Assembly (NCBI RefSeq): GCF_009936045.1
Contig: NZ_QWEQ01000008.1
Coordinates: 62,001-126,000, forward strand
From: Emergencia sp. 1XD21-10
GTDB taxonomy: Bacteria > Bacillota > Clostridia > Peptostreptococcales > Anaerovoracaceae
Reading direction: 5' to 3'
DNA length: 64,000 nt
The notes beneath the pieces were generated by a model. That model was not told where the DNA came from. It saw only the letters and a program-made list of their open reading frames with translations, and searched no databases. Shown here in pieces: positions 1-64,000 of the stretch. The position numbers and the translations under genes were made by a program. The first letter of the stretch is position 1. Each line of letters opens with the position of its first letter.

Positions 1-1521
1 GACCAGTACATGTATCCGTTCTATAAACAGGATTTAGCTGACGGCGTGGAAGAAGCATTTATCGCTGACTTAGTACACGAATTTAAGCTAAAAATTGCAG
101 AACTTTGGGAGGTTCGCACCACCAGAGAATCTATCGCATATCCGGGCTGCCCACTCTGGATTCACATGATGATTGGCGGCGTTTTGCCTGACGGCAGCGA
201 CGGCTGCAACGATCTGACCAGACTGATTCTACACTGCATGGAAGATCTACAGACTAAAGAGCCTTGCGTATCCTTCCGTTACCATGATGGCGTTGACGAA
301 GAAACTTTCCGTTTGGCGCTGGCTGTAGCGAGAAAGGGAGGAAGCCATCCGGCATTCTTTAACGACAGCACCAACATTTCCCACTTGCTTTCTCTGGGGC
401 ATTCTCTGGAAGATGCAAGAAACTGGGGTATCTGCGGCTGTATCGAACCGAGCGTACCGGGTATTACCGATTTCCAGTCAAATGCGGGATATTTTAATCC
501 AAGCAAGGTTTTTGAGATTACCCTGAACAACGGCGTGGATCCGATTTCAGGAAAGCAGATTGGACCAAAGACAGGAGATGTGAGAACCTTTACTTCTGTG
601 AAGCAGATTATGGACGCTTACGAAATTCAGCAGGATTTCTTCATGAACAAGTTTGTGGAACTCTTTGACAGAATCGTATCCTGCCACGCATGGACAGCGC
701 CGACGATTACAGGCTCCTGCTTCACACACGGCTGTATCGAAAAGGGAACTGTGCTGCAGAGAAGAGGCGCAGAGCATAGATATTCCGCTGTTGCCATCAC
801 TGGTATTGCAAACATTGCAGACTCTCTGGCAGCGATTGAGGAATGTGTATTCAACAAGCAGTATCTGTCTATGGGGGAACTGATGGATCTTCTGGAAACG
901 GACTTTGAGGGTAAGGAAAACCTGCGTCAGCTGCTCATAAACAAAGCGCCGAAGTACGGCAACGATATTGAAGAGGTGGACTGCTACGCTCACTGGCTGT
1001 CAAAGCTTTGCAACGACCAGATTACGAAGCACACCGACGGCCGTGACGCAAAGTATACCATGGTAATTTCCACCCAGTCCTACAACGTAGTATTGGGGCA
1101 GCTCATCGGCGCCCTGCCTGATGGAAGAAAAGCGTACACAGCGCTTGCTGACAACGCTTCCCCGATGATCGGCATGGATGTGAACGGACCGACTGCTGTG
1201 GTAAAATCTCTTGGCAGAATTGATCCGCTGCTTGCACAGAGCGGCGTACTGGTAAATCAGCGGTTTGACCCGGCGATTGTAAAGGGTGAAAAAGGTCTTG
1301 AAATCATCGAAACTGTCGTAAAGACTTACTTTGACGACCAGCACGGACAGCATATTCAGCTCAACGTTGTGGATGATGAAACCCTGCTGGCAGCACAGAA
1401 GGATCCGCAGAAGTACCGCAACATTCTGGTGAGAGTTGCAGGCTATTCCGCTTACTTCGTAGATCTGGAAAAGGATATTCAGGATAACATTATTGCAAGA
1501 ACATTGCAGAAGAGTTTATAA
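1..1521 (+). CDS. Glycyl radical enzyme, C-terminal part (candidate hydroxyproline C-N lyase HplG)
   Basis: The reading frame is open from base 1, so the gene starts upstream; 506 codons remain of a family usually about 790-850 residues long. The catalytic centre reads GICGCIEP, with the thiyl cysteine at codon 439-441 and the C-x-E glutamate at 445-447. Near the C-terminus the glycyl radical loop RVAGYSAYF places the radical glycine at 1441-1443. These are diagnostic of the pyruvate formate-lyase/diol dehydratase superfamily. The next genes are ortA and ortB (2-amino-4-oxopentanoate thiolase). The known GRE that makes this substrate is HplG, which opens the ring of trans-4-hydroxy-D-proline. 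The proC gene further down would instead fit the related dehydratase HypD, which makes pyrroline-5-carboxylate. The family call is certain; the substrate is inferred from context. No activase is visible; it may lie upstream. Confidence 0.85.
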   Translation, partial: DQYMYPFYKQDLADGVEEAFIADLVHEFKLKIAELWEVRTTRESIAYPGCPLWIHMMIGGVLPDGSDGCNDLTRLILHCMEDLQTKEPCVSFRYHDGVDEETFRLALAVARKGGSHPAFFNDSTNISHLLSLGHSLEDARNWGICGCIEPSVPGITDFQSNAGYFNPSKVFEITLNNGVDPISGKQIGPKTGDVRTFTSVKQIMDAYEIQQDFFMNKFVELFDRIVSCHAWTAPTITGSCFTHGCIEKGTVLQRRGAEHRYSAVAITGIANIADSLAAIEECVFNKQYLSMGELMDLLETDFEGKENLRQLLINKAPKYGNDIEEVDCYAHWLSKLCNDQITKHTDGRDAKYTMVISTQSYNVVLGQLIGALPDGRKAYTALADNASPMIGMDVNGPTAVVKSLGRIDPLLAQSGVLVNQRFDPAIVKGEKGLEIIETVVKTYFDDQHGQHIQLNVVDDETLLAAQKDPQKYRNILVRVAGYSAYFVDLEKDIQDNIIARTLQKSL

Positions 1522-1543
1522 ATAGTACAAGGAGAAAAGTAAC

Positions 1544-1846
1544 ATGGCAAAAAGAGGAGACTGGGTGCGCATTCACGCAATCGTGCTGAAAGCCGCTGAG
1601 AGAACTGCTAAGATTCCAGAAGACACACAGAAGTGCGATCTGCAGCAGTGGACAAAGGGATTTTTGCAGGAAGAAGCTGCAGAAGTAGGAGATGAAGTTA
1701 CAGTAAAGACTGCGGTGGGCAGAATGGTAAAGGGCACCTTGATTGAAGAGGGACCTTACTACACCCACAGCTACGGCAAATTCGTGCCGGAAATTATAGA
1801 CATTGATAAACAGCTGAGAGAAATCATGTTCGGAGGTGAGAAATAA
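1544..1846 (+). CDS. ortA: 2-amino-4-oxopentanoate thiolase, alpha subunit
   Basis: This 100-residue protein has the small, charged make-up of OrtA (start MAKRGDWVRIH, with a KDxRLREI-like tail). It is the small subunit of the enzyme that thiolytically cleaves 2-amino-4-oxopentanoate with CoA to alanine and acetyl-CoA, known from clostridial ornithine fermentation and from the HplG hydroxyproline route. The ATG follows aaggagaaaagtaac, a clear ribosome binding site 22 bases after the GRE stop. The stop overlaps the ortB start by one base (TAATG), indicating translational coupling. No other ornithine genes (orr, oraS, oraE, ord) are present nearby, so in this operon the substrate more likely comes from the upstream GRE. 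Confidence 0.85.
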   Translation: MAKRGDWVRIHAIVLKAAERTAKIPEDTQKCDLQQWTKGFLQEEAAEVGDEVTVKTAVGRMVKGTLIEEGPYYTHSYGKFVPEIIDIDKQLREIMFGGEK

Positions 1847-3261
1847 TGGCATTACCAAAAGATTACGATTCCGTAATGGCAAGATCCGCAGAAATCAACC
1901 TGAAAGCTCTGGGAATCGACTATAACGAATTTGAATCGGGCTCTGTCGCTTTCGACTATGAAGGACTCATGGCAAAGACCGGATATACAGTAGAAGAAGT
2001 AGCAAGGATTCAGGCAAAGACTGCAGTGGGAGGCACACCGCTCATTGAGCTAAGAAACCTGACAGAGCTTGCAAGAAAATATGCAAAGCCGGGGTACGGT
2101 GCTAGAATTTTTGCAAAGGACGAAGCGGCAAATGCTTCCGGATCCTTTAAGGCGAGAAGAGCAGCCTGCGCAGTGGCACATGCAAAGAAGCTGGGCTACA
2201 AGGGTGTAATGGCTGCAACCTCAGGAAATTATGGTGCTGCTGTAGCATCTCAGGCAGCGATGCAGGGATTAAAGTGTATCGTTGTACAGGAGTGTTATGA
2301 CTCAAAGGGCATCGGGCAGCCTGAAATTGTAGAGAAAGCAAGAAAGTGTGAAGCCTATGGCGCAGAAGTTGTACAGCTGACCGTAGGGCCGGAGCTCTTC
2401 TATTCATTCCTTTCTATCTTAGAAGACACTGGTTACTTCAACGCTTCTTTGTATTCGCCGTTCGGTATCGCAGGGGTAGAAACTCTTGGATACGAAATTG
2501 CTGAGCAGTGCAGAGAGATGACAGGGAAAAATCCTGATGCCGTTGTCTGCACTACAGCAGGCGGCGGAATGATTACAGGAACCGCAAGAGGATTGATCAA
2601 GGCGGGGTCTGCGGATACAGAGATTATCGCAGCTTCCATCGACTTGACGGGACTGCACATGGCATCAGACACCCAGTTTAATAAAAAATCCTGCACTACA
2701 GGACACACTGGCTTTGGTGTGCCTCATGCAACAGGACCTGACCACTCCGACACACCGCGCAGCGCAGCAAGAATTTTGCGTTATGCCGATAAATATGTTA
2801 CAGTAAAGCAGGGAGAAGTTATGTACATGACAGAAGCCCTTGCCAATTTAGAAGGTCTCGAAAGAGGACCTGCAGGAAATACTGCCCTTGCAGCAGCCTT
2901 TTCTCTGGCACAGGAAATGCCGGAAGATCAGATTATCGTTATCAGTGAAACCGAGTATACCGGCGCTGGAAAACATATTCAGCCGCAGCTTGATTTTGCA
3001 AGAGACAATGGAATTGAGATTAAGTTTGGAAATCCGCAGGCAGAAGACAAGCCGGGCGTGAATATCGTGCTGCCGGAAAATCCTGGTCTGATTAAACATC
3101 AGGTGGCTGACATCAACAGATTTAGACAGTCGATGATTAAGAGAGCTTGCAAAGAGGCAGGTGTATCCCCTGAAAATCTCACTGCTGAGGATATTGCATA
3201 TCTGGCAGAAGAAACAAAGACGGATGCGCAGTTTGTAAAGGCAACTTTGGAACTTGCGTAG
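1846..3261 (+). CDS. ortB: 2-amino-4-oxopentanoate thiolase, beta subunit
   Basis: A 471-residue PLP-dependent protein of the tryptophan-synthase-beta/threonine-synthase fold. The segment ASGSFKARRA carries the expected Schiff-base lysine (about residue 102), followed by an SGNYGAA substrate loop and a glycine-rich phosphate-binding loop TAGGGMITG. Full length for OrtB. With OrtA it is expected to cleave 2-amino-4-oxopentanoate into acetyl-CoA and alanine in the cytoplasm, linking amino-acid breakdown to ATP via acetyl-CoA. It is coupled to ortA by a one-base overlap and is followed 22 bases later by proC. Confidence 0.88.
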   Translation: MALPKDYDSVMARSAEINLKALGIDYNEFESGSVAFDYEGLMAKTGYTVEEVARIQAKTAVGGTPLIELRNLTELARKYAKPGYGARIFAKDEAANASGSFKARRAACAVAHAKKLGYKGVMAATSGNYGAAVASQAAMQGLKCIVVQECYDSKGIGQPEIVEKARKCEAYGAEVVQLTVGPELFYSFLSILEDTGYFNASLYSPFGIAGVETLGYEIAEQCREMTGKNPDAVVCTTAGGGMITGTARGLIKAGSADTEIIAASIDLTGLHMASDTQFNKKSCTTGHTGFGVPHATGPDHSDTPRSAARILRYADKYVTVKQGEVMYMTEALANLEGLERGPAGNTALAAAFSLAQEMPEDQIIVISETEYTGAGKHIQPQLDFARDNGIEIKFGNPQAEDKPGVNIVLPENPGLIKHQVADINRFRQSMIKRACKEAGVSPENLTAEDIAYLAEETKTDAQFVKATLELA

Positions 3262-3283
3262 CCCTATCATACGGAGGAAGAAA

Positions 3284-4084
3284 ATGAGTAAAAAAATCGT
3301 ATTTTGCGGCGGCGGCAATATGGCAGAAGGCGTTATCAGAAGCGTACTGCAAAGAGAAGTTGCAGCAGCCGGCGATATTACTGTAAGTGAATTGAACCCG
3401 CAGCGGTGTGACTATTTGAAAGAAGCTTACGGCGTGGAAGCGCTTGTGGATGCCAGTGCAGCGATGAAAACAGCGGACATGATTATTATCGCGGTATTGC
3501 CTAAAATTGTGCCGGTGGTATTGCAGTCGTTGGTTGGCGTCGTGAAAGAGGATGCGGTGGTGCTGTCCATTGCAGCTGGCGTAAAGATTGCCTCTATTGA
3601 GGAGGTGCTGGGCGCAGACAGAAAGGTAATCCGCGTGATGCCAAATACCTTGGGACAGTCCGGAAACGGGCACAGTGCAGTCTGCCTTAATTCCAATATT
3701 AATGAAGAAGATAAAGCTTATGCGCTGGAATTTTTAGGCGCACTGGGGCAGACGATTATTTTGCCGGAGTCCATGTTTGGTGAATTTACAGCTTTCAGTT
3801 GTTCGGGACCGATGTGGCTGTACCAGATGGCGGACGCTTTGGTTGATGCCGGTGTCTATGCGGGATTTAGCAGAAGCGACGCGCAGAAAATGGTCATCAA
3901 AAACATGCTGGGCGTTGCTATGATTCTCGATGAGACCGGCGATGAGCCGAAGGAAAGGGTCAACGAAATGTGTTCACCGGGCGGCGTCACCATCGAAGGT
4001 TACAAATCTCTGGTGGATGAAGGCTTTGCTTCTGCGGTTATGACCTCTGTGGATAAAGCTGTGAAGAAAGCGAATGCAATTTAA
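3284..4084 (+). CDS. proC: Pyrroline-5-carboxylate reductase
   Basis: A 266-residue NAD(P)-binding protein with a Rossmann motif FCGGGNMAEG at the N-terminus and the P5CR dimerisation end (SPGGVTIEGYKSL). The start is placed at the ATG at 3284 because acggaggaagaaa lies directly upstream; a longer frame from 3254 has no binding site. P5CR reduces 1-pyrroline-5-carboxylate to proline. It is not needed for the GRE/OrtAB route, but it is the partner of HypD hydroxyproline dehydratases. Its presence leaves open that hydroxyproline is processed both ways, or that the operon joins general proline and ornithine metabolism. Confidence 0.88.
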   Translation: MSKKIVFCGGGNMAEGVIRSVLQREVAAAGDITVSELNPQRCDYLKEAYGVEALVDASAAMKTADMIIIAVLPKIVPVVLQSLVGVVKEDAVVLSIAAGVKIASIEEVLGADRKVIRVMPNTLGQSGNGHSAVCLNSNINEEDKAYALEFLGALGQTIILPESMFGEFTAFSCSGPMWLYQMADALVDAGVYAGFSRSDAQKMVIKNMLGVAMILDETGDEPKERVNEMCSPGGVTIEGYKSLVDEGFASAVMTSVDKAVKKANAI

Positions 4085-4105
4085 AGATTAGTGGATATAG
4101 AAAGT

Positions 4106-4158
4106 GGAGCTGTGCATTAATGGAAATAACCGTTAAGAACTGCTCCCCTTTTTTATTT
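4106..4158 (+). terminator. Intrinsic terminator of the GRE-ortAB-proC operon
   Basis: GGAGC and GCTCC close a stem whose inner part pairs TTAATGG with CCGTTAA, followed by a run of T. It sits between the convergent proC and mocR genes. Confidence 0.6.
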
Positions 4159-4205
4159 TCTTTTTTGTTTGTTTCGCAGCTATTTAGCAAAATCGAAGCG
4201 ATACA

Positions 4206-5591
4206 TCAGCAGCTTTTCCACAATGTGATCATAGCCACAATGCTGGATTCCATTTCGCCGAGTGGAATCTGATTATAATAAAAGATGAGGGCGGCGGTAT
4301 CTTGGTCAGTCAGGCTGGCAGCCGGCTGTACATTGAGTCCGATGGAGCGAGCCGTTTCAGAAAGGATCGCAGGGGATTTTTTTGTGCGGACTTTTAAGAT
4401 GATGTTGATTCCTGAGTTGGTATTGGTCGGTGTGACGAAGCCGACGCCAAAGCACGCAAAAGCGGTAAGTGCGATCTGTAGTTTTTGACCGTAAAGCTTG
4501 CGCAATTTTTTGATATTGGTGTAGTAAAGCCCATCTTCCATAAAGAGGGCGAGGGTTAGCTGCTCTGTTTTGGAACAGGTCTGGGTGTAGTCGGTTTTAA
4601 TGGTGTTGAAAATTTCCATCATTGACTCCGGCAGCACCATGTAGCTGATTTTGACTGCGGGAAATAAAGTGGACGAGAAAGAGCCCAGATAGACAACCCT
4701 GCCGCTGTCATCAAGACCCTGTAGCGCCGGCACAGGTTTTCCGAAGTAACGCAGTTCACTGTCGTAATCGTCCTCTAATATAAAACTGTGATTTTCTTTT
4801 GCCCACTCTAAAAGCTGGTAGCGTCTGCCCACCGGCATAACGGAGCCTGTAGGGAACTGATTAGAGGGGCTGACGTAGACTGCCGAAGGAATATTGGTCG
4901 GCAGTTTTTCTATATGGATTCCGTCGTCTGATACAGGAATTTTCGTAATACTAAAACCGTGGTCGCGGAAAATGTTTTGCACTGGAAGATAACCGGGATC
5001 CTCGGTTGCGATATGGTCTACGCTGATTTTGCGCAGAATCCGGCAAAGGTGACTGGTCAGTTGCTGGGTACCCGCGCCTATGACAATCTGCTCCGGGTTT
5101 GCGATAACACCGCGAGAGTTATAGATGTACTTTGAAATCTCAAAGCGCAAGGCGCCTTCTCCCTGCGGGTCGCTTTCAAAGAGCAGCAGACGGGAGTAGT
5201 CGTTAAGCACACGGGCCATGCATTTTTTCCATTTTCCAAAGTCAAAGCAGGACAAATCTTGTTTGTAAGGGGATTCCTGTACCGCATAAGAGGAGAGGTC
5301 AAGACCAGTCTCTGGGGTTAGTCCTCTGTCTGAACTGCCGCCAGCCACATTGGCAACATAGTAGCCGGACTGCGGCTTGCTGATGATGTAGCCTTCTACC
5401 AAAAGCTGGTTGTACGCCTGCTCGGTGGTGGTAATGCTGATGGACAAATCTGCAGAAAGTCTGCGGAGTGAAGGCAGTTTCTCTCCGGCGGTCATATTGC
5501 CGCAGGTAATTTCACTTTTTATGTGTCTGTACAACTGTATGTATAAAGGCGTTTTAGAACTGTTTTTGAATTCTATTGTAATTGGCTTCAT
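4206..5591 (-). CDS. MocR/GntR-family regulator lacking the PLP lysine
   Basis: A 461-residue protein with an N-terminal GntR winged helix (TPLYIQLYRHIKSEI, EKLPSLRRLSADLSIS, residues about 10-80) and a C-terminal fold-type-I aminotransferase-like domain. This is the MocR architecture; relatives such as PdxR and GabR bind PLP or amino acids. The segment that usually carries the Schiff-base lysine (SKTL in typical members) reads GSFSSTLFPAVK here, with serine in the lysine position, so covalent PLP binding is doubtful. It is divergent from the ECF S component at 5710 and convergent with the GRE operon; either could be its target. Family is firm, effector unknown. Confidence 0.88.
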   Translation of the reverse strand: MKPITIEFKNSSKTPLYIQLYRHIKSEITCGNMTAGEKLPSLRRLSADLSISITTTEQAYNQLLVEGYIISKPQSGYYVANVAGGSSDRGLTPETGLDLSSYAVQESPYKQDLSCFDFGKWKKCMARVLNDYSRLLLFESDPQGEGALRFEISKYIYNSRGVIANPEQIVIGAGTQQLTSHLCRILRKISVDHIATEDPGYLPVQNIFRDHGFSITKIPVSDDGIHIEKLPTNIPSAVYVSPSNQFPTGSVMPVGRRYQLLEWAKENHSFILEDDYDSELRYFGKPVPALQGLDDSGRVVYLGSFSSTLFPAVKISYMVLPESMMEIFNTIKTDYTQTCSKTEQLTLALFMEDGLYYTNIKKLRKLYGQKLQIALTAFACFGVGFVTPTNTNSGINIILKVRTKKSPAILSETARSIGLNVQPAASLTDQDTAALIFYYNQIPLGEMESSIVAMITLWKSC

Positions 5592-5643
5592 TTCGCAAAA
5601 ACCTCCAAAGTGTATATATAAAAATAATATATTCTGACTGTTT

Positions 5644-5672
5644 CTTTAAGAACACTTTAGTGCTATTATAAT
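5644..5672 (+). promoter_or_regulatory. Putative promoter for the ECF S-component gene
   Basis: A good -10 box TATAAT at 5667-5672 lies 38 bases before the start codon. The -35 region is weak (tttaag around 5645). The palindrome-like stretch aacactttagtgct just upstream could be an operator for the divergent MocR regulator. Confidence 0.4.
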
Positions 5673-5709
5673 ACTGACAGAGAGAAAGTCAATAGAAACA
5701 GGTGAAATT

Positions 5710-6264
5710 ATGATTAGAAATGAAAATAGAAATCAAATAGCGACGATGGTAATGACGGCCTTGATGATGTGCCTTGTGATGATTGCGACCATGTTTATCA
5801 AAGTGCCGATTCCGTTTACCCAGGGGTACGTTCATTTGGGGGACTCCATGATCTTTCTTGCCGTTTTGATACTCGGCAAAAAAAGCGGTGCACTGGCAGC
5901 AGGCGCCGGCTCGGCTTTGGGTGACATCATCGGCGGTTATGCTTTTTGGGCGCCGTGGACGCTGCTGATTAAGCTGGTTATGGCATGGATTTTGGGAAGT
6001 TTTGTGGAGAGAATGGAAAAGTCAGGGAAAAACCAGCAAGAGGGTAGAATTTCTGTGGGGGAAGTTATCGGAATGGTCATCGCAGGCCTTGAAATGACAG
6101 CAGGCTATTATGTGACCGAAGCTGTCATGTATGGGAATTTCATTGCGCCGCTTTCGGGTGTGCCGTGGAATATCGGGCAGTTTGCAGTGGGCATGGTCCT
6201 TGCTTGCATATTAGCAAGCGCCCTTTGCAAAACACCGGCGAAAAAATTCTTTGCTTATAAATAA
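5710..6264 (+). CDS. ECF transporter S component (substrate-binding membrane protein)
   Basis: A 184-residue integral membrane protein with about five to six hydrophobic segments. Typical S-component signatures are visible: YVHLGDSMIFLAVL, then GSALGDIIGGYAFWAPWTLLIKL. S components bind a vitamin or its precursor and use a shared EcfA-EcfA'-EcfT energising module, which here is probably the one encoded at 9127-11602. Linkage to a MocR regulator recalls predicted pyridoxine/pyridoxal transporters (PdxU types) controlled by PdxR. That is only suggestive, as the regulator lacks its PLP lysine. Monocistronic, with its own terminator. Confidence 0.8.
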   Translation: MIRNENRNQIATMVMTALMMCLVMIATMFIKVPIPFTQGYVHLGDSMIFLAVLILGKKSGALAAGAGSALGDIIGGYAFWAPWTLLIKLVMAWILGSFVERMEKSGKNQQEGRISVGEVIGMVIAGLEMTAGYYVTEAVMYGNFIAPLSGVPWNIGQFAVGMVLACILASALCKTPAKKFFAYK

Positions 6265-6278
6265 ATTGCGACGGACAG

Positions 6279-6312
6279 AGGAATCTTCAGCGGGGAAGAT
6301 TCCTTTTTTCTT
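6279..6312 (+). terminator. Terminator after the S-component gene
   Basis: The stem AGGAATCTTC/GGAAGATTCCT with a five-base loop is followed by six or more T. Confidence 0.85.
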
Positions 6313-6323
6313 TGGGGAGATTG

Positions 6324-6332
6324 TGGTATAAT
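6324..6332 (+). promoter_or_regulatory. Extended -10 promoter for the DUF2284 gene
   Basis: TGGTATAAT, an extended -10 element, sits 37 bases before the start codon at 6369. There is no convincing -35 box, as is usual for extended -10 promoters. Confidence 0.5.
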
Positions 6333-6368
6333 TACCGCAGTGGAAACATATTTGAATGAGGTACTATT

Positions 6369-6908
6369 ATGACAGAACAGGAAATTTTACGGATTGCTAA
6401 AGAGGTAGGTATTGAAAACAGCGCATTTATGAATGCGAAGGATTTGGTCTTTGAATTTGAATTTCGTAAATACTGCGAGATGAACCAATGCGGTAATTTT
6501 GGGAAAAATTATGGCTGTCCGCCGGATTGCGGTACCCCTGCCGAAATGAAGGACAAGGTGATGAAATACAGCCGTGCCTTGGTTTTGCAGACCATTCAGC
6601 CGGTAGGAGACATCACCGATTCCGCAGAGACCGGTTCGCTGAAGAAAAGACATAACGCAAAAATCAGAATTTTTATCAATGAACTTGAGGCGAAGGGCAT
6701 TAAAGGTATGGCAATTATGGCAGGACCATGCAGCGCTTGCAGCCCTTGTGCAAAGGTGAGCGGTGAGCCATGTAGATTTCCGGAGAAGAGAGCTTCCTGC
6801 CTTTCTGCTTACGGAATCAATGTGGCAGAATTATGTAAAACCTGCGGACTTTCCTGGGATCATGGGAAGGATAAGGTGGGGTTCTTTGGCATTTATATGA
6901 TGGATTAG
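6369..6908 (+). CDS. DUF2284 family putative metal-binding protein
   Basis: A 179-residue soluble protein with many cysteines arranged as in DUF2284: NYGCPPDCGTP in the first third, then CSACSPCAKVSGEPCRFPEKRASC, and CKTCGLSWDHG near the end. The family is common in anaerobes and is predicted to bind a metal or Fe-S cluster; its function is not established. A single gene with its own extended -10 promoter, unlinked to a recognisable pathway. Confidence 0.8.
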   Translation: MTEQEILRIAKEVGIENSAFMNAKDLVFEFEFRKYCEMNQCGNFGKNYGCPPDCGTPAEMKDKVMKYSRALVLQTIQPVGDITDSAETGSLKKRHNAKIRIFINELEAKGIKGMAIMAGPCSACSPCAKVSGEPCRFPEKRASCLSAYGINVAELCKTCGLSWDHGKDKVGFFGIYMMD

Positions 6909-6972
6909 AAAGCAGGACTTTGAAAAACATAGAATTTTAATATTAAAGTACACAGCGGACGCATGTTCTAAA

Positions 6973-7038
6973 ATTCGGATTCTTTAAACGGAATTTCGGA
7001 CGAAAAGATGAGGAGAAAGCAGCAGAAAAAATCCGAAT
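6973..7038. repeat. Inverted repeat in the carboxypeptidase leader
   Basis: ATTCGGATT (6973-6981) and AATCCGAAT (7030-7038) can pair around a 48-base A/G-rich loop, about 100 bases before the start of the S11 peptidase gene. It could be an mRNA structure or a double protein-binding site. I recognise no riboswitch class. Confidence 0.5.
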
Positions 7039-7137
7039 CTCCTAAAATAAAAGAGTTTTCAGAATAACCTTTTTCTGGCACAACATTTGCATGTCCTTTC
7101 TAGTGTGAGATATCACAAAAGAAAAGGAGATGATCAA

Positions 7138-8823
7138 ATGAAGAAAAAGCTAATCAGTGTAATCCTGGTTTTATCTGTCGTCATGACGATGTGTTTTGGC
7201 GCGATGGGAACCGTCTATGCAGGAGATCAGATGCAGAGAGTCAATCTGGCAGTCAGCGTAGATGGAAATGAACCTGTGACCGTAAAAGCGTACAATGCGT
7301 CCTATGCGTATAACATGTATGTTTCTGTCAAAGATCTATGCAGTGCTTTGAGTGGAAGCGAGAAGCAGATGAATTTTAAATACGATGAAGAAAGTGGCAA
7401 GTACATCTTCACCACGGGAAAAGCCTATGAAGCTGTCGGTGGAGAGAATGCAGCATTTGATGTAACATATAGCCAGAATCCAAAAGAAGGGCAGGACGAT
7501 ATTAGCCTGAGCACACCGGGAATGACAACGCCGACCAACATGGAGATCGACGGAAAGCCTTATGGCTACAGCGTGTATAAAGCTGGAGACGATATCTACA
7601 TGAAAATTTTAGATCTGGGATTTGCCTTTGGTCTGGAAACTAAGCTGACTGGGAAAAATGCACTGTCAGTGAATACGAAGAAGAACTTCAGCATCGACAT
7701 CGATCAGCTTGACAAAAATGGTTATTTCAGTTTTCTGCACGGTGCGATTGTCGGCAACGCTGACACGGGAGAAATCCTTTACGCAAGTAACGAAAATGTA
7801 CAGACCCAGCTGGCGTCCACTACAAAATTGATGACTTATCTGCTGGTGCAGGAAGCAATTGACAAAGGTAAAATTTCACTGGATACGAAAGTAAAAATTT
7901 CTGAAGCAGTGATGGAGGAAGCAAACTCCGAAGACAGCACCGGTATTTGCAGAAATAATTTTGAACTTGGAAAAGAAGTTTCTGTTCGTGATCTTTTGGC
8001 AGGATTCTTGTTGCCGTCTGCTAATGAGTGTGGAACTGCGCTGGCTGAAGCTGTCAGCGGATCCGAAGAGGCATTTGTAAAACTGATGAACAAAAGAGCA
8101 AAAGCACTGGGGCTTTCCTCAGCTGTATTTTACAATGTACATGGTCTTCCAAACTATGACAGCAGCGCAGTAACTGCAAAGCGTCAGAATTCCATGAGTG
8201 CAAAAGATATGTTCAAACTGGCATCCTATTTGCTGAAGAACTATCAGAAGGAACTGACTGCATTTACAGGACAGACACAAATTGAACTTCCAACCTTTGG
8301 AGAAGGTGTTGTTGCAACTTCAACTTATGGAACGCTGATTTACAATCTGGGTGCAATCGGACTGAAAACCGGAACAACCAACAGATCCGGTGCAAACATG
8401 GTTACTGCAGTGCCTGTGACAATCGAGGGTAAAACTCAGAATATTGTTTCTGTAATTTTCGGGGCAGAAGGCACAGCTGAGCGTTACGAAAAGAGTACTA
8501 TGCTGATTGAATATGCAAAACAGTACTATGCTGCAAAAGATGCGGTGAAAGCAGTCAAGGTTAAAGTTTCTACAAAGACTGGAACCAGCGGAATTACAAT
8601 TTCCTGGAAAAAGACAGGAAGCGCAGTAGACGGCTATCAGGTATACAGAGCAACGAAAAAGAACGGAACTTATAAGAAGATCGTTACAACAAAGAAACTC
8701 TCTGCGCTCAACAAGAGCACAACAAAGGGAAAAACTTACTATTACAAAGTAAGAGGCTACAAGAAAATTGACGGTCACACAGTTTATACACCATGGTCTG
8801 ACAAAGTAGCACAGAAACGGTAA
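7138..8823 (+). CDS. Secreted D-alanyl-D-alanine carboxypeptidase (peptidase S11) with FnIII tail
   Basis: A 561-residue exported protein. After a signal peptide (residues about 1-27) come two copper-amine-oxidase-N-like stalk segments (about 30-190). The S11 penicillin-binding domain follows with all three active-site motifs: STTK with serine at about residue 227, SAN at about 294 and KTG at about 410. The C-terminus is a fibronectin type III domain (about 476-561). It trims the terminal D-Ala from peptidoglycan pentapeptides outside the membrane. The start at 7138 is chosen because aaaggagatgatcaa precedes it; an upstream in-frame ATG at 7087 has no binding site and would spoil the signal peptide. 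The FnIII domain closely resembles that of the DUF4430 protein at 47533. Confidence 0.9.
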   Translation: MKKKLISVILVLSVVMTMCFGAMGTVYAGDQMQRVNLAVSVDGNEPVTVKAYNASYAYNMYVSVKDLCSALSGSEKQMNFKYDEESGKYIFTTGKAYEAVGGENAAFDVTYSQNPKEGQDDISLSTPGMTTPTNMEIDGKPYGYSVYKAGDDIYMKILDLGFAFGLETKLTGKNALSVNTKKNFSIDIDQLDKNGYFSFLHGAIVGNADTGEILYASNENVQTQLASTTKLMTYLLVQEAIDKGKISLDTKVKISEAVMEEANSEDSTGICRNNFELGKEVSVRDLLAGFLLPSANECGTALAEAVSGSEEAFVKLMNKRAKALGLSSAVFYNVHGLPNYDSSAVTAKRQNSMSAKDMFKLASYLLKNYQKELTAFTGQTQIELPTFGEGVVATSTYGTLIYNLGAIGLKTGTTNRSGANMVTAVPVTIEGKTQNIVSVIFGAEGTAERYEKSTMLIEYAKQYYAAKDAVKAVKVKVSTKTGTSGITISWKKTGSAVDGYQVYRATKKNGTYKKIVTTKKLSALNKSTTKGKTYYYKVRGYKKIDGHTVYTPWSDKVAQKR

Positions 8824-8850
8824 GCTAGCAATAATAAATACACCAATTGA

Positions 8851-8889
8851 AAAAAGACGGTAATCTGGAAGCAGGTTACCGTCTTTTTC
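8851..8889 (+). terminator. Bidirectional terminator
   Basis: AAAAAGACGGTAA pairs with TTACCGTCTTTTT, giving an A-rich and a T-rich side, so it can end transcription of the carboxypeptidase and of the small convergent gene. Confidence 0.85.
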
Positions 8890-8910
8890 TAGGGACTTCT
8901 TTTTGTGAAA

Positions 8911-9039
8911 TTAGTCCCTCTTCACATCATAAGCAATCAAAGCCACTTGGCAACCGCACTGGTCAGAGAGCTTTCTTTCAGCGTCATCGATGATTTTCAT
9001 CTCACTTGGAGAAATCGCCGCAAACTTGTTGAATTCCAT
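8911..9039 (-). CDS. 42-residue conserved-looking small protein
   Basis: A short open frame MEFNKFAAISPSEMK..., ending DVKRD, with a strong ribosome binding site (aggaggtgataaagt) and a shared terminator. It is soluble, amphipathic and contains a CGC pair. I do not recognise it. Upstream, AC-N17-CATACTATA matches the sigma-K promoter consensus, which would suggest late mother-cell expression. Its reality rests on the ribosome binding site, promoter and terminator, not on homology. Confidence 0.65.
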   Translation of the reverse strand: MEFNKFAAISPSEMKIIDDAERKLSDQCGCQVALIAYDVKRD

Positions 9040-9057
9040 ACTTTATCACCTCCTAAT

Positions 9058-9085
9058 TATAGTATGGCAAATTTTTTGTAATTGT
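9058..9085 (-). promoter_or_regulatory. Sigma-K-like promoter of the 42-residue gene
   Basis: On the minus strand AC (9085-9084), 17 bases, then CATACTATA (9066-9058), fitting AC-N17-CATANNNTA. The transcript would begin close to the ribosome binding site, which is tight. A sigma-A reading (TATAAT at 9062-9057) is an alternative. Confidence 0.4.
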
Positions 9086-9126
9086 GGTAAAATAAATTGT
9101 TAAACAATAATTACCAAGAGGCGTAT

Positions 9127-9966
9127 ATGGAAAATATCATTCGCATTGAGAATTTAATCTTTGAATATATGACGGGAGAGGATGACGAAAAGGTCCGCGC
9201 TATTGACGATGTGTCGCTTTCTATCGAGCGGGGCAGTTTTACTGCGATTATCGGCAGAAACGGCTCCGGCAAGTCGACATTGGCAAAGAACCTGAACGGA
9301 CTTCTTCTTCCAAGCGGCGGCAGGATTTTCGTAAGAGGTTGGGATACCAGCGATGACAACCACATCTGGGATGTGCGGCAGAGCGCCGGGATGGTCTTTC
9401 AGAATCCTGACAACCAGCTGGTTTCCTCCATCGTTGAGGATGATGTGGCCTTTGGACCTGAGAATCTGGGCATAGACCCTGTCGAAATCCGAAGACGGGT
9501 GGATGATGCGTTGACAGCAGTCAATATGGGAAAATATAAGAAAAAATCTCCCCATATGCTTTCCGGAGGACAAAAACAGAGAATTGCTATTGCCGGAGTA
9601 GTAGCGATGAAACCAGAATGCATCATTTTCGATGAGCCGACTGCTATGCTGGATCCAAAAGGCAGAGAAGAAATCATGGAGATTATCAGACAGCTCCACG
9701 ATGAGGGTATTACTGTAGTGCTGATTACCCACTTTATGGACGAAGCGGTGCAGGCTGACCGAATCATTATTATGGATAGAGGACATGTGCTGCTTGACGG
9801 CACGCCGGAGGAAGTCTTTGCACAGGAAGAAACGATTAGAGAGGCGAGTCTGGATTTGCCTCTTGCGGTGGAACTTGCCCAGAGGCTGAGAAAACGCGGA
9901 ATCAAAATTCCAAAGGAAATCATTACCGCTGAAGGATTGGTGGAATTCATATGTCAATACAAGTAA
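9127..9966 (+). CDS. ecfA1: ECF transporter energising ATPase A1
   Basis: A 279-residue ABC ATPase: Walker A GRNGSGKST (lysine about residue 49), Q-loop FQNPDNQL, signature LSGGQKQR, Walker B CIIFDEPT and switch histidine ITH. The FQNPDNQ form and the neighbour genes mark it as EcfA1 of the shared (group II) ECF module. The ATG at 9127 follows aagaggcgtat; the in-frame TTG at 9097 has no binding site. It overlaps ecfA2 by 16 bases. Confidence 0.9.
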   Translation: MENIIRIENLIFEYMTGEDDEKVRAIDDVSLSIERGSFTAIIGRNGSGKSTLAKNLNGLLLPSGGRIFVRGWDTSDDNHIWDVRQSAGMVFQNPDNQLVSSIVEDDVAFGPENLGIDPVEIRRRVDDALTAVNMGKYKKKSPHMLSGGQKQRIAIAGVVAMKPECIIFDEPTAMLDPKGREEIMEIIRQLHDEGITVVLITHFMDEAVQADRIIIMDRGHVLLDGTPEEVFAQEETIREASLDLPLAVELAQRLRKRGIKIPKEIITAEGLVEFICQYK

Positions 9967-10808
9967 GAAATTTATCCCATATTTATTCCAAAGGTATGCC
10001 TGACGAGCAGAAGGCGCTGGACAATATTAACTTTAACATATACGACGGCGAAATTGTCGGTGTCATCGGACATACCGGCTCCGGAAAATCGACCCTGCTG
10101 CAGCACCTCAACGGACTTTTGAAAGCGGACAGCGGCTCCATCGAAATTGACGGCATCGATATTACGAAGCCCGGTGTCAGCATGAGGGATATTAGAAAAA
10201 AAGTAGGGTTGGTGTTCCAGTATCCAGAGTATCAGCTTTTTGAAGAAACCGTAGCGCTGGATGTGGCATTTGGACCGAAGAATCTGGGGCTTTCCCCGGA
10301 GGAAATTGACAGCAGAGTTAAGGAAGGACTGGAGCTTGTGGGGCTTTCCTACGAGGACATCAAAGATCGATCCCCCTTTGAGCTTTCCGGCGGGCAGAAA
10401 CGGCGGGTAGCTATTGCAGGCGTTATCGCCATGAAGCCCCATGTGCTGATTTTGGATGAGCCTACTGCGGGACTTGATCCGGGGGCGCACAAGGATATAC
10501 TTTCTATGATTGAGCAGGTGCATGAATCGCAGAACAATATCATTCTTTTCGTTTCCCACAATATGGCGGACGTGGCAGCGCTGTCGGACAAAGTGCTGGT
10601 CATGGACGAAGGAAAGCTGGTCATGGCGGGTACACCGAAGGAAATTTTCGCGCAGAGAGACAGGCTGGCTGGAATCGGACTTTCTGTACCGCCGGTGACG
10701 GAACTGATGTGCCAGCTCAAAGAAAAGGGCATTCCTGTGGAAGAAAACATTCTGAGTCTCAAGGAGGCGACAGAATCAATATATGAGTATTTGCAGAGGA
10801 AATCATGA
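9951..10808 (+). CDS. ecfA2: ECF transporter energising ATPase A2
   Basis: A 285-residue ABC ATPase with Walker A GHTGSGKST, Q-loop FQYPEYQLFEE (the EcfA2 form), signature LSGGQKRR and Walker B VLILDEPT. It pairs with EcfA1 to drive vitamin uptake by S components encoded elsewhere. Overlaps ecfA1 by 16 bases and ecfT by 4 (ATGA), so the three are translationally coupled. Confidence 0.92.
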   Translation: MSIQVRNLSHIYSKGMPDEQKALDNINFNIYDGEIVGVIGHTGSGKSTLLQHLNGLLKADSGSIEIDGIDITKPGVSMRDIRKKVGLVFQYPEYQLFEETVALDVAFGPKNLGLSPEEIDSRVKEGLELVGLSYEDIKDRSPFELSGGQKRRVAIAGVIAMKPHVLILDEPTAGLDPGAHKDILSMIEQVHESQNNIILFVSHNMADVAALSDKVLVMDEGKLVMAGTPKEIFAQRDRLAGIGLSVPPVTELMCQLKEKGIPVEENILSLKEATESIYEYLQRKS

Positions 10809-11602
10809 TTAGAGATATTACGCTTGGACAGTATTACGGGGTGGAATCCCCCATTCATAGATTAGACCCGAGAATCAAAATTATTGCGACGATTTTGTTT
10901 ATCGTAGAATTGTTTTTGGTGGACAGCTTTGTCGGATTTGCGGTCAGTATTGCAGCGCTGGGCACCGTGGTGGCGGTCAGCAAAGTACCCCTTTCCTTTA
11001 TTATGCGCGGACTGAAGCCGATACTTTTGATTATCATTTTTACCTTTTGCCTCAATATCTTCATGACAAGCGGGCAGGTGCTGTGGCAGTGGGGATTTTT
11101 GAAAATCACCAAAGAAGGTCTTTATATGGCGGCATTTATGGCGCTGCGTCTGGTACTTTTGATTATCGGCTCATCCCTTTTGACTTTGACGACAAAACCA
11201 ATCGGTCTAACTGACGGTATAGAGCGGCTTTTAGGACCTCTTTCGCATGTCGGCGTGCCCGCTCATGAAATTGCGATGATGATGTCTATTGCACTCCGTT
11301 TTATTCCGACGCTTCTTGAAGAAACGGATAAGATTATGAAAGCCCAGCAGGCGCGGGGTGCAGATTTTGAGAGCGGCAATATTTTGAACAGAGCAAAGGC
11401 GCTGATTCCGATTTTAGTACCGCTGTTTATCAGCGCATTTCGCATTGCGCAGGATTTAGCAATGGCCATGGAAGCAAGGTGTTATCGAGGCGGCAAAGGC
11501 AGAACGCGCATGCATGCCATGAAGATGCAGGGCAGAGATTATACTGCGATGGTTTTGATGGCGCTGTTTCTGGCAGCCATTGTTTTGATGAAGATTTATT
11601 AG
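10805..11602 (+). CDS. ecfT: ECF transporter transmembrane coupling protein
   Basis: A 265-residue membrane protein with about five hydrophobic segments and the two cytoplasmic coupling motifs with arginine, seen here as KAQQARGADF and AMEARCYRGG, which contact the two ATPases. Start is within the ecfA2 stop. In many Firmicutes the ecfA1-ecfA2-ecfT module follows rplQ; here it stands alone before trmB. Confidence 0.92.
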   Translation: MIRDITLGQYYGVESPIHRLDPRIKIIATILFIVELFLVDSFVGFAVSIAALGTVVAVSKVPLSFIMRGLKPILLIIIFTFCLNIFMTSGQVLWQWGFLKITKEGLYMAAFMALRLVLLIIGSSLLTLTTKPIGLTDGIERLLGPLSHVGVPAHEIAMMMSIALRFIPTLLEETDKIMKAQQARGADFESGNILNRAKALIPILVPLFISAFRIAQDLAMAMEARCYRGGKGRTRMHAMKMQGRDYTAMVLMALFLAAIVLMKIY

Positions 11603-11609
11603 AGGATAT

Positions 11610-12248
11610 ATGAGACAGAGAAAGATTAAAGATATTGACAATAAACTGGCAGCTTATGGGGCGTTTACGGTACCAATCCCAGCTGCGAATAAGGGAAAAT
11701 GGCAGGAAATTTTTGGAAACCATAACCCTGTCTATCTGGAAATTGGCTGTGGCAAAGGTCAGTTTATCACAGAAATGGCGAAGAGGTATCCGGACAGAAA
11801 CTTCGTGGCAATCGAAGGGCACCAAAGTGTGGTACTTAGGGCGCTTGAAAAAGCGGACGCAGATCAGATCGCCAATGTGCGATTTGTTTTGGAATATGTA
11901 AAAGACATTAGAGAATTCTTTGCGGATGGAGAACTTGCGGGGGTGTATCTGAATTTCAGTGACCCGTGGCCGAAGGATCGCCATGCAAAGAGGCGGCTTA
12001 CCTACGGAAAAAGGCTGCAGCAGTACCGGCAGATTATTTGTGCCGGTGGCGGCATTTGTTTCAAAACAGACAACGAGGGGTTGTTTACATTTACCCTGGA
12101 ACAGATTGAAGAGGAAAATCTGGAAATTTTAGAGATGAGCAGAGATCTTCACGCTTCGGAGTTTGCGGCAGAAAATATTACCACTGAATACGAAGATAAA
12201 TTCGCAAAGACGGGGAAAAATATCAACTATGTAAAGATAAGAGCCTGA
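11610..12248 (+). CDS. trmB: tRNA (guanine-N7-)-methyltransferase
   Basis: A 212-residue SAM-dependent enzyme that makes m7G46 in tRNA. It shows the SAM loop LEIGCGKGQF, the acidic IEGHQ, and the family signature FSDPWPKDRHAKRRL. Full length. It begins seven bases after ecfT, so it is probably the last gene of that operon, followed by a terminator that overlaps its end. Confidence 0.93.
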   Translation: MRQRKIKDIDNKLAAYGAFTVPIPAANKGKWQEIFGNHNPVYLEIGCGKGQFITEMAKRYPDRNFVAIEGHQSVVLRALEKADADQIANVRFVLEYVKDIREFFADGELAGVYLNFSDPWPKDRHAKRRLTYGKRLQQYRQIICAGGGICFKTDNEGLFTFTLEQIEEENLEILEMSRDLHASEFAAENITTEYEDKFAKTGKNINYVKIRA

Positions 12249-12262
12249 GATGGCTCTTTTTC
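12239..12262 (+). terminator. Terminator of ecfA1-ecfA2-ecfT-trmB
   Basis: AGAGCC pairs with GGCTCT around a short loop, then a T-run. The 5' arm lies inside the last codons of trmB. Confidence 0.75.
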
Positions 12263-12274
12263 TTTCGACTGCGA

Positions 12275-12973
12275 TTAGTCAGAAATGACTTTGGTCGGAT
12301 CGCAGACTTTTCCGTTTTTCAAAATCTCAAAGTGCAGATGAGCTTTGTCCATGGATTCGTACAGCGCAGATTTGCCGATGTTGCTGATGACCTGCCCCTT
12401 CTTTACGGTATCACCTTTCTCGCATAGCTTGTCTGTTGCCAGATTGCAGTAGCGGGAAATGTAACCGCCCTGATGGGTGATTTCGATGGTAATGCCATAG
12501 GCGTCGTCGGTGTAAACCTCAGTGATGGTGCCGTCAGCCACAGCTTTTACGCCAGAACCCTGCGGCGCCTCAAAATCAAGGCCTGGGTGGGTCATGTACT
12601 GGTCTAAGGTCAGGTTGTAAATCACCATGTCCATGGAGTATTCCTTGGAAATTTTTGCTGTTGACATGTCCATAGGACTAGCAAAAGCTGTTTTCTTCTT
12701 TGTCTGTTTCTGGCTGTCAACTGTTGGAATGTTGGAAGCGGTTTCTTCCGAATTTTCATTTTCATCGAGTGCTTCTTCCGCTGGGGAAGTCTGCTCATCT
12801 AGTTGTGGTTTTGTCGGTGTTTCTGTCGCTGCCGGCACGTCACCTGCACTTTTTGCAATCTTGTCTATGCTGGACTTTATGGTGAAAATCGAGACGAGAG
12901 CGATGAGACAGAAACAAAGCATTAAAACCGCAGCAACTTTGTCTTTTCCTTTTTTCTTTTCTGCTTGGCGCAT
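12275..12973 (-). CDS. M23 (LytM) peptidase, SpoIIQ-like
   Basis: A 232-residue membrane-anchored protein: short basic cytoplasmic N-terminus, one membrane helix (about residues 13-33), a low-complexity spacer, then an M23 domain. The zinc ligands are complete: H-x3-D in THPGLDF and H-x-H in HLHFE. The layout, with a segment YNLTLDQYMTHPGLDF before the domain, is that of clostridial SpoIIQ. SpoIIQ pairs with SpoIIIAH to link forespore and mother cell and, unlike in Bacillus, keeps its catalytic residues in Clostridia. The ATG at 12973 follows aggaggtgaagaac; an upstream ATG lies in that binding site. A sigma-F/G-like promoter upstream agrees. A generic M23 hydrolase is the alternative. Confidence 0.75.
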   Translation of the reverse strand: MRQAEKKKGKDKVAAVLMLCFCLIALVSIFTIKSSIDKIAKSAGDVPAATETPTKPQLDEQTSPAEEALDENENSEETASNIPTVDSQKQTKKKTAFASPMDMSTAKISKEYSMDMVIYNLTLDQYMTHPGLDFEAPQGSGVKAVADGTITEVYTDDAYGITIEITHQGGYISRYCNLATDKLCEKGDTVKKGQVISNIGKSALYESMDKAHLHFEILKNGKVCDPTKVISD

Positions 12974-12992
12974 GTTCTTCACCTCCTGCATT

Positions 12993-13022
12993 TAGTATCA
13001 CCACTTCCGGCAGGATTCATAC
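12993..13022 (-). promoter_or_regulatory. Sigma-F/G-like forespore promoter of the M23 gene
   Basis: On the minus strand GTATG (13022-13018), 15 bases, then GGTGATACTA (13002-12993), which fits the sigma-F -10 consensus GGNRANAMTR. The leader would be very short, ending almost at once in the ribosome binding site. Confidence 0.45.
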
Positions 13023-13032
13023 TAATATTAAC

Positions 13033-13061
13033 TTGTAAAAAAAGGGAGAAACGTCTATAAT
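13033..13061 (+). promoter_or_regulatory. Sigma-A promoter upstream of psuG
   Basis: TTGTAA (13033-13038), 17 bases, TATAAT (13056-13061), 50 bases before psuG. A second TATAAT at 13090 lacks a -35 box. Confidence 0.55.
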
Positions 13062-13110
13062 TTAAAATAGAAAAAAATTCTTGTGATAATATAATAAACA
13101 GGGGGTTTTA

Positions 13111-14025
13111 ATGAACAAGTATTTAGATATTGCGCCAGAGGTAAGAGAGGCGCTGGAAAGTAACAGACCAGTGGTTGCGCTGGAATCTACCATCATTTCT
13201 CACGGCATGCCGTATCCGAAGAATGTAGAGACGGCTCTTGCTGTGGAGCAGATTATTAGAGATAATGGTGCAGTACCTGCAACGATTGCCATTCTCGGTG
13301 GCAGACTCAAGTGCGGTCTTTCTAAAGACGAAATCGAATATTTGGGTAAGAAAGGCGCTGAAATTGTAAAGACTTCAAGAAGAGACGTGCCTGTAGTGCT
13401 GTCCCAAAAGATTGACGGAGCGACGACCGTGGCAACGACTATGATGATTGCCAACATGGCAGACGTTAAAATTTTTGCAACCGGTGGAATCGGCGGGGTG
13501 CATAGAGGCGCAGAAACTACCATGGATATTTCAGCAGACCTGGAGGAACTGACTAACACTCCAGTTATGGTAGTTTGTGCTGGAGCAAAGGCGATTTTGG
13601 ATTTGGGTTTGACCTTGGAATATCTGGAGACCAAAGGCGTTCCTGTTATCGGCTACGGGACGGAAGAACTGCCGGCATTCTATACCCGAAAGAGCGGATT
13701 TGCCGTAGATTATAGACTGGATACGCCGCTAGCGGTTGCGGAAGCCTTTGATGCACAGCGAAAATGTGGACTGCATACGGGCATGTTGGTTGCTAACCCG
13801 ATTCCGGAAGAGTTTTCCATGGATGCAGATACGATTAACCGCGCTATTGACGAGGCGATTGCAGAGGCCGCTGAAAAGAATATCAGCGGCAAAGAGACGA
13901 CGCCGTTCCTGCTGGCGAAGGTAAAGGAAATTACAGACGGAGAAAGCCTTGAGGCGAATATTCAGCTTGTTTACAACAATGCAAAGGTTGCAGCCCAGAT
14001 TGCTTGTGCTCTTTGCACATTATAA
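13111..14025 (+). CDS. psuG: Pseudouridine-5'-phosphate glycosidase
   Basis: A 304-residue enzyme that reversibly splits pseudouridine 5'-phosphate into uracil and ribose 5-phosphate. Highly characteristic segments are present: VALESTIISHGMPYP near the N-terminus, VATTMMIANMADVKIFATGGIGGVH, and GKETTPFLL near the end. Full length, with a ggggg ribosome binding site. The partner kinase psuK is not adjacent but lies 6.4 kb away at 20395. Twelve bases downstream begins an exonuclease III gene. Confidence 0.95.
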   Translation: MNKYLDIAPEVREALESNRPVVALESTIISHGMPYPKNVETALAVEQIIRDNGAVPATIAILGGRLKCGLSKDEIEYLGKKGAEIVKTSRRDVPVVLSQKIDGATTVATTMMIANMADVKIFATGGIGGVHRGAETTMDISADLEELTNTPVMVVCAGAKAILDLGLTLEYLETKGVPVIGYGTEELPAFYTRKSGFAVDYRLDTPLAVAEAFDAQRKCGLHTGMLVANPIPEEFSMDADTINRAIDEAIAEAAEKNISGKETTPFLLAKVKEITDGESLEANIQLVYNNAKVAAQIACALCTL

Positions 14026-14037
14026 AGGAGCAAAGAG

Positions 14038-14787
14038 ATGAAACTAATTTCGTGGAATGTTAATGGGCTGAGGGCATGTCTCGGCAAGGGATTCGTAGAA
14101 TCTATGACGGCGCTTACGCCGGATTTTATCTGCATTCAGGAGACGAAGATGCAGGAAGGGCAGGCGGAAGTGGATCTGCCCGATTATCTGGAATTTTTCA
14201 GCAGCGCTGAAAAGAAGGGCTATTCCGGCACGGCTATTTTTGCAAAGGAAGCGCCGCAGTCTGTGCAGATTAATTTCGGTAAGCATACTGATGAGGGTAG
14301 GGCTGTGATTTTGGAATATGAGAAGTTCTTTTTGGTCAATGTTTATGTGCCCAATGCGCAGGATCAGCTGAAGCGAATCGACTACCGTATGGAGTGGGAA
14401 GATGATTTCAGGGCGTTTGTGCTGGAACTGGATGAGAAGAAGCCGGTCATCATTTGCGGCGATATGAATGTTGCTAAGGAGGAAATTGACCTGAAGAATC
14501 CAAAGACTAATCGGGGCAACGCCGGATTTTCCGACCAGGAGCGGGACAAAATGCGCAAACTGCAGGCGGCAGGTTTTGTGGACACGTTCCGTTATCTATA
14601 TCCCGATTTGGAAGGCGTGTACAGCTGGTGGTCCTACCGTTTCAACGCTCGCAAGAACAACGCGGGGTGGAGAATCGACTATTTTCTCGTCAGTGAGCGC
14701 ATTGCAGACAAAATTGTGGATGCAAAGATTCATACGGACATCTTTGGTAGCGACCACTGCCCAGTGGAGCTGGAAATAGAGCTGTAG
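14038..14787 (+). CDS. Exodeoxyribonuclease III / AP endonuclease
   Basis: A 249-residue member of the Mg-dependent exonuclease III family acting on abasic sites in base excision repair. Active-site blocks are all visible: WNVNGLRA, IQETKMQ, GDMNVA, RIDYFLVS and the terminal SDHCPVELE. The binding site aaaggagcaaagag precedes the ATG. Probably co-transcribed with psuG. Equivalent genes are named exoA in Bacillus and xth in enterics. Confidence 0.93.
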   Translation: MKLISWNVNGLRACLGKGFVESMTALTPDFICIQETKMQEGQAEVDLPDYLEFFSSAEKKGYSGTAIFAKEAPQSVQINFGKHTDEGRAVILEYEKFFLVNVYVPNAQDQLKRIDYRMEWEDDFRAFVLELDEKKPVIICGDMNVAKEEIDLKNPKTNRGNAGFSDQERDKMRKLQAAGFVDTFRYLYPDLEGVYSWWSYRFNARKNNAGWRIDYFLVSERIADKIVDAKIHTDIFGSDHCPVELEIEL

Positions 14788-14833
14788 AGGATACAGTTTG
14801 AAAGGAATTGACGTACGGAAATAGGAAAAAATT

Positions 14834-14885
14834 AAGGCATAGCCTTTAGTGGGATTTTGAACCACCGCTGGGGCTGTGCCTTTTG
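14834..14885 (+). terminator. Terminator-like hairpin after exonuclease III
   Basis: AAGGCATAGCC pairs with GGCTGTGCC, with TGG/CCA pairing inside the loop, then ttttgtgttg. The T-run is short, so efficiency is uncertain. Confidence 0.5.
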
Positions 14886-14911
14886 TGTTGCTTTATGTTT
14901 TTTGATAGGTG

Positions 14912-15208
14912 GTTGTGCAGGAATAGAAGGTAACTACCCGATTTGCACAACTTTAAGGGCTTTGGTTATCATACAGTTGTGCAGATTTTATGATGCAGCA
15001 TTCATTTGCAAAACTTTTACCCTTTTTTCCTTCTATAGTTGTGCAATTTACGAGAGATTAGCATGTTCTGCACCACTTCAAGGTATTTGACTGGCATAAA
15101 GTTGTGCAAAGGGATGAATTCAAGCAAGTATTTGCATAACTTTGAACTTATTGTTTTGCGATGGGTTGTGCAAATCGATGGCGATTATGGGTTAGTCTGC
15201 ACAACTTT
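14912..15208. repeat. Phased array of alternating 8-bp words GTTGTGCA / TGCACAAC
   Basis: GTTGTGCA stands at 14912, 14976, 15038, 15101 and 15165. Its reverse complement TGCACAAC, or a one-base variant, stands between them at 14944, 15007, 15069, 15133 and 15198. The ten words alternate in orientation at steps of 31-33 bp, with 23-25 bp of unrelated sequence in between. The inverted copies extend to TGCACAACTTT. The last copy lies inside the final codons of the MATE gene. No open frame here looks real. Spacers are too short, and orientation alternates, so it is not a CRISPR array. The 14788-15191 gap contains only this array and the terminator-like hairpin. Confidence 0.85.
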
Positions 15209-16643
15209 CACTTCCATTCTGATTTCCGCCCTGCTCGCCGGTCAGGTTCTGCAGCCAGACGCCCTTTTTGACCAAGACGAATCCGATGGCGCATTTGATC
15301 AAATCCAGCGAATGGTCGATCAGGAAGACCAGCACCACAGGCAGGCTGGTAAAGCGAACCATGATGGTGACCGCAGGAATGGTGCAGACCCACAGGAACA
15401 TACTGTCAAAGAAAAAGGTGATGATGGTTTTTCCGCCGGAACGCAGGGTGAAGTAGGACGCATTGATAAATCCCAACAGCGGCGCGGACAGTCCTTGAAT
15501 CTGGATGAACCGCATGGCGATATGCTGGATTTCCGGGGCAGTATTATAGAGCTGCGGAAACAGAGGCGCGATGAGGATGAGAAGAATTCCTGTAATCACG
15601 CTGCAGAACATGGAAAAGGCGATGAGCTGATTGTCTTCCTCCCGGGCTTTTTCCAGTTCTCCCGCGCCAAGCAGTTGCCCCACGATGATGCCAACAGAGC
15701 CGCCCAGAGAAGCGAAGACTACGTTGGTAACATTACTCAAGGTATTGGCGATGTTTTCTGCGGCTATGACGTCAAGCCCCAGCATGGAATAGCACTGCGC
15801 CAGGAAAGCCAGCGCCAGTGACCAGAGTAGTTCGTTGAAAAACAGCGGCGTAGCGACGCGCAGCAGCTGTTTGACAAGTCTTGCCGGCACATGGAGACTG
15901 CGGTAGAGATCTTTGATGAAAGGAAGTTGCTCCGTATGTTGATGTGTCCATACTACGATAATAGCAAGCTCGACAAAGCGCGAGAGGACAGTGGCGATAG
16001 CAGCCCCTTCTACACCCAGAGCAGGCGCGCCAAATTTTCCAAAAATCAAAATGTAATTGAAGACCAGGTCAACAAGGACAGCAACGATACCGCTGATCAT
16101 CGGCACGATAGTTTGCCCGGTTTCGCGGAGTGTACTGGAATAAACCTGAGACAGGGCGCTGGGCAGCATGCCAATCAGCATAATTAAAAGATAGTTTCTG
16201 CCATAGGTTAACGTGGCGGCAAGATCGCCATGGCTTTCTCCCTGATGGAGAAACGCTTCGATTAGCGTGCCGCCGAAGGGAATTAGAATTAATGCGGCAA
16301 GTAGGGTCAGAATCACACCGCAGAGTATTTTAAAACGCATGGTATGACGCAGCCCGTCGTTATTTTTGCTGCCGAAAAACTGGGCGCCCAGAATACCGGC
16401 ACCTGCCACAGCACCAAACACTGCCATGTTAAAGACCAGCGTCAGCTGGTTGGCGATGGAAACGCCGGACATTTGCTCTGTACCCACCTGTCCTACCATG
16501 ATATTATCCAGCATATTGACAAAGTTGGTAATGCCGTTCTGTAGCATAATCGGGACGGCAATAAGAAGCACTTTCTTATAAAACGCTCTGTCCCCGATGA
16601 GCTTCAGACGTTTTGGATGATTGTTCTGTTGTAACTGCTGCAT
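15192..16643 (-). CDS. MATE family multidrug efflux protein
   Basis: A 483-residue integral membrane protein with about twelve hydrophobic helices and MATE signatures: VPIMLQNGITNFVNMLDNIMVGQVG at the first helix and GIVAVLVDLVFNYILIFG mid-protein. It exports cationic compounds using a Na+ or H+ gradient. The start at 16643 is chosen because aaggagggcaaaagc lies before it; 15 further upstream codons have no binding site. The last few codons fall in the phased repeat array, giving an odd polar tail SESCAD. Confidence 0.9.
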   Translation of the reverse strand: MQQLQQNNHPKRLKLIGDRAFYKKVLLIAVPIMLQNGITNFVNMLDNIMVGQVGTEQMSGVSIANQLTLVFNMAVFGAVAGAGILGAQFFGSKNNDGLRHTMRFKILCGVILTLLAALILIPFGGTLIEAFLHQGESHGDLAATLTYGRNYLLIMLIGMLPSALSQVYSSTLRETGQTIVPMISGIVAVLVDLVFNYILIFGKFGAPALGVEGAAIATVLSRFVELAIIVVWTHQHTEQLPFIKDLYRSLHVPARLVKQLLRVATPLFFNELLWSLALAFLAQCYSMLGLDVIAAENIANTLSNVTNVVFASLGGSVGIIVGQLLGAGELEKAREEDNQLIAFSMFCSVITGILLILIAPLFPQLYNTAPEIQHIAMRFIQIQGLSAPLLGFINASYFTLRSGGKTIITFFFDSMFLWVCTIPAVTIMVRFTSLPVVLVFLIDHSLDLIKCAIGFVLVKKGVWLQNLTGEQGGNQNGSESCAD

Positions 16644-16738
16644 GCTTTTGCCCTCCTTGTTTGTAATACGTGAATACCAGTATATCATAAAGCATGTGGA
16701 TTGTATACAAGAGATTTGCTGTGTATTATGTGCGGATG

Positions 16739-16767
16739 TTGCGGCAAAAGCTATTTTCTTGTATAAT
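16739..16767 (+). promoter_or_regulatory. Sigma-A promoter of the phosphoesterase gene
   Basis: TTGCGG (16739-16744), 17 bases, TATAAT (16762-16767), 32 bases before the start codon. Confidence 0.6.
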
Positions 16768-16799
16768 GCTGTTTATAAGGAAAAAAGGATTTGATTCAG

Positions 16800-17705
16800 A
16801 TGATTGTGATGACAGTGTTGCTTTTGCTTCTCGGAGGCTTTCTTTGGTGGAGCAGAAAGAGCATAAAAACAACGAGATATTTTTACTGGAACAAGGCGCT
16901 GCCTTCTGCCCTTGACGGACTTCGGATTGTACATCTGTCGGACTTACAGAGTGAGTATTTCGGCAAAGCACAGAGACGGATTTTAGAAAAAACAAGGGCT
17001 GCTTCGCCGGATTTGATTGTGTTTACAGGGGATTTGACAGATCGAAATCATACGGACTATCAGGCGGGAATCACATTGATGGAGGGGCTTGTGAAGATTG
17101 CGCCGGTTTACTATGTTGATGGAAATCACGAGCTGGCGCTGCCCGTAGAGGAAATATCGCAGATGTACGATGTGTTAGAAGGAATGGGAGTTGTCCTGCT
17201 CAGGGACAGAGCGACAACCTTTACAAAAAGTGGTGCGCCGCAGATGCGGCTTTTAGGGCTGTCAGAGGAAACGATTTATCGTGCGAAGATTAGCGGCGGC
17301 GCTTTACGTGAAGGAGAAAAGTGCAGTAGAGAGAAGGTTTCTGATACGGAAATTGATAGGCAGCTGGTGCGGGAGTGTATTGCGGCGCTTCTGACAGATG
17401 CGGGGGAAGGTGAGAATGCTTTTACACTATTGCTGGTTCATGAGCCGCAGTTTTTGGAAGTGTATGCTGTACCTGGTATCAATCTGATTTTTGCAGGGCA
17501 TGCGCACGGCGGACAGATTCGACTGCCTTTCACACAGGGACTGTTTGCGCCTGGGCAGGGAATTTTACCGAAGCTGACAAGTGGTATGCATCAATCGGGG
17601 AATAGTACTATGGTAATCAGCAGGGGGCTGGGCAACAGTACCTTCCCGTTCAGAGTGTTCAATAGACCAGAGATTGTGGTAATTCAAGTTGAGTCGCAGC
17701 AATAG
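16800..17705 (+). CDS. Membrane-anchored metallophosphoesterase
   Basis: A 301-residue protein with one N-terminal membrane helix and a calcineurin-like domain. The metal-ligand blocks are in order: LSDLQ, FTGDLTD, DGNHE, VHEPQF and GHAHGGQIRLP. This is the YkuE/YaeI-like group, some of which act on lipid-linked phosphates such as UDP-diacylglucosamine; the substrate here is unknown. The ATG at 16800 is preferred over an in-frame TTG at 16791 because the spacing to aaaaggat is better. Confidence 0.85.
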   Translation: MIVMTVLLLLLGGFLWWSRKSIKTTRYFYWNKALPSALDGLRIVHLSDLQSEYFGKAQRRILEKTRAASPDLIVFTGDLTDRNHTDYQAGITLMEGLVKIAPVYYVDGNHELALPVEEISQMYDVLEGMGVVLLRDRATTFTKSGAPQMRLLGLSEETIYRAKISGGALREGEKCSREKVSDTEIDRQLVRECIAALLTDAGEGENAFTLLLVHEPQFLEVYAVPGINLIFAGHAHGGQIRLPFTQGLFAPGQGILPKLTSGMHQSGNSTMVISRGLGNSTFPFRVFNRPEIVVIQVESQQ

Positions 17706-17826
17706 TAGTATTTGATTTTCTAAGCTTGTGTGCAGAGGAAAATAAAATGCTGACAAAGAAGTTGACAGTAAATGTAAAATATGGTAGCATATACATGGGC
17801 GAACTGGCATGGAAAGAGAGATGGAA

Positions 17827-18351
17827 ATGTCAGAGAAAAATATCACATTTGAAATTAAAGAACATTTAGGAGTTATCACCAGATTTGAGAGCGGATGGAA
17901 TCGTGAGCTGAATATCATCAGTTGGAATGGCGCTGCCGCTAAATATGATCTTCGCGATTGGGATCCTCATCATGAACGCATGCGTAAGGGCATTACCCTT
18001 CATGCTGCAGAAATGCGAAAGCTGGTGGATTTGTATCTGAACAATAACACGAGAAAGGCAGTGGAAGAAGGCAGAAGGCTTGAGAAACAGCGCAGAGATC
18101 GTCAGCGAGAACAGTTTGAGCAGAGTGCCGAGGCTAGAGGTGCGATTGCAGAGGCTGTTGATGCCGAAAGCTATGAAGCAGCACTTCCGCCTGAACCGGA
18201 AGTCGCAGAAGGTGAGGATTTGTCATGCGCATCTCAGAAACCGTGTCAGTGTTCAGCTGAAGAGGTGGAGGAGTCTAGAGCTGATACTGAGACAGAGCAA
18301 GAGTCTGTGGATTTGACGCCTGTGCAGGTCAGCGATGTAACTCCGTTTTAA
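17827..18351 (+). CDS. PC4/YdbC-family ssDNA-binding protein with acidic tail
   Basis: About 174 residues. The first 75 match the bacterial PC4-like YdbC domain (FEIKEHLGVI, GWNRELNIISWNG, KYDLRDWDP, MRKGITL), which binds single-stranded DNA as a homodimer. Known YdbC proteins end there. Here a charged coiled-coil-like stretch (EEGRRLEKQRRDRQREQ) follows, and then an acidic, low-complexity tail containing CASQKPCQCS. Three near starts exist (17809, 17821, 17827); 17827 has the best spacing to aagagag. Role of the extension unknown. Confidence 0.8.
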   Translation: MSEKNITFEIKEHLGVITRFESGWNRELNIISWNGAAAKYDLRDWDPHHERMRKGITLHAAEMRKLVDLYLNNNTRKAVEEGRRLEKQRRDRQREQFEQSAEARGAIAEAVDAESYEAALPPEPEVAEGEDLSCASQKPCQCSAEEVEESRADTETEQESVDLTPVQVSDVTPF

Positions 18352-18379
18352 GCTTACAGATCGTGTCGATTTTTCATGA

Positions 18380-18407
18380 ACCAATGACAAGCAGACCACA
18401 TAATATA
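18380..18407 (+). promoter_or_regulatory. Sigma-K-like promoter of the 45-residue gene
   Basis: AC at 18380-18381, 17 bases, then CATAATATA at 18399-18407, an exact fit to AC-N17-CATANNNTA. The predicted transcript start leaves a normal leader before the aggagg site. Confidence 0.45.
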
Positions 18408-18438
18408 TAGCAAACGACTAAAACAGGAGGTATGTATT

Positions 18439-18576
18439 ATGTCATGTTTTAATAATAGAAGAGGTATGGACGATAGTCTGTTATTCTTTTTCTTATTACT
18501 GGTTCTGCTGTTCTGCAATCCGGGCGCTTTCGGATGTGGCAGCTGCGGCGACACATGCGAACCTACATGTTGCTAA
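18439..18576 (+). CDS. 45-residue hydrophobic, cysteine-rich small protein (possible spore protein)
   Basis: MSCFNNRRGMDD, a hydrophobic stretch (residues about 13-25), then NPGAFGCGSCG and a CEPTCC end; seven cysteines in 45 residues. An aggagg ribosome binding site lies just upstream and a terminator just after, so this is a genuine small transcription unit. The pattern of a short membrane segment plus Gly/Cys-rich end resembles small clostridial spore-associated proteins, and the upstream sigma-K-like motif fits. I cannot name a family. Confidence 0.7.
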   Translation: MSCFNNRRGMDDSLLFFFLLLVLLFCNPGAFGCGSCGDTCEPTCC

Positions 18577-18587
18577 TTTCAGCAGAT

Positions 18588-18620
18588 GAGAGAGGGAGAA
18601 ATCCCTCTCTTTGTGTTTTT
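18588..18620 (+). terminator. Terminator of the small cysteine-rich gene
   Basis: GAGAGAGGGA pairs with TCCCTCTC around GAAA, followed by a T-rich tract. Confidence 0.85.
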
Positions 18621-18696
18621 GCTTTTACATAAAAGGCGAGTGTGATATAATAACCTCAGAAGGATTGCGGTACTGCCGCAAGGAAGGAGATTAAAT

Positions 18697-20361
18697 ATGA
18701 AGGTTTATCTTAGAACAGTTCCAAGGGGTCCGTGGGAAATGTTGGAACTGGAACAGGGAATTACAATAGAGGAAATTTATCGAAGCTATGAGAAGGACTT
18801 GCCTTATACGATTATAGCGGCGAAGGTAGACAATAAATTTGAGGATCTGACTTATGCGCTGGATACAGAATGCCGTGTGGAACTTTTGGATATAAGGACG
18901 CAGGCTGCTAATCTGATTTATCAGTACAGCTTGTCTTTAATCTATCTGAAAGCCGTGTCAGATTGTCTGGGCAATGTGCGTGTTGAAATACAGAACTCTT
19001 TAAATAAAGGAGTCTATACAGAAATTAAAACGGCGGAAGTTGTGACTGAGGCGCAGGTTGCGCAGATCGAAAAGCGAATGCGGGAAATCGTAGATGCCGA
19101 TATGCCTTTTGTGAAAGAGGTTGTCTCCAGAGAAAAAGCCATGGAGATTTTTGAAAGAGAAGGGCGCAGAGACAAACAGAAGATTATGGGTGCTTCTCTT
19201 AATTTAAAGGACGTAAAGTTCTACTCCCTCGGCAATGTCAGAGATTTTTTCTATGGGCTGATGGCGCCGTCTACAGGATATATTCAGTTCTTTCAGCTGA
19301 TGAAATATCGCCGCGGCGTGTTGCTGCGTTTTCCGCACCCATCGAATCCGGGAGAGATTCCGCCTTATGTGGATGAAACGAAGATGTATCAGGCATTTGG
19401 AGAACAAACCAGATGGGACAAACTGCTGGGCGTCAACTACGTGGCGGATTTGAATGAGAAAATTGAAAATGGTCAGTACAGAGAGCTGATTCAGCTTTCT
19501 GAGGCGCTGCACGAGAAGAAAATTGCAGAGATTGCCGATATGATAAAACAGCAGAATAAACGGATTGTTCTCATTGCCGGACCGTCTTCATCAGGCAAGA
19601 CCACTTTTGCGCGCAGACTCTGCATTCAGCTGAAGGTGAATGGTCTGGATCCGATTTATATGGGAACTGACGACTATTTTGTTGAGCGGGAGCAGACGCC
19701 GCTCGATGAGCACGGCGAGAGGGATTATGAAAATTTACAGGCGCTGGATATTGAATTGTTCAACAGCAATATGAATGACCTGCTGGCAGGCGAAAAGGTG
19801 GATTTGCCGACTTTCAACTTTATGACTGGACATAAAGAATACGGGAGAAGAATTACATCGATCAAGGCAAATCAGCCTATCGTCATTGAAGGCATCCATG
19901 CGCTCAACGAAGAGTTGACTGCCTATATTCCGAAGGAAGAAAAGTTTAAGGTTTATATCAGTCCGCTGACACAGCTTAATATCGATGCACATAACAGAAT
20001 CCCAACGACTGATGAACGAATGCTGCGGCGTATGGTGCGCGATAATCTGTATAGAGGTCACAACGCACAGAGCACCATTGCAAGCTGGCCAAAGGTGCGT
20101 GCGGGTGAGGACAAAAATATTTTCCCGTACAGCGGAGAAGCGGATGTGCTGTTTAATTCGTACCATGTTTATGAGATTGCAGTTCTAAAGAAATATGCAG
20201 AGCCGCTGTTGAAGGAAATAAGTCCCCAGGAAGCAGAATATGCAGATGCAGTGCGCATGCTGAAATTCCTGCGTTTCTTTAAAACCATAGAGGATGACAG
20301 TATCATCGTCAACAACTCAATTATCAGAGAGTTTATCGGCGGAAGTATTTTTACGGATTGA
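18697..20361 (+). CDS. Uridine-kinase-like nucleoside kinase with TGS-type N-terminus
   Basis: A 554-residue two-part protein. The first 270 residues resemble the TGS and second additional domains of threonyl-tRNA synthetase (KVYLRTVPRGPWEML, RGVLLRFPHP). The last 260 are a P-loop uridine-kinase domain with Walker A GPSSSGKTT (lysine about residue 301), TDDYFVERE, and the LID segment RMLRRMVRDNLYRG. This fusion is widespread in Firmicutes and Thermotogae as a putative nucleoside kinase; the substrate is unproven. A psuK homologue follows 33 bases later, so both may serve nucleoside salvage. Confidence 0.85.
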   Translation: MKVYLRTVPRGPWEMLELEQGITIEEIYRSYEKDLPYTIIAAKVDNKFEDLTYALDTECRVELLDIRTQAANLIYQYSLSLIYLKAVSDCLGNVRVEIQNSLNKGVYTEIKTAEVVTEAQVAQIEKRMREIVDADMPFVKEVVSREKAMEIFEREGRRDKQKIMGASLNLKDVKFYSLGNVRDFFYGLMAPSTGYIQFFQLMKYRRGVLLRFPHPSNPGEIPPYVDETKMYQAFGEQTRWDKLLGVNYVADLNEKIENGQYRELIQLSEALHEKKIAEIADMIKQQNKRIVLIAGPSSSGKTTFARRLCIQLKVNGLDPIYMGTDDYFVEREQTPLDEHGERDYENLQALDIELFNSNMNDLLAGEKVDLPTFNFMTGHKEYGRRITSIKANQPIVIEGIHALNEELTAYIPKEEKFKVYISPLTQLNIDAHNRIPTTDERMLRRMVRDNLYRGHNAQSTIASWPKVRAGEDKNIFPYSGEADVLFNSYHVYEIAVLKKYAEPLLKEISPQEAEYADAVRMLKFLRFFKTIEDDSIIVNNSIIREFIGGSIFTD

Positions 20362-20394
20362 TAAGAGGTATACCAGAAAGGATGCAGCAAGAAA

Positions 20395-21300
20395 ATGGCA
20401 GAGATAACTGTAGTCGGAGGAATCAATATTGATATTGAGGGGATTCCCTATCAGCCGCTTCGCACGGCGGATTCCAATCCAGGGATTGTGAATCAGTCCT
20501 TTGGAGGCGTAGGGCGAAATATCGTAGAGAATATCGCAAGAATGGGCGGCGATGCAGCCATGCTTTCTTTGACAGGTGATGACTTTATGGGAGAAAGTGC
20601 TAGAAAGCAGCTGGAAAGTCTTGGCGTGGATACAGATCATATTTACCATATTCAGGGTGAAAGCACGGGGGTGTATTTGTCTATTCTCAATCATAGAAAT
20701 GATATGGAACTTGCCATTTGCAACATGGATATTTTGGAGCGGATTACACCGGCATTTCTGGAAGACAAGATGGAGTTTCTGAATCGCTCGAAAATCGTTG
20801 GTGTGGATTGTAATCTACAGAGGGAAAGCTTGGATTACATCACGGAGCGTGCCAGAGTACCTCTGTTTCTAGATCCGGTATCTGCTTCAAAGGCGGAACG
20901 GGTAAAGCCGATTATCGGAGCTTTTCACACCATAAAACCCAATCGCATTGAGGCAGAACTGTTAAGCGGTATTAAGATCACTGATGAGATTTCTCTGTCA
21001 AGAGCAGGAGAATGGTTTTGCAGACAGGGTGTAAAAAGGGTCTTTATCAGTCTTGGCGAAAAGGGTGCTTATTACAGAGAAGGCGCTTGCGAGGGGATCG
21101 CAGCGACAAAGTCGGTGAGGGTATTAAGCGCCACTGGAGCCGGCGATGCTTTTTCTGCAGCGATTTTGCTGGGGCATGTGAAAGGCATGTCAGCCAGAGA
21201 AGCGGCGCAGATGGGCATCGCCTGTGCATCTATTGCTATGGAAGCGAAGACGGCAGTAAATCCGGAGATATCTATGGAAAAAGTATACGACAGAATATAG
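20395..21300 (+). CDS. psuK: Pseudouridine kinase (PfkB family)
   Basis: A 301-residue ribokinase-fold protein. It has the PfkB signatures GGVGRNIVENIARMG and GAGDAFSAA (catalytic aspartate in the latter). The N-terminal segment RTADSNPG and internal KPNRIEAELLSGI, FLDPVSASKAERV closely match PsuK (YeiC), which phosphorylates pseudouridine before PsuG cleaves it. Having psuG in the same window strengthens this. Another nucleoside or sugar as substrate cannot be excluded. Confidence 0.85.
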   Translation: MAEITVVGGINIDIEGIPYQPLRTADSNPGIVNQSFGGVGRNIVENIARMGGDAAMLSLTGDDFMGESARKQLESLGVDTDHIYHIQGESTGVYLSILNHRNDMELAICNMDILERITPAFLEDKMEFLNRSKIVGVDCNLQRESLDYITERARVPLFLDPVSASKAERVKPIIGAFHTIKPNRIEAELLSGIKITDEISLSRAGEWFCRQGVKRVFISLGEKGAYYREGACEGIAATKSVRVLSATGAGDAFSAAILLGHVKGMSAREAAQMGIACASIAMEAKTAVNPEISMEKVYDRI

Positions 21301-21377
21301 AATAGAAGCACCGGGTGAGTGACCGGTATGTACACATACAAAGGCTCGCTTTCAGGCAAAAGTGGAATATTATTAAA

Positions 21378-21425
21378 AAGATAGGACGGGGTTCGCTGAA
21401 TTTGAGAATCACGTCCTTTTTCTTT
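21378..21425 (+). terminator. Terminator after psuK
   Basis: AGGACG (21383) pairs with CGTCCT (21412) around a 23-base loop, followed by a T-rich tract. Just upstream, ACCGG/CCGGT and TATGT/ACATA make two more small hairpins of unknown meaning. Confidence 0.7.
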
Positions 21426-21449
21426 TGTTATCTTTCTATAAAATATCAG

Positions 21450-21478
21450 TTCAAATAAATGGTCTATTCTGATATACT
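21450..21478 (+). promoter_or_regulatory. Putative promoter of the SpoVB-like gene
   Basis: TTCAAA (21450-21455), 17 bases, TATACT (21473-21478), 33 bases before the start codon. Confidence 0.45.
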
Positions 21479-21511
21479 AAATAGAAAGCTATAAAAGGGT
21501 TGGGAGAAAAC

Positions 21512-23110
21512 ATGGATGGAAAGAGAGATTTTATAAGAGGCGCAGTGATTTTGAGCATATCAGGAATTTTAGTGAAACTGCTGGGAGCAGCGCTTAGAAT
21601 TCCTATTGCCAACAAGCTGGGCGAGGGTATGGCATACTATAATGTAGCATATACGATATATGCCATTTTTTTAGTGCTGGCAACGGCGGGGATACCGGTT
21701 GCAGTTTCGCGCATGGTGTCGGAGCGCACTGCGGTAGGGAATCGGTCTGGCGCAAGAAAAGTCTTTCTTACAGCGTTGAAACTGATGGCGGTAATCGGAG
21801 CAGCCGCTTTTGCCATTTGTTTTTTCGGAGCAGATTTAATCGCCTCTGTAATTGATATTCCCGGCTCTCAAAATTCTCTGAGGGCCATAGCGCCAGCGCT
21901 GTGTATCGTACCGCTGCTTGCTGCCTTTCGGGGATATTTTCAGGGACAGCAGGATATGCGCCCTACAGCGGTTTCAGAAGTTTTCGAGCAGGTGGTGCGA
22001 GTAGCCGCAGGACTTGGACTGGGATTTTATTTATATGATGAGGGCTTGGATATCGCCGCTGCTGGCGCTACTTTTGGCGCTGTCGCGGGGGCCATGGCAG
22101 GCATGTGCGTAATAGGTGCGATTTACTGGAGACGATGCAGACAATTTGGAAAAGCTCCCGAACAACTTGCAGGCGAAGCTAGTTTAAGGTCGGAATCGAC
22201 TGTAGAAATTCTGAAGAAAATTGCCTGGATTGCAGTACCTATCGTAATCGGGGCAGAAATCATGCCTTTGATGTCAGCCATTGATACGACACTGGTGGTT
22301 TCAAGGTTAAAAGATACAGGCTGGGAAGCGAGTGAGGCGTTGAACTTGTATAATCAGTATGGTGCTTATTGCGATACACTGATTTCACTGCCCCAGACTT
22401 TTACGCAGGCAATTGCGGTGAGCCTGGTGCCCTCCATTGCAGCATTTTTTTGGCAGGGAAGAAAAGATAAGGTGCAGGAAAACATCCGAATTAGTATGCG
22501 TATGACTATGCTTTTAGCGTGTCCTTGCGCTGTAGGTCTTTTTGTTCTTGCCAAACCAATTCTTCTTTTGCTGTATTTTAATCAGAGAGAAAATGCGCTG
22601 CAGGCTGTGCCGACTCTGCAGGTTATGACCATCGGCGTGATACTCCTTGCCATCGTGCAGACCACAACTGGAGCGCTGCAGTCCGTAGGTAAACAGATGA
22701 AACCGGTGCGCAATATGGCTGTCGGCGCTGTGCTGAAAACGGTGCTGACCTATGTGCTGGTGGGTATTCCCACCATTCATGTGAGGGGAGCTGCTTTGGG
22801 AACAAGTGGCGCATATTTGATTGCACTGATTTTAAACTTGCATGAAATAAAAAAGGAAACTGGTGTACACTTTCCCTTTGTGCAAACCTTTGTAAAGCCT
22901 ATGCTGGCAGCTATGATTATGGGTCTGTGCGCGTATGGCTCCTATAATATAGTCTTCGCATGGGCGGGAAACGCTTTGGGCGTTTTATGCAGTATCCTAC
23001 TCAGCATGGCGGCATACAGTGTTTTGGTTCTGCGCATGAAAGCTGTAAGTCCGGCAGAGCTGCGGGCGCTACCGGGAGGTGAGCTTTTGATGCGGATTTT
23101 CAGGGTTTAA
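21512..23110 (+). CDS. SpoVB/MurJ-like polysaccharide flippase (MOP superfamily)
   Basis: A 532-residue membrane protein with about fourteen hydrophobic helices. The opening FIRGAVILSISGILVKLLGAALRIP, then GYFQGQQDMRPTAVSEVFEQVVR, are typical of SpoVB and related lipid-linked oligosaccharide flippases. SpoVB is needed for spore cortex synthesis, and close paralogues (MurJ/YtgP) move lipid II in growing cells; I cannot decide which from sequence. The ATG at 21512 after gggagaaaac is chosen over an in-frame TTG at 21500. Confidence 0.85.
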   Translation: MDGKRDFIRGAVILSISGILVKLLGAALRIPIANKLGEGMAYYNVAYTIYAIFLVLATAGIPVAVSRMVSERTAVGNRSGARKVFLTALKLMAVIGAAAFAICFFGADLIASVIDIPGSQNSLRAIAPALCIVPLLAAFRGYFQGQQDMRPTAVSEVFEQVVRVAAGLGLGFYLYDEGLDIAAAGATFGAVAGAMAGMCVIGAIYWRRCRQFGKAPEQLAGEASLRSESTVEILKKIAWIAVPIVIGAEIMPLMSAIDTTLVVSRLKDTGWEASEALNLYNQYGAYCDTLISLPQTFTQAIAVSLVPSIAAFFWQGRKDKVQENIRISMRMTMLLACPCAVGLFVLAKPILLLLYFNQRENALQAVPTLQVMTIGVILLAIVQTTTGALQSVGKQMKPVRNMAVGAVLKTVLTYVLVGIPTIHVRGAALGTSGAYLIALILNLHEIKKETGVHFPFVQTFVKPMLAAMIMGLCAYGSYNIVFAWAGNALGVLCSILLSMAAYSVLVLRMKAVSPAELRALPGGELLMRIFRV

Positions 23111-23483
23111 GTCGATGGCGCAGTGCAGTCATCGGATATACATGCAGAGAATCTCGAATTAGGAATGTAAAAATCTCCACCATTTTAAGGCAAATGTAAG
23201 GCAATGTTGCGTTTCTGCGCTTGTGTAGTCTTGATGCTGCACCATATGACGCTGAATCAAGGGTCATGGTGCGGATGCCGCTTTTTCACTTAGAAAAAGT
23301 CCACCTTCCAGGGTGTTTTTAGGGAAAATAGTGCAGCACAGGTAAAATGAATTCTAAGATGGTTGTTGTCATAATAGAAACGCCAGGATCAGTGTATAAT
23401 GATATGGGGTTTAAGCAGTTGAAATCACTGTGTCATATCATGAAAAAACTTCAAAAATCGTGAAAAGTTTTTTTAAAAAAGGG
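23111..23483. other. Intergenic stretch without a recognised gene
   Basis: No supported open frame. A hairpin pairs GCACCAT..GAC (about 23240) with GTCATGGTGC (about 23270). An AT-only terminator-like stem (AAAAAACTT with AAAAGTTTTTTT, 23443-23474) ends just before the ribosomal promoter and may insulate it. An isolated TATAAT at 23395 lacks a -35 box. Confidence 0.5.
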
Positions 23484-23512
23484 TTGCAATCTTTACCAAC
23501 CTCATATATAAT
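23484..23512 (+). promoter_or_regulatory. Main promoter of the ribosomal protein operon
   Basis: TTGCAA (23484-23489), exactly 17 bases, TATAAT (23507-23512). Transcription would start near 23519, giving a leader of about 285 bases before rpsJ. Confidence 0.8.
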
Positions 23513-23518
23513 TAAAAG

Positions 23519-23803
23519 GCTTGCTTAAGGCGATGAAGTAGGAAGTTGCGGAGCTATCCGGTAATTTCTACAGAGAATTGTCCCCACCAGATGGGGGCGA
23601 AGGTGTTCGCCGACTTTTGCTTTGTGCGAAAAATAAAGAAACGCACGGAGCCGTGTGCAAAGTAAGCAATTCCACCGCACACGTTACAGAAGTGGGCATT
23701 TGACTGGGTTCTGCGCAGATTCGCGAGGCACAGAACATCTGGTCAGAAAAGAACCCCTGTACAAGCATAGCGAAAACAGTACAAAAAATTTTAGGAGGAA
23801 AAA
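23519..23803 (+). promoter_or_regulatory. Long structured leader of the S10 operon
   Basis: The leader folds into several stems visible by eye: CCCCA/TGGGG (about 23582-23596), GGCGAA/TTCGCC (23596-23611), GTGTGC/GCACAC (about 23653-23690) and TTCTG/CAGAA (about 23709-23730). Long leaders of this operon bind ribosomal protein L4 in E. coli and structured S10 leaders are known in Firmicutes. I infer an autoregulatory leader; the exact class is not recognised. No U-run follows a stem near the gene, so control may be at translation. Confidence 0.55.
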
Positions 23804-24115
23804 ATGAGCGAATTACAGAAAATCAGAATTAAGCTTAAGGCCTATGACCATGCGTTATTAGACCAGTCCGCAGCGAAGATCGTGGAAACTGCCAAGAAAA
23901 CTGGCGCAGACGTTTCCGGACCGATTCCGCTTCCGACAGAGAAAGAAATCGTGACAATCCTGAGAGCTGTTCACAAATATAAGGACAGCAGAGAGCAGTT
24001 CGAACAGAGAACACACAAGAGATTGATCGATATCACCAATGCTACACTGCAGACTACAGACGCTTTAACTAAGCTGGATTTACCTGCTGGCGTAGACATC
24101 GAAATCAAGCTGTAG
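23804..24115 (+). CDS. rpsJ: 30S ribosomal protein S10
   Basis: 103 residues starting [20 protein letters not shown], a near-consensus S10 with the loop [16 protein letters not shown]10 sits in the 30S head and, as NusE, also takes part in transcription antitermination. First gene of the operon, behind an aggagg site. A 287-base gap separates it from rplC, unusual in this otherwise tight cluster. Confidence 0.97.
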
Positions 24116-24402
24116 TCAGCTAAGGTGTAATAGTAAAGTTACGCAGGATTTTTTCGGGAGTGCAAGGCGTGTGAGTTTCGAGAAACGGAGCGCACTTAAG
24201 TGCGTGAGTATCGCAGAGAAGGAGCAGCAACGCAGCAATGCCGGAAAAAGACAAGTAAAGTAAGGGACCTTCCCTTAGTAAGATTGCATGAGAGGGAAAA
24301 GCTGCCAAAGGCTCACCTGTGAGAGCCCAGGCGCAAGATGCGGCGCCGCTGCGGCAAGTTGCACACCAGAGCAATCCAATGTAAGTGAAAAGGAGAAACA
24401 AT
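24116..24402 (+). promoter_or_regulatory. Structured 287-base gap between rpsJ and rplC
   Basis: Contains the perfect palindrome CGCACTTAAGTGCG (24191-24204), the hairpin TAAGGGA-CCT-TCCCTTA (24261-24277), GGCT..CAC with GTG..AGCC (about 24309-24330) and a GCGGCGCCGC palindrome near 24340. GC is clearly higher than in the flanking genes. No reading frame with a binding site. Probably an internal RNA regulatory element or small RNA; class not recognised. Confidence 0.5.
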
Positions 24403-25038
24403 ATGAAAGCTATTTTAGGCAAGAAAATCGGTATGACCCAGATTTTCGCAGAAACAGGAGAAGTAATTCCTGTAACAGTTATCGAAGCTGGTCCTGAAGT
24501 TGTAACACAGGTTAAGACAGTAGAAACTGACGGTTACAACGCAGTACAGGTTGCATTCGAAGATCAGAAAGCACACAGAGTGAACAAACCTATGACAGGT
24601 CACTTTGCAAAGAGCGGTGCTCCTCTGAAGAAACATCTGACTGAATTCAGAGTAGAAGAAGGCGAAACTTACGAATTAGGACAGGTTATCACTGTTGCTG
24701 ATTTCGAAGAAGGAAGCAAACTGGACATCACCGGTACTTCCAAAGGTAAAGGCACACAGGGTAACATCAAGAGACACGGACATCACAGAGGTCCGATGAC
24801 CCACGGTTCTAAGCACAAGAGATTAGCCGGCGCACTGGCTGCTGGTACTTATCCTTCCAGAGTATTCAAGGGTAATGCCGGACCTGGTAGAATGGGACGC
24901 GAAACTGTTACCGTTCAGAACGTAGTTTTAGTAAAAGTTGACACTGACAGAAACCTGATGCTGGTTAAGGGCGCAGTACCTGGCGGCAAAGGAAGTCTGG
25001 TAAAAGTCCAGTACGCTGTCAAAGGTCAGGACAAATAG
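24403..25038 (+). CDS. rplC: 50S ribosomal protein L3
   Basis: 211 residues, beginning MKAILGKKIGMTQIF, with the long loop rich in G/H/R (GHHRGPMTHGSKHKR) that reaches the peptidyl transferase centre. The start at 24403 follows aaaggagaaacaat; a frame extending to 24385 would add six unneeded residues. L3 is one of the earliest assembly proteins of the 50S subunit. Confidence 0.97.
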   Translation: MKAILGKKIGMTQIFAETGEVIPVTVIEAGPEVVTQVKTVETDGYNAVQVAFEDQKAHRVNKPMTGHFAKSGAPLKKHLTEFRVEEGETYELGQVITVADFEEGSKLDITGTSKGKGTQGNIKRHGHHRGPMTHGSKHKRLAGALAAGTYPSRVFKGNAGPGRMGRETVTVQNVVLVKVDTDRNLMLVKGAVPGGKGSLVKVQYAVKGQDK

Positions 25039-25067
25039 AATAGACTTCAGAAAGGAGGAAGCATAAA

Positions 25068-25691
25068 ATGGCAAAAGTAACAATGCTTAACATGGCCGGA
25101 ACTGAAGCCGGAACAATTGAGCTTAAAGACGAAATCTTTGGTATCGAACCAAATGCTAACGCTGTTCACGCAGTTGTTGTAAATTATCTGGCAAACCAGA
25201 GACAGGGCACACAGTCCGCAAAGACTAGAGGCGAAGTCAGAGGAGGCGGCAGAAAGCCTTTCAGACAGAAAGGTACCGGTCGTCACAGACAGGGTTCCAC
25301 AACTGACCCTTCACAGGTAGGAGGCGGTATCGCTTTCGCACCGAAGCCAAGAGATTACAGCTATAAAGTACCTAAGAAGTTAAAGAGACTGGCACTGAAG
25401 TCCGCTCTTTCCGCAAAGGTATTAGATAAAGAAATCATCGTACTCGATGAACTGAAATTTGATGCTCCTAAGACTAAGGAAATGGTTAAGGTTTTAGAGA
25501 ATGTCAAAGCTGCAAGAAAGGCACTGATCATCACTGCCGAAAAAGACGAAAACGTTGTTAGATCCGCAGCAAACATCCCTGGCGTAAAAACTGCCCAGGT
25601 AGGAACCATGAACGTTTACGAAATCGTAAACCACACAAGCTTCATCGTAACAAAGGAAGCAATCGAAAAAATTGAGGAGGTGTACTTATAA
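25068..25691 (+). CDS. rplD: 50S ribosomal protein L4
   Basis: 207 residues with the extended loop [32 protein letters not shown] that lines the exit tunnel and is the macrolide-resistance hot spot; it is intact. L4 can repress its own operon in other bacteria. Stop overlaps the rplW start by one base. Confidence 0.97.
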
Positions 25692-25981
25692 TGAGAAGCG
25701 CATACGACGTAATTATCAAGCCGGTTATCTCCGAACAGAGTATGGACCAGGCACAGGAAAAGAAGTACACATTCAAAGTTGCAACAGACGCTAACAAGAC
25801 CCAGGTAAAACTGGCTGTTGAAGAAATCTTTGGTGTTGAAGTTAAAAAAGTCAACATTATGAACTATGACGGAAAATTAAAGAGAATGGGAAGAACCATG
25901 GGAAGAAGAGCTGCTTACAAGAAGGCGATTGTAACCTTGACAGAAGCCAGCAAAGAAATCGAGTTCTTCCAGGGTCTGTAA
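25691..25981 (+). CDS. rplW: 50S ribosomal protein L23
   Basis: 96 residues ([17 protein letters not shown]...). L23 lies at the tunnel exit and docks trigger factor and SRP. Coupled to rplD through TAATG. Confidence 0.96.
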
Positions 25982-25999
25982 TATAGGAGGTAACTACGA

Positions 26000-26833
26000 A
26001 TGGGAATTAAAAAATATAAACCAACGACTCCTGGACAGAGAGGTATGACCGTTTCTACTTTCGAAGAAATCACAGCGAAAACTCCTGAGAAATCTTTGAC
26101 AGTAACTCTGAAAAAACATGCAGGAAGAAACGTTAGAGGTAAGATTACCGTTAGACACAGAGGTGGCGGTACAAGACCAAAATACAGAATCATCGACTTC
26201 AAGAGAAGAAAAGACGATATTCCGGGAACTGTTAAGACAATCGAATACGATCCAAACAGAAGCGCAAACATCGCTTTAATCGTATACGCAGACGGTGAAA
26301 AGAGATATATCATCGCACCTGAAAAATTAAAGGTAGGCGATGTAATCTATTCCGGTCCTGAAGCTGATATCAAGGTTGGAAACGCACTTCCAATCGCTAA
26401 CATTCCAGTTGGTACAATGATTCACAACATCGAACTGAAGCCTGGCAAAGGTGGTCAGATGGCAAGATCAGCAGGTAATGCCGCGCAGCTGATGGCAAAA
26501 GAAGACAAATATGCGCAGGTAAGACTGCCTTCCGGAGAAGTTAGAAAAGTTCTGATTCAGTGCAGAGCAACCATCGGTGAAGTTGGAAATGCAGATCATT
26601 CCAACATCCAGATTGGTAAAGCAGGAAGAAAAAGACACATGGGTATCAGACCTACCGTTAGAGGTTCTGTTATGAACCCGAACGATCACCCACACGGCGG
26701 TGGTGAAGGCAGAGCGCCTATCGGACGTAAAGGTCCTGTTACTCCTTGGGGTAAACCTGCTCTTGGCTATAAGACCAGAAAGAAGAACAAAGCTTCTAAT
26801 CAGTATATCGTAAAGAGAAGAAATGAGAAATAA
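26000..26833 (+). CDS. rplB: 50S ribosomal protein L2
   Basis: 277 residues, starting [17 protein letters not shown], with the RNA-binding core and the C-terminal [13 protein letters not shown] segment whose histidine is important near the peptidyl transferase centre. Normal length, taggaggtaac binding site. Confidence 0.98.
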
Positions 26834-26850
26834 GGAAGGAGCATAGATAA

Positions 26851-27129
26851 ATGAGTAGATCACTTAAAAAAGGTCCTTTCGTAGACGTGAAGCTTCTGAA
26901 AGCTATCGAAGCAATGAACGAAGCGAACGAAAAGAAAGTTATCAAGACTTGGTCTAGACCATCTACAATCTTCCCACAGATGGTGGGTCACACAATTGCA
27001 GTCCATGATGGAAGAAAACATGTGCCTGTATATGTTACAGAAGACATGGTAGGACATAAGCTTGGAGAATTTGCTCCAACCAGAACTTACAGAGGTCATG
27101 CTGCAGATAAGTCATCAAAGGTTAGATAA
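26851..27129 (+). CDS. rpsS: 30S ribosomal protein S19
   Basis: 92 residues starting [16 protein letters not shown], with the family signature [23 protein letters not shown]. It contacts the A-site region of the 30S head with S13. Confidence 0.97.
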
Positions 27130-27145
27130 GAAAAGGAGATAAGAA

Positions 27146-27481
27146 ATGGAAGCAAAAGCAGTTGCAAAATACGTAAGAATGTCTCCTATCAAGCTGAAAC
27201 CGGTAACTGATCTGGTTAGAGGCAAAGACTTAGCGGAGGCATTAACAATCCTGAAATTCACACCGGGTAAAGGTGCTGAAATCGTTGAAAAAGTTGTTCA
27301 GTCAGCAGCAGCAAACGCTGAAAACAATTTCGATATGAATCCGGACAATTTATACGTTGCTGAGGTATATGCTCATCAGGGCCCTACAATGAAGAGATGG
27401 AGAGCCGGTTCACAAGGTAGAGCATCAATCATTCTGAAGAGATCAAGCCACGTTGGCGTGACTCTGAAGGAAAGAGACTAA
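27146..27481 (+). CDS. rplV: 50S ribosomal protein L22
   Basis: 111 residues with the beta-hairpin (GPTMKRWRAGSQGRASIILKR) that reaches into the exit tunnel. Standard length, aaaaggagat binding site. Confidence 0.96.
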   Translation: MEAKAVAKYVRMSPIKLKPVTDLVRGKDLAEALTILKFTPGKGAEIVEKVVQSAAANAENNFDMNPDNLYVAEVYAHQGPTMKRWRAGSQGRASIILKRSSHVGVTLKERD

Positions 27482-27498
27482 GATAGGAGGTTCATTGA

Positions 27499-28377
27499 AT
27501 GGGTCAGAAAGTAAGTCCACATGGATTGAGAGTGGGCGTAATCAAAGACTGGAATTCCAAATGGTATGCAAACAAGCACAACTTTGCAGACATGCTGGTT
27601 GAAGATAACAAAGTCAGAGAATACGTAAAGAAAAAATTATATGCTGCAGGCGTTTCTAAAGTGTTAATTGAAAGAGCTGCAGAAAACAAAATCAGAGTCA
27701 TCGTTTTAACTGCAAGACCTGGTATGGTAATTGGACGTTCCGGCAACGGCGTTGAAGAACTGAAGGCTGCACTGGTTAAAATGACAAAGAAAGAAGTAGA
27801 GATTTCCATCGAAGAAGTTAGAAGATCTGAACTCGATGCACAGCTGACAGCTGAGTCCATCGCACAGGCATTAGAAAGACGTGTATCTTTCAGAAGAGCC
27901 ATGAAACAGGCAATGGGCAGAACCATGAAAGCTGGCGCAAAGGGAATCAAAGTTCTCTGCTCCGGAAGACTGGGCGGTGCTGAAATCGCTAGAAGTGAAA
28001 AGTACAGCGAAGGTAACGTTCCTCTCCACACTCTTCGAGCTGATATCGATTATGGGTTTGCGGAAGCAGACACCACTTATGGTAAGATCGGTATCAAAGT
28101 ATGGATTAACCACGGAGAAATCCTCGACAAGGGATTACAGAGCCCGGTTCGCGAAGAAAAGCGTGAAAAGAGAGACAGAAGAGGCAAGAAAGACGGCGAC
28201 AGAAGAAGAAACGACAGACGTGGCGACAGAAAGAGAAATGATCGCGGCGACAGAAACGACAGACACGAAGCGCCGAAAGCTGTAAACCCAAGAGTTAGAA
28301 AGACTCCGAAGGTAGAAAAAGTAGAAGAACCACAGGTAGAAGCAGCAGTGGAAACTGCAGAAGCTACTGAAGAATAA
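27499..28377 (+). CDS. rpsC: 30S ribosomal protein S3 with long charged tail
   Basis: 292 residues. The first 215 are a normal S3 ([15 protein letters not shown]-domain [11 protein letters not shown], then [12 protein letters not shown]). About 75 extra residues follow, first an R/D/K-rich repeat-like block ([20 protein letters not shown]) and then an acidic end ([13 protein letters not shown]). S3 forms the mRNA entry channel, so the flexible tail would project from that side. Charged tails occur in some clostridial S3 proteins; function unknown. Confidence 0.95.
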
Positions 28378-28403
28378 GCACTGAAGAAAGGAGGAACAAA
28401 GCC

Positions 28404-28835
28404 ATGTTAATGCCAAAGCGCGTTAAACACAGAAGAGTTCATAGAGGTAGAATGAAGGGCGTAGCAACCAAGGGCAACACAATTACCTACGGTGCATATG
28501 GCCTGGTATCACAGGAATGTGGATGGATCACCTCCAATCAGATCGAGGCAGCTCGTATTGCCATGACAAGATCTATCAAAAGAGGTGGTAAAGTATATAT
28601 CAAGATTTTCCCACACAAGTCAGTAACAAAGAAACCTGCTGAAGTACGTATGGGTTCCGGTAAAGGTGCACCTGAGTACTGGGTAGCAGTTGTAAAACCT
28701 GGCAGAGTCATGTTTGAGATTGAGGGGGTAACTGAAGAACAGGCAAGAGAAGCTATGAGACTTGCTATGCACAAGTTACCTGTTAAATGTAAGTTTGCCA
28801 TCAAGGAAAACGCAGCAGAGGGTGGTGAAGCATAA
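28404..28835 (+). CDS. rplP: 50S ribosomal protein L16
   Basis: 143 residues, beginning [15 protein letters not shown] with the usual Firmicute start, and [19 protein letters not shown]16 organises the A-site tRNA pocket. Overlaps rpmC by one base. Confidence 0.97.
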
Positions 28836-29038
28836 TGGAATTAAAGAAAATGAGAGAAATGACAGAAATCGAGCTCGCAGCTGAGCTGGAAAAGATGAAA
28901 AAAGAACTGTTCAACTTGAGATTCCAGCACGTAACAGGCCAGCTTGAAAACCCTGTTAAAATGAGAGAAGTAAAGAGAAACATCGCTAGAGTGAAAACTA
29001 TCATAAGAGAAAAAGAACTGGAAAAGGTTCAGGCTTAA
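28835..29038 (+). CDS. rpmC: 50S ribosomal protein L29
   Basis: 67 residues of two helices with [17 protein letters not shown], the L29 signature. Located at the tunnel exit beside L23. Starts within the rplP stop (TAATG). Confidence 0.96.
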
Positions 29039-29056
29039 GAAAGGAGGATGTAAATT

Positions 29057-29317
29057 ATGGCAGTTGAAAGAAACAGAAGAAAGACTAAAGTCGGCATCGT
29101 AGTAAGCGATAAGATGGATAAGACTGTAGTTGTTGCAATCGAAGACTTCGTAAGACATTCCCTTTACGGCAAAGCTGTAAAAAGAACCAAGAAGGTGAAG
29201 GCTCACGATGAAAACAACGAATGCCAGATTGGCGATAAAGTTAGAATTATGGAAACAAGACCTCTGTCCAAAGACAAGAGATGGAGACTTGTGAACATCG
29301 TAGAGAAAGTTAAATAA
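29057..29317 (+). CDS. rpsQ: 30S ribosomal protein S17
   Basis: 86 residues, an OB-fold protein with [16 protein letters not shown] and the end signature [19 protein letters not shown]. Primary 16S rRNA binder of the 30S body. Confidence 0.96.
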
Positions 29318-29331
29318 GGAGGCACCAAATC

Positions 29332-29706
29332 ATGATTCAGACTGAAACTAGATTAAGAGTTGCTGACAATTCAGGTGCAAAAGAACTTTTATGTATCCGT
29401 ATTCTGGGCGGTACTTCCCGTCAGTATGCGAATATCGGTGATGTAATCGTTTGTGCTGTTAAAGAAGCAACACCAGGCGGCGTCGTTAAAAAAGGTGACG
29501 TTGTCAAGGCTGTAGTGGTTAGAACTAAGAAAGGTGCCAGAAGAGCAGACGGCAGCTATGTAAAGTTTGACCAGAACGCTGCAGTAATCATTAAAGATAA
29601 AGAAGACAAGAGCCCAGTGGGAACACGTATCTTCGGACCTGTTGCAAGAGAGCTCAGAGATAAGGGCTTTATGAAGATTGTGTCATTGGCACCAGAAGTA
29701 CTGTAA
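29332..29706 (+). CDS. rplN: 50S ribosomal protein L14
   Basis: 124 residues starting [18 protein letters not shown], the L14 hallmark, with a normal end ([12 protein letters not shown]). L14 contacts the 30S subunit and is the docking site of silencing factor RsfS. Confidence 0.97.
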
Positions 29707-29720
29707 GGAGGTGTTGACAG

Positions 29721-30026
29721 ATGCGTATTAAAAAAGACGACACAGTAATTGTGATTACTGGTAAAGATAAGGGCAAAACAGGCAAAGTCCTGAAAGCTAT
29801 GCCGAAAGAAAACAGAGTCATCGTAGAAGGCGTAAACATTCAGACTAAGCACCAGAAGCAGACAAGAACTGCTAAGGCTGAAATCAAACATGTAGAAGGT
29901 CCAATCGACGCTTCTAACGTAATGTTCTACGATACAAAAGCAAAAGCAGCAGTAAAGATCGGTTACAAAGTTGATGGCGACAAAAAAGTTAGAGTCAACA
30001 GAAAGACCGGAGCTGTAATCGACTAA
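29721..30026 (+). CDS. rplX: 50S ribosomal protein L24
   Basis: 101 residues with the KOW motif [21 protein letters not shown] at the start. An assembly initiator protein of the large subunit. Confidence 0.96.
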
Positions 30027-30043
30027 GAAAGGAGGAGACGATT

Positions 30044-30589
30044 TTGACAGCAAGATTAAGAGAAACTTATAAAGAAAAAGTATTCCCAGCACTGCAGGAA
30101 AAGTTCCAGTACAAAAATGTAATGGAAGTACCTAAGCTGGAGAAAGTTACTATAAATATGGGTCTTGGCGAAGCAAAAGAAAATGCTAAGATTCTGGAAA
30201 CAGCCGTAAAAGAAATCGGACTGATCACAGGTCAGAGACCGGTTGTAACAAAGGCTAAAAAGTCCATCGCTAACTTCAAAGTGAGACAGGGCATGCCGGT
30301 TGGAGCAAAAGTTACTCTGAGAGGGGATAACATGTATGAATTTATTGATAAGTTCTTCAACATCTCTCTTCCTAGAGTAAGAGACTTCAAGGGTGTCAGC
30401 AAAAACTCTTTTGATGGCAGAGGAAACTATTCCATGGGTATCAAGGAACAGTTAATCTTCCCTGAAATTAACTATGATGATGTTGACACAATCAAAGGTA
30501 TGAACATTGTATTTACGACGACGGCTAAGACTGACGAAGAAGCAGCAGCACTGCTTGAGCTTCTGGGCATGCCGTTCGAAAAGCAATAG
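30044..30589 (+). CDS. rplE: 50S ribosomal protein L5
   Basis: 181 residues ([17 protein letters not shown]..., [10 protein letters not shown]). L5 binds 5S rRNA and bridges to the 30S head. It starts with TTG at 30044, seven bases after a strong aggagg; this non-AUG start is unusual for a ribosomal protein and may lower or tune its translation. Confidence 0.95.
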
Positions 30590-30598
30590 GAGGTTAAG

Positions 30599-30784
30599 AT
30601 GGCTAAGACATCTCTAAAAGTAAAACAGCAGAGAAAACCGAAGTACTCCACTCGCGCTTATACAAGATGCAGACTTTGTGGAAGACCTCACTCTGTATTA
30701 AAGAAATACGGCATCTGCCGTATCTGCTTCAGAGAGCTTGCTTACAAAGGTGAAATCCCTGGCGTAAGAAAAGCTAGCTGGTAA
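30599..30784 (+). CDS. rpsZ: 30S ribosomal protein S14 type Z
   Basis: 61 residues, the short zinc-binding form: [21 protein letters not shown] supplies four cysteines. Normal for Firmicutes in this operon position. Confidence 0.96.
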
Positions 30785-30962
30785 GAATTCGTTAAATCAG
30801 TGCGAAGGCGAAGCCCTAACCCGATTTCTGAAAGAAATCGCTGGTAGGTCTTGTGCGAGAAATTCCCAAATCTCCGATTTGGTGAATTTTACCGCCCCGA
30901 TCTCAGCAAAAAGAAAGGATTAGACGCTTCGAACCGCGCAAGAGTAAAGGAGATATACTGTA
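30785..30962 (+). promoter_or_regulatory. Hairpin-rich gap between rpsZ and rpsH
   Basis: 178 bases without a gene. Clear stems: CGATTTC/GAAATCG (30822-30840) and a two-part stem AAATTC-CAAATC/GATTTG-GAATTT (30860-30889). The gap opens with AATTCGTTAAATC (30786-30798), also found at the start of the gap before rpsM. In E. coli S8 represses this part of the operon; an S8-responsive element is one possibility. Confidence 0.5.
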
Positions 30963-31361
30963 ATGACAATGACAGATCCAATAGCAGATATGCTAACAAG
31001 AATCAGAAATGCCAATACTGTAGGTCATGAAACAGTTGAAATCCCTGCATCAAGAATCAAAAAATCTATCGCAGAGATTTTACTGGAAGAAGGCTACATT
31101 AATGGATTCGAAGTTATAGACGATAACAAGCAGGGCATCATCAAAGTTCAGATGAAGTACGGTGCCGGCAAAGAAAGAGTTATCACAGGAATTAAGAAGA
31201 TTTCAAAGCCTGGTCTGAAAGTTTACGCAAAGGCTAACGAAGTACCAAAGGTACTGGGCGGTCTGGGAATCGCAATCGTTTCCACATCTAAGGGCGTAAT
31301 CAGCGACAAGAAAGCAAGACAGCTTGGCGTTGGCGGCGAAGTCATCTGTTATGTATGGTAG
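30963..31361 (+). CDS. rpsH: 30S ribosomal protein S8
   Basis: 132 residues beginning [17 protein letters not shown] with the C-terminal [13 protein letters not shown] signature. Primary 16S rRNA binder. Binding site aaaggagata nine bases upstream. Confidence 0.97.
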
Positions 31362-31374
31362 GAGGTAATGAATT

Positions 31375-31917
31375 ATGTCTAGAATAGGTAATAGACCTGT
31401 TGCACTTCCTGCCGGCGTAGAAGTTACTGTAGATGCAAACAATCTTGTAACAGTAAAAGGACCGAAAGGTCAGCTGCAGGAACAGGTAAGCAAATTAATC
31501 AGCGTAGAAGTAAAAGAAAACGAAATTTTATTTACCAGACCTTCCGATGCTAGAGAGTACAGATCTCAGCACGGTCTGGCAAGAACACTGGTAAACAACA
31601 TGGTAGTTGGCGTAACTGAAGGTTACCAGAAGAAACTCCAGTTGATCGGTGTTGGTTACAGAGCAGAGAAAAAAGGTGACACACTGGTTATGAACCTTGG
31701 ATATTCTCATCCTGTAGAAATGAAAGACCCTGAAGGAATCACAACAGAAGTTCCTGATGCTACCACTGTAGTAGTAAAGGGTATCGACAAAGCAGTTATC
31801 GGAAACTATGCGGCAAACATCAGAGCTTGGAGAATGCCTGAACCGTACAAAGGAAAGGGTATCAAGTACGAGGACGAAGTTATCCGCAGAAAAGAAGGAA
31901 AAGCTGGAGCTAAATAA
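31375..31917 (+). CDS. rplF: 50S ribosomal protein L6
   Basis: 180 residues in two similar halves, [17 protein letters not shown] at the start and [22 protein letters not shown] at the end. Lies near the factor-binding site. Confidence 0.97.
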
Positions 31918-31935
31918 GGAAAGGAGTGAAGAAAA

Positions 31936-32301
31936 ATGGCAAAAGAAAGCAGAAACGACAGACGTGTTAAGAGACACGAAAGAGTCAGAAAGAATTTATC
32001 CGGAACTCCTGAGAAGCCTAGACTTTGCGTTTTCAAGTCTAACAAGAACATTTCTTGCCAGATTATCGACGACGTAAACAAAGTTACTTTAGCTTCTGCA
32101 TCTTCCCTTGATAAGGAACTGAAAGCCGAAATCGGTTACGGTGGAAACAAGGAAGCTGCAAAGAAAGTCGGTGAAGCCATCGCAAAGAGAGCACTGGCAA
32201 AAGGAATCGAAGTTGTTGCTTTTGACAGAGGCGGTTTCCTCTATCACGGAAGAGTGAAGGAACTGGCTGATGGCGCTCGCGAAGGCGGATTAAAATTCTA
32301 A
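31936..32301 (+). CDS. rplR: 50S ribosomal protein L18
   Basis: 121 residues; [15 protein letters not shown] at the basic N-terminus and [24 protein letters not shown] at the end. Binds 5S rRNA with L5. Confidence 0.97.
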
Positions 32302-32317
32302 CAGGAGGAGATAAGGA

Positions 32318-32821
32318 ATGCGTAATATCATTGATGCATCCAAGCTTGACTTAAAAGAAACTATCGTTAATATCAGACGTGTAGCTAAGACTGTTAAAGG
32401 CGGTAGAAACATGAGATTCAGCGTAACTGTAGTAGTCGGCGACGGCAATGGCTATGTAGGCGTTGGTCTTGGTAAAGCACAGGAAATTCCTGAAGCTGTA
32501 AGAAAAGCAACAGAAGATGCTAAGAAGAATTTAATATATGTTCCTACAGTTGGAACAACTATCCCACATAGAAACGTTGGTATTTTCGGCGCAGGTAAAG
32601 TTTTACTGATGCCTGCTGCACAGGGTACCGGAGTTATCGCAGGTTCCTCTGTACGTACCGTACTGGAAGCTGCAGGTATCAAAGACGTGAGAGCTAAGTC
32701 CATCGGCTCCAGCAACACTGGAAACATGGCTTATGCAACTTTGGAAGGTCTGAAGAGCCTGATGACTGTAGAAAAAGTTGCTAAGCTGAGAGGCAAAGCT
32801 CCTGAAGAAATTTTAGGATAA
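32318..32821 (+). CDS. rpsE: 30S ribosomal protein S5
   Basis: 167 residues with the dsRNA-binding-like core ([19 protein letters not shown]) and [16 protein letters not shown]. It helps mRNA helicase activity and decoding fidelity. Confidence 0.97.
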
Positions 32822-32834
32822 GGAGGAACGTTTC

Positions 32835-33014
32835 ATGGCTATGTTAAAAATCACATTGACAAAGAGCACAATTGGCGCTTCCCCTAAACAGAGAAAAGTT
32901 GTCGAAGCGTTAGGACTGAAGAAGATGCATAGAAGTGTCGAATTAGCTGACACACCTGCAACTCGCGGTGCTGTAGCAAAAGTAGCACATCTTGTTACTG
33001 TAGAAGAACTGTAA
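32835..33014 (+). CDS. rpmD: 50S ribosomal protein L30
   Basis: A 59-residue frame ([20 protein letters not shown] ... LVTVEEL) with aggaggaacgtttc in front; it sits between rpsE and rplO as usual. Short length is normal for L30. Confidence 0.95.
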
Positions 33015-33034
33015 GATAGGGGGTGCAAGGTAAA

Positions 33035-33475
33035 ATGAAACTGCATGAGTTAAGAGCGGCAGAAGGTTCCACTAAAAACCGCAAAAGAAGAGGTCGTGGT
33101 ACTGCTACCGGCCAGGGTAAAACCGGCGGCAGAGGTATGAACGGTCAGAAGTCCAGAAGCGGCGGCGGAGTCAGACTTGGCTTCGAAGGCGGACAGATGC
33201 CACTTTACAGACGTCTTCCAAAGAGAGGATTCACCAACATCTTTGGAACAGAGTATACAATTGTTAATGTAGAAGATCTTAATAGATTTGAAGCTGGTAC
33301 TGAAGTTACACCTGAGCTGTTGAAAGAATTAGGCATGGTAAAACAGGTGAAAGACGGAATCAAGATTCTTGGAAATGGAACTTTGAACATCGGTATCACA
33401 GTAAAGGCACACAAATTTACTAAGAGCGCAATTGAAAAAATCGAAGCTGCTGGAGGAAAGGCAGAGGTGATTTAA
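33035..33475 (+). CDS. rplO: 50S ribosomal protein L15
   Basis: 146 residues starting [22 protein letters not shown], the glycine/arginine-rich N-terminus typical of L15. The ATG at 33035 is used because it follows aggggg; a GTG-type start at 33023 lies inside that site. Ends one base before secY. Confidence 0.96.
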
Positions 33476-33476
33476 G

Positions 33477-34763
33477 ATGGAGATGCTTAAGACTATTTCA
33501 CAGGCATTTAAAGTCGCTGAAATAAGAAGCAAAATGATTTTCACGCTGTTAATGCTGGTCGTTTTTAGAATCGGATCCAACATTCCTGTACCGGGCATTA
33601 ACAGAGGTACGCTGGCACAGATGTTTACAGGTGAAACCGGATTGTTCGACTTGTTCGACCTGTTTTCCGGCGGATCCTTCAGCCAGTTCACCATATTTGC
33701 TTTAAGTATTACACCATACATTACGGCTTCCATCATTATCCAGCTTTTGACCATGGCTTTCCCTTATTTTGAAAGACTGGCAAAGGAAGGACAGGAAGGA
33801 AGAAAGAAGATGGCGCAGATTACTCGTTATCTGACCATCGTCCTTGCGCTGATTCAGGCGCTTGGCTTGACAGTAGGTCTGTTCAGAAGAGCAATCACCG
33901 ACCAGACATGGTTCTCTTTCGCAGTAATTATTCTGGTTCTCACAGCAGGTACTGCATTCCTGATGTGGCTGGGTGAGCAGATTAACGAGAATGGAATCGG
34001 TAATGGTATCTCGCTGATTATCTTCGGCGGTATCGTTGCAAGAATTCCGAGCGGACTTCGCAGTCTGTGGACCCAGTATAACGATGGAGCGCTTTCCATC
34101 GTAACACTGCTGGTGTTCGTAGTATTTGCAGTTGCAGTTATTCTGGGCGTTATTGAAATTCAGCAGGGTACCAGAAGAATTCCTGTACAGTATGCGAAGA
34201 GAGTTGTAGGAAGAAAGATGTACGGCGGACAATCCACCCATATCCCTCTAAAGGTTAACCAGGCAGGGGTAATTCCGGTAATTTTCGCGCTGTCCATCCT
34301 GCAGTTCCCACTGACAATCACATACTTCTTCCCAGGCACTGCTTTTACTGAGTTTGTAACTAAGTGGCTGTCACCTGCGGGGAATCCGGGTGTATGGGTA
34401 TATGCAGTATTTAACGTATTGCTGATTATATTCTTCAACTACTTCTATACAGCAGTTAGCTTTAACCCTGTGGAAGTAGCACAGAACATGAAAGCAAACG
34501 GCGGATTTATTCCGGGTATCAGACCGGGAAAAGCAACAGTTGAATATCTGAACAAAGTAATGTCAAGACTTTCATTTGTAGGCGCTATTTTCCTGGCAGT
34601 AATCGCAACGTTGCCAACAATTTTAGGCGTACTTGTTCCAGCATTGAAGGGAATGCACTTCGGCGGAACTTCTCTGCTTATCGCAGTAGGCGTTGCGCTT
34701 GATACAATGAAACAACTGGAAAACCAGATGGTTATGAGAAACTATCAGGGATTCCTGAAATAA
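33477..34763 (+). CDS. secY: Protein translocase subunit SecY
   Basis: 428 residues with ten membrane helices. Family blocks visible: RIGSNIPVPGIN at helix 1, ALSITPYITASIIIQLL, and GGTSLLIAVGVALDTMKQLE near the end. It is the channel of the Sec system, through which the signal-peptide proteins of this window would pass. Starts one base after rplO, so strongly coupled. Confidence 0.97.
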   Translation: MEMLKTISQAFKVAEIRSKMIFTLLMLVVFRIGSNIPVPGINRGTLAQMFTGETGLFDLFDLFSGGSFSQFTIFALSITPYITASIIIQLLTMAFPYFERLAKEGQEGRKKMAQITRYLTIVLALIQALGLTVGLFRRAITDQTWFSFAVIILVLTAGTAFLMWLGEQINENGIGNGISLIIFGGIVARIPSGLRSLWTQYNDGALSIVTLLVFVVFAVAVILGVIEIQQGTRRIPVQYAKRVVGRKMYGGQSTHIPLKVNQAGVIPVIFALSILQFPLTITYFFPGTAFTEFVTKWLSPAGNPGVWVYAVFNVLLIIFFNYFYTAVSFNPVEVAQNMKANGGFIPGIRPGKATVEYLNKVMSRLSFVGAIFLAVIATLPTILGVLVPALKGMHFGGTSLLIAVGVALDTMKQLENQMVMRNYQGFLK

Positions 34764-34777
34764 GAGGAGATGAGCAA

Positions 34778-35425
34778 ATGCTGAGAACAGTATTGTTAGG
34801 CCCTCCGGGCGCCGGAAAGGGCACACAGGCAGTGAAAATTGTGGAGAAGTACAATATCCCACACATTTCAACTGGAGATATTTTCAGAGAAAACATCAAA
34901 AACGGAACAGAGCTTGGTAAGAAAGCACAGGAATATATGAACAAAGGTGAATTGGTTCCAGATGAGTTGGTAATGGATTTAGCAACGGACAGACTTCTTG
35001 CAGATGACTGCAGGAATGGATTCCTGCTCGACGGCTTCCCTAGAACTGTTTATCAGGCTGAAAAGCTGGATGAATTCTTAGAAGCGCACGGTCAGAAACT
35101 TGACACTGTGATTGATATCGAAGTGGAAAAGGAAGAACTGGTTACAAGAATTACCGGAAGAAGAGTCTGCAAGGCTTGCGGCGCTTCCTTCCATGTCGTA
35201 AACATTCCTCCTAAAAAAGAAGGCATTTGTGACCTCTGCGGAGGCGAGCTGTTCCAGAGAGCGGACGACACGGTTGATGCTGTTGAAACCAGAGTCGCAG
35301 AATACAACGAAAAGACCAAGCCTTTGGTGGATTACTACACAAAGGCAGGCAATGTCGTTACTATCGATGGAGCGCTTCCTCTCGACACTGTATTTGCTGA
35401 AATTGTAAAAGCTTTAGGTGAATAG
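34778..35425 (+). CDS. adk: Adenylate kinase with zinc-type LID
   Basis: 215 residues, catalysing ATP + AMP = 2 ADP. P-loop GPPGAGKGTQ at residues about 7-16, DGFPRT in the core, and a LID domain with the zinc ligands CKACG and CDLCG, the Gram-positive long form. The gene lies between secY and map as in many Firmicutes. Confidence 0.97.
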   Translation: MLRTVLLGPPGAGKGTQAVKIVEKYNIPHISTGDIFRENIKNGTELGKKAQEYMNKGELVPDELVMDLATDRLLADDCRNGFLLDGFPRTVYQAEKLDEFLEAHGQKLDTVIDIEVEKEELVTRITGRRVCKACGASFHVVNIPPKKEGICDLCGGELFQRADDTVDAVETRVAEYNEKTKPLVDYYTKAGNVVTIDGALPLDTVFAEIVKALGE

Positions 35426-35426
35426 T

Positions 35427-36173
35427 ATGATCATCATCAAATCCAAACAGGAAATTGATTTAATGCGTGAGTCCGGAAAAGTTACCGGCTATATTCTAAA
35501 AACGCTGGAAGACTTTATTAAACCGGGCATGTCCACTATGGACATCGACCGCTATGTAGAGGAAACCATCCGTAAGAACAAAATGATTCCCTCATTTAAA
35601 GGCTACGGTGGTTTTCCTGGCAGCGCATGTGTGTCCATTAACGAAGAGGTCGTGCATGGCATTCCCGACAAACATCGAATCATTCAGGAAGGCGATATTG
35701 TCAGCGTAGATGTGGGTTCGACCTACAAAGGCTATGTCAGTGACGCAGCAAGAACTTACGCTATCGGCAAGGTTGAACCTGAAGCACAAAGGCTGATTGA
35801 TGTTACCAGAGAAAGCTTTTTCGAAGGCATCAAGTTTGCAAGAGCGGGAAACAGACTGTCAGATATCTCCCATGCCGTTCAGGTACATGCGGAGGGTGCA
35901 GGATTTTCTGTGATTCGTGACTTTGTAGGACACGGCGTAGGAAGAGATATGCACGAAGATCCGCAGATTCCTAACTATGGCAAGGCGGGAAAAGGACCGA
36001 GACTGGTCAGCGGTATGGTATTTGCTATTGAACCGATGATTTGTCAGGGCGGCTACGAAGTAGAAACGTTGCTCAATGACTGGACAGTGGTTACAGCTGA
36101 CGGAAAGCTTGCAGCGCATTATGAAAATACTGTTGTTATTAATGATGGTGAGCCTGAACTGCTTACCTTATAG
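35427..36173 (+). CDS. map: Methionine aminopeptidase, type I
   Basis: 248 residues. The metal-binding residues are in order: HGIPD histidine, VDVGS and DAAR aspartates, [10 protein letters not shown] histidine, and two glutamates (AIEPM, YENTV). It removes the initiator methionine. Start is the ATG at 35427, two bases after the adk stop, with aggtg upstream; a GTG at 35418 overlaps adk and is less likely. Confidence 0.96.
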
Positions 36174-36192
36174 TAAAGAGAGAGGTGTATTT

Positions 36193-36411
36193 ATGGCGAA
36201 AAAAGACGTCATCGAAGCAATGGGAACCGTTGTAGACGCACAGCCAAACGCTATGTTCAAGGTGAAGCTTGAAAACGGTTTTGAAGTACTCGCACACATT
36301 TCAGGAAAAATCAGAATGAATTATATAAGAATCCTTCCGGGAGATAAAGTGAAAGTGGAACTTTCCCCTTATGACCTGACTCGCGGAAGAATTATCTGGA
36401 GAGATAAATAA
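36193..36411 (+). CDS. infA: Translation initiation factor IF-1
   Basis: 72 residues, an OB-fold ([42 protein letters not shown]). Start at 36193 after agagaggtgtattt. Its stop codon lies within the left arm of the first of two near-identical hairpins that follow. Confidence 0.96.
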
Positions 36412-36514
36412 TTCCCTCGGCTTCGCCCTGGGAATTATAGACAAGATAAAATCTTTCGCAGCTTCGCTGTAAGGAAATCTTGTTTGAAATTCCCTCGACT
36501 TCGCCCTGGGAATT
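36408..36514 (+). repeat. Twin hairpins with a third between them, infA-rpmJ gap
   Basis: The stem ATAATTCCC/GGGAATTAT (36408-36438) recurs almost exactly as AATTCCC/GGGAATT (36488-36514). Both loops are built around CTTCGCCCT and both are followed by ATAGA. A third stem CAAGAT/ATCTTG (36442-36482), also with GCTTCGC at its tip, lies between. The rest of the 36412-36549 gap holds only the rpmJ binding site. Confidence 0.75.
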
Positions 36515-36549
36515 ATAGAAAATCGCATAGATATGGAGGAGGAATTAAA

Positions 36550-36663
36550 ATGAAAGTTAGAGCTTCCGTAAAACCAATCTGTGAAAAGTGCAAGGTAATC
36601 AAAAGAAACGGACGAGTAATGGTGATCTGTGAAAATCCGAAGCACAAACAGAGACAAGGTTAA
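36550..36663 (+). CDS. rpmJ: 50S ribosomal protein L36
   Basis: A 37-residue frame [20 protein letters not shown] ... KHKQRQG with aggaggaattaaa upstream. The zinc form: CEKC, a further C and H complete the ligands. Location between infA and rpsM is canonical. Confidence 0.96.
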
Positions 36664-36784
36664 TTAAATTCGTTAAATCCCCTGCGAGGACCAGGACCGC
36701 AGGAAAGATAAAATTTATTGTTATTAGAACCCCTGTCTGTATCACCCCTGGAAGGTGACGGAAGATAGGAGAAGGAGGAAACGT
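36664..36784 (+). promoter_or_regulatory. Structured gap before rpsM
   Basis: 121 bases holding AATTCGTTAAATC near its start (as before rpsH), the stem CCTGCG/CGCAGG (about 36681-36704), and a small CACCCCTGGAAGGTG hairpin (about 36744). In E. coli the start of rpsM is the S4 autoregulation site; an analogous element is possible. Confidence 0.45.
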
Positions 36785-37153
36785 ATGGCTCGTATAGCCG
36801 GTGTCGACTTACCAAGAGACAAAAGAGTAGAAATTGGTTTAACTTACATTTACGGTATCGGAAGAAAAACCTCAAATGTAATCCTTGAAAAAGCAGGCGT
36901 AAATCCTGATACAAGGGTAAAAGACCTGACTGAAGATGAAGCTGGTAAAATCAGAAAGATCATCGATGAAGAATACCTTGTAGAAGGTGACCTGAGAAGA
37001 GAAGTTTCTCTGAATATCAAGAGACTGATGGAAATCGGCAGCTACAGAGGTATCAGACATAGAAGAGGTCTGCCTGTTAGAGGTCAGAAAACAAAGACAA
37101 ACGCTAGAACTCGCAAAGGTCCTAAAAAGACTGTAGGCAGAAAGAAGAAATAA
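36785..37153 (+). CDS. rpsM: 30S ribosomal protein S13
   Basis: 122 residues, [22 protein letters not shown]..., with [22 protein letters not shown] at the tail that reaches P-site tRNA. Start at 36785 behind aggagaaggaggaaacgt; longer frames upstream lie in the structured gap. Confidence 0.97.
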
Positions 37154-37170
37154 GAAGGAGGTAGGAAACA

Positions 37171-37569
37171 ATGGCTAAAACTGCTAAAAAGGTAGTTAGA
37201 AAAAAGAAAAGAGAACGTAAGAACATTGAAAAAGGCCAGGCACATATCCAATCCACCTTTAACAATACTTTAGTCACTCTTACAGATATGGACGGAAATG
37301 CACTTTCCTGGTCCAGCGCAGGTTCCCTGGGTTTTAAGGGTTCCAGAAAGTCTACTCCATACGCTGCACAGATGGCTGCTGAAGAAGCAACTAAAGGTGC
37401 ACTGGAACACGGCTTAAAAACAGTTGAAGTTTACGTAAAGGGTCCAGGATCCGGAAGAGAAGCTGCTATCAGAGCACTGCAGGCAGCTGGTCTTGAAATC
37501 ACTATGATTAAGGATATCACACCGATTCCGCACAACGGATGCAGACCGCCAAAGAGAAGAAGAGTCTAA
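37171..37569 (+). CDS. rpsK: 30S ribosomal protein S11
   Basis: 132 residues; [23 protein letters not shown] and the end [12 protein letters not shown] are diagnostic. Part of the 30S platform beside the mRNA exit. Confidence 0.97.
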
Positions 37570-37591
37570 TTGAAGGGAGGAGTAATATAAC

Positions 37592-38212
37592 ATGGCAAGA
37601 TATACAGACGCTAACTGCAGATTATGCAGAAGAGAAGGCCAGAAGCTTTTCTTGAAGGGTGAAAGATGCTATAGCGGCAAATGCGCAATTGAGAAGAGAA
37701 ATTACGCTCCCGGACAGCACGGTCAGTCCAGAAAGAAGACTTCTGACTATGGACTGCAGCTCCGCGAAAAGCAGAAAGCTAAGAGATTCTACGGAATGCA
37801 GGAAAAGCAGTTTAGAAATTTATTTGATAAAGCTGCTAGAAAACAGGGTAAGACAGGTGAAAACTTACTGATCTTATTAGAAACCAGATTGGATAACGCA
37901 GTATATAGATTAGGTTTTGCATCTTCCCGAAAAGAAGCAAGACAGCTGGTTGTTCACGGACATTTCACAGTAAATGGCAAGAAAGCTACAGCTCCATCTA
38001 TGCAGCTGAAAGCTGGTGATGTCATTAAAGTTAAGGAAAAGAGCACAAGCTCCCCTAAATTTAAGGAAATCAAAGAAATGTCAATCACTGTACCTTCATG
38101 GATGGCAGTAGACGTTGAGAAATTAGAAGGTAAAGTTGTTGCTATGCCAACAAGAGAAGATATCGATACTCCGGTTGCAGAGCACTTAATCGTCGAATTG
38201 TACTCCAAGTAA
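37592..38212 (+). CDS. rpsD: 30S ribosomal protein S4 (zinc form)
   Basis: 206 residues. The N-terminus holds a C4 zinc site (CRLC and, 13 residues on, CYSGKC), followed by the S4 RNA-binding domain ([29 protein letters not shown]). S4 nucleates 30S assembly and can repress the alpha operon in which it lies here. Confidence 0.97.
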
Positions 38213-38261
38213 ACAAGCGGCATAAAACCGGTATTACTTGGAATAAGAAGGAGGGTTTTTA

Positions 38262-39206
38262 GTGATAGAAATCGAAAAACCAACAATCACTAAGTTTGTG
38301 GACGAAGACGGTACTTACGGCAAATTTGTCGTAGAACCTCTTGAAAGAGGTTATGGTACAACACTGGGAAACTGCATGAGAAGAATTCTCTTGAGTTCAC
38401 TTCCGGGTGCTGCTGTAACTTCTGTAAAAATCGACGGAATACTTCACGAGTTTTCAACGATACCAGGTGTCAAAGAAGACGTAACAGAAATCATCTTAAA
38501 CTTAAAGAAACTTGCTGTAAGACTGAACGGCGATAATACAAAGCGTGTAATCATCAATGCGGTTGGTCCAAAAGTTGTAACGGCTGCTGACATTATTGGT
38601 GATTCCGAAATGGAAATTTTCAATCCTGAGCTGCATATTGCAACACTGGAAGAAAATGCTACACTTGTAATGGAAATCAATCTCGCAAGAGGCAGAGGCT
38701 ATGTACCTGCTGACCAGAACAAGACAGAAAGCACACCGATTTCAGTGATTCCAGTTGACTCTATCTACACACCTGTTAGAAAAGTCAACTATACAGTAGA
38801 GAACACAAGAGTTGGTCAGGTCACTGACTTTGACAGATTGATTCTGGAAATTTGGACAGATGGTTCCATCACACCGGAGGAAGGCGTATCCATAGGAGCG
38901 AAGATTATGCAGGAACACCTGAATCTCTTCATTCAGCTGGACGACTCCACCGATGGCATGGAAATCATGGTCGCAAAAGAAGAAGACCAGAAAGAAAAAG
39001 CGCTGGAAATGACAATTGATGAATTGGAACTTTCCGTTCGTTCCTTCAACTGTTTGAAGAGAGCTGCAATTAACACTGTTGAAGAGTTGACCGAACGCAC
39101 CGAAGAGGATATGATGAAGGTTAGAAACCTTGGGAAGAAGTCCCTCGACGAAGTGAAAGCAAAATTAGAAGAATTAGGACTTGGTCTCAAACCAAGCGAC
39201 GATTAA
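38262..39206 (+). CDS. rpoA: DNA-directed RNA polymerase subunit alpha
   Basis: 314 residues: N-terminal dimerisation domain ([28 protein letters not shown]), a linker, and the C-terminal DNA/activator-binding domain ([23 protein letters not shown]). It begins with GTG at 38262 after aaggagggttttta. Order rpsD-rpoA-rplQ is standard. Confidence 0.97.
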
Positions 39207-39336
39207 TCATTTGCACAAACCATGATACGACTTGTGCCAAGCTGCTCACGCAGTTCGCAGGGCACAAAAGCATAAGGTCTCCCCATCAATTTCCCCTGGA
39301 AATTGGGGCGAGAACCATTACGAAAGGAGAATTGAT
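39207..39336 (+). promoter_or_regulatory. Two hairpins between rpoA and rplQ
   Basis: CTTGTGCC/GGGCACAA (about 39230-39267, with GCTGC/GCAG inside) and CAATTTCC/GGAAATTG (about 39289-39307). No T-run, so RNA processing or translational control seems likelier than termination. Confidence 0.45.
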
Positions 39337-39678
39337 ATGCCAGGATATAGAAAACTGGGCAGACCTACTGCTCACAGAAAAGCTATGCTGAGAAATCTGG
39401 TAACTGATCTGCTCAGAGAAGGTAGAATTTCTACTACTGACTGCAGAGCTAAGGAAGCTAGAAGAGAAGCAGAAAAGCTGATTACACTTGCAAAGCGCGG
39501 CGACCTTCACGCAAGAAGACAGGCGCTGGCATACATCTACGACGAAAGCGTAGTAAGCAAGCTGTTTGATGAAATTGCACCAAAGTATGCTGACAGAAAC
39601 GGTGGATATACAAGAATTCTGAAGCTGGGACCTAGAAGAGGCGATTGCGCTGAAGTAGTGTTCGTAGAATTAGTATAA
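39337..39678 (+). CDS. rplQ: 50S ribosomal protein L17
   Basis: 113 residues, [23 protein letters not shown]..., full length. The ATG at 39337 after gaaaggagaattgat is chosen; the longer frame from 39232 runs through the hairpins. Last gene of the operon. The usual downstream ecfA1-ecfA2-ecfT-truA-rplM-rpsI set is not here. Confidence 0.96.
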
Positions 39679-39706
39679 TCAAACATCAACTTAATACTAA
39701 ACATGA

Positions 39707-39742
39707 AAACCCTGTAAGGCATACGCCTTGCAGGGTTTGTTC
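39707..39742 (+). terminator. Terminator of the ribosomal protein operon
   Basis: AAACCCTG-AAGGC pairs with GCCTT-CAGGGTTT, followed by a T-rich tract. Confidence 0.9.
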
Positions 39743-39771
39743 ATTCTATATTTCTTTATGGAGGGGAACGC

Positions 39772-40683
39772 TTAGTACGTCTTGCTATATTTTAAATAGT
39801 ACTCTTGTGCTTTATCCTCGGTTAGGGAGAAGTGCTTTTGCAGCTTAGAGAGAATCTGTACCTGCGTCTTTCCTTCTTCCAGATTATCCAAAATAAGGGC
39901 GGCGATGCCCTGTTCTATACCTACTGCTTTACCTTCTGCGAGACCTTCTCGTCTGGCTGCATCACGTTCCGTAGTACGGTCGTGTTTTGCCATCTCCTCA
40001 TGCCATAAGAGAACTTCTAAGACTTCATCGTCTGTAACATTTTTGTATACCCGATCGGACATATGGATTGCCTCCTCATCAGTTTCTAAGAGTTTTGCAA
40101 CATAATCTTCTTTCTGGTCATCACCAACGTATTTTATATAGGAACAGAACTGCTCCAACGGGCTCATCAGCGAAGGATCTTGCGCCTGCAGTTTCCCCAA
40201 CTCCAGAAAATGAATTTCCAGCTTGTCAGTTAGAGGGTACCCGTAGGTGTCCTCTGCCATGATAAACCGGGTATGGAAATCCGGAATATGGCTGAACTGT
40301 ATGCCATTGACAAAAGAGATGACTACGTTTTTCTTCATTTTACCATAGTTTTCCCCGGAATCCAATGAAGAATTTGTCATGCGGCAGCCATACAGCAGAA
40401 TACGGTTTTCGAAGCCATCCTGTACTTTATTCTGCATTTCCACGTTGAACTGCTCTCCATCATGGGTTTTGGCGCGGATGTCCATAACCGTGCCTGTATC
40501 GCTCGGTTTGAAGCCTTTGTGCACGCTGTTTAGAACGGTAACCTCTGTAATGGGATCATCTTTGCGGTCCAGAACCAGATTCAGCATAGCCATCAGTGCA
40601 TGGCGGGATGCGTCTGTATCGGACGCATAGACAAAGTAGAAGACCAGATCATCAGTCAGGCGTAATTGTGATTTTTGTTTCAT
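39772..40683 (-). CDS. Rpn/PD-(D/E)XK nuclease-family protein
   Basis: A 303-residue protein. The N-terminal two thirds match the Rpn / transposase_31-like PD-(D/E)XK family: LTDDLVFYFVY at the start, MLNLVLDRKDDPITEVTVLN, then the catalytic-type block DIRAKTHDGEQFNVEMQNK and NRILLYGCRMTNSS. The C-terminus is helical with a REGLAEGKAVGIEQG segment typical of these proteins. Rpn relatives promote recombination or act in phage defence; they are often multicopy. It has its own promoter and a leader hairpin. Role here unknown. Confidence 0.82.
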   Translation of the reverse strand: MKQKSQLRLTDDLVFYFVYASDTDASRHALMAMLNLVLDRKDDPITEVTVLNSVHKGFKPSDTGTVMDIRAKTHDGEQFNVEMQNKVQDGFENRILLYGCRMTNSSLDSGENYGKMKKNVVISFVNGIQFSHIPDFHTRFIMAEDTYGYPLTDKLEIHFLELGKLQAQDPSLMSPLEQFCSYIKYVGDDQKEDYVAKLLETDEEAIHMSDRVYKNVTDDEVLEVLLWHEEMAKHDRTTERDAARREGLAEGKAVGIEQGIAALILDNLEEGKTQVQILSKLQKHFSLTEDKAQEYYLKYSKTY

Positions 40684-40719
40684 ATTTCTCCCTTTCTTTG
40701 AACGAAATCAGCAAAAACT

Positions 40720-40764
40720 AAAAAAGAGAAAATGACAAAATAGTAAAATTTTGCCTTTTTCTCT
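40720..40764 (-). terminator. Terminator-like hairpin in the Rpn leader
   Basis: Just after the predicted transcript start, a minus-strand AGAGAAAAAG..CAAAAT stem pairs with ATTTTG..TTTTCTCT and is followed by a T-run. It could act as an attenuator before the Rpn gene, or serve nothing in that direction. Confidence 0.45.
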
Positions 40765-40772
40765 TTATACTA

Positions 40773-40801
40773 ATTTTATCATGGAAAAATCCCCTAGTCA
40801 A
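40773..40801 (-). promoter_or_regulatory. Sigma-A promoter of the Rpn-family gene
   Basis: Minus strand TTGACT (40801-40796), 17 bases, TAAAAT (40778-40773). Confidence 0.7.
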
Positions 40802-40909
40802 TACAAAATTTGGAAGATGATAGACTGAAAGAAGAAACGGGCTGCTAGCTATGTTTTGAGAAAATACTTTGTAAAAATGGTAAACTGATTTGGAAGCAGA
40901 GTTTTATAC

Positions 40910-40938
40910 TGTACAAAGCTTTCCGCCTGTGCTATACT
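40910..40938 (+). promoter_or_regulatory. Putative promoter of the cobamide transport operon
   Basis: TGTACA (40910-40915), 17 bases, TATACT (40933-40938), just before the riboswitch. The -35 box is weak. Between this and the Rpn promoter (40802-40909) I see nothing else. Confidence 0.5.
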
Positions 40939-40974
40939 GTATATAAATCATTAGAAACAATTGAATGAAACTAT

Positions 40975-41160
40975 TTCATGTTCTGACAAGTTGTCAGCTA
41001 AGAGGGAAGCAGGTGTGAGTCCTGCGCGGTTACCGTCGCTGTATTGAAGGAATGCTGCTAAGAAACCACTAACGTTTCGTGATGAAACGTCGGGAAGGAT
41101 AGCAGTGTGATGATTTCTGAGCCAGAAGACCTGCATGGAGTACTGAAGCGGCTGACGGTT
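40975..41160 (+). promoter_or_regulatory. Cobalamin riboswitch 1
   Basis: The class I/II cobalamin aptamer is recognisable: AGAGGGAAGCAGGTG, then GAGTCCTGCGCGGT, CGCTGTA, a CCACT...GGGAAGG pairing region and the B12 box GCCAGAAGACCTGC (about 41120-41133). The segment normally CCCGCNACTGTA is altered to ACCGTCGCTGTA. A terminator 40 bases downstream suggests that ligand binding ends transcription early. It precedes the ECF/intrinsic-factor-like operon. Confidence 0.9.
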
Positions 41161-41196
41161 ATTGGCTAAGCAAGATAGAACATACAGAAAAAACGG

Positions 41197-41226
41197 GCTG
41201 TAGCACCATTGTGCTACAGCTTTTTT
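41197..41226 (+). terminator. Riboswitch 1 expression-platform terminator
   Basis: GCTGTAGCAC-CATT-GTGCTACAGC, a perfect ten-base stem, followed by TTTTTT. Confidence 0.9.
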
Positions 41227-41267
41227 ATTGTCTGAGGATAATGATATCATATCACAGGAGGTGAGCC

Positions 41268-42176
41268 ATGGAAAATAAAGGACTTGGTGAAACAGCGGAA
41301 TTTTGTTCCTTTCACCCACTTGTCAACATTACCTATTTTGCGCTGGTTGTGGGTATTACTATGTTTTCTATTTCACCGTATTTTTTGGCGGTGAGCCTGG
41401 TATTTTCCTGGAGCTATGCCTTCGTGCTCAAAGGCTTTAAGAGCCTGAAGCTAAACCTTGGGATTTCGCTGGCGATGCTCCTTGTCATGGTAATTATCAA
41501 CATGTTTTTCAACAACAATGGAGAAACGGTGCTGATGTATATCAATACCAACAGGATTACAGCGGAGTCTATCGTTTTCGGTATTGCATCTGCGGTTATG
41601 CTCATTGCCGTGGTTGTGTGGTTTTCCTGCTTCAACGTAATTATTACAGCGGATAAGCTGATTTACCTTTTCGGAAAAGTTGCACCAGTGCTGGGGCTGA
41701 CCCTGTCCATGATTTTCAGATTTATCCCCCTGCTCAAAAATCGCTTTGCGGAAATTACTCTGGGACAAAAATGCATGAAACGCAGTCATACCGAAGGAAA
41801 TTTAATCAGACGCGCCAGGCAGCTTTTAAAGGAAGTATCCATCTTAATCGCATGGTCATTGGAAGCATCTATTGAAAGTGCCGACTCTATGGAAGCCAGA
41901 GGTTATGGGCTGAAGGGCAGAACAAGCTTTCACCTCTTCAAGTTTTCGAGAAGAGATATTGCCATGCTGATATTGATGGCAGTGACGGCATCTCCGGTAT
42001 TTTATGGTGCTTATCTAGGGGTCACCAACATGTACTTTTATCCGAAACTGGTCCTTCCGCAGTTGGATTTGACAACGGCGTTGATTTTAATCAGCTACGC
42101 AATTTTATCAGCGGCACCGATGATTGTCGACATCATAGGAGAATATAAATGGAAACAATTAGACTTGAACATGTGA
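41268..42176 (+). CDS. ECF transporter coupling protein of the cobamide system
   Basis: A 302-residue EcfT-type membrane protein. Coupling motifs are SLEASIESADSMEARGYGLKGR near the end and a conserved FIPLLKNRFAEI helix. Unlike the general ecfT at 10805, it is encoded with its own ATPase and S component (group I style) under a cobalamin riboswitch. Starts after acaggaggtgagcc and overlaps the ATPase gene by 28 bases. Substrate inferred from the riboswitch and the downstream genes. Confidence 0.85.
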   Translation: MENKGLGETAEFCSFHPLVNITYFALVVGITMFSISPYFLAVSLVFSWSYAFVLKGFKSLKLNLGISLAMLLVMVIINMFFNNNGETVLMYINTNRITAESIVFGIASAVMLIAVVVWFSCFNVIITADKLIYLFGKVAPVLGLTLSMIFRFIPLLKNRFAEITLGQKCMKRSHTEGNLIRRARQLLKEVSILIAWSLEASIESADSMEARGYGLKGRTSFHLFKFSRRDIAMLILMAVTASPVFYGAYLGVTNMYFYPKLVLPQLDLTTALILISYAILSAAPMIVDIIGEYKWKQLDLNM

Positions 42177-43795
42177 CTTTTTCTTATCCCCTAGCGGAAG
42201 GTAACGCCTTAAAGGATGTAAGTTTTGCTATAGAGCCCAGCGAGTTTATCGTACTGTGCGGCAAGTCGGGCTGCGGAAAAAGCACTCTTTTGAAACAACT
42301 GAAGAAAAATTTGATTCCCTACGGCAATTTGCAGGGGCAGGTTTTGTACTGCGGTGAGCCTGTGGCAGATCTCGATGATCGGCGCAGTGTAACGGAAATT
42401 GGATTTGTACAGCAGAATCCGGACAATCAAATTGTTACGGATAAGGTTTGGCACGAGCTTGCCTTTGGCCTTGAAAGTCTGGGCATGGACAATGCGACGA
42501 TTAAGCGAAAAGTGGCAGAAATGGCAAGCTATTTCGACATCCAGGGCTGGTTTCGCAAAAATGTAAGCGAACTGTCTGGCGGACAGAAGCAGCTTCTCAA
42601 TCTGGCGTCTATTATGGCAATGCAACCGAAGCTTCTGATTCTGGACGAACCGACTTCCCAGCTGGATCCTATTGCGGCTTCAGAATTTTTATCAACCATA
42701 TATAAAATTAACAGAGATCTTGGTACGACCATTATTATTTCGGAACATCGCCTTGAGGAGATATTCCCTATGGCAGACAAAGTCATGGTTATGGACAAAG
42801 GTGAGGTTATCGCTTTTGATGAGCCGGGAAAAATTGGAGAATTCCTGTCCGGAGAATCAGAAGCGGATAGGCATCCAATGTTCTATGGGCTGCCTGCAGT
42901 GATGAGAATTTTTTCTAGTGTATTACCTGATGAGAAGAGCCCGCTGACCATCAGGGAGGGCAGACTTAAGGCGGCAGAACTGCTGGAGGGAAAGAGCCCG
43001 GAGGTTACAACACCAGTAGAAGAGCAGCCGTCAGAGTCTTCCGGCAAGGCAGTGATTACGGTGAAAGACCTTTGGTTTAAATACAGCAGAGAAAGCGGTG
43101 AAGTACTGCGGGGTCTGAATCTTTCCGTGGAAGAGAATCAGTGGTATTGTCTTCTTGGCGGAAATGGAACCGGAAAGAGCACGACCCTGAAAATGATTGC
43201 AGGCATGCTAAAGGCGCAGCGGGGCACGGTGAAAACTGACAGGGATATCATGTCTATGCTTCCGCAAAATCCCCAGGCGCTTTTTACAGAGATTACAGTG
43301 GAAGAGGAACTGCTGGAAGCTCTGCATTTTATGAAGATGTCAGACAGCCGCAGAATTGAGCATGTCAATGCTATGCTTAAGTTGATGGAAATAGAGCATC
43401 TTCGCAAGGCGAATCCTTACGATTTGTCCGGTGGAGAACAGCAGAGGCTGGCACTTGGTAAAATCCTTCTGCTGGAGCCTAAGATTTTGCTATTGGATGA
43501 GCCGACTAAGGGGCTTGATCCTTTTTTCAAGAGAACCCTTGCTGGGATTCTGCGAAAGCTGGTGGAAAGCGGCGTGACCATTTTTATGGTTTCCCACGAT
43601 GTAGAGTTTTGCGCAGAATATGCGGATAAGTGCGCAATGTTCTTTGACGGAGACATTGTATCTATTGGCAATCCGAAGACCTTCTTCTCCGGTAACAACT
43701 TTTACACCACCACAGCAAACAAGATTATTCGTCAGTGGAAGCCGGACGGTATTACCTGTGAGGAGGTGGCTACATGGCTAAAAGCTACAATTTAA
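42149..43795 (+). CDS. Fused double ECF ATPase of the cobamide system
   Basis: 548 residues carrying two complete ABC ATPase domains in one chain. First: Walker A GKSGCGKST, FVQQNPDNQIV, LSGGQKQLL, LLILDEPT. Second (from about residue 295): GGNGTGKSTT, MLPQNPQALF, LSGGEQQRL, ILLLDEPT. It replaces the separate EcfA and EcfA' subunits. Overlaps both neighbours, so the three transporter genes are translationally coupled. Confidence 0.92.
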   Translation: METIRLEHVTFSYPLAEGNALKDVSFAIEPSEFIVLCGKSGCGKSTLLKQLKKNLIPYGNLQGQVLYCGEPVADLDDRRSVTEIGFVQQNPDNQIVTDKVWHELAFGLESLGMDNATIKRKVAEMASYFDIQGWFRKNVSELSGGQKQLLNLASIMAMQPKLLILDEPTSQLDPIAASEFLSTIYKINRDLGTTIIISEHRLEEIFPMADKVMVMDKGEVIAFDEPGKIGEFLSGESEADRHPMFYGLPAVMRIFSSVLPDEKSPLTIREGRLKAAELLEGKSPEVTTPVEEQPSESSGKAVITVKDLWFKYSRESGEVLRGLNLSVEENQWYCLLGGNGTGKSTTLKMIAGMLKAQRGTVKTDRDIMSMLPQNPQALFTEITVEEELLEALHFMKMSDSRRIEHVNAMLKLMEIEHLRKANPYDLSGGEQQRLALGKILLLEPKILLLDEPTKGLDPFFKRTLAGILRKLVESGVTIFMVSHDVEFCAEYADKCAMFFDGDIVSIGNPKTFFSGNNFYTTTANKIIRQWKPDGITCEEVATWLKATI

Positions 43796-44706
43796 CGCAG
43801 GTAGAAGCAGCGCATCGTAAACGGACGCTGGTATCGGCAGCCCTGATTTTTCTGGCAATGCCTCTGACAATTTTTATCGGACTGCAGTTTGGAAAGAGCA
43901 AATTTATGATTGTCAGCGTGATTCTGCTGATTTATACCATGCTTCCTTTCTTCATGGTCTTTGAAAAGCGAAAGCCAAAAGCGAGAGAAATCGTTTTGAT
44001 TGCTATGATGTCGGCGCTGACAGTAAGTCTGCAGCTGTTTTGCCATATTTCACTGCCGCTGCAAATTGGCACGGCGATGATCATCATATCAGGTATTTCT
44101 CTTGGACCGGAGGCAGGTTTCCTCATTGGCGCAGTATCCCGGTTTGTCTGCAATTTTTATATGGGGCAGGGACCGTGGACACCGTGGCAGATGTTCTGCT
44201 GGGGGATTCTAGGATTTCTTGCAGGTTTAGCATTTAACAAGGTAGACCTGGATGAGCTGAAATCACGCCACTTTAAGCTAATTATGGGACCAGTACTGTG
44301 CGTGATATTCGGAATACTGATTGCATATGTATGCTATCAGATATGGCCGGGTACAGACGGAACCTTTTTCGGATGGAGACTTTATGTTTTCGGCTTTCTA
44401 GGACTTTTAGCGGGTGTGCTGCTGCAGCGAAAGAGACTGCCTGTAGACGGCGTGACTTTGGCAATATTTACCTTTGTTACAACCTTCGTCCTTTACGGAG
44501 GGATTATGAATATATGCGCACTGGTAACATCAGCGGGCGCACCTGGAGCAGCATTATCTATTGAGCAGATGAGACTTTTGTACATCTCAGGCGCACCTTA
44601 TGATGCGTACCACGGCAGTACAGCGGCGCTATGCGTGTTTCTGTTTGGCAACAGCATCATAAAGAAATTAGAGAGGATTAAAATAAAGTATGGAATATAC
44701 AAATAA
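43774..44706 (+). CDS. ECF S component, probable cobamide-binding subunit
   Basis: 310 residues with about eight hydrophobic segments, longer than most S components. It contains GISLGPEAGFLIGAVSRFVCNFYMGQGPWTPWQM, the motif seen in S components linked to cobalamin riboswitches (CbrT-like). Predicted to bind a cobamide or its precursor outside the cell and deliver it through the EcfT/ATPase above. Substrate is inferred from riboswitch control, not from binding residues. A 118-base gap without a clear promoter follows. Confidence 0.82.
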   Translation: MAKSYNLTQVEAAHRKRTLVSAALIFLAMPLTIFIGLQFGKSKFMIVSVILLIYTMLPFFMVFEKRKPKAREIVLIAMMSALTVSLQLFCHISLPLQIGTAMIIISGISLGPEAGFLIGAVSRFVCNFYMGQGPWTPWQMFCWGILGFLAGLAFNKVDLDELKSRHFKLIMGPVLCVIFGILIAYVCYQIWPGTDGTFFGWRLYVFGFLGLLAGVLLQRKRLPVDGVTLAIFTFVTTFVLYGGIMNICALVTSAGAPGAALSIEQMRLLYISGAPYDAYHGSTAALCVFLFGNSIIKKLERIKIKYGIYK

Positions 44707-44824
44707 TGGTTTTCGCAGGTTGACAGAGTGATTTGATGACAAGTCCTTGCTTTACAAGAATTTCTAAAAGAGTAAGAAAAGTGAAATCTGACTAGAAAGA
44801 TTTAGTTGTATTAAGGAGGAATCT

Positions 44825-46120
44825 ATGAAAAGAAAACTACTATCCTTGTTTGTAGCGTTTTGTCTGGTTTTGTCGTTCATGACAAGCTTTGCCTTCGCAG
44901 CGGACAGTGACACTCCGTACAATGAAGCACTTGAAAAAACGAAGACCTATATTACAAAGCAGGTGAATGAAAAGGGTGCTGTTTATGGAACAGAATGGAT
45001 GATTTTGGGACTGGCGCGTTCTGGTGCAAACTTGAATGACCAGCTTTTCAGCGATTACTATAACGATGTGGTGAAAACCGTCAAAGCATGTAAAGGTGTT
45101 CTTCATGCAAAAAAGTACACAGAGTATTCCAGAACGATTCTGGCGCTCAGTGCTATTGGCAAGGACCCAAGCAATGTAGGCGGTTATAATCTCCTGGAAA
45201 AGCTGGCGGATTTCAATCGGGTTAAGTGGCAGGGAATCAATGGAACGATTTGGGCGCTTATTGCACTGGATTCTAAGAATTATACAATTCCAAAGGTAAA
45301 AGGCGTGGAGGTGCAGACAACCAGAGATAAACTGATTCAGGAAATTTTGGGGCAGCAGCTTGCAGGCGGTGGTTTTGCACTGTCTGGAACGAAAGCTGAT
45401 GTGGATATTACGGCTATGGCACTGCAGGCACTGGCGCCGTATACTGGGCGCAGTGAAGTAAAGAAAGCTGTGGATAAGGCTGTGCAATGCCTGTCAGATA
45501 TGCAGAAAGATAACGGTACCTATGATTCATGGGGAATTGAGAACTCTGAAAGCATTGTACAGACTATCATAGCTATGACAGCACTGGGGATTGATCCGGG
45601 AAAAGATGAGCGTTTTGTTAAGAATGGCAAAAGTGCAGTTGATGGTCTGATGACCTTCTACGATGCACAGGGTGGATTCAGACATGTAAATACTGCTGCA
45701 GACGGCTACCCGCCGGTTATCAACGGCATGGCAACAGAGCAGGGGTATTATGGACTGGTGGCCTATGACAGATTTATAAACCAAAAGAACAGTCTTTTCG
45801 ATATGACAGATGGTGAAAAACCTCTGGCAAAACCTGCAAAGGCGGCAATTTCCTCACTGAAATCCTCTAAAGCAAAGACCTTTGTAGTAAAGTGGAAAAA
45901 GGTTACAAATGCCAGCGGATATCAGATTGTTTACTCGACAAACAGCAAATTCACGGCAAGCAAGACTGTGTCTGCTTCTAAGTCCACCTTGTCAAAGACT
46001 GTGAAGAGTCTGAAATCGGGAAAGACCTATTACGTTAAAGTTAGAGCTTACAGAACCGATGCCAAGGGAAATAAGCTTTACGGAAGCTACAGTTTGATAA
46101 AGAAGGTTAAAGTAAAATAG
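44825..46120 (+). CDS. Secreted alpha/alpha-toroid protein, intrinsic-factor-alpha-like, with FnIII
   Basis: 431 residues. Signal peptide about 1-25. Residues about 30-335 are repeated helical hairpins of the prenyltransferase/squalene-oxidase toroid type: WMILGLARSG, ILALSAIGKDPSNVGGYNLLEKLADF, GTIWALIALDS, GGGFALSGTKADVDITAMALQALAPY, TIIAMTALGIDP, EQGYYGLVAYDRF. The DVDITAMALQAL stretch resembles the VDTxAMA helix of the vertebrate intrinsic factor/transcobalamin alpha domain. The C-terminus (about 343-431) is a FnIII domain. It lies in the riboswitch operon before two DUF4430 genes. I infer a cobamide-capture role; terpene-cyclase chemistry is unlikely for a secreted protein without the DXDD acid motif. 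Confidence 0.8.
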   Translation: MKRKLLSLFVAFCLVLSFMTSFAFAADSDTPYNEALEKTKTYITKQVNEKGAVYGTEWMILGLARSGANLNDQLFSDYYNDVVKTVKACKGVLHAKKYTEYSRTILALSAIGKDPSNVGGYNLLEKLADFNRVKWQGINGTIWALIALDSKNYTIPKVKGVEVQTTRDKLIQEILGQQLAGGGFALSGTKADVDITAMALQALAPYTGRSEVKKAVDKAVQCLSDMQKDNGTYDSWGIENSESIVQTIIAMTALGIDPGKDERFVKNGKSAVDGLMTFYDAQGGFRHVNTAADGYPPVINGMATEQGYYGLVAYDRFINQKNSLFDMTDGEKPLAKPAKAAISSLKSSKAKTFVVKWKKVTNASGYQIVYSTNSKFTASKTVSASKSTLSKTVKSLKSGKTYYVKVRAYRTDAKGNKLYGSYSLIKKVKVK

Positions 46121-46121
46121 T

Positions 46122-47489
46122 ATGGATAAAGAATTTGAAAAGAAAGTCAGAATGAAGAGAATCCGGGCAGCGGCAGTGGCAATTATCGTCATTGCTATCG
46201 CAGCGTATCTGATTTATGACATGGATGTTGAGAAGGCTGACTACGGTGATTCTCTGCAGGAACAGATTACAGCTGCTCAGAGTCTTTACGATGAACAGAA
46301 GGAAAATGCTGGAAATGAAGAGGGGCAGTATGCTCCATATACACTGCTTGCCTTCTCGCAGCAGATAGACAAAGCCAAAGCAGTAGCGGAGGATGAGGCC
46401 AGTGAGTACAATGCAGAAAAGGACGCCTACGAACAGCTAAAAGATGATATCAAGGCTTTTAAAAAGGCTGATAACAGCGATGTGGTGCCTGCGGAAGAAG
46501 CAGAAAAACTGGCTAAAGAAAAGGGGGCTGAAAACTACACGGTTGATTTTAAAAAGGACAAAGAATTGTCTTATGTGATTGCAGGAGAAAATCTGAAAAA
46601 GCCAGTTACCATGAACCTGACTGCAGAGGAAGAAGGACCATACTATGGTCAGATTTCTGAGATTCTTGCGGAACTTTCACTGCAGGGGCAGGTGGTCTCT
46701 TTCTATCAGGACGGCAGCTTTGGCGGAAAAATTAGTGTGACTGCTCCGATGTATCTGGAAAAAGAGACAAAGGCGTATGCCTATAAAGTTGATTTGGAAA
46801 AAGGTACTTTAGAATATGTTTCCGATGCCAAGCTCTCTAAAGAGGGTCAGACGGCGACTTTCAGCGTGTCAGAAGGCGGCGATTACGTCATTGTCACCAA
46901 GAAAATACACAAGGACGGCAAGAAAAAGGCGCTGGATATCGAGGAACTGGAAGAAGTGGCACAGCAGGATGCTGAGAGCAATGATGGAAAAACAGGAGAT
47001 AAGAAAGGCAGCAGTTCTTCTTCCAACAAGGGTGGAAATTCTTCCAATGACAATCCTTCTGATAAACCAGAATCTAAGAATATTACCGTATCCATCGAAA
47101 TTCGCTGCGATACTTTGGCGCAGGATTTATCCAAACTGGAGAATCCGGCTCTTGAGGCATATGTGCCATCTGACGGTACGATTTTGCCGGCCACCAAGGT
47201 GACTGTAAAAGAGGGAAGCACAGTATTTGATGTGTTGAATAAAGTATGCCGGGATAAGAAAATTCACGTAGAGTCTTCTTATACACCAGCATTTGGTTCT
47301 TACTATATAGAAGGAATCAACTATCTCTACGAGTTTGACGGCGGCAATTTAAGCGGCTGGATGTACAAAGTAAACGGCTGGTTCCCGAATTATGGATGCT
47401 CTGCCTATACGCTGAAAGATGGAGATTCCATCGTGTGGGCATATACCTGTGATTCGGGTGAAGATGTAGGCCGCAAACTGCCAGAATAA
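46122..47489 (+). CDS. Membrane-anchored DUF4430 (transcobalamin-beta-like) protein
   Basis: 455 residues. A short cytoplasmic start, one membrane helix (about 16-33), an external charged helical region, a Ser/Gly/Asn linker (about 295-318) and a C-terminal DUF4430 domain (about 320-448): KEGSTVFDVLNKV, YIEGINYLYEFDGGNLSGWMYKVNGWFPNYG, LKDGDSIVWAYTCDSGEDVG. DUF4430 shares its fold with the small beta domain of intrinsic factor and transcobalamin. It starts one base after the preceding gene. Anchoring makes it a candidate surface dock for the secreted alpha-like protein next to the ECF importer. Confidence 0.82.
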   Translation: MDKEFEKKVRMKRIRAAAVAIIVIAIAAYLIYDMDVEKADYGDSLQEQITAAQSLYDEQKENAGNEEGQYAPYTLLAFSQQIDKAKAVAEDEASEYNAEKDAYEQLKDDIKAFKKADNSDVVPAEEAEKLAKEKGAENYTVDFKKDKELSYVIAGENLKKPVTMNLTAEEEGPYYGQISEILAELSLQGQVVSFYQDGSFGGKISVTAPMYLEKETKAYAYKVDLEKGTLEYVSDAKLSKEGQTATFSVSEGGDYVIVTKKIHKDGKKKALDIEELEEVAQQDAESNDGKTGDKKGSSSSSNKGGNSSNDNPSDKPESKNITVSIEIRCDTLAQDLSKLENPALEAYVPSDGTILPATKVTVKEGSTVFDVLNKVCRDKKIHVESSYTPAFGSYYIEGINYLYEFDGGNLSGWMYKVNGWFPNYGCSAYTLKDGDSIVWAYTCDSGEDVGRKLPE

Positions 47490-47532
47490 ATTTATTTATA
47501 AAGTATTGATATATATTTTAAGGAGGAAAAAA

Positions 47533-48618
47533 ATGAAAAGAAAATTAGTATCTTTGCTGCTGGTTTTAACATTAGTAGTATCTTCTGCAGCAGCGATGAC
47601 CTGCCTGTCCTGGGCAGCAGAGAAAGGCGCTACAGTTTATGTAACCATCAGCAATCGTGGTGATGTAGCTGTAACAGAAGAAGGCGAAGTCATGGCGGAC
47701 GTAGCCGTAAAGGTTTCAGAAGGCGCAACAGTGGACGACGTCATGAAGGCTTTCCATGAGGCATATTGCAAAGATGGATACAAGATGGAAGAGGGAAACT
47801 GGGGACCTTTTGTTTCAAAACTCTGGGGCGTTGAGACACAGAACACTTTGTTCTTTGTCAACGATGTAGCATTGGTAGAGACAATTTCCAATGTAAAACT
47901 TAAGGCTGGCGATAGAATCGTTGCGTCCATCAACGCAGATGATAAACTCTATTCTGACTTCTATAGCTATTTCAGCCCAAAGAAAACCACTGTCACCACA
48001 GGTGAAGATCTTTCCCTGACACTGAAAGGCTTCTCTGGCATGCTAGGAGGAGATGCAGCGGCTATTGCAAATGCACAGCTGGGTGTTGTAACTGATAAAG
48101 GCTTTGTGGCACTGGAAGGTGTTGTAACTGACGAAGCAGGAAATGCTGTCATTAAAATGGACCCGGCACAGTTTGAAGTTGGAAAGACTTACGTAATTTC
48201 TGCAAAGGGCACAGTAGCAACTACTGCAACCGATTGGAATGCAGAAGGAACCCCGACTGTGGATGTAGATGCTCCGATTATGGCGCCGGTTTGCAAAGTA
48301 ACCGTGCAGAGCAAGATTGCAGCAGGCGTAAAAGGAACTAAAATTACCAATCTGAAAGCAGCTGCCTCCAAAGGAAAGGTATCCCTGACCTGGAAGAAGA
48401 GCGCAGGCTATAAAGTAGACGGATATCAGGTATACAGATCTACTAAGAAATCCAGCGGATTTACCAAGATGTTTACTACCAAAGCAAGATCCTATAAGAA
48501 CACAAAATCTCTGAAAAAGGGAACTCGTTACTATTACAAAGTCAGAGGTTACAGAACTGTAGATGGAAAGACTGTTTATACTGAATGGTCGAACGTTGTT
48601 TCTGTAATTGCGAAATAA
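47533..48618 (+). CDS. Secreted DUF4430-like protein with FnIII tail
   Basis: 361 residues after starting at 47533 (aaggaggaaaaaa upstream; an ATG at 47506 lacks a binding site). Signal peptide about 1-29. Residues about 33-150 look like a second DUF4430-type beta domain (GATVDDVMKAFHEAYC, NTLFFVNDVALVETISNVKLKAGDRIVASI). A middle beta-rich part of unknown type follows, then a FnIII domain (about 275-361) close in sequence to that of the carboxypeptidase at 7138. Function inferred only from the operon. Confidence 0.75.
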   Translation: MKRKLVSLLLVLTLVVSSAAAMTCLSWAAEKGATVYVTISNRGDVAVTEEGEVMADVAVKVSEGATVDDVMKAFHEAYCKDGYKMEEGNWGPFVSKLWGVETQNTLFFVNDVALVETISNVKLKAGDRIVASINADDKLYSDFYSYFSPKKTTVTTGEDLSLTLKGFSGMLGGDAAAIANAQLGVVTDKGFVALEGVVTDEAGNAVIKMDPAQFEVGKTYVISAKGTVATTATDWNAEGTPTVDVDAPIMAPVCKVTVQSKIAAGVKGTKITNLKAAASKGKVSLTWKKSAGYKVDGYQVYRSTKKSSGFTKMFTTKARSYKNTKSLKKGTRYYYKVRGYRTVDGKTVYTEWSNVVSVIAK

Positions 48619-48633
48619 TTGAAAGAGATAATC

Positions 48634-49920
48634 ATGAAAAAAATATTAAGTGTATTTTTGTCCCTGACAATGGCTTTCACGCTAGTGCTTTCCTCAGCTG
48701 CTTCTGCTCATGGAGCAAGTGTCAGCTGGAAGACTGCTATGAGCAAGACCGAAAGCTATATGACAAAGAAACTGGCAAATCCGACTTATGGTGACGAATG
48801 GGCACTCCTTGGACTTGCCAGAAATGGTGCAGCGGTTACAGATGCTACATATAATAAGTACTATAAAAATCTCGGGAAAGTTTTGGCGGACAAAAAAGGT
48901 GTGCTGGATGCCCGTAAGTACAGTGAGTATTCCAAGGTAATTCTGACCCTGACTGCCATGGGAAAAGATCCTACAAATGTAGGCGGCTACAATCTTTTTG
49001 AAAAATTAGCAGACTTTGAAATGGTAAAGAAGCAGGGCATCAACGGACCTGTCTGGGCGCTGCTGGCACTGGACTGCGACGGCTATGAGATTCCAAAGGT
49101 AGAAGGGATTTCTCAGGTTACAAGCAGGGAACTTTTGATTGAGAATATTTTATCTCAAGAAAAAGAAGGTGGCGGTTTTGCTTTGACTGGCGATGCAGCG
49201 GATGTGGACATAACCGCTATGGTATTGTCTGCTCTGGCGCCATATCGGACGAGGACTGATGTTGGGACCGTTGTTGATCGCGCAATTGCTGTACTTTCTG
49301 AAAAGCAGATGGCAGACGGAGGTTTTGAAACTTTGAAGACTGCTAACGCAGAGAGCAACGTGCAGGTTATTGTAGCACTGACTTCTTTGGGAATAGACCC
49401 TCATAAGGACAAGCATTTTATTAAAAATGGCAAATCTGTTTTGGATGCTTTGCTGACTTATTATGCCACAGGCGGCGGATTTCGCCATGTAAACAAGTCT
49501 ACAGTCGGCTACGAGCCGGTAGTCAATGGTCTTGCGACGGCGCAGGGATATTATGGACTGACGGCATACAGCAGGTTTTTAAATGGGAAAAATACGCTCT
49601 ATGATATGAGAGATGGTAAAACCATTGCAAGACCAATAAAGCCGACAATTTCTTCACTGAAATCTTTAAAAACAAAACAGCTGACAGTGAAGTGGAAAAA
49701 GATTTCCGGCGTAAAGGGCTACCAGATTGTCTATGCCGCAAACAGCAAATTCACAGCGAGCAAGACAGCGACAGCTACTGCTTCCAGCGTGCAAAAGACT
49801 ATAAAAAGCCTGAAAAAGGGAAAAACCTATTATGTGAAAATCCGGGCCTATAAAGACGATGGCGAGGGCGGCAAACTCTATAGTGAGTATTGCAGCGTAA
49901 AGAAGGTAAAAGTGAAATAA
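48634..49920 (+). CDS. Second secreted alpha/alpha-toroid protein with FnIII
   Basis: 428 residues, a clear paralogue of the protein at 44825 over its full length: the same signal peptide, toroid repeats (WALLGLARNG, VGGYNLFEKLADFEMVKKQGINGPVWALLALD, GGGFALTGDAADVDITAMVLSALAPY, AQGYYGLTAYSRF) and FnIII tail. The ATG at 48634 is used; the TTG at 48619 would precede the basic start of the signal peptide. Last gene of the operon, so the order is alpha-beta-beta-alpha. Confidence 0.8.
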   Translation: MKKILSVFLSLTMAFTLVLSSAASAHGASVSWKTAMSKTESYMTKKLANPTYGDEWALLGLARNGAAVTDATYNKYYKNLGKVLADKKGVLDARKYSEYSKVILTLTAMGKDPTNVGGYNLFEKLADFEMVKKQGINGPVWALLALDCDGYEIPKVEGISQVTSRELLIENILSQEKEGGGFALTGDAADVDITAMVLSALAPYRTRTDVGTVVDRAIAVLSEKQMADGGFETLKTANAESNVQVIVALTSLGIDPHKDKHFIKNGKSVLDALLTYYATGGGFRHVNKSTVGYEPVVNGLATAQGYYGLTAYSRFLNGKNTLYDMRDGKTIARPIKPTISSLKSLKTKQLTVKWKKISGVKGYQIVYAANSKFTASKTATATASSVQKTIKSLKKGKTYYVKIRAYKDDGEGGKLYSEYCSVKKVKVK

Positions 49921-49928
49921 ATCAAAGG

Positions 49929-49962
49929 AAAAGAGAACGTCAGGACTGATGTTCTCTTTTTG
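49929..49962 (+). terminator. Terminator of the cobamide capture/transport operon
   Basis: AAAAGAGAAC pairs with GTTCTCTTTT around a 12-base loop, then T. Confidence 0.88.
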
Positions 49963-50005
49963 TCGGGATTATAGCGGATGAAAAGACGTATATTTCAATT
50001 CTTGT

Positions 50006-50044
50006 AAAGAAAAAGACTCCGCTTGGCGGCAGAGTCTTTTTCTT
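50006..50044. terminator. Second, bidirectional terminator
   Basis: AAGAAAAAGACTC pairs with GAGTCTTTTTCTT around a GC-rich loop. With the previous terminator it insulates the operon from the sigma-factor gene. The rest of the 49921-50233 gap holds only the ECF promoter. Confidence 0.8.
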
Positions 50045-50181
50045 GCGATATTTAGTATTTAATTAAGAAAGAACGTTCAAAAGTGTGCAAACCATTAACT
50101 TTTGACTCCTTTAGTATATACGGTTTTTGTGGTAATTTCAAGAAGAAATTGAGCGTATTTATGTTTTTTTTGTGTGAGAAG

Positions 50182-50207
50182 TGTAACCTTGGAAATTGTT
50201 CTCCGTC
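50182..50207 (+). promoter_or_regulatory. ECF-sigma-type promoter of the sigma-factor gene
   Basis: TGTAAC (50182-50187), 16 bases, CGTC (50204-50207). This is the spacing and form of ECF sigma promoters (compare TGAAAC-N16-CGT), implying autoregulation by the factor encoded next. Confidence 0.6.
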
Positions 50208-50233
50208 TATAGAAGTGAAAGGAGGTGCAGCCA

Positions 50234-50788
50234 GTGAATGAAGAGGAGATTTTGATGCTCTACTGGCAGAGAAATCAGAATGCCATAGCGCAAACAGAGG
50301 CACTTTATGGGAGTCAACTTTTACGGCTGGCGGAAAATATTTTGCATAGTCGTCAGGATGCCGAAGAGTGCGTCAGCGATACTTATTTGAAAGCGTGGAA
50401 TGCCATTCCGCCGAAAAGACCGAATCATTTGTTCGCATATTTGGCAAAAATCTGCAGGCTTACTTGTTTTGACAGACTGGACTGGAATCATGCGAAGAAG
50501 AGAAATTTTCCGGTGGTGGAATTATCTGTGGAGTTGGAGACGTGTATACCCGACGAATCTGTCCAGTGTAGTTTTACAGGGCAGGAAATCGGAGTGCTGC
50601 TCAGTTCTTTTGTGAAGCAGTTGCCTATTGGAAAAAGGCAGATGTTTTTGCGGCGTTACTGGCTGGGACAGTCTGTGGCAGAGCTAGCAAAAACCATGGG
50701 CATTAGTCAGAGTAAGGTGAAGACAGAACTGCATCGCACAAGAAAAGCGCTGCGCAGCTATTTAGAGAAAGAGGGGATTACAATATGA
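50234..50788 (+). CDS. ECF RNA polymerase sigma factor
   Basis: 184 residues with sigma region 2 (LYGSQLLRLAENILHSRQDAEECVSDTYLKAW) and region 4 (LLSSFVKQLPIGKRQMFLRRYWLGQSVAELAKTMGISQSKVKTELHRTRKALR). Starts with GTG at 50234 after aaaggaggtgcagcca; an earlier in-frame GTG at 50225 lies inside the binding site. Overlaps the next gene by four bases (ATGA). It lies between the two cobalamin-riboswitch units, but nothing shows a regulatory link to them. Confidence 0.92.
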   Translation: MNEEEILMLYWQRNQNAIAQTEALYGSQLLRLAENILHSRQDAEECVSDTYLKAWNAIPPKRPNHLFAYLAKICRLTCFDRLDWNHAKKRNFPVVELSVELETCIPDESVQCSFTGQEIGVLLSSFVKQLPIGKRQMFLRRYWLGQSVAELAKTMGISQSKVKTELHRTRKALRSYLEKEGITI

Positions 50789-51603
50789 ACGGAAAAGATT
50801 TATTGACAGGTTTGAGTTATATGCATGAGGATGTTATTTCGGATATTATTTCGGAAGCTTATGCGCCAGTGCATAAGAGAAAAGCACGCTCCAGAAATTT
50901 TTTAAAAGGGTTTGGATTGGCGGCAGCCTGTATCTGTATTGCGGTAACCGGTGTTTTTTTGCATAGACAGGGGTTGAATGCGCCGGCGACGGAACTGGTG
51001 CGGGTGGAACTTTCGGATATTGCAGTAAGTGAGCTTGCTAGTTTTAGCGCCGACAAAATCCACGTACCGAATAATTGCGTGGAAGAGGTTTGGGCGAAGG
51101 AAGAAATCAATGCATATTTCGGAAGGGATTTGTGGCCTGTGTATATTCCCAATGGGCTAGGAGAATCGCCTAATAATGATAAACAAAGCGTTCTTATGTT
51201 GGACGGCAAGCTATACTTGGATGAAATTTCTTTGGATTTTTACCATAGTTTTTATGAGGACGGTATGCCTATGATGACAAAAGGCGTGAATGCCGAGAGG
51301 GGATTTACTTTGAGTGCATGGAAAAAAGGGATGAGCAGAGACTACATGTGGATTAGTGAGGAACAGCAGCCTAAGACTTCCCTCATTGGAAATACGGAAG
51401 TCACCTTTGGGCACAGGGAGATGGAGTATGGACCTTATGATGAAAATACCCATGCGCCGGAGGGAACTTATGATTTATACGTAGCAACCTTCATAATCGA
51501 TGATGTTCACTACGAGTTTGTCAGTCATCAACTGCCGCTGTCTGAACTGGTGAAGGTGATTACATCTTTTATCTGTGAAACAGAGCAGGTTGTGGTGGAG
51601 TAG
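50785..51603 (+). CDS. Putative anti-sigma factor, single-pass membrane protein
   Basis: 272 residues: a 40-residue cytoplasmic start, one membrane helix (FGLAAACICIAVTGVFLH, about 45-62) and a roughly 200-residue external domain with no motif I recognise. Overlap with the sigma gene and the topology are those of membrane anti-sigma factors that sense the envelope. No zinc HxxxCxxC anti-sigma signature is present, so the sigma-binding part is not a classical ZAS domain. Confidence 0.65.
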   Translation: MNGKDLLTGLSYMHEDVISDIISEAYAPVHKRKARSRNFLKGFGLAAACICIAVTGVFLHRQGLNAPATELVRVELSDIAVSELASFSADKIHVPNNCVEEVWAKEEINAYFGRDLWPVYIPNGLGESPNNDKQSVLMLDGKLYLDEISLDFYHSFYEDGMPMMTKGVNAERGFTLSAWKKGMSRDYMWISEEQQPKTSLIGNTEVTFGHREMEYGPYDENTHAPEGTYDLYVATFIIDDVHYEFVSHQLPLSELVKVITSFICETEQVVVE

Positions 51604-51708
51604 TGAGAGATTTGACGTCTCGTGCACTGGTGCCGAAAAAGCCCGTTTTAGGTTAGGGGCTGTGCCGATTAGGCGACTTTATATAAGTAAATTGGAAGTG
51701 GGTTTTCA

Positions 51709-51737
51709 TTGACTTTTCAGTTAAAAAAAGCTATAAT
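51709..51737 (+). promoter_or_regulatory. Promoter of the riboswitch 2 unit
   Basis: TTGACT (51709-51714), 17 bases, TATAAT (51732-51737), near consensus. Between 51604 and 51708 I see no feature. Confidence 0.8.
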
Positions 51738-51774
51738 AAAACTGTAATTCGATACAATCTCATGTTCCTTTTTG

Positions 51775-51945
51775 CGATAGATTCTGATGCGCAAGGAGGC
51801 TAAGAGGGAAACAGGTGCAAATCCTGTGCGGTCCCGCCACTGTATTGGAGGAGTTTCTTCTAAGGTGCCACTGGAATATTTCTGGGAAGGCAGAAGAAAT
51901 GCTGAGTCCTGAGTCAGGAGACCTGCATGAGAGGAATTTCCGGAT
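51775..51945 (+). promoter_or_regulatory. Cobalamin riboswitch 2
   Basis: A consensus aptamer: AAGAGGGAAACAGGTG, CAAATCCTGTGCGG, CCCGCCACTGTA, GCCACTGG...GGGAAGG, and the B12 box GAGTCAGGAGACCTGC (about 51911-51926). It matches the consensus better than riboswitch 1 and controls a single gene. Confidence 0.95.
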
Positions 51946-51983
51946 TCGGCGGTGAACCGAACCTGAAAAAGAACAGCAAATAC

Positions 51984-52013
51984 GGGCTGTGGGTTATCCA
52001 CAGCCCTTTTTTT
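51984..52013 (+). terminator. Riboswitch 2 expression-platform terminator
   Basis: GGGCTGTGG-GTTAT-CCACAGCCC and seven T, so cobamide excess would stop transcription before cbiR. Confidence 0.92.
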
Positions 52014-52110
52014 AAAGCGTGGATGACCGGCTTTTCATTCTTTTTTCATACAGATTGAGGCAGGTGTCGTCAGCCTGCCTCAACTATTTTTTGAAAGGAA
52101 CCTAGAAGGT

Positions 52111-52878
52111 ATGAAGGATAAAATTTATATCGCGACATTTTCGGAAAACGCTGTAGAGGTGATTGCCAGATATGGTCTTGGAATAGAGCTTAACGACATT
52201 TGTATATCAGAAGCGTTGGACGCCGACCAGGAAGAAAATACTATCAGAGCAATGAGAAAGGAAATCTCTGACTCACAGGCAAAAAATGTAATTATGCACG
52301 GACCGTTTACGGAGATTATTCCAGCTTCTATCGACCACAGAGCGGTGGAGCTGGGACTTACCAGGCTTAATGAAGCCTACCGAATGTGCGAAAAATTGGG
52401 CGTGAATCGAATGGTTGTGCACAGCGGATATCAGCCGCTTCTATATTTCAAAGAATGGCACCACGAGAAATCTCTTTATTTCTGGAAAAAGTTCTTAGAG
52501 GATAAGTCAGAGGATTTTACTATTTATATCGAAAATGTTTTTGAAGATGAACCGTATATGATGAAGCAGCTGTTAGAGGAACTTGACGACCCGCGGGCAC
52601 GCATTTGTCTTGATGTAGGCCATGCCAATGTCTGCACCCTGCCGGAATACGATATCTTTGACTGGCTTTCCGTGCTGGGACCTTATATCGGGCATTTTCA
52701 TCTGCATAACAATGATGGAATGGCAGATTCCCATGGACCTGTTCATCAGGGGGCTATGGATATGAAAAAAGTTTTGCAGGAAATAGCAAGGCACTGCGGG
52801 CAAGATGTAACCATGACCATTGAAAGCAGGCAGTGTGCGGAAAGTGCTGCATGGCTTTGTCAATATTTTCGTGCATAG
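52111..52878 (+). CDS. cbiR: AP-endonuclease-2-superfamily TIM barrel, probable cobamide-remodelling enzyme CbiR
   Basis: 255 residues. TIM-barrel metal-site blocks of the sugar-phosphate isomerase / AP endonuclease 2 superfamily: NVIMHGPFTEI, RMVVHSGYQP, YIENVFED, ICLDVGHANV, HFHLHNNDG and TIESR. CbiR, described in Akkermansia, belongs to this superfamily and hydrolyses the lower-ligand nucleotide loop of cobamides so that another base can be attached. Exclusive control by a cobalamin riboswitch makes that identity much more likely than a sugar isomerase. Later steps (cobU, cobT, cobS, cbiB type) are not in this window. Confidence 0.75.
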   Translation: MKDKIYIATFSENAVEVIARYGLGIELNDICISEALDADQEENTIRAMRKEISDSQAKNVIMHGPFTEIIPASIDHRAVELGLTRLNEAYRMCEKLGVNRMVVHSGYQPLLYFKEWHHEKSLYFWKKFLEDKSEDFTIYIENVFEDEPYMMKQLLEELDDPRARICLDVGHANVCTLPEYDIFDWLSVLGPYIGHFHLHNNDGMADSHGPVHQGAMDMKKVLQEIARHCGQDVTMTIESRQCAESAAWLCQYFRA

Positions 52879-52933
52879 AACGTTTGTTTGTGGTAGAATA
52901 AAAGAGCATTTAAAATAAGGAGAGTTTACATAG

Positions 52934-55147
52934 ATGAGTTTAGACAGATTGAACGACAAACAGAGACAGGCAGCTATGATGATCGAAGGACCGCTGCTCA
53001 TTCTGGCTGGCGCCGGATCCGGCAAGACCAGCACCATGACAGAGCGTATCGCTTATATGATAGAGCAGGGGATATCCCCTTATCACCTTCTGGCTGTAAC
53101 CTTTACCAATAAGGCGGCAGCTGAGATGAGGAGCAGAGTAGAGGATTTAGTAGGCAGCTGCAGGGACATGTGGATCATGACATTCCATTCTATGTGTCTT
53201 CGGATTTTGCGGTATCACTGTGAGATCATCGGCTATGATCATAACTTTGTCATCTATGACAGCACAGATCAGAAAACTATCGTCAAGAATATCATCAAGG
53301 CACAGAATATCAACGATAAGGAGTTCGGTGCGCCGTATCTTCTCAGCATTATCAGTTCTTTTAAGGAAAAAGCTGTGGACGCAGAGGGTTACCGAAAGAC
53401 CATGGAGGATAACTTCAAGACGAAGATTATTTATAACGTGTTTAAGGCATACGAGGAGGAACTTAGGAAGAACAACGCCATGGACTTTGACGACCTGCTC
53501 TTAAACACAGTCAGACTTTTTGAAGCGGACGAGGCGATTTTGCTCAAGTATCAGAATCGGTTTCGTTATATCATGGTAGATGAATATCAGGATACGAACC
53601 ATATTCAGTATAAGCTGATAAAGATGCTTGCTGAGGGCCATCACAATCTTTGCGTAGTAGGTGATGACGACCAATGCATCTATCAGTGGAGAGGTGCGGA
53701 TATCAGGAATATTTTAGACTTTGAAAAGGACTTTCCTGAGGCAAAGGTGGTCAAGCTGGAACAGAACTATCGCTCCGTAGGCAACATTTTGGCGGCAGCC
53801 CATTCCGTGATCGAAAACAACCACGGCAGAAAAGGTAAGAAGCTGTGGACCGAAAAGGAAGCTGGAGATAAGATCAAATATTACCGCGCCGACACGGAAA
53901 AGGACGAGGCTCGTTTTGTGGCGCAGCAGATCGACCTGATGAAAACCAGAGAGCGGAAGTTCAGTGATTTTGCCATTCTTTACAGAACCAATGCCCAGTC
54001 CAGACATTTTGAAGAGGCACTGACTGCAAGAGATATCCCATACAGAGTACTGTCGGGACTGCGTTACTACGATAGAAAAGAAATCAAGGATGTGATGGCA
54101 TACATGCGCCTTGTGGTAAATCCGTACGACGACCTTTCCTTTAAGCGAGTAGTCAACGAGCCGAAGCGGGGCATGGGAGATAAGTCAGTGGAAAAGGTTG
54201 AGGCATTTGCCAAGGTCAGAGGGGAAAGTCTGCTGCAGGCTTTGTCTGATGAAGAGGTGCTTTCCACCCTTCCGGGAAAAGCGTACGCCGGCGTCAAGGC
54301 GATGGTAGAATGTATCAACCTTTGCAGAGCCGAGAGGGAGAACCTTAGGGTGTCTGACATTTATGACAACCTCCTTGTAAAAACCGGATACATGAAAGCC
54401 CTGGAAGATGCAAATACTGTAGAGGCAGAGGGACGTATCGAAAACTTGATGGAATTTAAATCGGTTATTTACGATTACGAAGATGAAGCCGAGAATCCGA
54501 CCATCGAAGAGTTTATGGAGAAGATCACTCTGATGGCAGAAGTCGACAACCACGATGAGAGTCAGGATGCAGTAGTGCTCATGACCATGCACAGCGCAAA
54601 GGGATTGGAATTTCCGGTCGTATTTTTGCCGGGACTTGAGGACGGTCTTTTTCCGGGGCACAAAGCCTTTGATACGCCGACAGGTATGGAGGAGGAACGC
54701 AGGCTTTGCTATGTAGGCATGACCCGTGCAAAGGAAACTCTAATCCTGTGCAGCGCAGCTATGCGAACACTCTACGGACGGACGGACTATACCAGAGAGT
54801 CCCAGTTTTTGCGGGAGGTTGATAAGAGACTCCTTGAGGGAGACGCTGTGTATGTCAGAAAGTCAAGAGATAGCGGTCTAGGTGTATCCACCGGATCTAT
54901 CGACGGTTATGCAGCAAAGGAAAGCCCGAAACCTTACGATGCGCTGCGCTTTGCAAAAGCAGCCACCCGTGCCAATGTAAGCGCTGCGGCAGGCGGTGAA
55001 GATTTTGCTATCGGAGACAGAGTGCGCCATGCTAAATTTGGAGAGGGACTCGTCATCGATCAGGATGACAAGACGATGACTGTTATTTTCGATGCTGCTG
55101 GACAGAAAAAAATGGCGAAGGGTATCGCTCCGCTAAAGAAAATTTAG
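52934..55147 (+). CDS. pcrA: ATP-dependent DNA helicase PcrA/UvrD
   Basis: 737 residues, superfamily 1A. Motif I AGAGSGKT, motif II VDEYQDTN, motif III GDDDQCIYQWRGAD, motif IV EQNYRS, motif V TMHSAKGLEFPVVFLPGLEDGLFP, motif VI EERRLCYVGMTRAKE. The C-terminus has the Tudor-like RNA-polymerase-binding end (RVRHAKFGEGLVIDQDD). It acts in repair and in clearing protein from DNA. ligA follows after eight bases, as in many Firmicutes. Confidence 0.96.
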   Translation: MSLDRLNDKQRQAAMMIEGPLLILAGAGSGKTSTMTERIAYMIEQGISPYHLLAVTFTNKAAAEMRSRVEDLVGSCRDMWIMTFHSMCLRILRYHCEIIGYDHNFVIYDSTDQKTIVKNIIKAQNINDKEFGAPYLLSIISSFKEKAVDAEGYRKTMEDNFKTKIIYNVFKAYEEELRKNNAMDFDDLLLNTVRLFEADEAILLKYQNRFRYIMVDEYQDTNHIQYKLIKMLAEGHHNLCVVGDDDQCIYQWRGADIRNILDFEKDFPEAKVVKLEQNYRSVGNILAAAHSVIENNHGRKGKKLWTEKEAGDKIKYYRADTEKDEARFVAQQIDLMKTRERKFSDFAILYRTNAQSRHFEEALTARDIPYRVLSGLRYYDRKEIKDVMAYMRLVVNPYDDLSFKRVVNEPKRGMGDKSVEKVEAFAKVRGESLLQALSDEEVLSTLPGKAYAGVKAMVECINLCRAERENLRVSDIYDNLLVKTGYMKALEDANTVEAEGRIENLMEFKSVIYDYEDEAENPTIEEFMEKITLMAEVDNHDESQDAVVLMTMHSAKGLEFPVVFLPGLEDGLFPGHKAFDTPTGMEEERRLCYVGMTRAKETLILCSAAMRTLYGRTDYTRESQFLREVDKRLLEGDAVYVRKSRDSGLGVSTGSIDGYAAKESPKPYDALRFAKAATRANVSAAAGGEDFAIGDRVRHAKFGEGLVIDQDDKTMTVIFDAAGQKKMAKGIAPLKKI

Positions 55148-55155
55148 GAGATAAA

Positions 55156-57135
55156 ATGACCATGGAAGACAAAAAGTCTTTAATGAAAGAGAAAATAGAG
55201 ATTTTGAATAGAGCCAGCAAGGCGTACTATCAGGATGCTGAGGAGATGATGTCCAACTTTGAGTACGATAAGCTTTACGATGAGTTGGCAGCTTTGGAGG
55301 CGGAAACCGGCATGATTCTGGCAGGCAGTCCTACGCAGAATGTGGGATATGAGGTGCTTTCGGATCTGCCGAAGGAGCGTCATCCGGAGAGAATGCTGTC
55401 GCTGGATAAGACAAAGGACAGACAGGCGCTGGCAGAGTGGCTGGCGGGACAGAAGGGGATTTTGTCCTGGAAACTGGATGGACTTACCATTGTACTGACT
55501 TACGAGGAAGGAAAGCTGGTTAAGGCGCTGACTCGGGGAAACGGGGATGTTGGCGAAGTGATTACAAACAACGCCCGCGTCTTTGCCAATGTGCCTGTGG
55601 AAATTCCGCATAAAGGCAGACTGGTTCTGCGTGGAGAAGCAGTAATCAAGTACAGCGATTTTGAGAAGATCAATGCTTCTATCGGGGATGCCGATGCTAA
55701 ATATAAAAATCCGAGAAACTTGTGCAGCGGCTCTGTACGTCAGCTGAATAATCGCATTACCGCTGAGCGAAACGTCAATTTCTTCGCTTTTAGTCTGGTG
55801 GAAGCTGCAGGCGTAGATTTTGCGGGCAGCCGGCAAAAGCAGATGATGTGGCTTTGTGACCAGGGCTTTGATGTTGTGGAATACAGGATGGTAGACGCAG
55901 AAAATGTGGTAGATGCCGTTGGATATTTTGAAGCAGCAGTGGCAGATAACGATCTGCCGTCGGACGGGCTGGTTCTGAGTCTGGATGACATCCATTACAG
56001 CCGCAGTCTGGGAACTACTGCAAAGTTTCCAAGGGATTCCATTGCATTTAAGTGGCAGGATCAGGTCGCAGAGACGACTTTAAAGGAGATTGAATGGAGC
56101 GCATCAAGAACCGGTCTGATTAATCCGGTGGCAATCTTTGAACCGGTAGAACTGGAAGGAACCACAGTGAGCCGGGCATCGGTTCATAACATCAGCGTGA
56201 TGCGGGATCTGAAACTGGGACTTGGCGATACCATTACAGTATACAAGGCAAACATGATTATTCCGCAGATTGCAGAGAATCTGACGGGAAGTAATGATAT
56301 AGAAGTGCCGGAGAATTGTCCGGTCTGCGGAGAGCAAACCACAGTGAAAAACGACAATGGCGTGGAAACCTTGTACTGCACCAACGAGGCATGTCTCGCA
56401 AAGCAGATCAAACGGTTTACATTGTTTGTTTCTCGAGACGCGATGAATATAGACGGTTTGTCCGAGGCGACCATCGAAAAACTGATCGCAAAAGGGCTGA
56501 TTCGTGAGTTAGCGGATCTGTTTGCGCTGGAACAGTATCGGGAACAAATCACAGCAATGGAGGGTTTTGGAGAAAAATCCTTTGAGAATTTGGCATCATC
56601 CATAGAAAAAGCGAAGGATACGACGCCAGAACGGCTCCTTTACAGTTTGGGCATTCCGGGCATCGGTGTTGCCAATGCCAAGGTAATTGTCAAAGCCTGT
56701 GGTCGCAAGTGGGACAAAGCAGTGGCACTGACCCGTGAAGAACTGATTGAAATTGATGGAATCGGCGAAATTATGGCAGATGCCTATGTATCGTATTTTG
56801 ACGATGACACGAAGCGAAAGGAAGCGGAAGATGTGCGTGCCATGGTGCGTCTCGATGAGACGGAAGAAGAAACGGCAGATTTTCTGGAAGGAAAGACATT
56901 TGTGATTACAGGTTCTTTGCAGCACTATGAGAATCGGGATGCACTGAAAGCAGAAATTCAGCGGGCTGGCGGCAAAGTAGCAGGCTCTGTCAGCGCAAAG
57001 ACCGCATATTTGATTAATAATGATTTGCAGTCCACTTCCGGAAAAAACAAGAAAGCAAAGGAACTTGGTATTCCTATTATAGATGAAGAAACAATCAAGA
57101 CTTGGATTGAAACAGGGGTGATAGAAGATGTGTAA
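55156..57135 (+). CDS. ligA: NAD-dependent DNA ligase
   Basis: 659 residues. The adenylated lysine is in LSWKLDGLTI (about residue 106). An OB-fold, a C4 zinc finger (CPVCGEQ ... CTNEACLAK), helix-hairpin-helix repeats (SLGIPGIGVANAKVI, EIDGIGEIMA) and a C-terminal BRCT domain (about 580-659) follow in the normal order. Seals nicks in replication and repair. Coupled to pcrA upstream and overlaps the next gene by eight bases. Confidence 0.95.
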   Translation: MTMEDKKSLMKEKIEILNRASKAYYQDAEEMMSNFEYDKLYDELAALEAETGMILAGSPTQNVGYEVLSDLPKERHPERMLSLDKTKDRQALAEWLAGQKGILSWKLDGLTIVLTYEEGKLVKALTRGNGDVGEVITNNARVFANVPVEIPHKGRLVLRGEAVIKYSDFEKINASIGDADAKYKNPRNLCSGSVRQLNNRITAERNVNFFAFSLVEAAGVDFAGSRQKQMMWLCDQGFDVVEYRMVDAENVVDAVGYFEAAVADNDLPSDGLVLSLDDIHYSRSLGTTAKFPRDSIAFKWQDQVAETTLKEIEWSASRTGLINPVAIFEPVELEGTTVSRASVHNISVMRDLKLGLGDTITVYKANMIIPQIAENLTGSNDIEVPENCPVCGEQTTVKNDNGVETLYCTNEACLAKQIKRFTLFVSRDAMNIDGLSEATIEKLIAKGLIRELADLFALEQYREQITAMEGFGEKSFENLASSIEKAKDTTPERLLYSLGIPGIGVANAKVIVKACGRKWDKAVALTREELIEIDGIGEIMADAYVSYFDDDTKRKEAEDVRAMVRLDETEEETADFLEGKTFVITGSLQHYENRDALKAEIQRAGGKVAGSVSAKTAYLINNDLQSTSGKNKKAKELGIPIIDEETIKTWIETGVIEDV

Positions 57136-58234
57136 GGAAGAAGAGTTGGCGAGGTCGGCTAAAAAAATGACGAGGTGTGTAGAGGCATCGCCGCTGGAAG
57201 CAGAGTTAGCATCTGGCGGAACGCAGGCCCTCGCTCCACTGAAAGTCGGCAAGTTGGACAGCGATGTACTGCAGGAAATCGTACTGGACAGGATTACCTA
57301 CCGCAGACCTGAAGTGAAAACTCGTGCAGGTGTGGGAGAAGATTGTGCCGTTATCGATTTCGGATCATATGATTGTGTAATTTCCACTGATCCAATTACG
57401 GCAGCTGTTTCTGAAATTGGCCGTCTGGCTATTCATATTTCCTGCAACGATATTGCCAGTAACGGTATAGAACCCCTTGGCATTACCCTGGCAGTCATGC
57501 TGCCTGTAGGAACAACCATTGAAGATGTAGCAACGATCATGAAGCAGGCGGGAGAAGCGGCAGAAGCTTCCGGTGTTGAGATCATCGGCGGTCATACCGA
57601 AGTGACGCCGGCGGTGAATCAGCCGGTTATCGTCTCTACTGCTTTTGGCCGGGCGATTTCCGGAAGCTGCCAGTCAGCAGGCGATATGCGTCCGGGCGAT
57701 TATGTGCTTCTGACAAAATGGGCAGGTCTTGAAGGCACCGGCATTATAGCAGGCGATTTTGAAGCAGAACTTTCCGGCGTATTGACTGATGCAGAGCTTG
57801 CCTATGCAAAATCGCTATTAGACGATGTAAGCGTTGTGAAAGAGGGCGCTGCCGCCGGAAAGATTGGAACTGGCGGTATGCACGATGTAACTGAGGGCGG
57901 CATTCTGGGAGCAGTCTGGGAGATGTGTCATATCGCAGACCTTGGTGTAGAGCTTTGGGAAGAAGCCATTCCGGTGCAGCCGGTTACAAGAAAAATCGCA
58001 GACCACTTTGGAATCAATCCGCTGCGGCTGATTTCCAGCGGCTGTATGATGATCATTGCGGCGCCGGAGAAGAAGGAGGCGCTGCTGGAGGCGATTACAG
58101 CGGTAGGTGTGCCGGTTTGCTGTATTGGGCGGATTTGCGCCAAGGAGGCAGGGCTTGTGCTGATTGGAGCAGACGGTGAGCGGTCTGAAATCACGCCGCC
58201 AGAGCCGGATGAGTTGTATAAGGTGGTAAAATAG
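57128..58234 (+). CDS. HypE-like AIR-synthase-family protein with extra N-terminus
   Basis: 368 residues. From about residue 38 it follows the HypE/AIR synthase fold: KLDSDVLQEIVL, GVGEDCAVIDF, STDPITAAVSEIGRLAIHISCNDIASNG, HTEVTPAVNQPV, GGMHDVTEGGILGAVWEM. HypE makes the cyanide ligand of NiFe hydrogenases and needs a C-terminal PRICCys tail. That tail is absent here and no hyp genes are nearby, so this is one of the orphan homologues, function unknown. The first 37 residues, containing two cysteines, look unlike the family. Overlaps ligA by eight bases. Confidence 0.8.
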   Translation: MCKEEELARSAKKMTRCVEASPLEAELASGGTQALAPLKVGKLDSDVLQEIVLDRITYRRPEVKTRAGVGEDCAVIDFGSYDCVISTDPITAAVSEIGRLAIHISCNDIASNGIEPLGITLAVMLPVGTTIEDVATIMKQAGEAAEASGVEIIGGHTEVTPAVNQPVIVSTAFGRAISGSCQSAGDMRPGDYVLLTKWAGLEGTGIIAGDFEAELSGVLTDAELAYAKSLLDDVSVVKEGAAAGKIGTGGMHDVTEGGILGAVWEMCHIADLGVELWEEAIPVQPVTRKIADHFGINPLRLISSGCMMIIAAPEKKEALLEAITAVGVPVCCIGRICAKEAGLVLIGADGERSEITPPEPDELYKVVK

Positions 58235-58242
58235 CAAAGCTT

Positions 58243-58476
58243 TTAACCTATAACGATAAAATCGCGAGAAAATGTATAAGAGAATCGGCAAATCTTAACC
58301 GAATATGAAAAAAATAGAGAAAAGTGTATAAGAAAGATTGTGCAGCAGTGTGGATTTTGTAAAAATTGTTTAAATGCAGGGTTGATTTAGAGGATTTTAA
58401 GAGTTGAATGCAGGGACTTTGCGCAAACTTGAGAGATTTTTATACATTTTTTCTTGAAAATCAAATTATAGGTTAA
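58243..58476. repeat. Symmetric 26-bp-phased inverted array
   Basis: TTAACCTATAA (58243-58253) and AAAATGTATAA (58269-58279) are 26 bp apart. Variants TTAACCGAATA (58295) and AAAGTGTATAA (58321) continue the 26-bp pitch. At the right end the first two recur in exact reverse complement in mirror order: TTATACATTTT (58440-58450) and TTATAGGTTAA (58466-58476), with the same 15-base gap. The centre holds two direct copies of AATGCAGGG (58373 and 58407). No gene is apparent in 58235-58512. Confidence 0.75.
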
Positions 58477-58512
58477 GTTTTCTCTGCTGATAAGCGAGGA
58501 AAGGGGATCAAG

Positions 58513-59397
58513 ATGTACGAGTTGATACAGATAGGTGAACGGACTTATTACATAGAGTGCCCTGCAAAAATGGGACTCTTCAGGATTAATCAAGAAGAGG
58601 TTTGTCTCATTGACAGCGGCAATGATAAGGATGCTGCCAAAAAAGCCCTGCGCATCATCGAGGGGCAGGGTTGGAAGCTGAAGATGGTAATCAATACCCA
58701 CTTTCATGCAGATCACATTGGTGGAAATCAACTGCTGCAGCAGCGGACCGGCTGCACCGTGTGCAGCCGTGGCAGCGACCGCGCCTTCGTGGCGCGGCCG
58801 CTGCTGGAGCCGGCGTTTCTCTTCGGCTCCTGTCCGCCGCACGAACTGCAGAACAAATTTCTGATGGCAAAGGAAAGTGTGGTTACGGAACTGACAGAGG
58901 AACTGCTTCCAGAAGGTTTATCTATGATAGAACTTCCTGGACATTCCGATGCGCAGTTTGGACTTAGAACCTGCGATGATGTAGTCTTTCTGGCGGACTG
59001 TCTTGTAGGACAGGAAACTTTGGATAAATACCGAATTTCTTATATCTTTGATATGGGAAGATATCTGGAGACATTGGAAATGGTCAAAGGAATTTCTGCC
59101 AAAGTCTTTGTGCCAGCCCACGGCGCAGCCTGTGAGGATATCGTACCCCTTGCCCAGGCAAATATTGATAACGCTATGGAAATCATGGACGACATTCTGA
59201 ATCTTTGTGCTGATAAAGCGCTGATTTTCGATGATATTATGGCAGCCCTCTTTGAGAAATATAACCTTCGCTTTGATTTGGGGCAATATGTACTCAACGG
59301 AACTACAGTGAAAGCTATGCTGACCTATCTTCACGAAGAGGAGAAGCTGGAGATTGTAACAGAGGGAAATTATATAAAATGGAAGGCTGTTTACTAA
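58513..59397 (+). CDS. MBL-fold metallo-hydrolase
   Basis: 294 residues with the metallo-beta-lactamase motif THFHADHIGG (H63-x-H65-x-D67-H68), a later LPGHSDAQFG histidine, DCLVG and a FVPAHGA histidine. A C-terminal helical extension (about 215-294) resembles those of DNA-binding-like tails in some MBL proteins. Substrate unknown. Bases 58740-58855 are strikingly GC-rich compared with the rest of the gene and encode a stretch near CTVCSRGSDRAFVARPLLEP. Confidence 0.82.
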   Translation: MYELIQIGERTYYIECPAKMGLFRINQEEVCLIDSGNDKDAAKKALRIIEGQGWKLKMVINTHFHADHIGGNQLLQQRTGCTVCSRGSDRAFVARPLLEPAFLFGSCPPHELQNKFLMAKESVVTELTEELLPEGLSMIELPGHSDAQFGLRTCDDVVFLADCLVGQETLDKYRISYIFDMGRYLETLEMVKGISAKVFVPAHGAACEDIVPLAQANIDNAMEIMDDILNLCADKALIFDDIMAALFEKYNLRFDLGQYVLNGTTVKAMLTYLHEEEKLEIVTEGNYIKWKAVY

Positions 59398-59488
59398 AAC
59401 GCCGTTCGTGGGCGAGAGATTATCATGTAAGTTTTATGCAGGCAGCATGTGGAAATAGCCAAACTCCTCAGTCTCTCCTAAATACTAT

Positions 59489-59517
59489 TTGACAATCCCG
59501 TCCAAAACCCATATAAT
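59489..59517 (+). promoter_or_regulatory. Consensus promoter of the SRP RNA gene
   Basis: TTGACA (59489-59494), 17 bases, TATAAT (59512-59517), both boxes perfect, as expected for an abundant stable RNA. Confidence 0.85.
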
Positions 59518-59563
59518 AATATGTGCGACTAAAACGTACAAACTTTGTAGAGAAAACTGAATC

Positions 59564-59718
59564 ATTGCCCTTTTATAGCTTCGCCTGGTATGGTTTGGGT
59601 CCTGCGCAATGGGATGCCGTGAACCTTGTCAGGTCCGGAAGGAAGCAGCAATAAGCGGAAGTTCTTATGTGCCGCAGATAAGCCTTCTCCAACGCCTGCG
59701 GAGCTATAAAAGGGCAAT
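59564..59718 (+). ncRNA. ffs: Signal recognition particle RNA (4.5S/small SRP RNA)
   Basis: The universally conserved SRP hairpin GGTCCGGAAGGAAGCAGC (59632-59649) is present, with GTGAACCTTGTCAGG before it. Both ends are enclosed by a perfect 17-base complementary stem (59564-59580 with 59702-59718), which together with the T-run at 59718-59724 also serves as terminator. It joins Ffh and targets signal-peptide proteins to SecY. Mature ends are approximate. Confidence 0.95.
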
Positions 59719-59732
59719 TTTTTTATAACATA

Positions 59733-59758
59733 GGAAATATCCACTGGTCGATATTTCC
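59733..59758. repeat. Small inverted repeat after ffs
   Basis: GGAAATAT (59733-59740) and ATATTTCC (59751-59758). No T-run. The rest of 59719-59878 shows nothing I can name. Confidence 0.4.
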
Positions 59759-59878
59759 ATATGTTTCGAGAAAAGCACTTTGTGAAGCGTCGCCGCGAGG
59801 CAGACGCCATGTGTGCATAGGAATTTATAATTCTGTCATGTACACTTTTCTTATTCGGAAACAGTCAGAGCAGTGTGA

Positions 59879-60114
59879 TGTGCATATATAATAAAAAAGT
59901 ATCGAAAATATGCACACCGGTGTGCATATTTTCGGCAAAATAGAGAAATTTATGCATATTTGCTCGGATAAAGGCTGAATTTTGTAGCGTATTTCGGTGT
60001 AATTCCTTGATTTTGGAAGGGGAATGTGCATATTTTCAGGTATTTTTTGAGAAATATGCATAAGGGAGCGATAACTTGTGCATATTTTAGGGATTTTTTT
60101 AAAAAATATGCACA
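59879..60114. repeat. 26-bp-phased alternating array of TGTGCATATTTT with a 32-bp perfect palindrome
   Basis: TGTGCATATTTT or close variants stand at 59879, 59921, 60025 and 60077. The reverse complement AAAATATGCACA stands at 59905, 59947 (degenerate), 60051 and 60103. Steps 59879-59905, 59921-59947 and 60025-60051-60077-60103 are all exactly 26 bp, and 59921 to 60025 is four times 26. The copies at 59905 and 59921 meet in a perfect 32-bp palindrome at 59903-59934. Peptides from this stretch are repetitive, so I call no gene here. Confidence 0.85.
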
Positions 60115-60237
60115 ACGAGCCAGAGAGCAGGCACGCTGCGCGGGGCACAACGAGCCGAGCCGAGTCAGGAAGCAGCAGGCACGCTGCGCGGGGCACAACG
60201 AGCCGAGCTGAGCCAGGAAGCAGCAGGCACGCCTCCT
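60111..60237. repeat. GC-rich 49-bp tandem repeat
   Basis: The unit starting GGCACGCTGCGCGGGG at 60130 recurs at 60179 (period 49) and a partial third begins at 60227. CACAACGAGCC precedes or occurs in each copy (60111, 60146, 60195). The GC content is far above that of the flanks. It adjoins the 26-bp array, sharing its last CACAA. Confidence 0.8.
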
Positions 60238-60277
60238 ACCACATTAAGCACCGTTAAAAAACAAGGAGAGGAACTTC

Positions 60278-61921
60278 ATGTACACAGCTTTATATAGGGC
60301 GCAGAGACCGGAGGTCTTTTCCGAGGTGATCGGGCAGGACCACATTGTCAGGATCTTAAAGAATCAGATTCAGACCGGAACGGTCAGTCACGCATATTTA
60401 TTTTGCGGGACCAGAGGGACGGGTAAGACCACGACTGCGCGGATTTTAGCTAAGGCAGTTAATTGTCTTACAGAGGAAGAAAAACCCTGCGGTCACTGTG
60501 CAAACTGCATGGCGATTAAAGATGGAACTTTTATGGATGTCATTGAGATTGATGCGGCGTCCAACAATGGGGTGGATAATATTCGAGAACTCAGGGAAAG
60601 TGTAAAATATCCGCCGGCAGTGGGACGGAAAAAAGTCTACATTATAGACGAAGTTCATATGCTGTCAACAGGCGCTTTTAATGCACTGCTGAAGACTTTG
60701 GAGGAACCGCCGGAAAATGTAATTTTTATTCTTGCAACCACCGACCCGCAGAAACTGCCTCAGACGATTCTGTCAAGATGTATGCGTCTGGATTTTAAAA
60801 GAGTACCGGAAAAAGTGCTCATCGACCATATGGGTAGAATTTGCGCAGAGAAGGGAATTGAAATTACAGAGCGGGCGTTGCGACTTCTGGCAGCCAATGC
60901 AGATGGCTCTGTCCGTGATGGACTCAGCATCTTAGACCAGTGCCTGTCAGCAGGTGATCGTAAACTTGACAGAGACATTATTCTGGAATTTCTGGGAACG
61001 GTTTCCGAAGAATTCTTTATCAATCTGACAGACAAAGTTTCCCTTCATGACGTTGCAGGGGCGCTGGTGATTCTGGATGAAGCGCTGCAGGAAGGTAAGG
61101 ATGTCAAACAGCTGATGAAAGACTGGATGAGTCACTACCGAAGCCTGTTGATTACAAAATACATTAAGAATGCAGAAGACATGCTGAACATGTCTACAGA
61201 AAATATAGAAAAGCTGCGGGCTCAGAGCGGTCAAATCTCTTTGGATGAAATTAACAGCGGAATTGTTACTTTGTCACGAACTATCAATGACGCAAGATAT
61301 TCCAGCCAGCCGAGGATACTGCTGGAGCTTGCCATCGTAACAATTGCTTCAGGTCTGACGGAGGCAGCGCCTATAGGCAAAAGTGTTCGTCAGGTGCAGC
61401 AGGCAAGCGTAAGACCGCAAGGGCAGCCACAGATGGCACAGCCAGCGCCAGTGGGAGCAGCAGCAGCACCGTTGCAGCAGCCTCAGGCGGCATCAGTGCA
61501 GGCAGCAGCCTCAGCGCAGGTAGTTTTAGAAGAAAACGGTGCAGGCAATGCACTGCAGCAACAGCCGCAGACCGTGCAAATACCCAATTACGATTTGGAT
61601 GAAATCTGGGAGCGCATTTTTGAAGAGGGCGAGGATATTAAGGGTAGCTTTAACCTGATTCGTACCGGTGCAGTACTGGCAGAGATAAATGACAGTCAGT
61701 TTAAGGTTATCGCACAAAACGCTTTCACCAAACAGTATGTAGAGAGTAATCAGCAGCAGATTTGTCAGCTGATGGAGAAGATTACGGGAAAGAACCTGAA
61801 ACTGGTCTGCAAGACAGAGGAGCAGAATGAAGAAGTATCACCTCATAGACAGGAAGCGGAACAGCTGGCATCAGAGGTTCGCAGCAAACTGGATTTGGGT
61901 GTGGACATCACGATTAAATAA
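60278..61921 (+). CDS. dnaX: DNA polymerase III subunit gamma/tau
   Basis: 547 residues. Clamp-loader AAA+ domain: QDHIVRILKNQI, Walker A GTRGTGKTTTA, zinc site CGHCANC with an upstream cysteine, DEVHML, and sensor SRCMRLDFKR. A Pro/Gln/Ala-rich linker (about 375-430) and a tau-like C-terminal domain follow. First of the dnaX-ebfC-recR cluster. Confidence 0.95.
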   Translation: MYTALYRAQRPEVFSEVIGQDHIVRILKNQIQTGTVSHAYLFCGTRGTGKTTTARILAKAVNCLTEEEKPCGHCANCMAIKDGTFMDVIEIDAASNNGVDNIRELRESVKYPPAVGRKKVYIIDEVHMLSTGAFNALLKTLEEPPENVIFILATTDPQKLPQTILSRCMRLDFKRVPEKVLIDHMGRICAEKGIEITERALRLLAANADGSVRDGLSILDQCLSAGDRKLDRDIILEFLGTVSEEFFINLTDKVSLHDVAGALVILDEALQEGKDVKQLMKDWMSHYRSLLITKYIKNAEDMLNMSTENIEKLRAQSGQISLDEINSGIVTLSRTINDARYSSQPRILLELAIVTIASGLTEAAPIGKSVRQVQQASVRPQGQPQMAQPAPVGAAAAPLQQPQAASVQAAASAQVVLEENGAGNALQQQPQTVQIPNYDLDEIWERIFEEGEDIKGSFNLIRTGAVLAEINDSQFKVIAQNAFTKQYVESNQQQICQLMEKITGKNLKLVCKTEEQNEEVSPHRQEAEQLASEVRSKLDLGVDITIK

Positions 61922-61947
61922 AGAGTAAACCATAGGAGGATAAAGAC

Positions 61948-62307
61948 ATGGGAAAAGGAATGAGAGCAGGAAAGAAACCGAAAGTTGGCGGAGGAGCAGG
62001 CAATATGCAGAAGCAGCTTGCGCAGATGCAGCAGATGCAGCGCCAGATGGAGCAGATGCAGGCAGAACTTGAAGAAAAGGAAATTACCACAACTTCTGGC
62101 GGTGGTGCAGTGAGCGTAACTGTAAACGGAAAGAAAGAAATTGTCAGTCTGAATCTGGATAAAGATATTGTAGATCCTGATGACGTGGAAATGCTGCAGG
62201 ATTTAGTGATTGCCGCTGTCAACGAGGCAATGCGCCAGATTGACGAGATTTCTAATACTGAAATGAGCAAGCTGACCGGCGGGCTCAACATTCCGGGATT
62301 GATGTAA
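61948..62307 (+). CDS. ebfC: YbaB/EbfC nucleoid-associated protein
   Basis: 119 residues. A Met/Gln-rich coiled coil ([19 protein letters not shown]) and the family core [47 protein letters not shown]. Binds DNA as a dimer. Overlaps recR by one base. Confidence 0.95.
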
Positions 62308-62906
62308 TGAGACAGTATCCAAGACCATTGGGAAAACTGGTCAATGAACTGTCCAAATTGCCAGGAATCGGCGGAAAAACAGCACAGCGCCTTGCATTCC
62401 ATATTCTGTCGTTGACAGATGGAGAGGCGCAGGGGCTGGCGCACTCTATTCTGGAGGCAAAACAGACGATGAAATATTGTTCTGTCTGCGGAAATCTGAC
62501 CGATCAGGATCCGTGCAGCATTTGTACTGACCAAAACCGCAGACAGGATGTGATTTGCGTAGTGGAAAGTCCGAAAGACGTAATGGCGATGGAGCGTATC
62601 AAAGAATTCGACGGGCTTTATCACGTGCTTCATGGAGCAATCTCTCCTATGGATGGCATAGGACCTGAGGATATCAACTTGAAGCAGCTGATTGTAAGGC
62701 TGCAGAACAGTCAGGTCAAAGAACTGATTTTGGCAACAAATCCTAATATCGAAGGGGAAGCGACGGCTATGTATATTGCAAGGCTGATTAAACCCTCCGG
62801 AATCAAAGTCAGCAGAATTGCTAACGGTATACCTGTAGGCGGCGATTTAGAATATGCTGACGAAGTAACACTTTTGAAAGCTATGGAAGGGCGCAGAACA
62901 TTATAA
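62307..62906 (+). CDS. recR: Recombination protein RecR
   Basis: 199 residues: helix-hairpin-helix ([20 protein letters not shown]), zinc site [16 protein letters not shown], and a Toprim domain ([32 protein letters not shown]). Acts with RecO/RecF to load RecA at gaps. Followed directly by a terminator. Confidence 0.97.
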
Positions 62907-62940
62907 AGGGACAGATTTTTGGAATCTGTCTCTTTTTTTG
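62907..62940 (+). terminator. Terminator of dnaX-ebfC-recR
   Basis: GACAGATT-TTTGG-AATCTGTC followed by seven T. Confidence 0.92.
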
Positions 62941-63019
62941 GATTATGAAGGTAAAGGGGCAAAAGGGGCAGACTGGTGCAATGAGACTTCTGCACTGCGC
63001 AAAATTGCCGAGCCGACTG

Positions 63020-63217
63020 TCATCCTTGCACCCGCAGCCCTTCTTCCTTTGCAATCTGCATAAAATAGTTATATTTCTTTGTTGCCGCAAGAAGACTGTA
63101 AGCAGCACAGTCGATAGCGGCAGTATCGGTCAATTCATTGAAAAGGTTTGTCGCTGCTTCCATTTCGGAGCGGGCGATTTTGATACAGGACAAAATTTGG
63201 TTCTCTTTGTTTTTCAA
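63020..63217 (-). CDS. yaaL: YaaL (DUF2508) family protein
   Basis: About 65 residues (NQILSCIKIARSEMEAATNLFN, YSLLAATKKYNYFMQIAKEEGL), matching the small helical YaaL family that in Bacillus lies just after recR on the same strand. Here it faces recR. Two starts are possible: TTG at 63217, with good spacing to aaaggatg, or GTG at 63226 inside that site. Function unknown. Confidence 0.8.
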   Translation of the reverse strand: MKNKENQILSCIKIARSEMEAATNLFNELTDTAAIDCAAYSLLAATKKYNYFMQIAKEEGLRVQG

Positions 63218-63311
63218 TGGAATCACATCCTTTGTAGTTATTTTATTCTATTTTATTCCACCTGCGCATATTTTATACAACGAGTACATTATTTTAGGCG
63301 GAGGATTTACT

Positions 63312-63572
63312 ATGGGCACAGAACTGAGCGTATTTTTGACTTTTGGCGGTACGTTGATTTTAATCTTTTTATTGGGAAAAGCACTGCTTGTTCCAGTGAA
63401 AGTAATTTTGCGGCTGCTGGCGAACAGTCTGATGGGTGCTGTTTTAATTATTGTAATAAATTACATTGGAATGAATTTTGGAATTCTCGTCCCTATTAAC
63501 GTTGTTAATTCTTTAACAGTGGGTGTTTTAGGGGTTCCTGGCGTTGTCACATTGCTTTTGTTATGCAATTAA
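63312..63572 (+). CDS. bofA: Pro-sigma-K processing inhibitor BofA
   Basis: 86 residues, hydrophobic, with the BofA pattern LLANSLMGAVLIIVINYIGM and VNSLTVGVLGVPGVVTLLLL. In Bacillus it holds back SpoIVFB so that sigma-K is activated on time. The ATG at 63312 follows ggcggaggatttact; a longer upstream frame overlaps yaaL and is not used. Supports a complete late sporulation pathway. Confidence 0.9.
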   Translation: MGTELSVFLTFGGTLILIFLLGKALLVPVKVILRLLANSLMGAVLIIVINYIGMNFGILVPINVVNSLTVGVLGVPGVVTLLLLCN

Positions 63573-63624
63573 ATGTATATTTTGTGCATATTTATATGTA
63601 TATTGTATTTTTAGTTGTACAATC

Positions 63625-63653
63625 TTGACAAAGTTACTTTTCTGTATTAAAGT
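63625..63653 (+). promoter_or_regulatory. Promoter of the pyruvate oxidoreductase gene
   Basis: TTGACA (63625-63630), 17 bases, TAAAGT (63648-63653). Confidence 0.6.
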
Positions 63654-63686
63654 AGATACATTACGATTTTTATTACAAAAAATTAG

Positions 63687-64000
<314 letters not shown>

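Follow-up and report, generated by a model that had tools for sequence, protein, structure and literature searches.

A riboswitch-preceded operon of Emergencia sp. 1XD21-10 encoding a CbrT-like ECF transporter and putative transcobalamin-like surface proteins

To our knowledge, little is known about the surface capture of cobamides by Gram-positive bacteria. An operon of Emergencia sp. 1XD21-10 (contig NZ_QWEQ01000008.1) raises the question of whether proteins resembling the two domains of the vertebrate cobalamin carriers could perform this capture for an ECF transporter. No description of cobamide uptake by toroid and DUF4430 proteins in bacteria was found among the matches listed from the open-access literature, and a passage in PMC5997447 describes as scarce what is known of how B12-requiring prokaryotes take up cobalamin. 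If the reading developed below is true, an ECF transporter with a riboswitch-linked receptor like intrinsic factor or transcobalamin would go some way towards closing that gap, bacterial DUF4430 would gain a function, and an ECF importer would be seen to have its own extracellular binding proteins. Competition with host intrinsic factor would likewise become a question where such bacteria inhabit guts, and the origin of the vertebrate B12 carriers would become testable.

An ECF transporter operon behind a cobalamin riboswitch

All coordinates are those of the window, the whole 64,000-nucleotide stretch of DNA analysed, and all features located by them lie on the plus strand. From 41268 to 49920 the gene order is EcfT, double EcfA, S component, toroid-1, an anchored DUF4430 protein, a DUF4430 protein with an fn3-like part, and toroid-2. 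This content and order agree with the initial annotation, which described one operon with an ECF transporter and four further proteins behind a cobalamin riboswitch. The riboswitch (40961-41152) matches RF00174 with 94.6 bits (E 2.9e-22), passing the covariance-model gathering score of 31.5, and ends shortly before 41268, where that annotation had the operon begin. A terminator-like hairpin with a 12-pair stem and a T run (41195-41222) lies between the aptamer and EcfT and is probably the expression platform; the region holds 12 such hairpins against 9.3 expected. A weak promoter-like site precedes the aptamer (40910-40938; 9/12 in a consensus scan, with TG before the second hexamer), the same scan finding 30 sites in the region where 19.2 are expected.

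EcfT, a CbiQ-like transmembrane coupling subunit (41268-42176; PF02361, E 1.3e-8), and EcfA, with two ATPase domains in a single chain (42149-43795; ABC_tran in two stretches, TIGR04520 E 1.1e-102), provide ECF-type partners within the operon for a CbrT-like, cobalamin-type S component (43774-44706; PF07155, E 1.1e-18). Searched singly against the PDB, the S component has CbrT (6fnp) as its top match (E 7.7e-6), and its family profile places 6fnp first (E 7.4e-18) and RibU next (E 1.9e-5). The profile match upholds the cobalamin assignment of what had been proposed to be a transporter dedicated to cobamide. CbrT is a proven B12 S component; passages in PMC5997447 report that it binds by itself at the nanomolar level and name no such extracellular partner proteins. 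The homology spans nearly the entire CbrT chain, and the ECF-CbrT system of Lactobacillus delbrueckii also shares EcfT and EcfA with that of Emergencia. Unlike in that system, an ECF module with a double ATPase is encoded inside the Emergencia operon, the S component has 310 residues as against 182 in the CbrT chain, and the operon adds proteins that are predicted to be extracellular.

BtuFCD couples an ATP-driven importer to a binding protein that supplies it from outside the membrane. The proposed Emergencia system would perform the same task, although its operon encodes a different, ECF type of transporter. Peripla_BP_2 (PF01497, the BtuF-type family) has no match at E≤0.001 in this genome, which is 98.66 percent complete in 116 contigs; among 14 control genomes, 13 have a PF01497 match. 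A further comparison is offered by the DUF4465 proteins and BtuG, a Bacteroides surface B12 lipoprotein, which would be alike in capturing B12 by surface or high-affinity binders and unlike in that Bacteroides are not Gram-positive and the families, judged by name alone, differ. Passages in PMC6143338 and PMC13398666 describe such surface-exposed or high-affinity B12-binding proteins in Bacteroides, and one in PMC11477304 describes a BtuCDF-like system under cobalamin riboswitch control in Clostridioides difficile.

Toroid and DUF4430 proteins compared with vertebrate carriers

Toroid-1 (44825-46120) and toroid-2 (48634-49920, in a frame that opens earlier at a TTG at 48619) each consist of a signal-like N-terminus, judged by eye, a toroid and a C-terminal fn3 that scores over its cut-off. 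The two are 57 percent identical across the toroid, are the two toroid matches of this genome, and match SQHop_cyclase_C below its cut-off (E 5.5e-5 and 0.0062), with toroid-2 also matching NF053823 in part. The AlphaFold model of toroid-1 (pLDDT 90.6) is mainly helical before the fn3 part, and a Foldseek search of the PDB ranks transcobalamin 7qbe first (E 5.4e-5, TM 0.44), with more transcobalamin chains at ranks 12, 17, 18, 29, 32 and 33. The fold match is loose (TM 0.41-0.45 by query length, rmsd 5-20 Å), and because terpene cyclases, including drimenyl diphosphate synthase, match as well, the likeness to the carriers is at the level of the fold only. A toroid profile searched against the PDB at E≤10 matches squalene cyclases and no cobalamin carriers. 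The Pfam matches do not include PF01122, which we take to be the eukaryotic cobalamin-binding family. Of the earlier assignment of the intrinsic factor/transcobalamin alpha fold to both toroids, that of toroid-1 is upheld by its model, with the correction that in sequence the toroids resemble squalene cyclases rather than intrinsic factor.

The DUF4430 protein encoded at 46122-47489 carries an N-terminal hydrophobic helix (by eye), the predicted membrane anchor, and its domain lies near 47196-47471 (PF14478, E 3.9e-21). The second, at 47533-48618, is predicted to be exported, starting at an ATG preceded by AGGAGG with an N-terminus that looks signal-like by eye. Its DUF4430 match (PF14478, E 3.4e-5) is barely above the cut-off (24.6 versus 23.8 bits) and its fn3 match barely under (23.6 versus 25), so that PF14478 exceeds its cut-off in both proteins that had been called DUF4430, in one of them marginally. 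Genome-wide, three of the four DUF4430 matches are found downstream of a B12 riboswitch at a distance of no more than 7 kb. According to a passage in PMC4350170, TCN proteins carry DUF4430 C-terminally. The match of a DUF4430 profile to transcobalamins is weak (E 0.06-0.87) and stands amid other weak matches; the profile covers the domain only, as a fuller profile was swamped by low-complexity linkers and gave meaningless PDB matches.

The split two-part arrangement that had been claimed is borne out in the window, where toroid and DUF4430 are separate genes. Elsewhere the two are joined in one frame, in either domain order, at 26 of 79 Bacillota loci taken from the best 80 of 390 candidates. 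These same loci contain 27 two-domain frames in total, among them the two parts of a single split gene (L101), and in five of their 19 toroid-to-DUF4430 junctions the gap is 40-55 residues. For the fusion of Anaerovorax sp. IOR16, modelled with pLDDT 88.1 and pTM 0.85, PDB ranks 1-15 are full-length transcobalamin, haptocorrin and intrinsic factor only (E 4e-10 to 2.5e-8), ranks 16-17 are the transcobalamin beta domain, and the following match has E 0.011. The TM-score of this ligand-free model against the carriers is 0.34-0.41 and the rmsd 19-21 Å; the model therefore fails to reproduce the domain pose of holo transcobalamin. A profile of the fused toroid-DUF4430 sequences finds a carrier in the PDB (5no0, E 1.9) through the DUF4430 part alone. 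Intrinsic factor, transcobalamin and haptocorrin share with the modelled bacterial fusion the toroid and DUF4430/beta folds in that order. They differ from the Emergencia proteins, whose halves are on separate genes with one membrane-anchored, in being single chains with the toroid first; the bacterial toroid sequences do not match theirs, and ligand binding in bacteria is putative.

Linkage of the two modules in other Bacillota

The 79 named Bacillota loci were fetched by toroid alone from the best 80 of 390 candidates, using a 12-row toroid profile, as a 35-row alternative was too diverse. They lack full independence: one assembly contributes four of them and another two, every 20-mer of the shorter of L121 and L123 recurs in the longer, and for L102 and L104 the shared fraction is 73 percent. 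Within this set, 76 of 79 loci have a DUF4430 domain no further than 6.5 kb from the toroid, whether fused or encoded separately. When the nearest scored gene within 1.2 kb is considered for the 79 toroid genes, a DUF4430 gene comes next after 59 and immediately before 16, is on neither side of three, and in one case the toroid frame was not recovered. A B12 riboswitch lies upstream on the toroid strand at 55 of the 79 loci (51 at a stricter threshold), 52 of them by HMM at E≤0.01 (48 at E≤1e-4) and three with RF01482 AdoCbl riboswitches. The co-occurrence with B12 riboswitches for which the initial annotation had suggested a survey is therefore present beyond this genome. No such riboswitch was found upstream on the toroid strand at the other 24 of these 79 loci, in some of them because the contig ends. 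The riboswitch profile was run with nhmmer, regular expressions having found just 6-7 of 51 known sites. Its cross-validation recovery of 51/51 is optimistic because the excised riboswitches come from one bacterial family, and the shuffled controls preserved base composition only.

We further considered listed matches across genomes, using the best 76 toroid places of a longer list and 150 places each, again of longer lists, for DUF4430 and the riboswitch; the linkage counts are therefore lower bounds. Within 10 kb of a riboswitch, at least 49 of the 150 listed DUF4430 matches lie downstream on the same strand and at least one downstream on the opposite strand, with at least 16 upstream on the same and at least five upstream on the opposite strand. 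Similarly, for at least 61 of the best 76 toroid places a DUF4430 among those listed is found no more than 3 kb away on the same strand, and for at least three on the opposite strand. Among the matches listed, DUF4430 is present in at least 60 and an S component in at least 53 of 61 toroid genomes, and a riboswitch in 53 of 61 genomes with a toroid versus 38 of 58 without (odds ratio 3.5), so that toroid-riboswitch co-occurrence per genome is only moderate. Linkage of toroid and DUF4430 to a CbrT-type transporter is seen in Clostridia and in Paenibacillus.

Domains of the fn3, Ig-like and SLH types are found in toroid and DUF4430 proteins. Frames of more than 1000 residues contain many of the DUF4430 copies. 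The very large surface proteins with toroids and DUF4430 may have other roles.

A proposed uptake mechanism and its alternatives

We consider it likely that these genes specify riboswitch-controlled cobamide uptake, in which surface capture by toroid and DUF4430 proteins feeds a CbrT-type ECF importer. A low intracellular pool of adenosyl-cobamide would leave the aptamer empty and the terminator unformed, and the operon would be transcribed, as the riboswitch class and the hairpin suggest. The toroid proteins (alpha-domain-like) and DUF4430 proteins (beta-domain-like) would then be exported, with one DUF4430 protein tethered in the membrane, and together would form a two-part clamp binding a cobamide outside the cell. 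The tethered protein would bring the cobamide to the CbrT-type S component, and the ECF module would use ATP to drive it into the cytoplasm. We infer export, cobamide binding, the clamp geometry and the hand-over; overall, the interpretation in the initial annotation is partly supported. On balance, though with less assurance, we favor a broader reading in which a surface transcobalamin is widespread in Bacillota, its split or fused modules, membrane-tethered or attached through surface domains such as SLH, catching cobamides and feeding a CbrT-type importer, and in which bacteria share the architecture of the vertebrate carriers and may be where it came from.

Alternatively, DUF4430 alone could be the receptor for the S component, with the toroids accessory (in storage, scavenging from the medium or with another partner) and no two-part clamp. 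Among the matches listed, DUF4430 occurs without a toroid match in 13 of 71 S-component genomes (five have neither), a toroid match is absent from 22 of 82 DUF4430 genomes, and G077 has an ECF operon (L064) with DUF4430 alone. This is the sole toroid-free example kept after L061, where a toroid was found 1.6 kb past the end of the locus, and L073, whose genome has toroids on another contig, were dropped. The isolated human transcobalamin beta domain, by the description of 5np4, was also solved with cyanocobalamin. We nevertheless find this reading unlikely given the near-constant presence of DUF4430 in listed toroid genomes, its position as the next (59) or previous (16) scored gene for the 79 toroid genes of the loci fetched by toroid, which are the best 80 of 390 candidates, together with the repeated fusions, five of 19 junctions having a 40-55-residue gap. 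Less probable still is the import and binding by the exported proteins of another B12-regulated cargo, such as cobalt, a corrinoid precursor like cobinamide, or a lower-ligand base. Cobalt uptake is also under B12 riboswitches, one of which precedes CbiM/CbiQ in this genome, and a passage in PMC5997447 reports that CbrT takes up cobinamide too; against this, the S component is far closer to CbrT than to other solved S components and PDB ranks 1-17 for the fused module are all cobalamin carriers. A cobalt transporter reading of the operon itself was rejected because that separate CbiM/CbiQ transporter is encoded elsewhere.

It is highly improbable that toroid and DUF4430 serve as generic scaffolds or adhesins at the surface and are in the B12 regulon by chance: the fn3, Ig-like and SLH domains and the long frames would fit such a role, but the linkage to B12 riboswitches is specific for strand and direction and extends to the CbrT-type transporter in two groups. 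DxDD is the catalytic motif of class II cyclases, and the top sequence matches of the toroids are squalene-hopene and related cyclases, with drimenyl diphosphate synthase among the fold matches of toroid-1. Exported squalene/terpene cyclase-type enzymes would account for these matches, yet both window toroids have DxDI at the acidic stretch aligned with DxDD of squalene-hopene cyclase, their N-termini are signal-like by eye, and their partners and regulation are B12-related. A squalene-cyclase function was rejected given this motif, predicted export and context, and we give it next to no weight.

A second cobalamin riboswitch (51745-51944; RF00174, 116.7 bits), followed by a terminator-like hairpin at 51984-52006, marks a separate unit in the same regulon as the ECF operon. 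This unit encodes a CbiR-like TIM-barrel protein (52111-52878; NF041277, E 5.7e-11, 42.4 bits and thus below the cut-off of 105), for which the sequence match suggests a possible role in cobamide remodelling.

The riboswitch-controlled operon and its transporter

A cobalamin riboswitch (RF00174, 94.6 bits) at 40961-41152 is followed by a terminator-like hairpin with a 12-pair stem (41195-41222, from the terminator scan), which lies between the riboswitch and a co-directional gene run at 41268-49920. The run encodes EcfT, a double EcfA, the S component, toroid-1 with fn3 (44825-46120), two DUF4430 (PF14478) proteins, the first membrane-anchored and the second exported and bearing an fn3-like part, and toroid-2 with fn3 (48634-49920). 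The DUF4430 assignment of the exported protein barely exceeds the Pfam cut-off. Neighboring genes overlap or are at most about 45 bases apart; the one wider interval, 118 bases from the S gene to toroid-1, contains no terminator in the scan. A hairpin and T run 3' of toroid-2 were read by eye and are absent from the scan's output. This layout bears out the initial annotation, which joined an ECF transporter with two toroid and two DUF4430 proteins in one operon behind a cobalamin riboswitch.

The assignment of the transporter to cobalamin is also supported. Searched singly against the PDB, the S component matches CbrT (6fnp) best (E 7.7e-6), and a 20-member S-component profile matches almost the entire CbrT chain at E 7.4e-18, whereas riboflavin, folate and other S components match the same profile at 1.9e-5 or weaker. 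CbrT is described, from experiment, as an S component for cobalamin and cobinamide (PMC5997447). The genome has no match to the BtuF-type binding-protein family PF01497 at E<=0.001, and the cobalt genes CbiM and CbiQ sit elsewhere, behind their own riboswitch. Because corrin-ring genes (CbiD, CbiK and two tetrapyrrole methylases) are also present, the Emergencia cell may both synthesize and salvage cobamides.

Conservation of the gene group

The initial annotation had called for a survey of toroid and DUF4430 genes with B12 riboswitches in other Clostridia, and the co-occurrence extends beyond this genome. Seventy-nine named Bacillota loci, fetched by toroid alone as the best of 390 candidates, a few of them near-duplicates or from a shared assembly, come from taxa including Emergencia, Clostridium aminobutyricum, Anaerovorax, Terrisporobacter, Romboutsia, Tissierella, Christensenella, Desulfotomaculum and Paenibacillus. 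On the same strand and no more than 6.5 kb from where the toroid matches, a DUF4430 domain is found in 76/79 loci, EcfA in 65/79, EcfT in 61/79 and the S component in 52/79, with all four together in 49/79. An nhmmer riboswitch model, which gave 0 matches in shuffled loci, detects a same-strand site ahead of the toroid in 52/79 (48/79 at E<=1e-4) and sites on the opposite strand in 4 of the 79; of the eleven nhmmer sites in seven loci, Rfam confirmed ten. When Rfam was applied to all 27 loci lacking an upstream nhmmer site, an RF01482 AdoCbl riboswitch was found directly upstream in three more (L118:8973-9107, L102:8455-8599 and L104:2941-3085); L097 has a riboswitch on the other strand, and L110 has one downstream of its toroid. 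Overall, a B12 riboswitch lies upstream of the toroid in 55/79 loci (51 at the stricter nhmmer threshold) and is missing there in 24/79. Since RF01482 replaces RF00174 in L118, L102 and L104, the same kind of gene is driven by different B12 aptamer families.

Among 119 genomes of the window's family, 82 have DUF4430, 91 riboswitches, 61 toroids and 71 the S component. DUF4430 is found in 60 of the 61 toroid genomes (odds ratio 98), the S component in 53 (odds ratio 15) and a riboswitch in 53 (odds ratio 3.5); because the genomes are related, p values overstate this co-occurrence. Among the 150 DUF4430 matches listed, at least 49 follow a same-strand riboswitch by no more than 10 kb, against at least 1 downstream with the strands opposed, 16 upstream with the strand shared and 5 upstream with the strands opposed. 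The best 76 toroid places of a longer list, set against the riboswitch matches listed, give at least 34, 1, 8 and 1 for these respective placements. One relative (L042:11609-13661, G109:C4) carries a tandem pair of 138-aa DUF4430 proteins, with one B12 riboswitch ahead of each.

Folds and natural fusions

The claim that the toroid and DUF4430 proteins share the folds of intrinsic factor and transcobalamin holds for the DUF4430 family and for the toroid-1 model, but not for the toroid sequences. The C-terminal domain of transcobalamins is reported as DUF4430 (PMC4350170), and a bacterial DUF4430 profile has 18 weak matches in the PDB that include transcobalamins (E 0.06-0.87). A 35-row toroid profile instead matches squalene-type cyclases in the PDB (E 8e-16), with no cobalamin carrier at E<=10. 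For the predicted toroid-1 structure (pLDDT 90.6, pTM 0.77), the top-ranked PDB entry is a transcobalamin chain (E 5.4e-5). Other transcobalamin chains follow at ranks 12, 17, 18, 29, 32 and 33, among terpene cyclases and, where the C-terminal domain is matched, fn3 proteins. The match is loose, given a TM of 0.41-0.45 (query length) and an rmsd of 5-20 A. Both window toroids share an NCBIfam SCO2321_fam stretch (E 7.5e-11 in toroid-1 and 2.2e-9 in toroid-2, well short of the cut-off), a hint of distant relatives in actinobacteria.

Toroid and DUF4430 domains also occur in single proteins: 13 among 40 chosen loci from this genome and its relatives, and 27 frames in 26 of the 79 named loci. Two of these frames are halves of one gene, a Cellulosilyticum ruminicola surface gene (L101:6877-9785) apparently split inside the toroid into slightly overlapping frames, which appears to be a frameshift or draft-sequence error. 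In 5/19 toroid-to-DUF4430 junctions the gap between the domains is just 40-55 residues, resembling the domain layout of animal carriers. The fusion module of a protein from a relative, Anaerovorax sp. IOR16, that also carries an SLH domain was modeled as a single chain, the window's toroid and DUF4430 proteins being separate. This model (pLDDT 88.1, pTM 0.85) matches exclusively full-length transcobalamin, haptocorrin and intrinsic factor at ranks 1-15 (E 4e-10 to 2.5e-8, over 450-471 alignment columns), then the transcobalamin beta domain at ranks 16-17, after which E is 0.011. With an rmsd of 19-21 A and a TM of 0.34-0.41, its domains are posed unlike those of ligand-bound carriers, which could reflect an open apo pose, a wrongly predicted pose or a different arrangement.

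Proposed capture model and neighboring genes

The most likely reading is a riboswitch-relieved, exported toroid/DUF4430 clamp that feeds a CbrT-like S component. When cobamide is low, termination in the leader would be relieved and the toroid and DUF4430 proteins would leave the cell, except that one DUF4430 protein would remain membrane-bound; the two parts would close on a cobamide, and the tethered DUF4430 part would pass it to the S component. The strongest rival takes DUF4430 as the receptor and the toroid as an accessory, because 13 of the 71 S-component genomes carry DUF4430 but give no toroid match (a further 5 lack DUF4430 as well) and the human beta domain has been solved alone with cyanocobalamin (title of 5np4). 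The ECF operon at L064:2423-6956, in a genome without any toroid match (G077), includes S component and DUF4430 and is possibly a minimal form of the system.

The clamp system would combine a CbrT-type ECF importer with extracellular partners resembling intrinsic factor and transcobalamin. Among the open-access matches listed, we found no description of toroid/DUF4430 cobamide uptake in bacteria, and any claim of novelty extends only to the open-access library searched. In the portions available of the six open-access papers mentioning DUF4430, bacterial B12 uptake is not a subject, PMC4350170 concerning animal carriers. For Clostridioides difficile, the systems that the relevant part of a review puts under cobalamin riboswitch control are limited to cob/cbi, CbiMNQO and a BtuCDF-like one (PMC11477304).

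A second, stronger cobalamin riboswitch (51745-51944, 116.7 bits) is followed first by a terminator-like hairpin and then by a TIM-barrel gene related to that of the cobamide-remodeling protein CbiR (region 51745-52878; NF041277 E 5.7e-11, below the family cut-off), which may point to cobamide remodeling beside the uptake operon. Between toroid-2 and this riboswitch (50225-51603) lie a sigma-70 family gene and a gene overlapping it by 4 bases, whose sole Pfam match has E 0.07 and which is anti-sigma-like by eye. Elsewhere in the genome, near a contig end, a 986-aa protein with Big_3 (bacterial Ig) and DUF4430 domains is encoded behind a riboswitch (L075:231-3497) and is probably a further surface member of the B12 regulon. 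Among other loci, a B12 riboswitch stops 12 bases short of a frame of the xanthine/uracil-permease family (L077:5750-7298), which is an unexpected target, and a radical SAM/SPASM protein gene lies behind another (L078:4222-5918). At L076:6332-7417, a frame that strongly matches HNH_repeat (a homing-endonuclease associated repeat) just after a riboswitch (7478-7657) overlaps the start of the CbiK frame.
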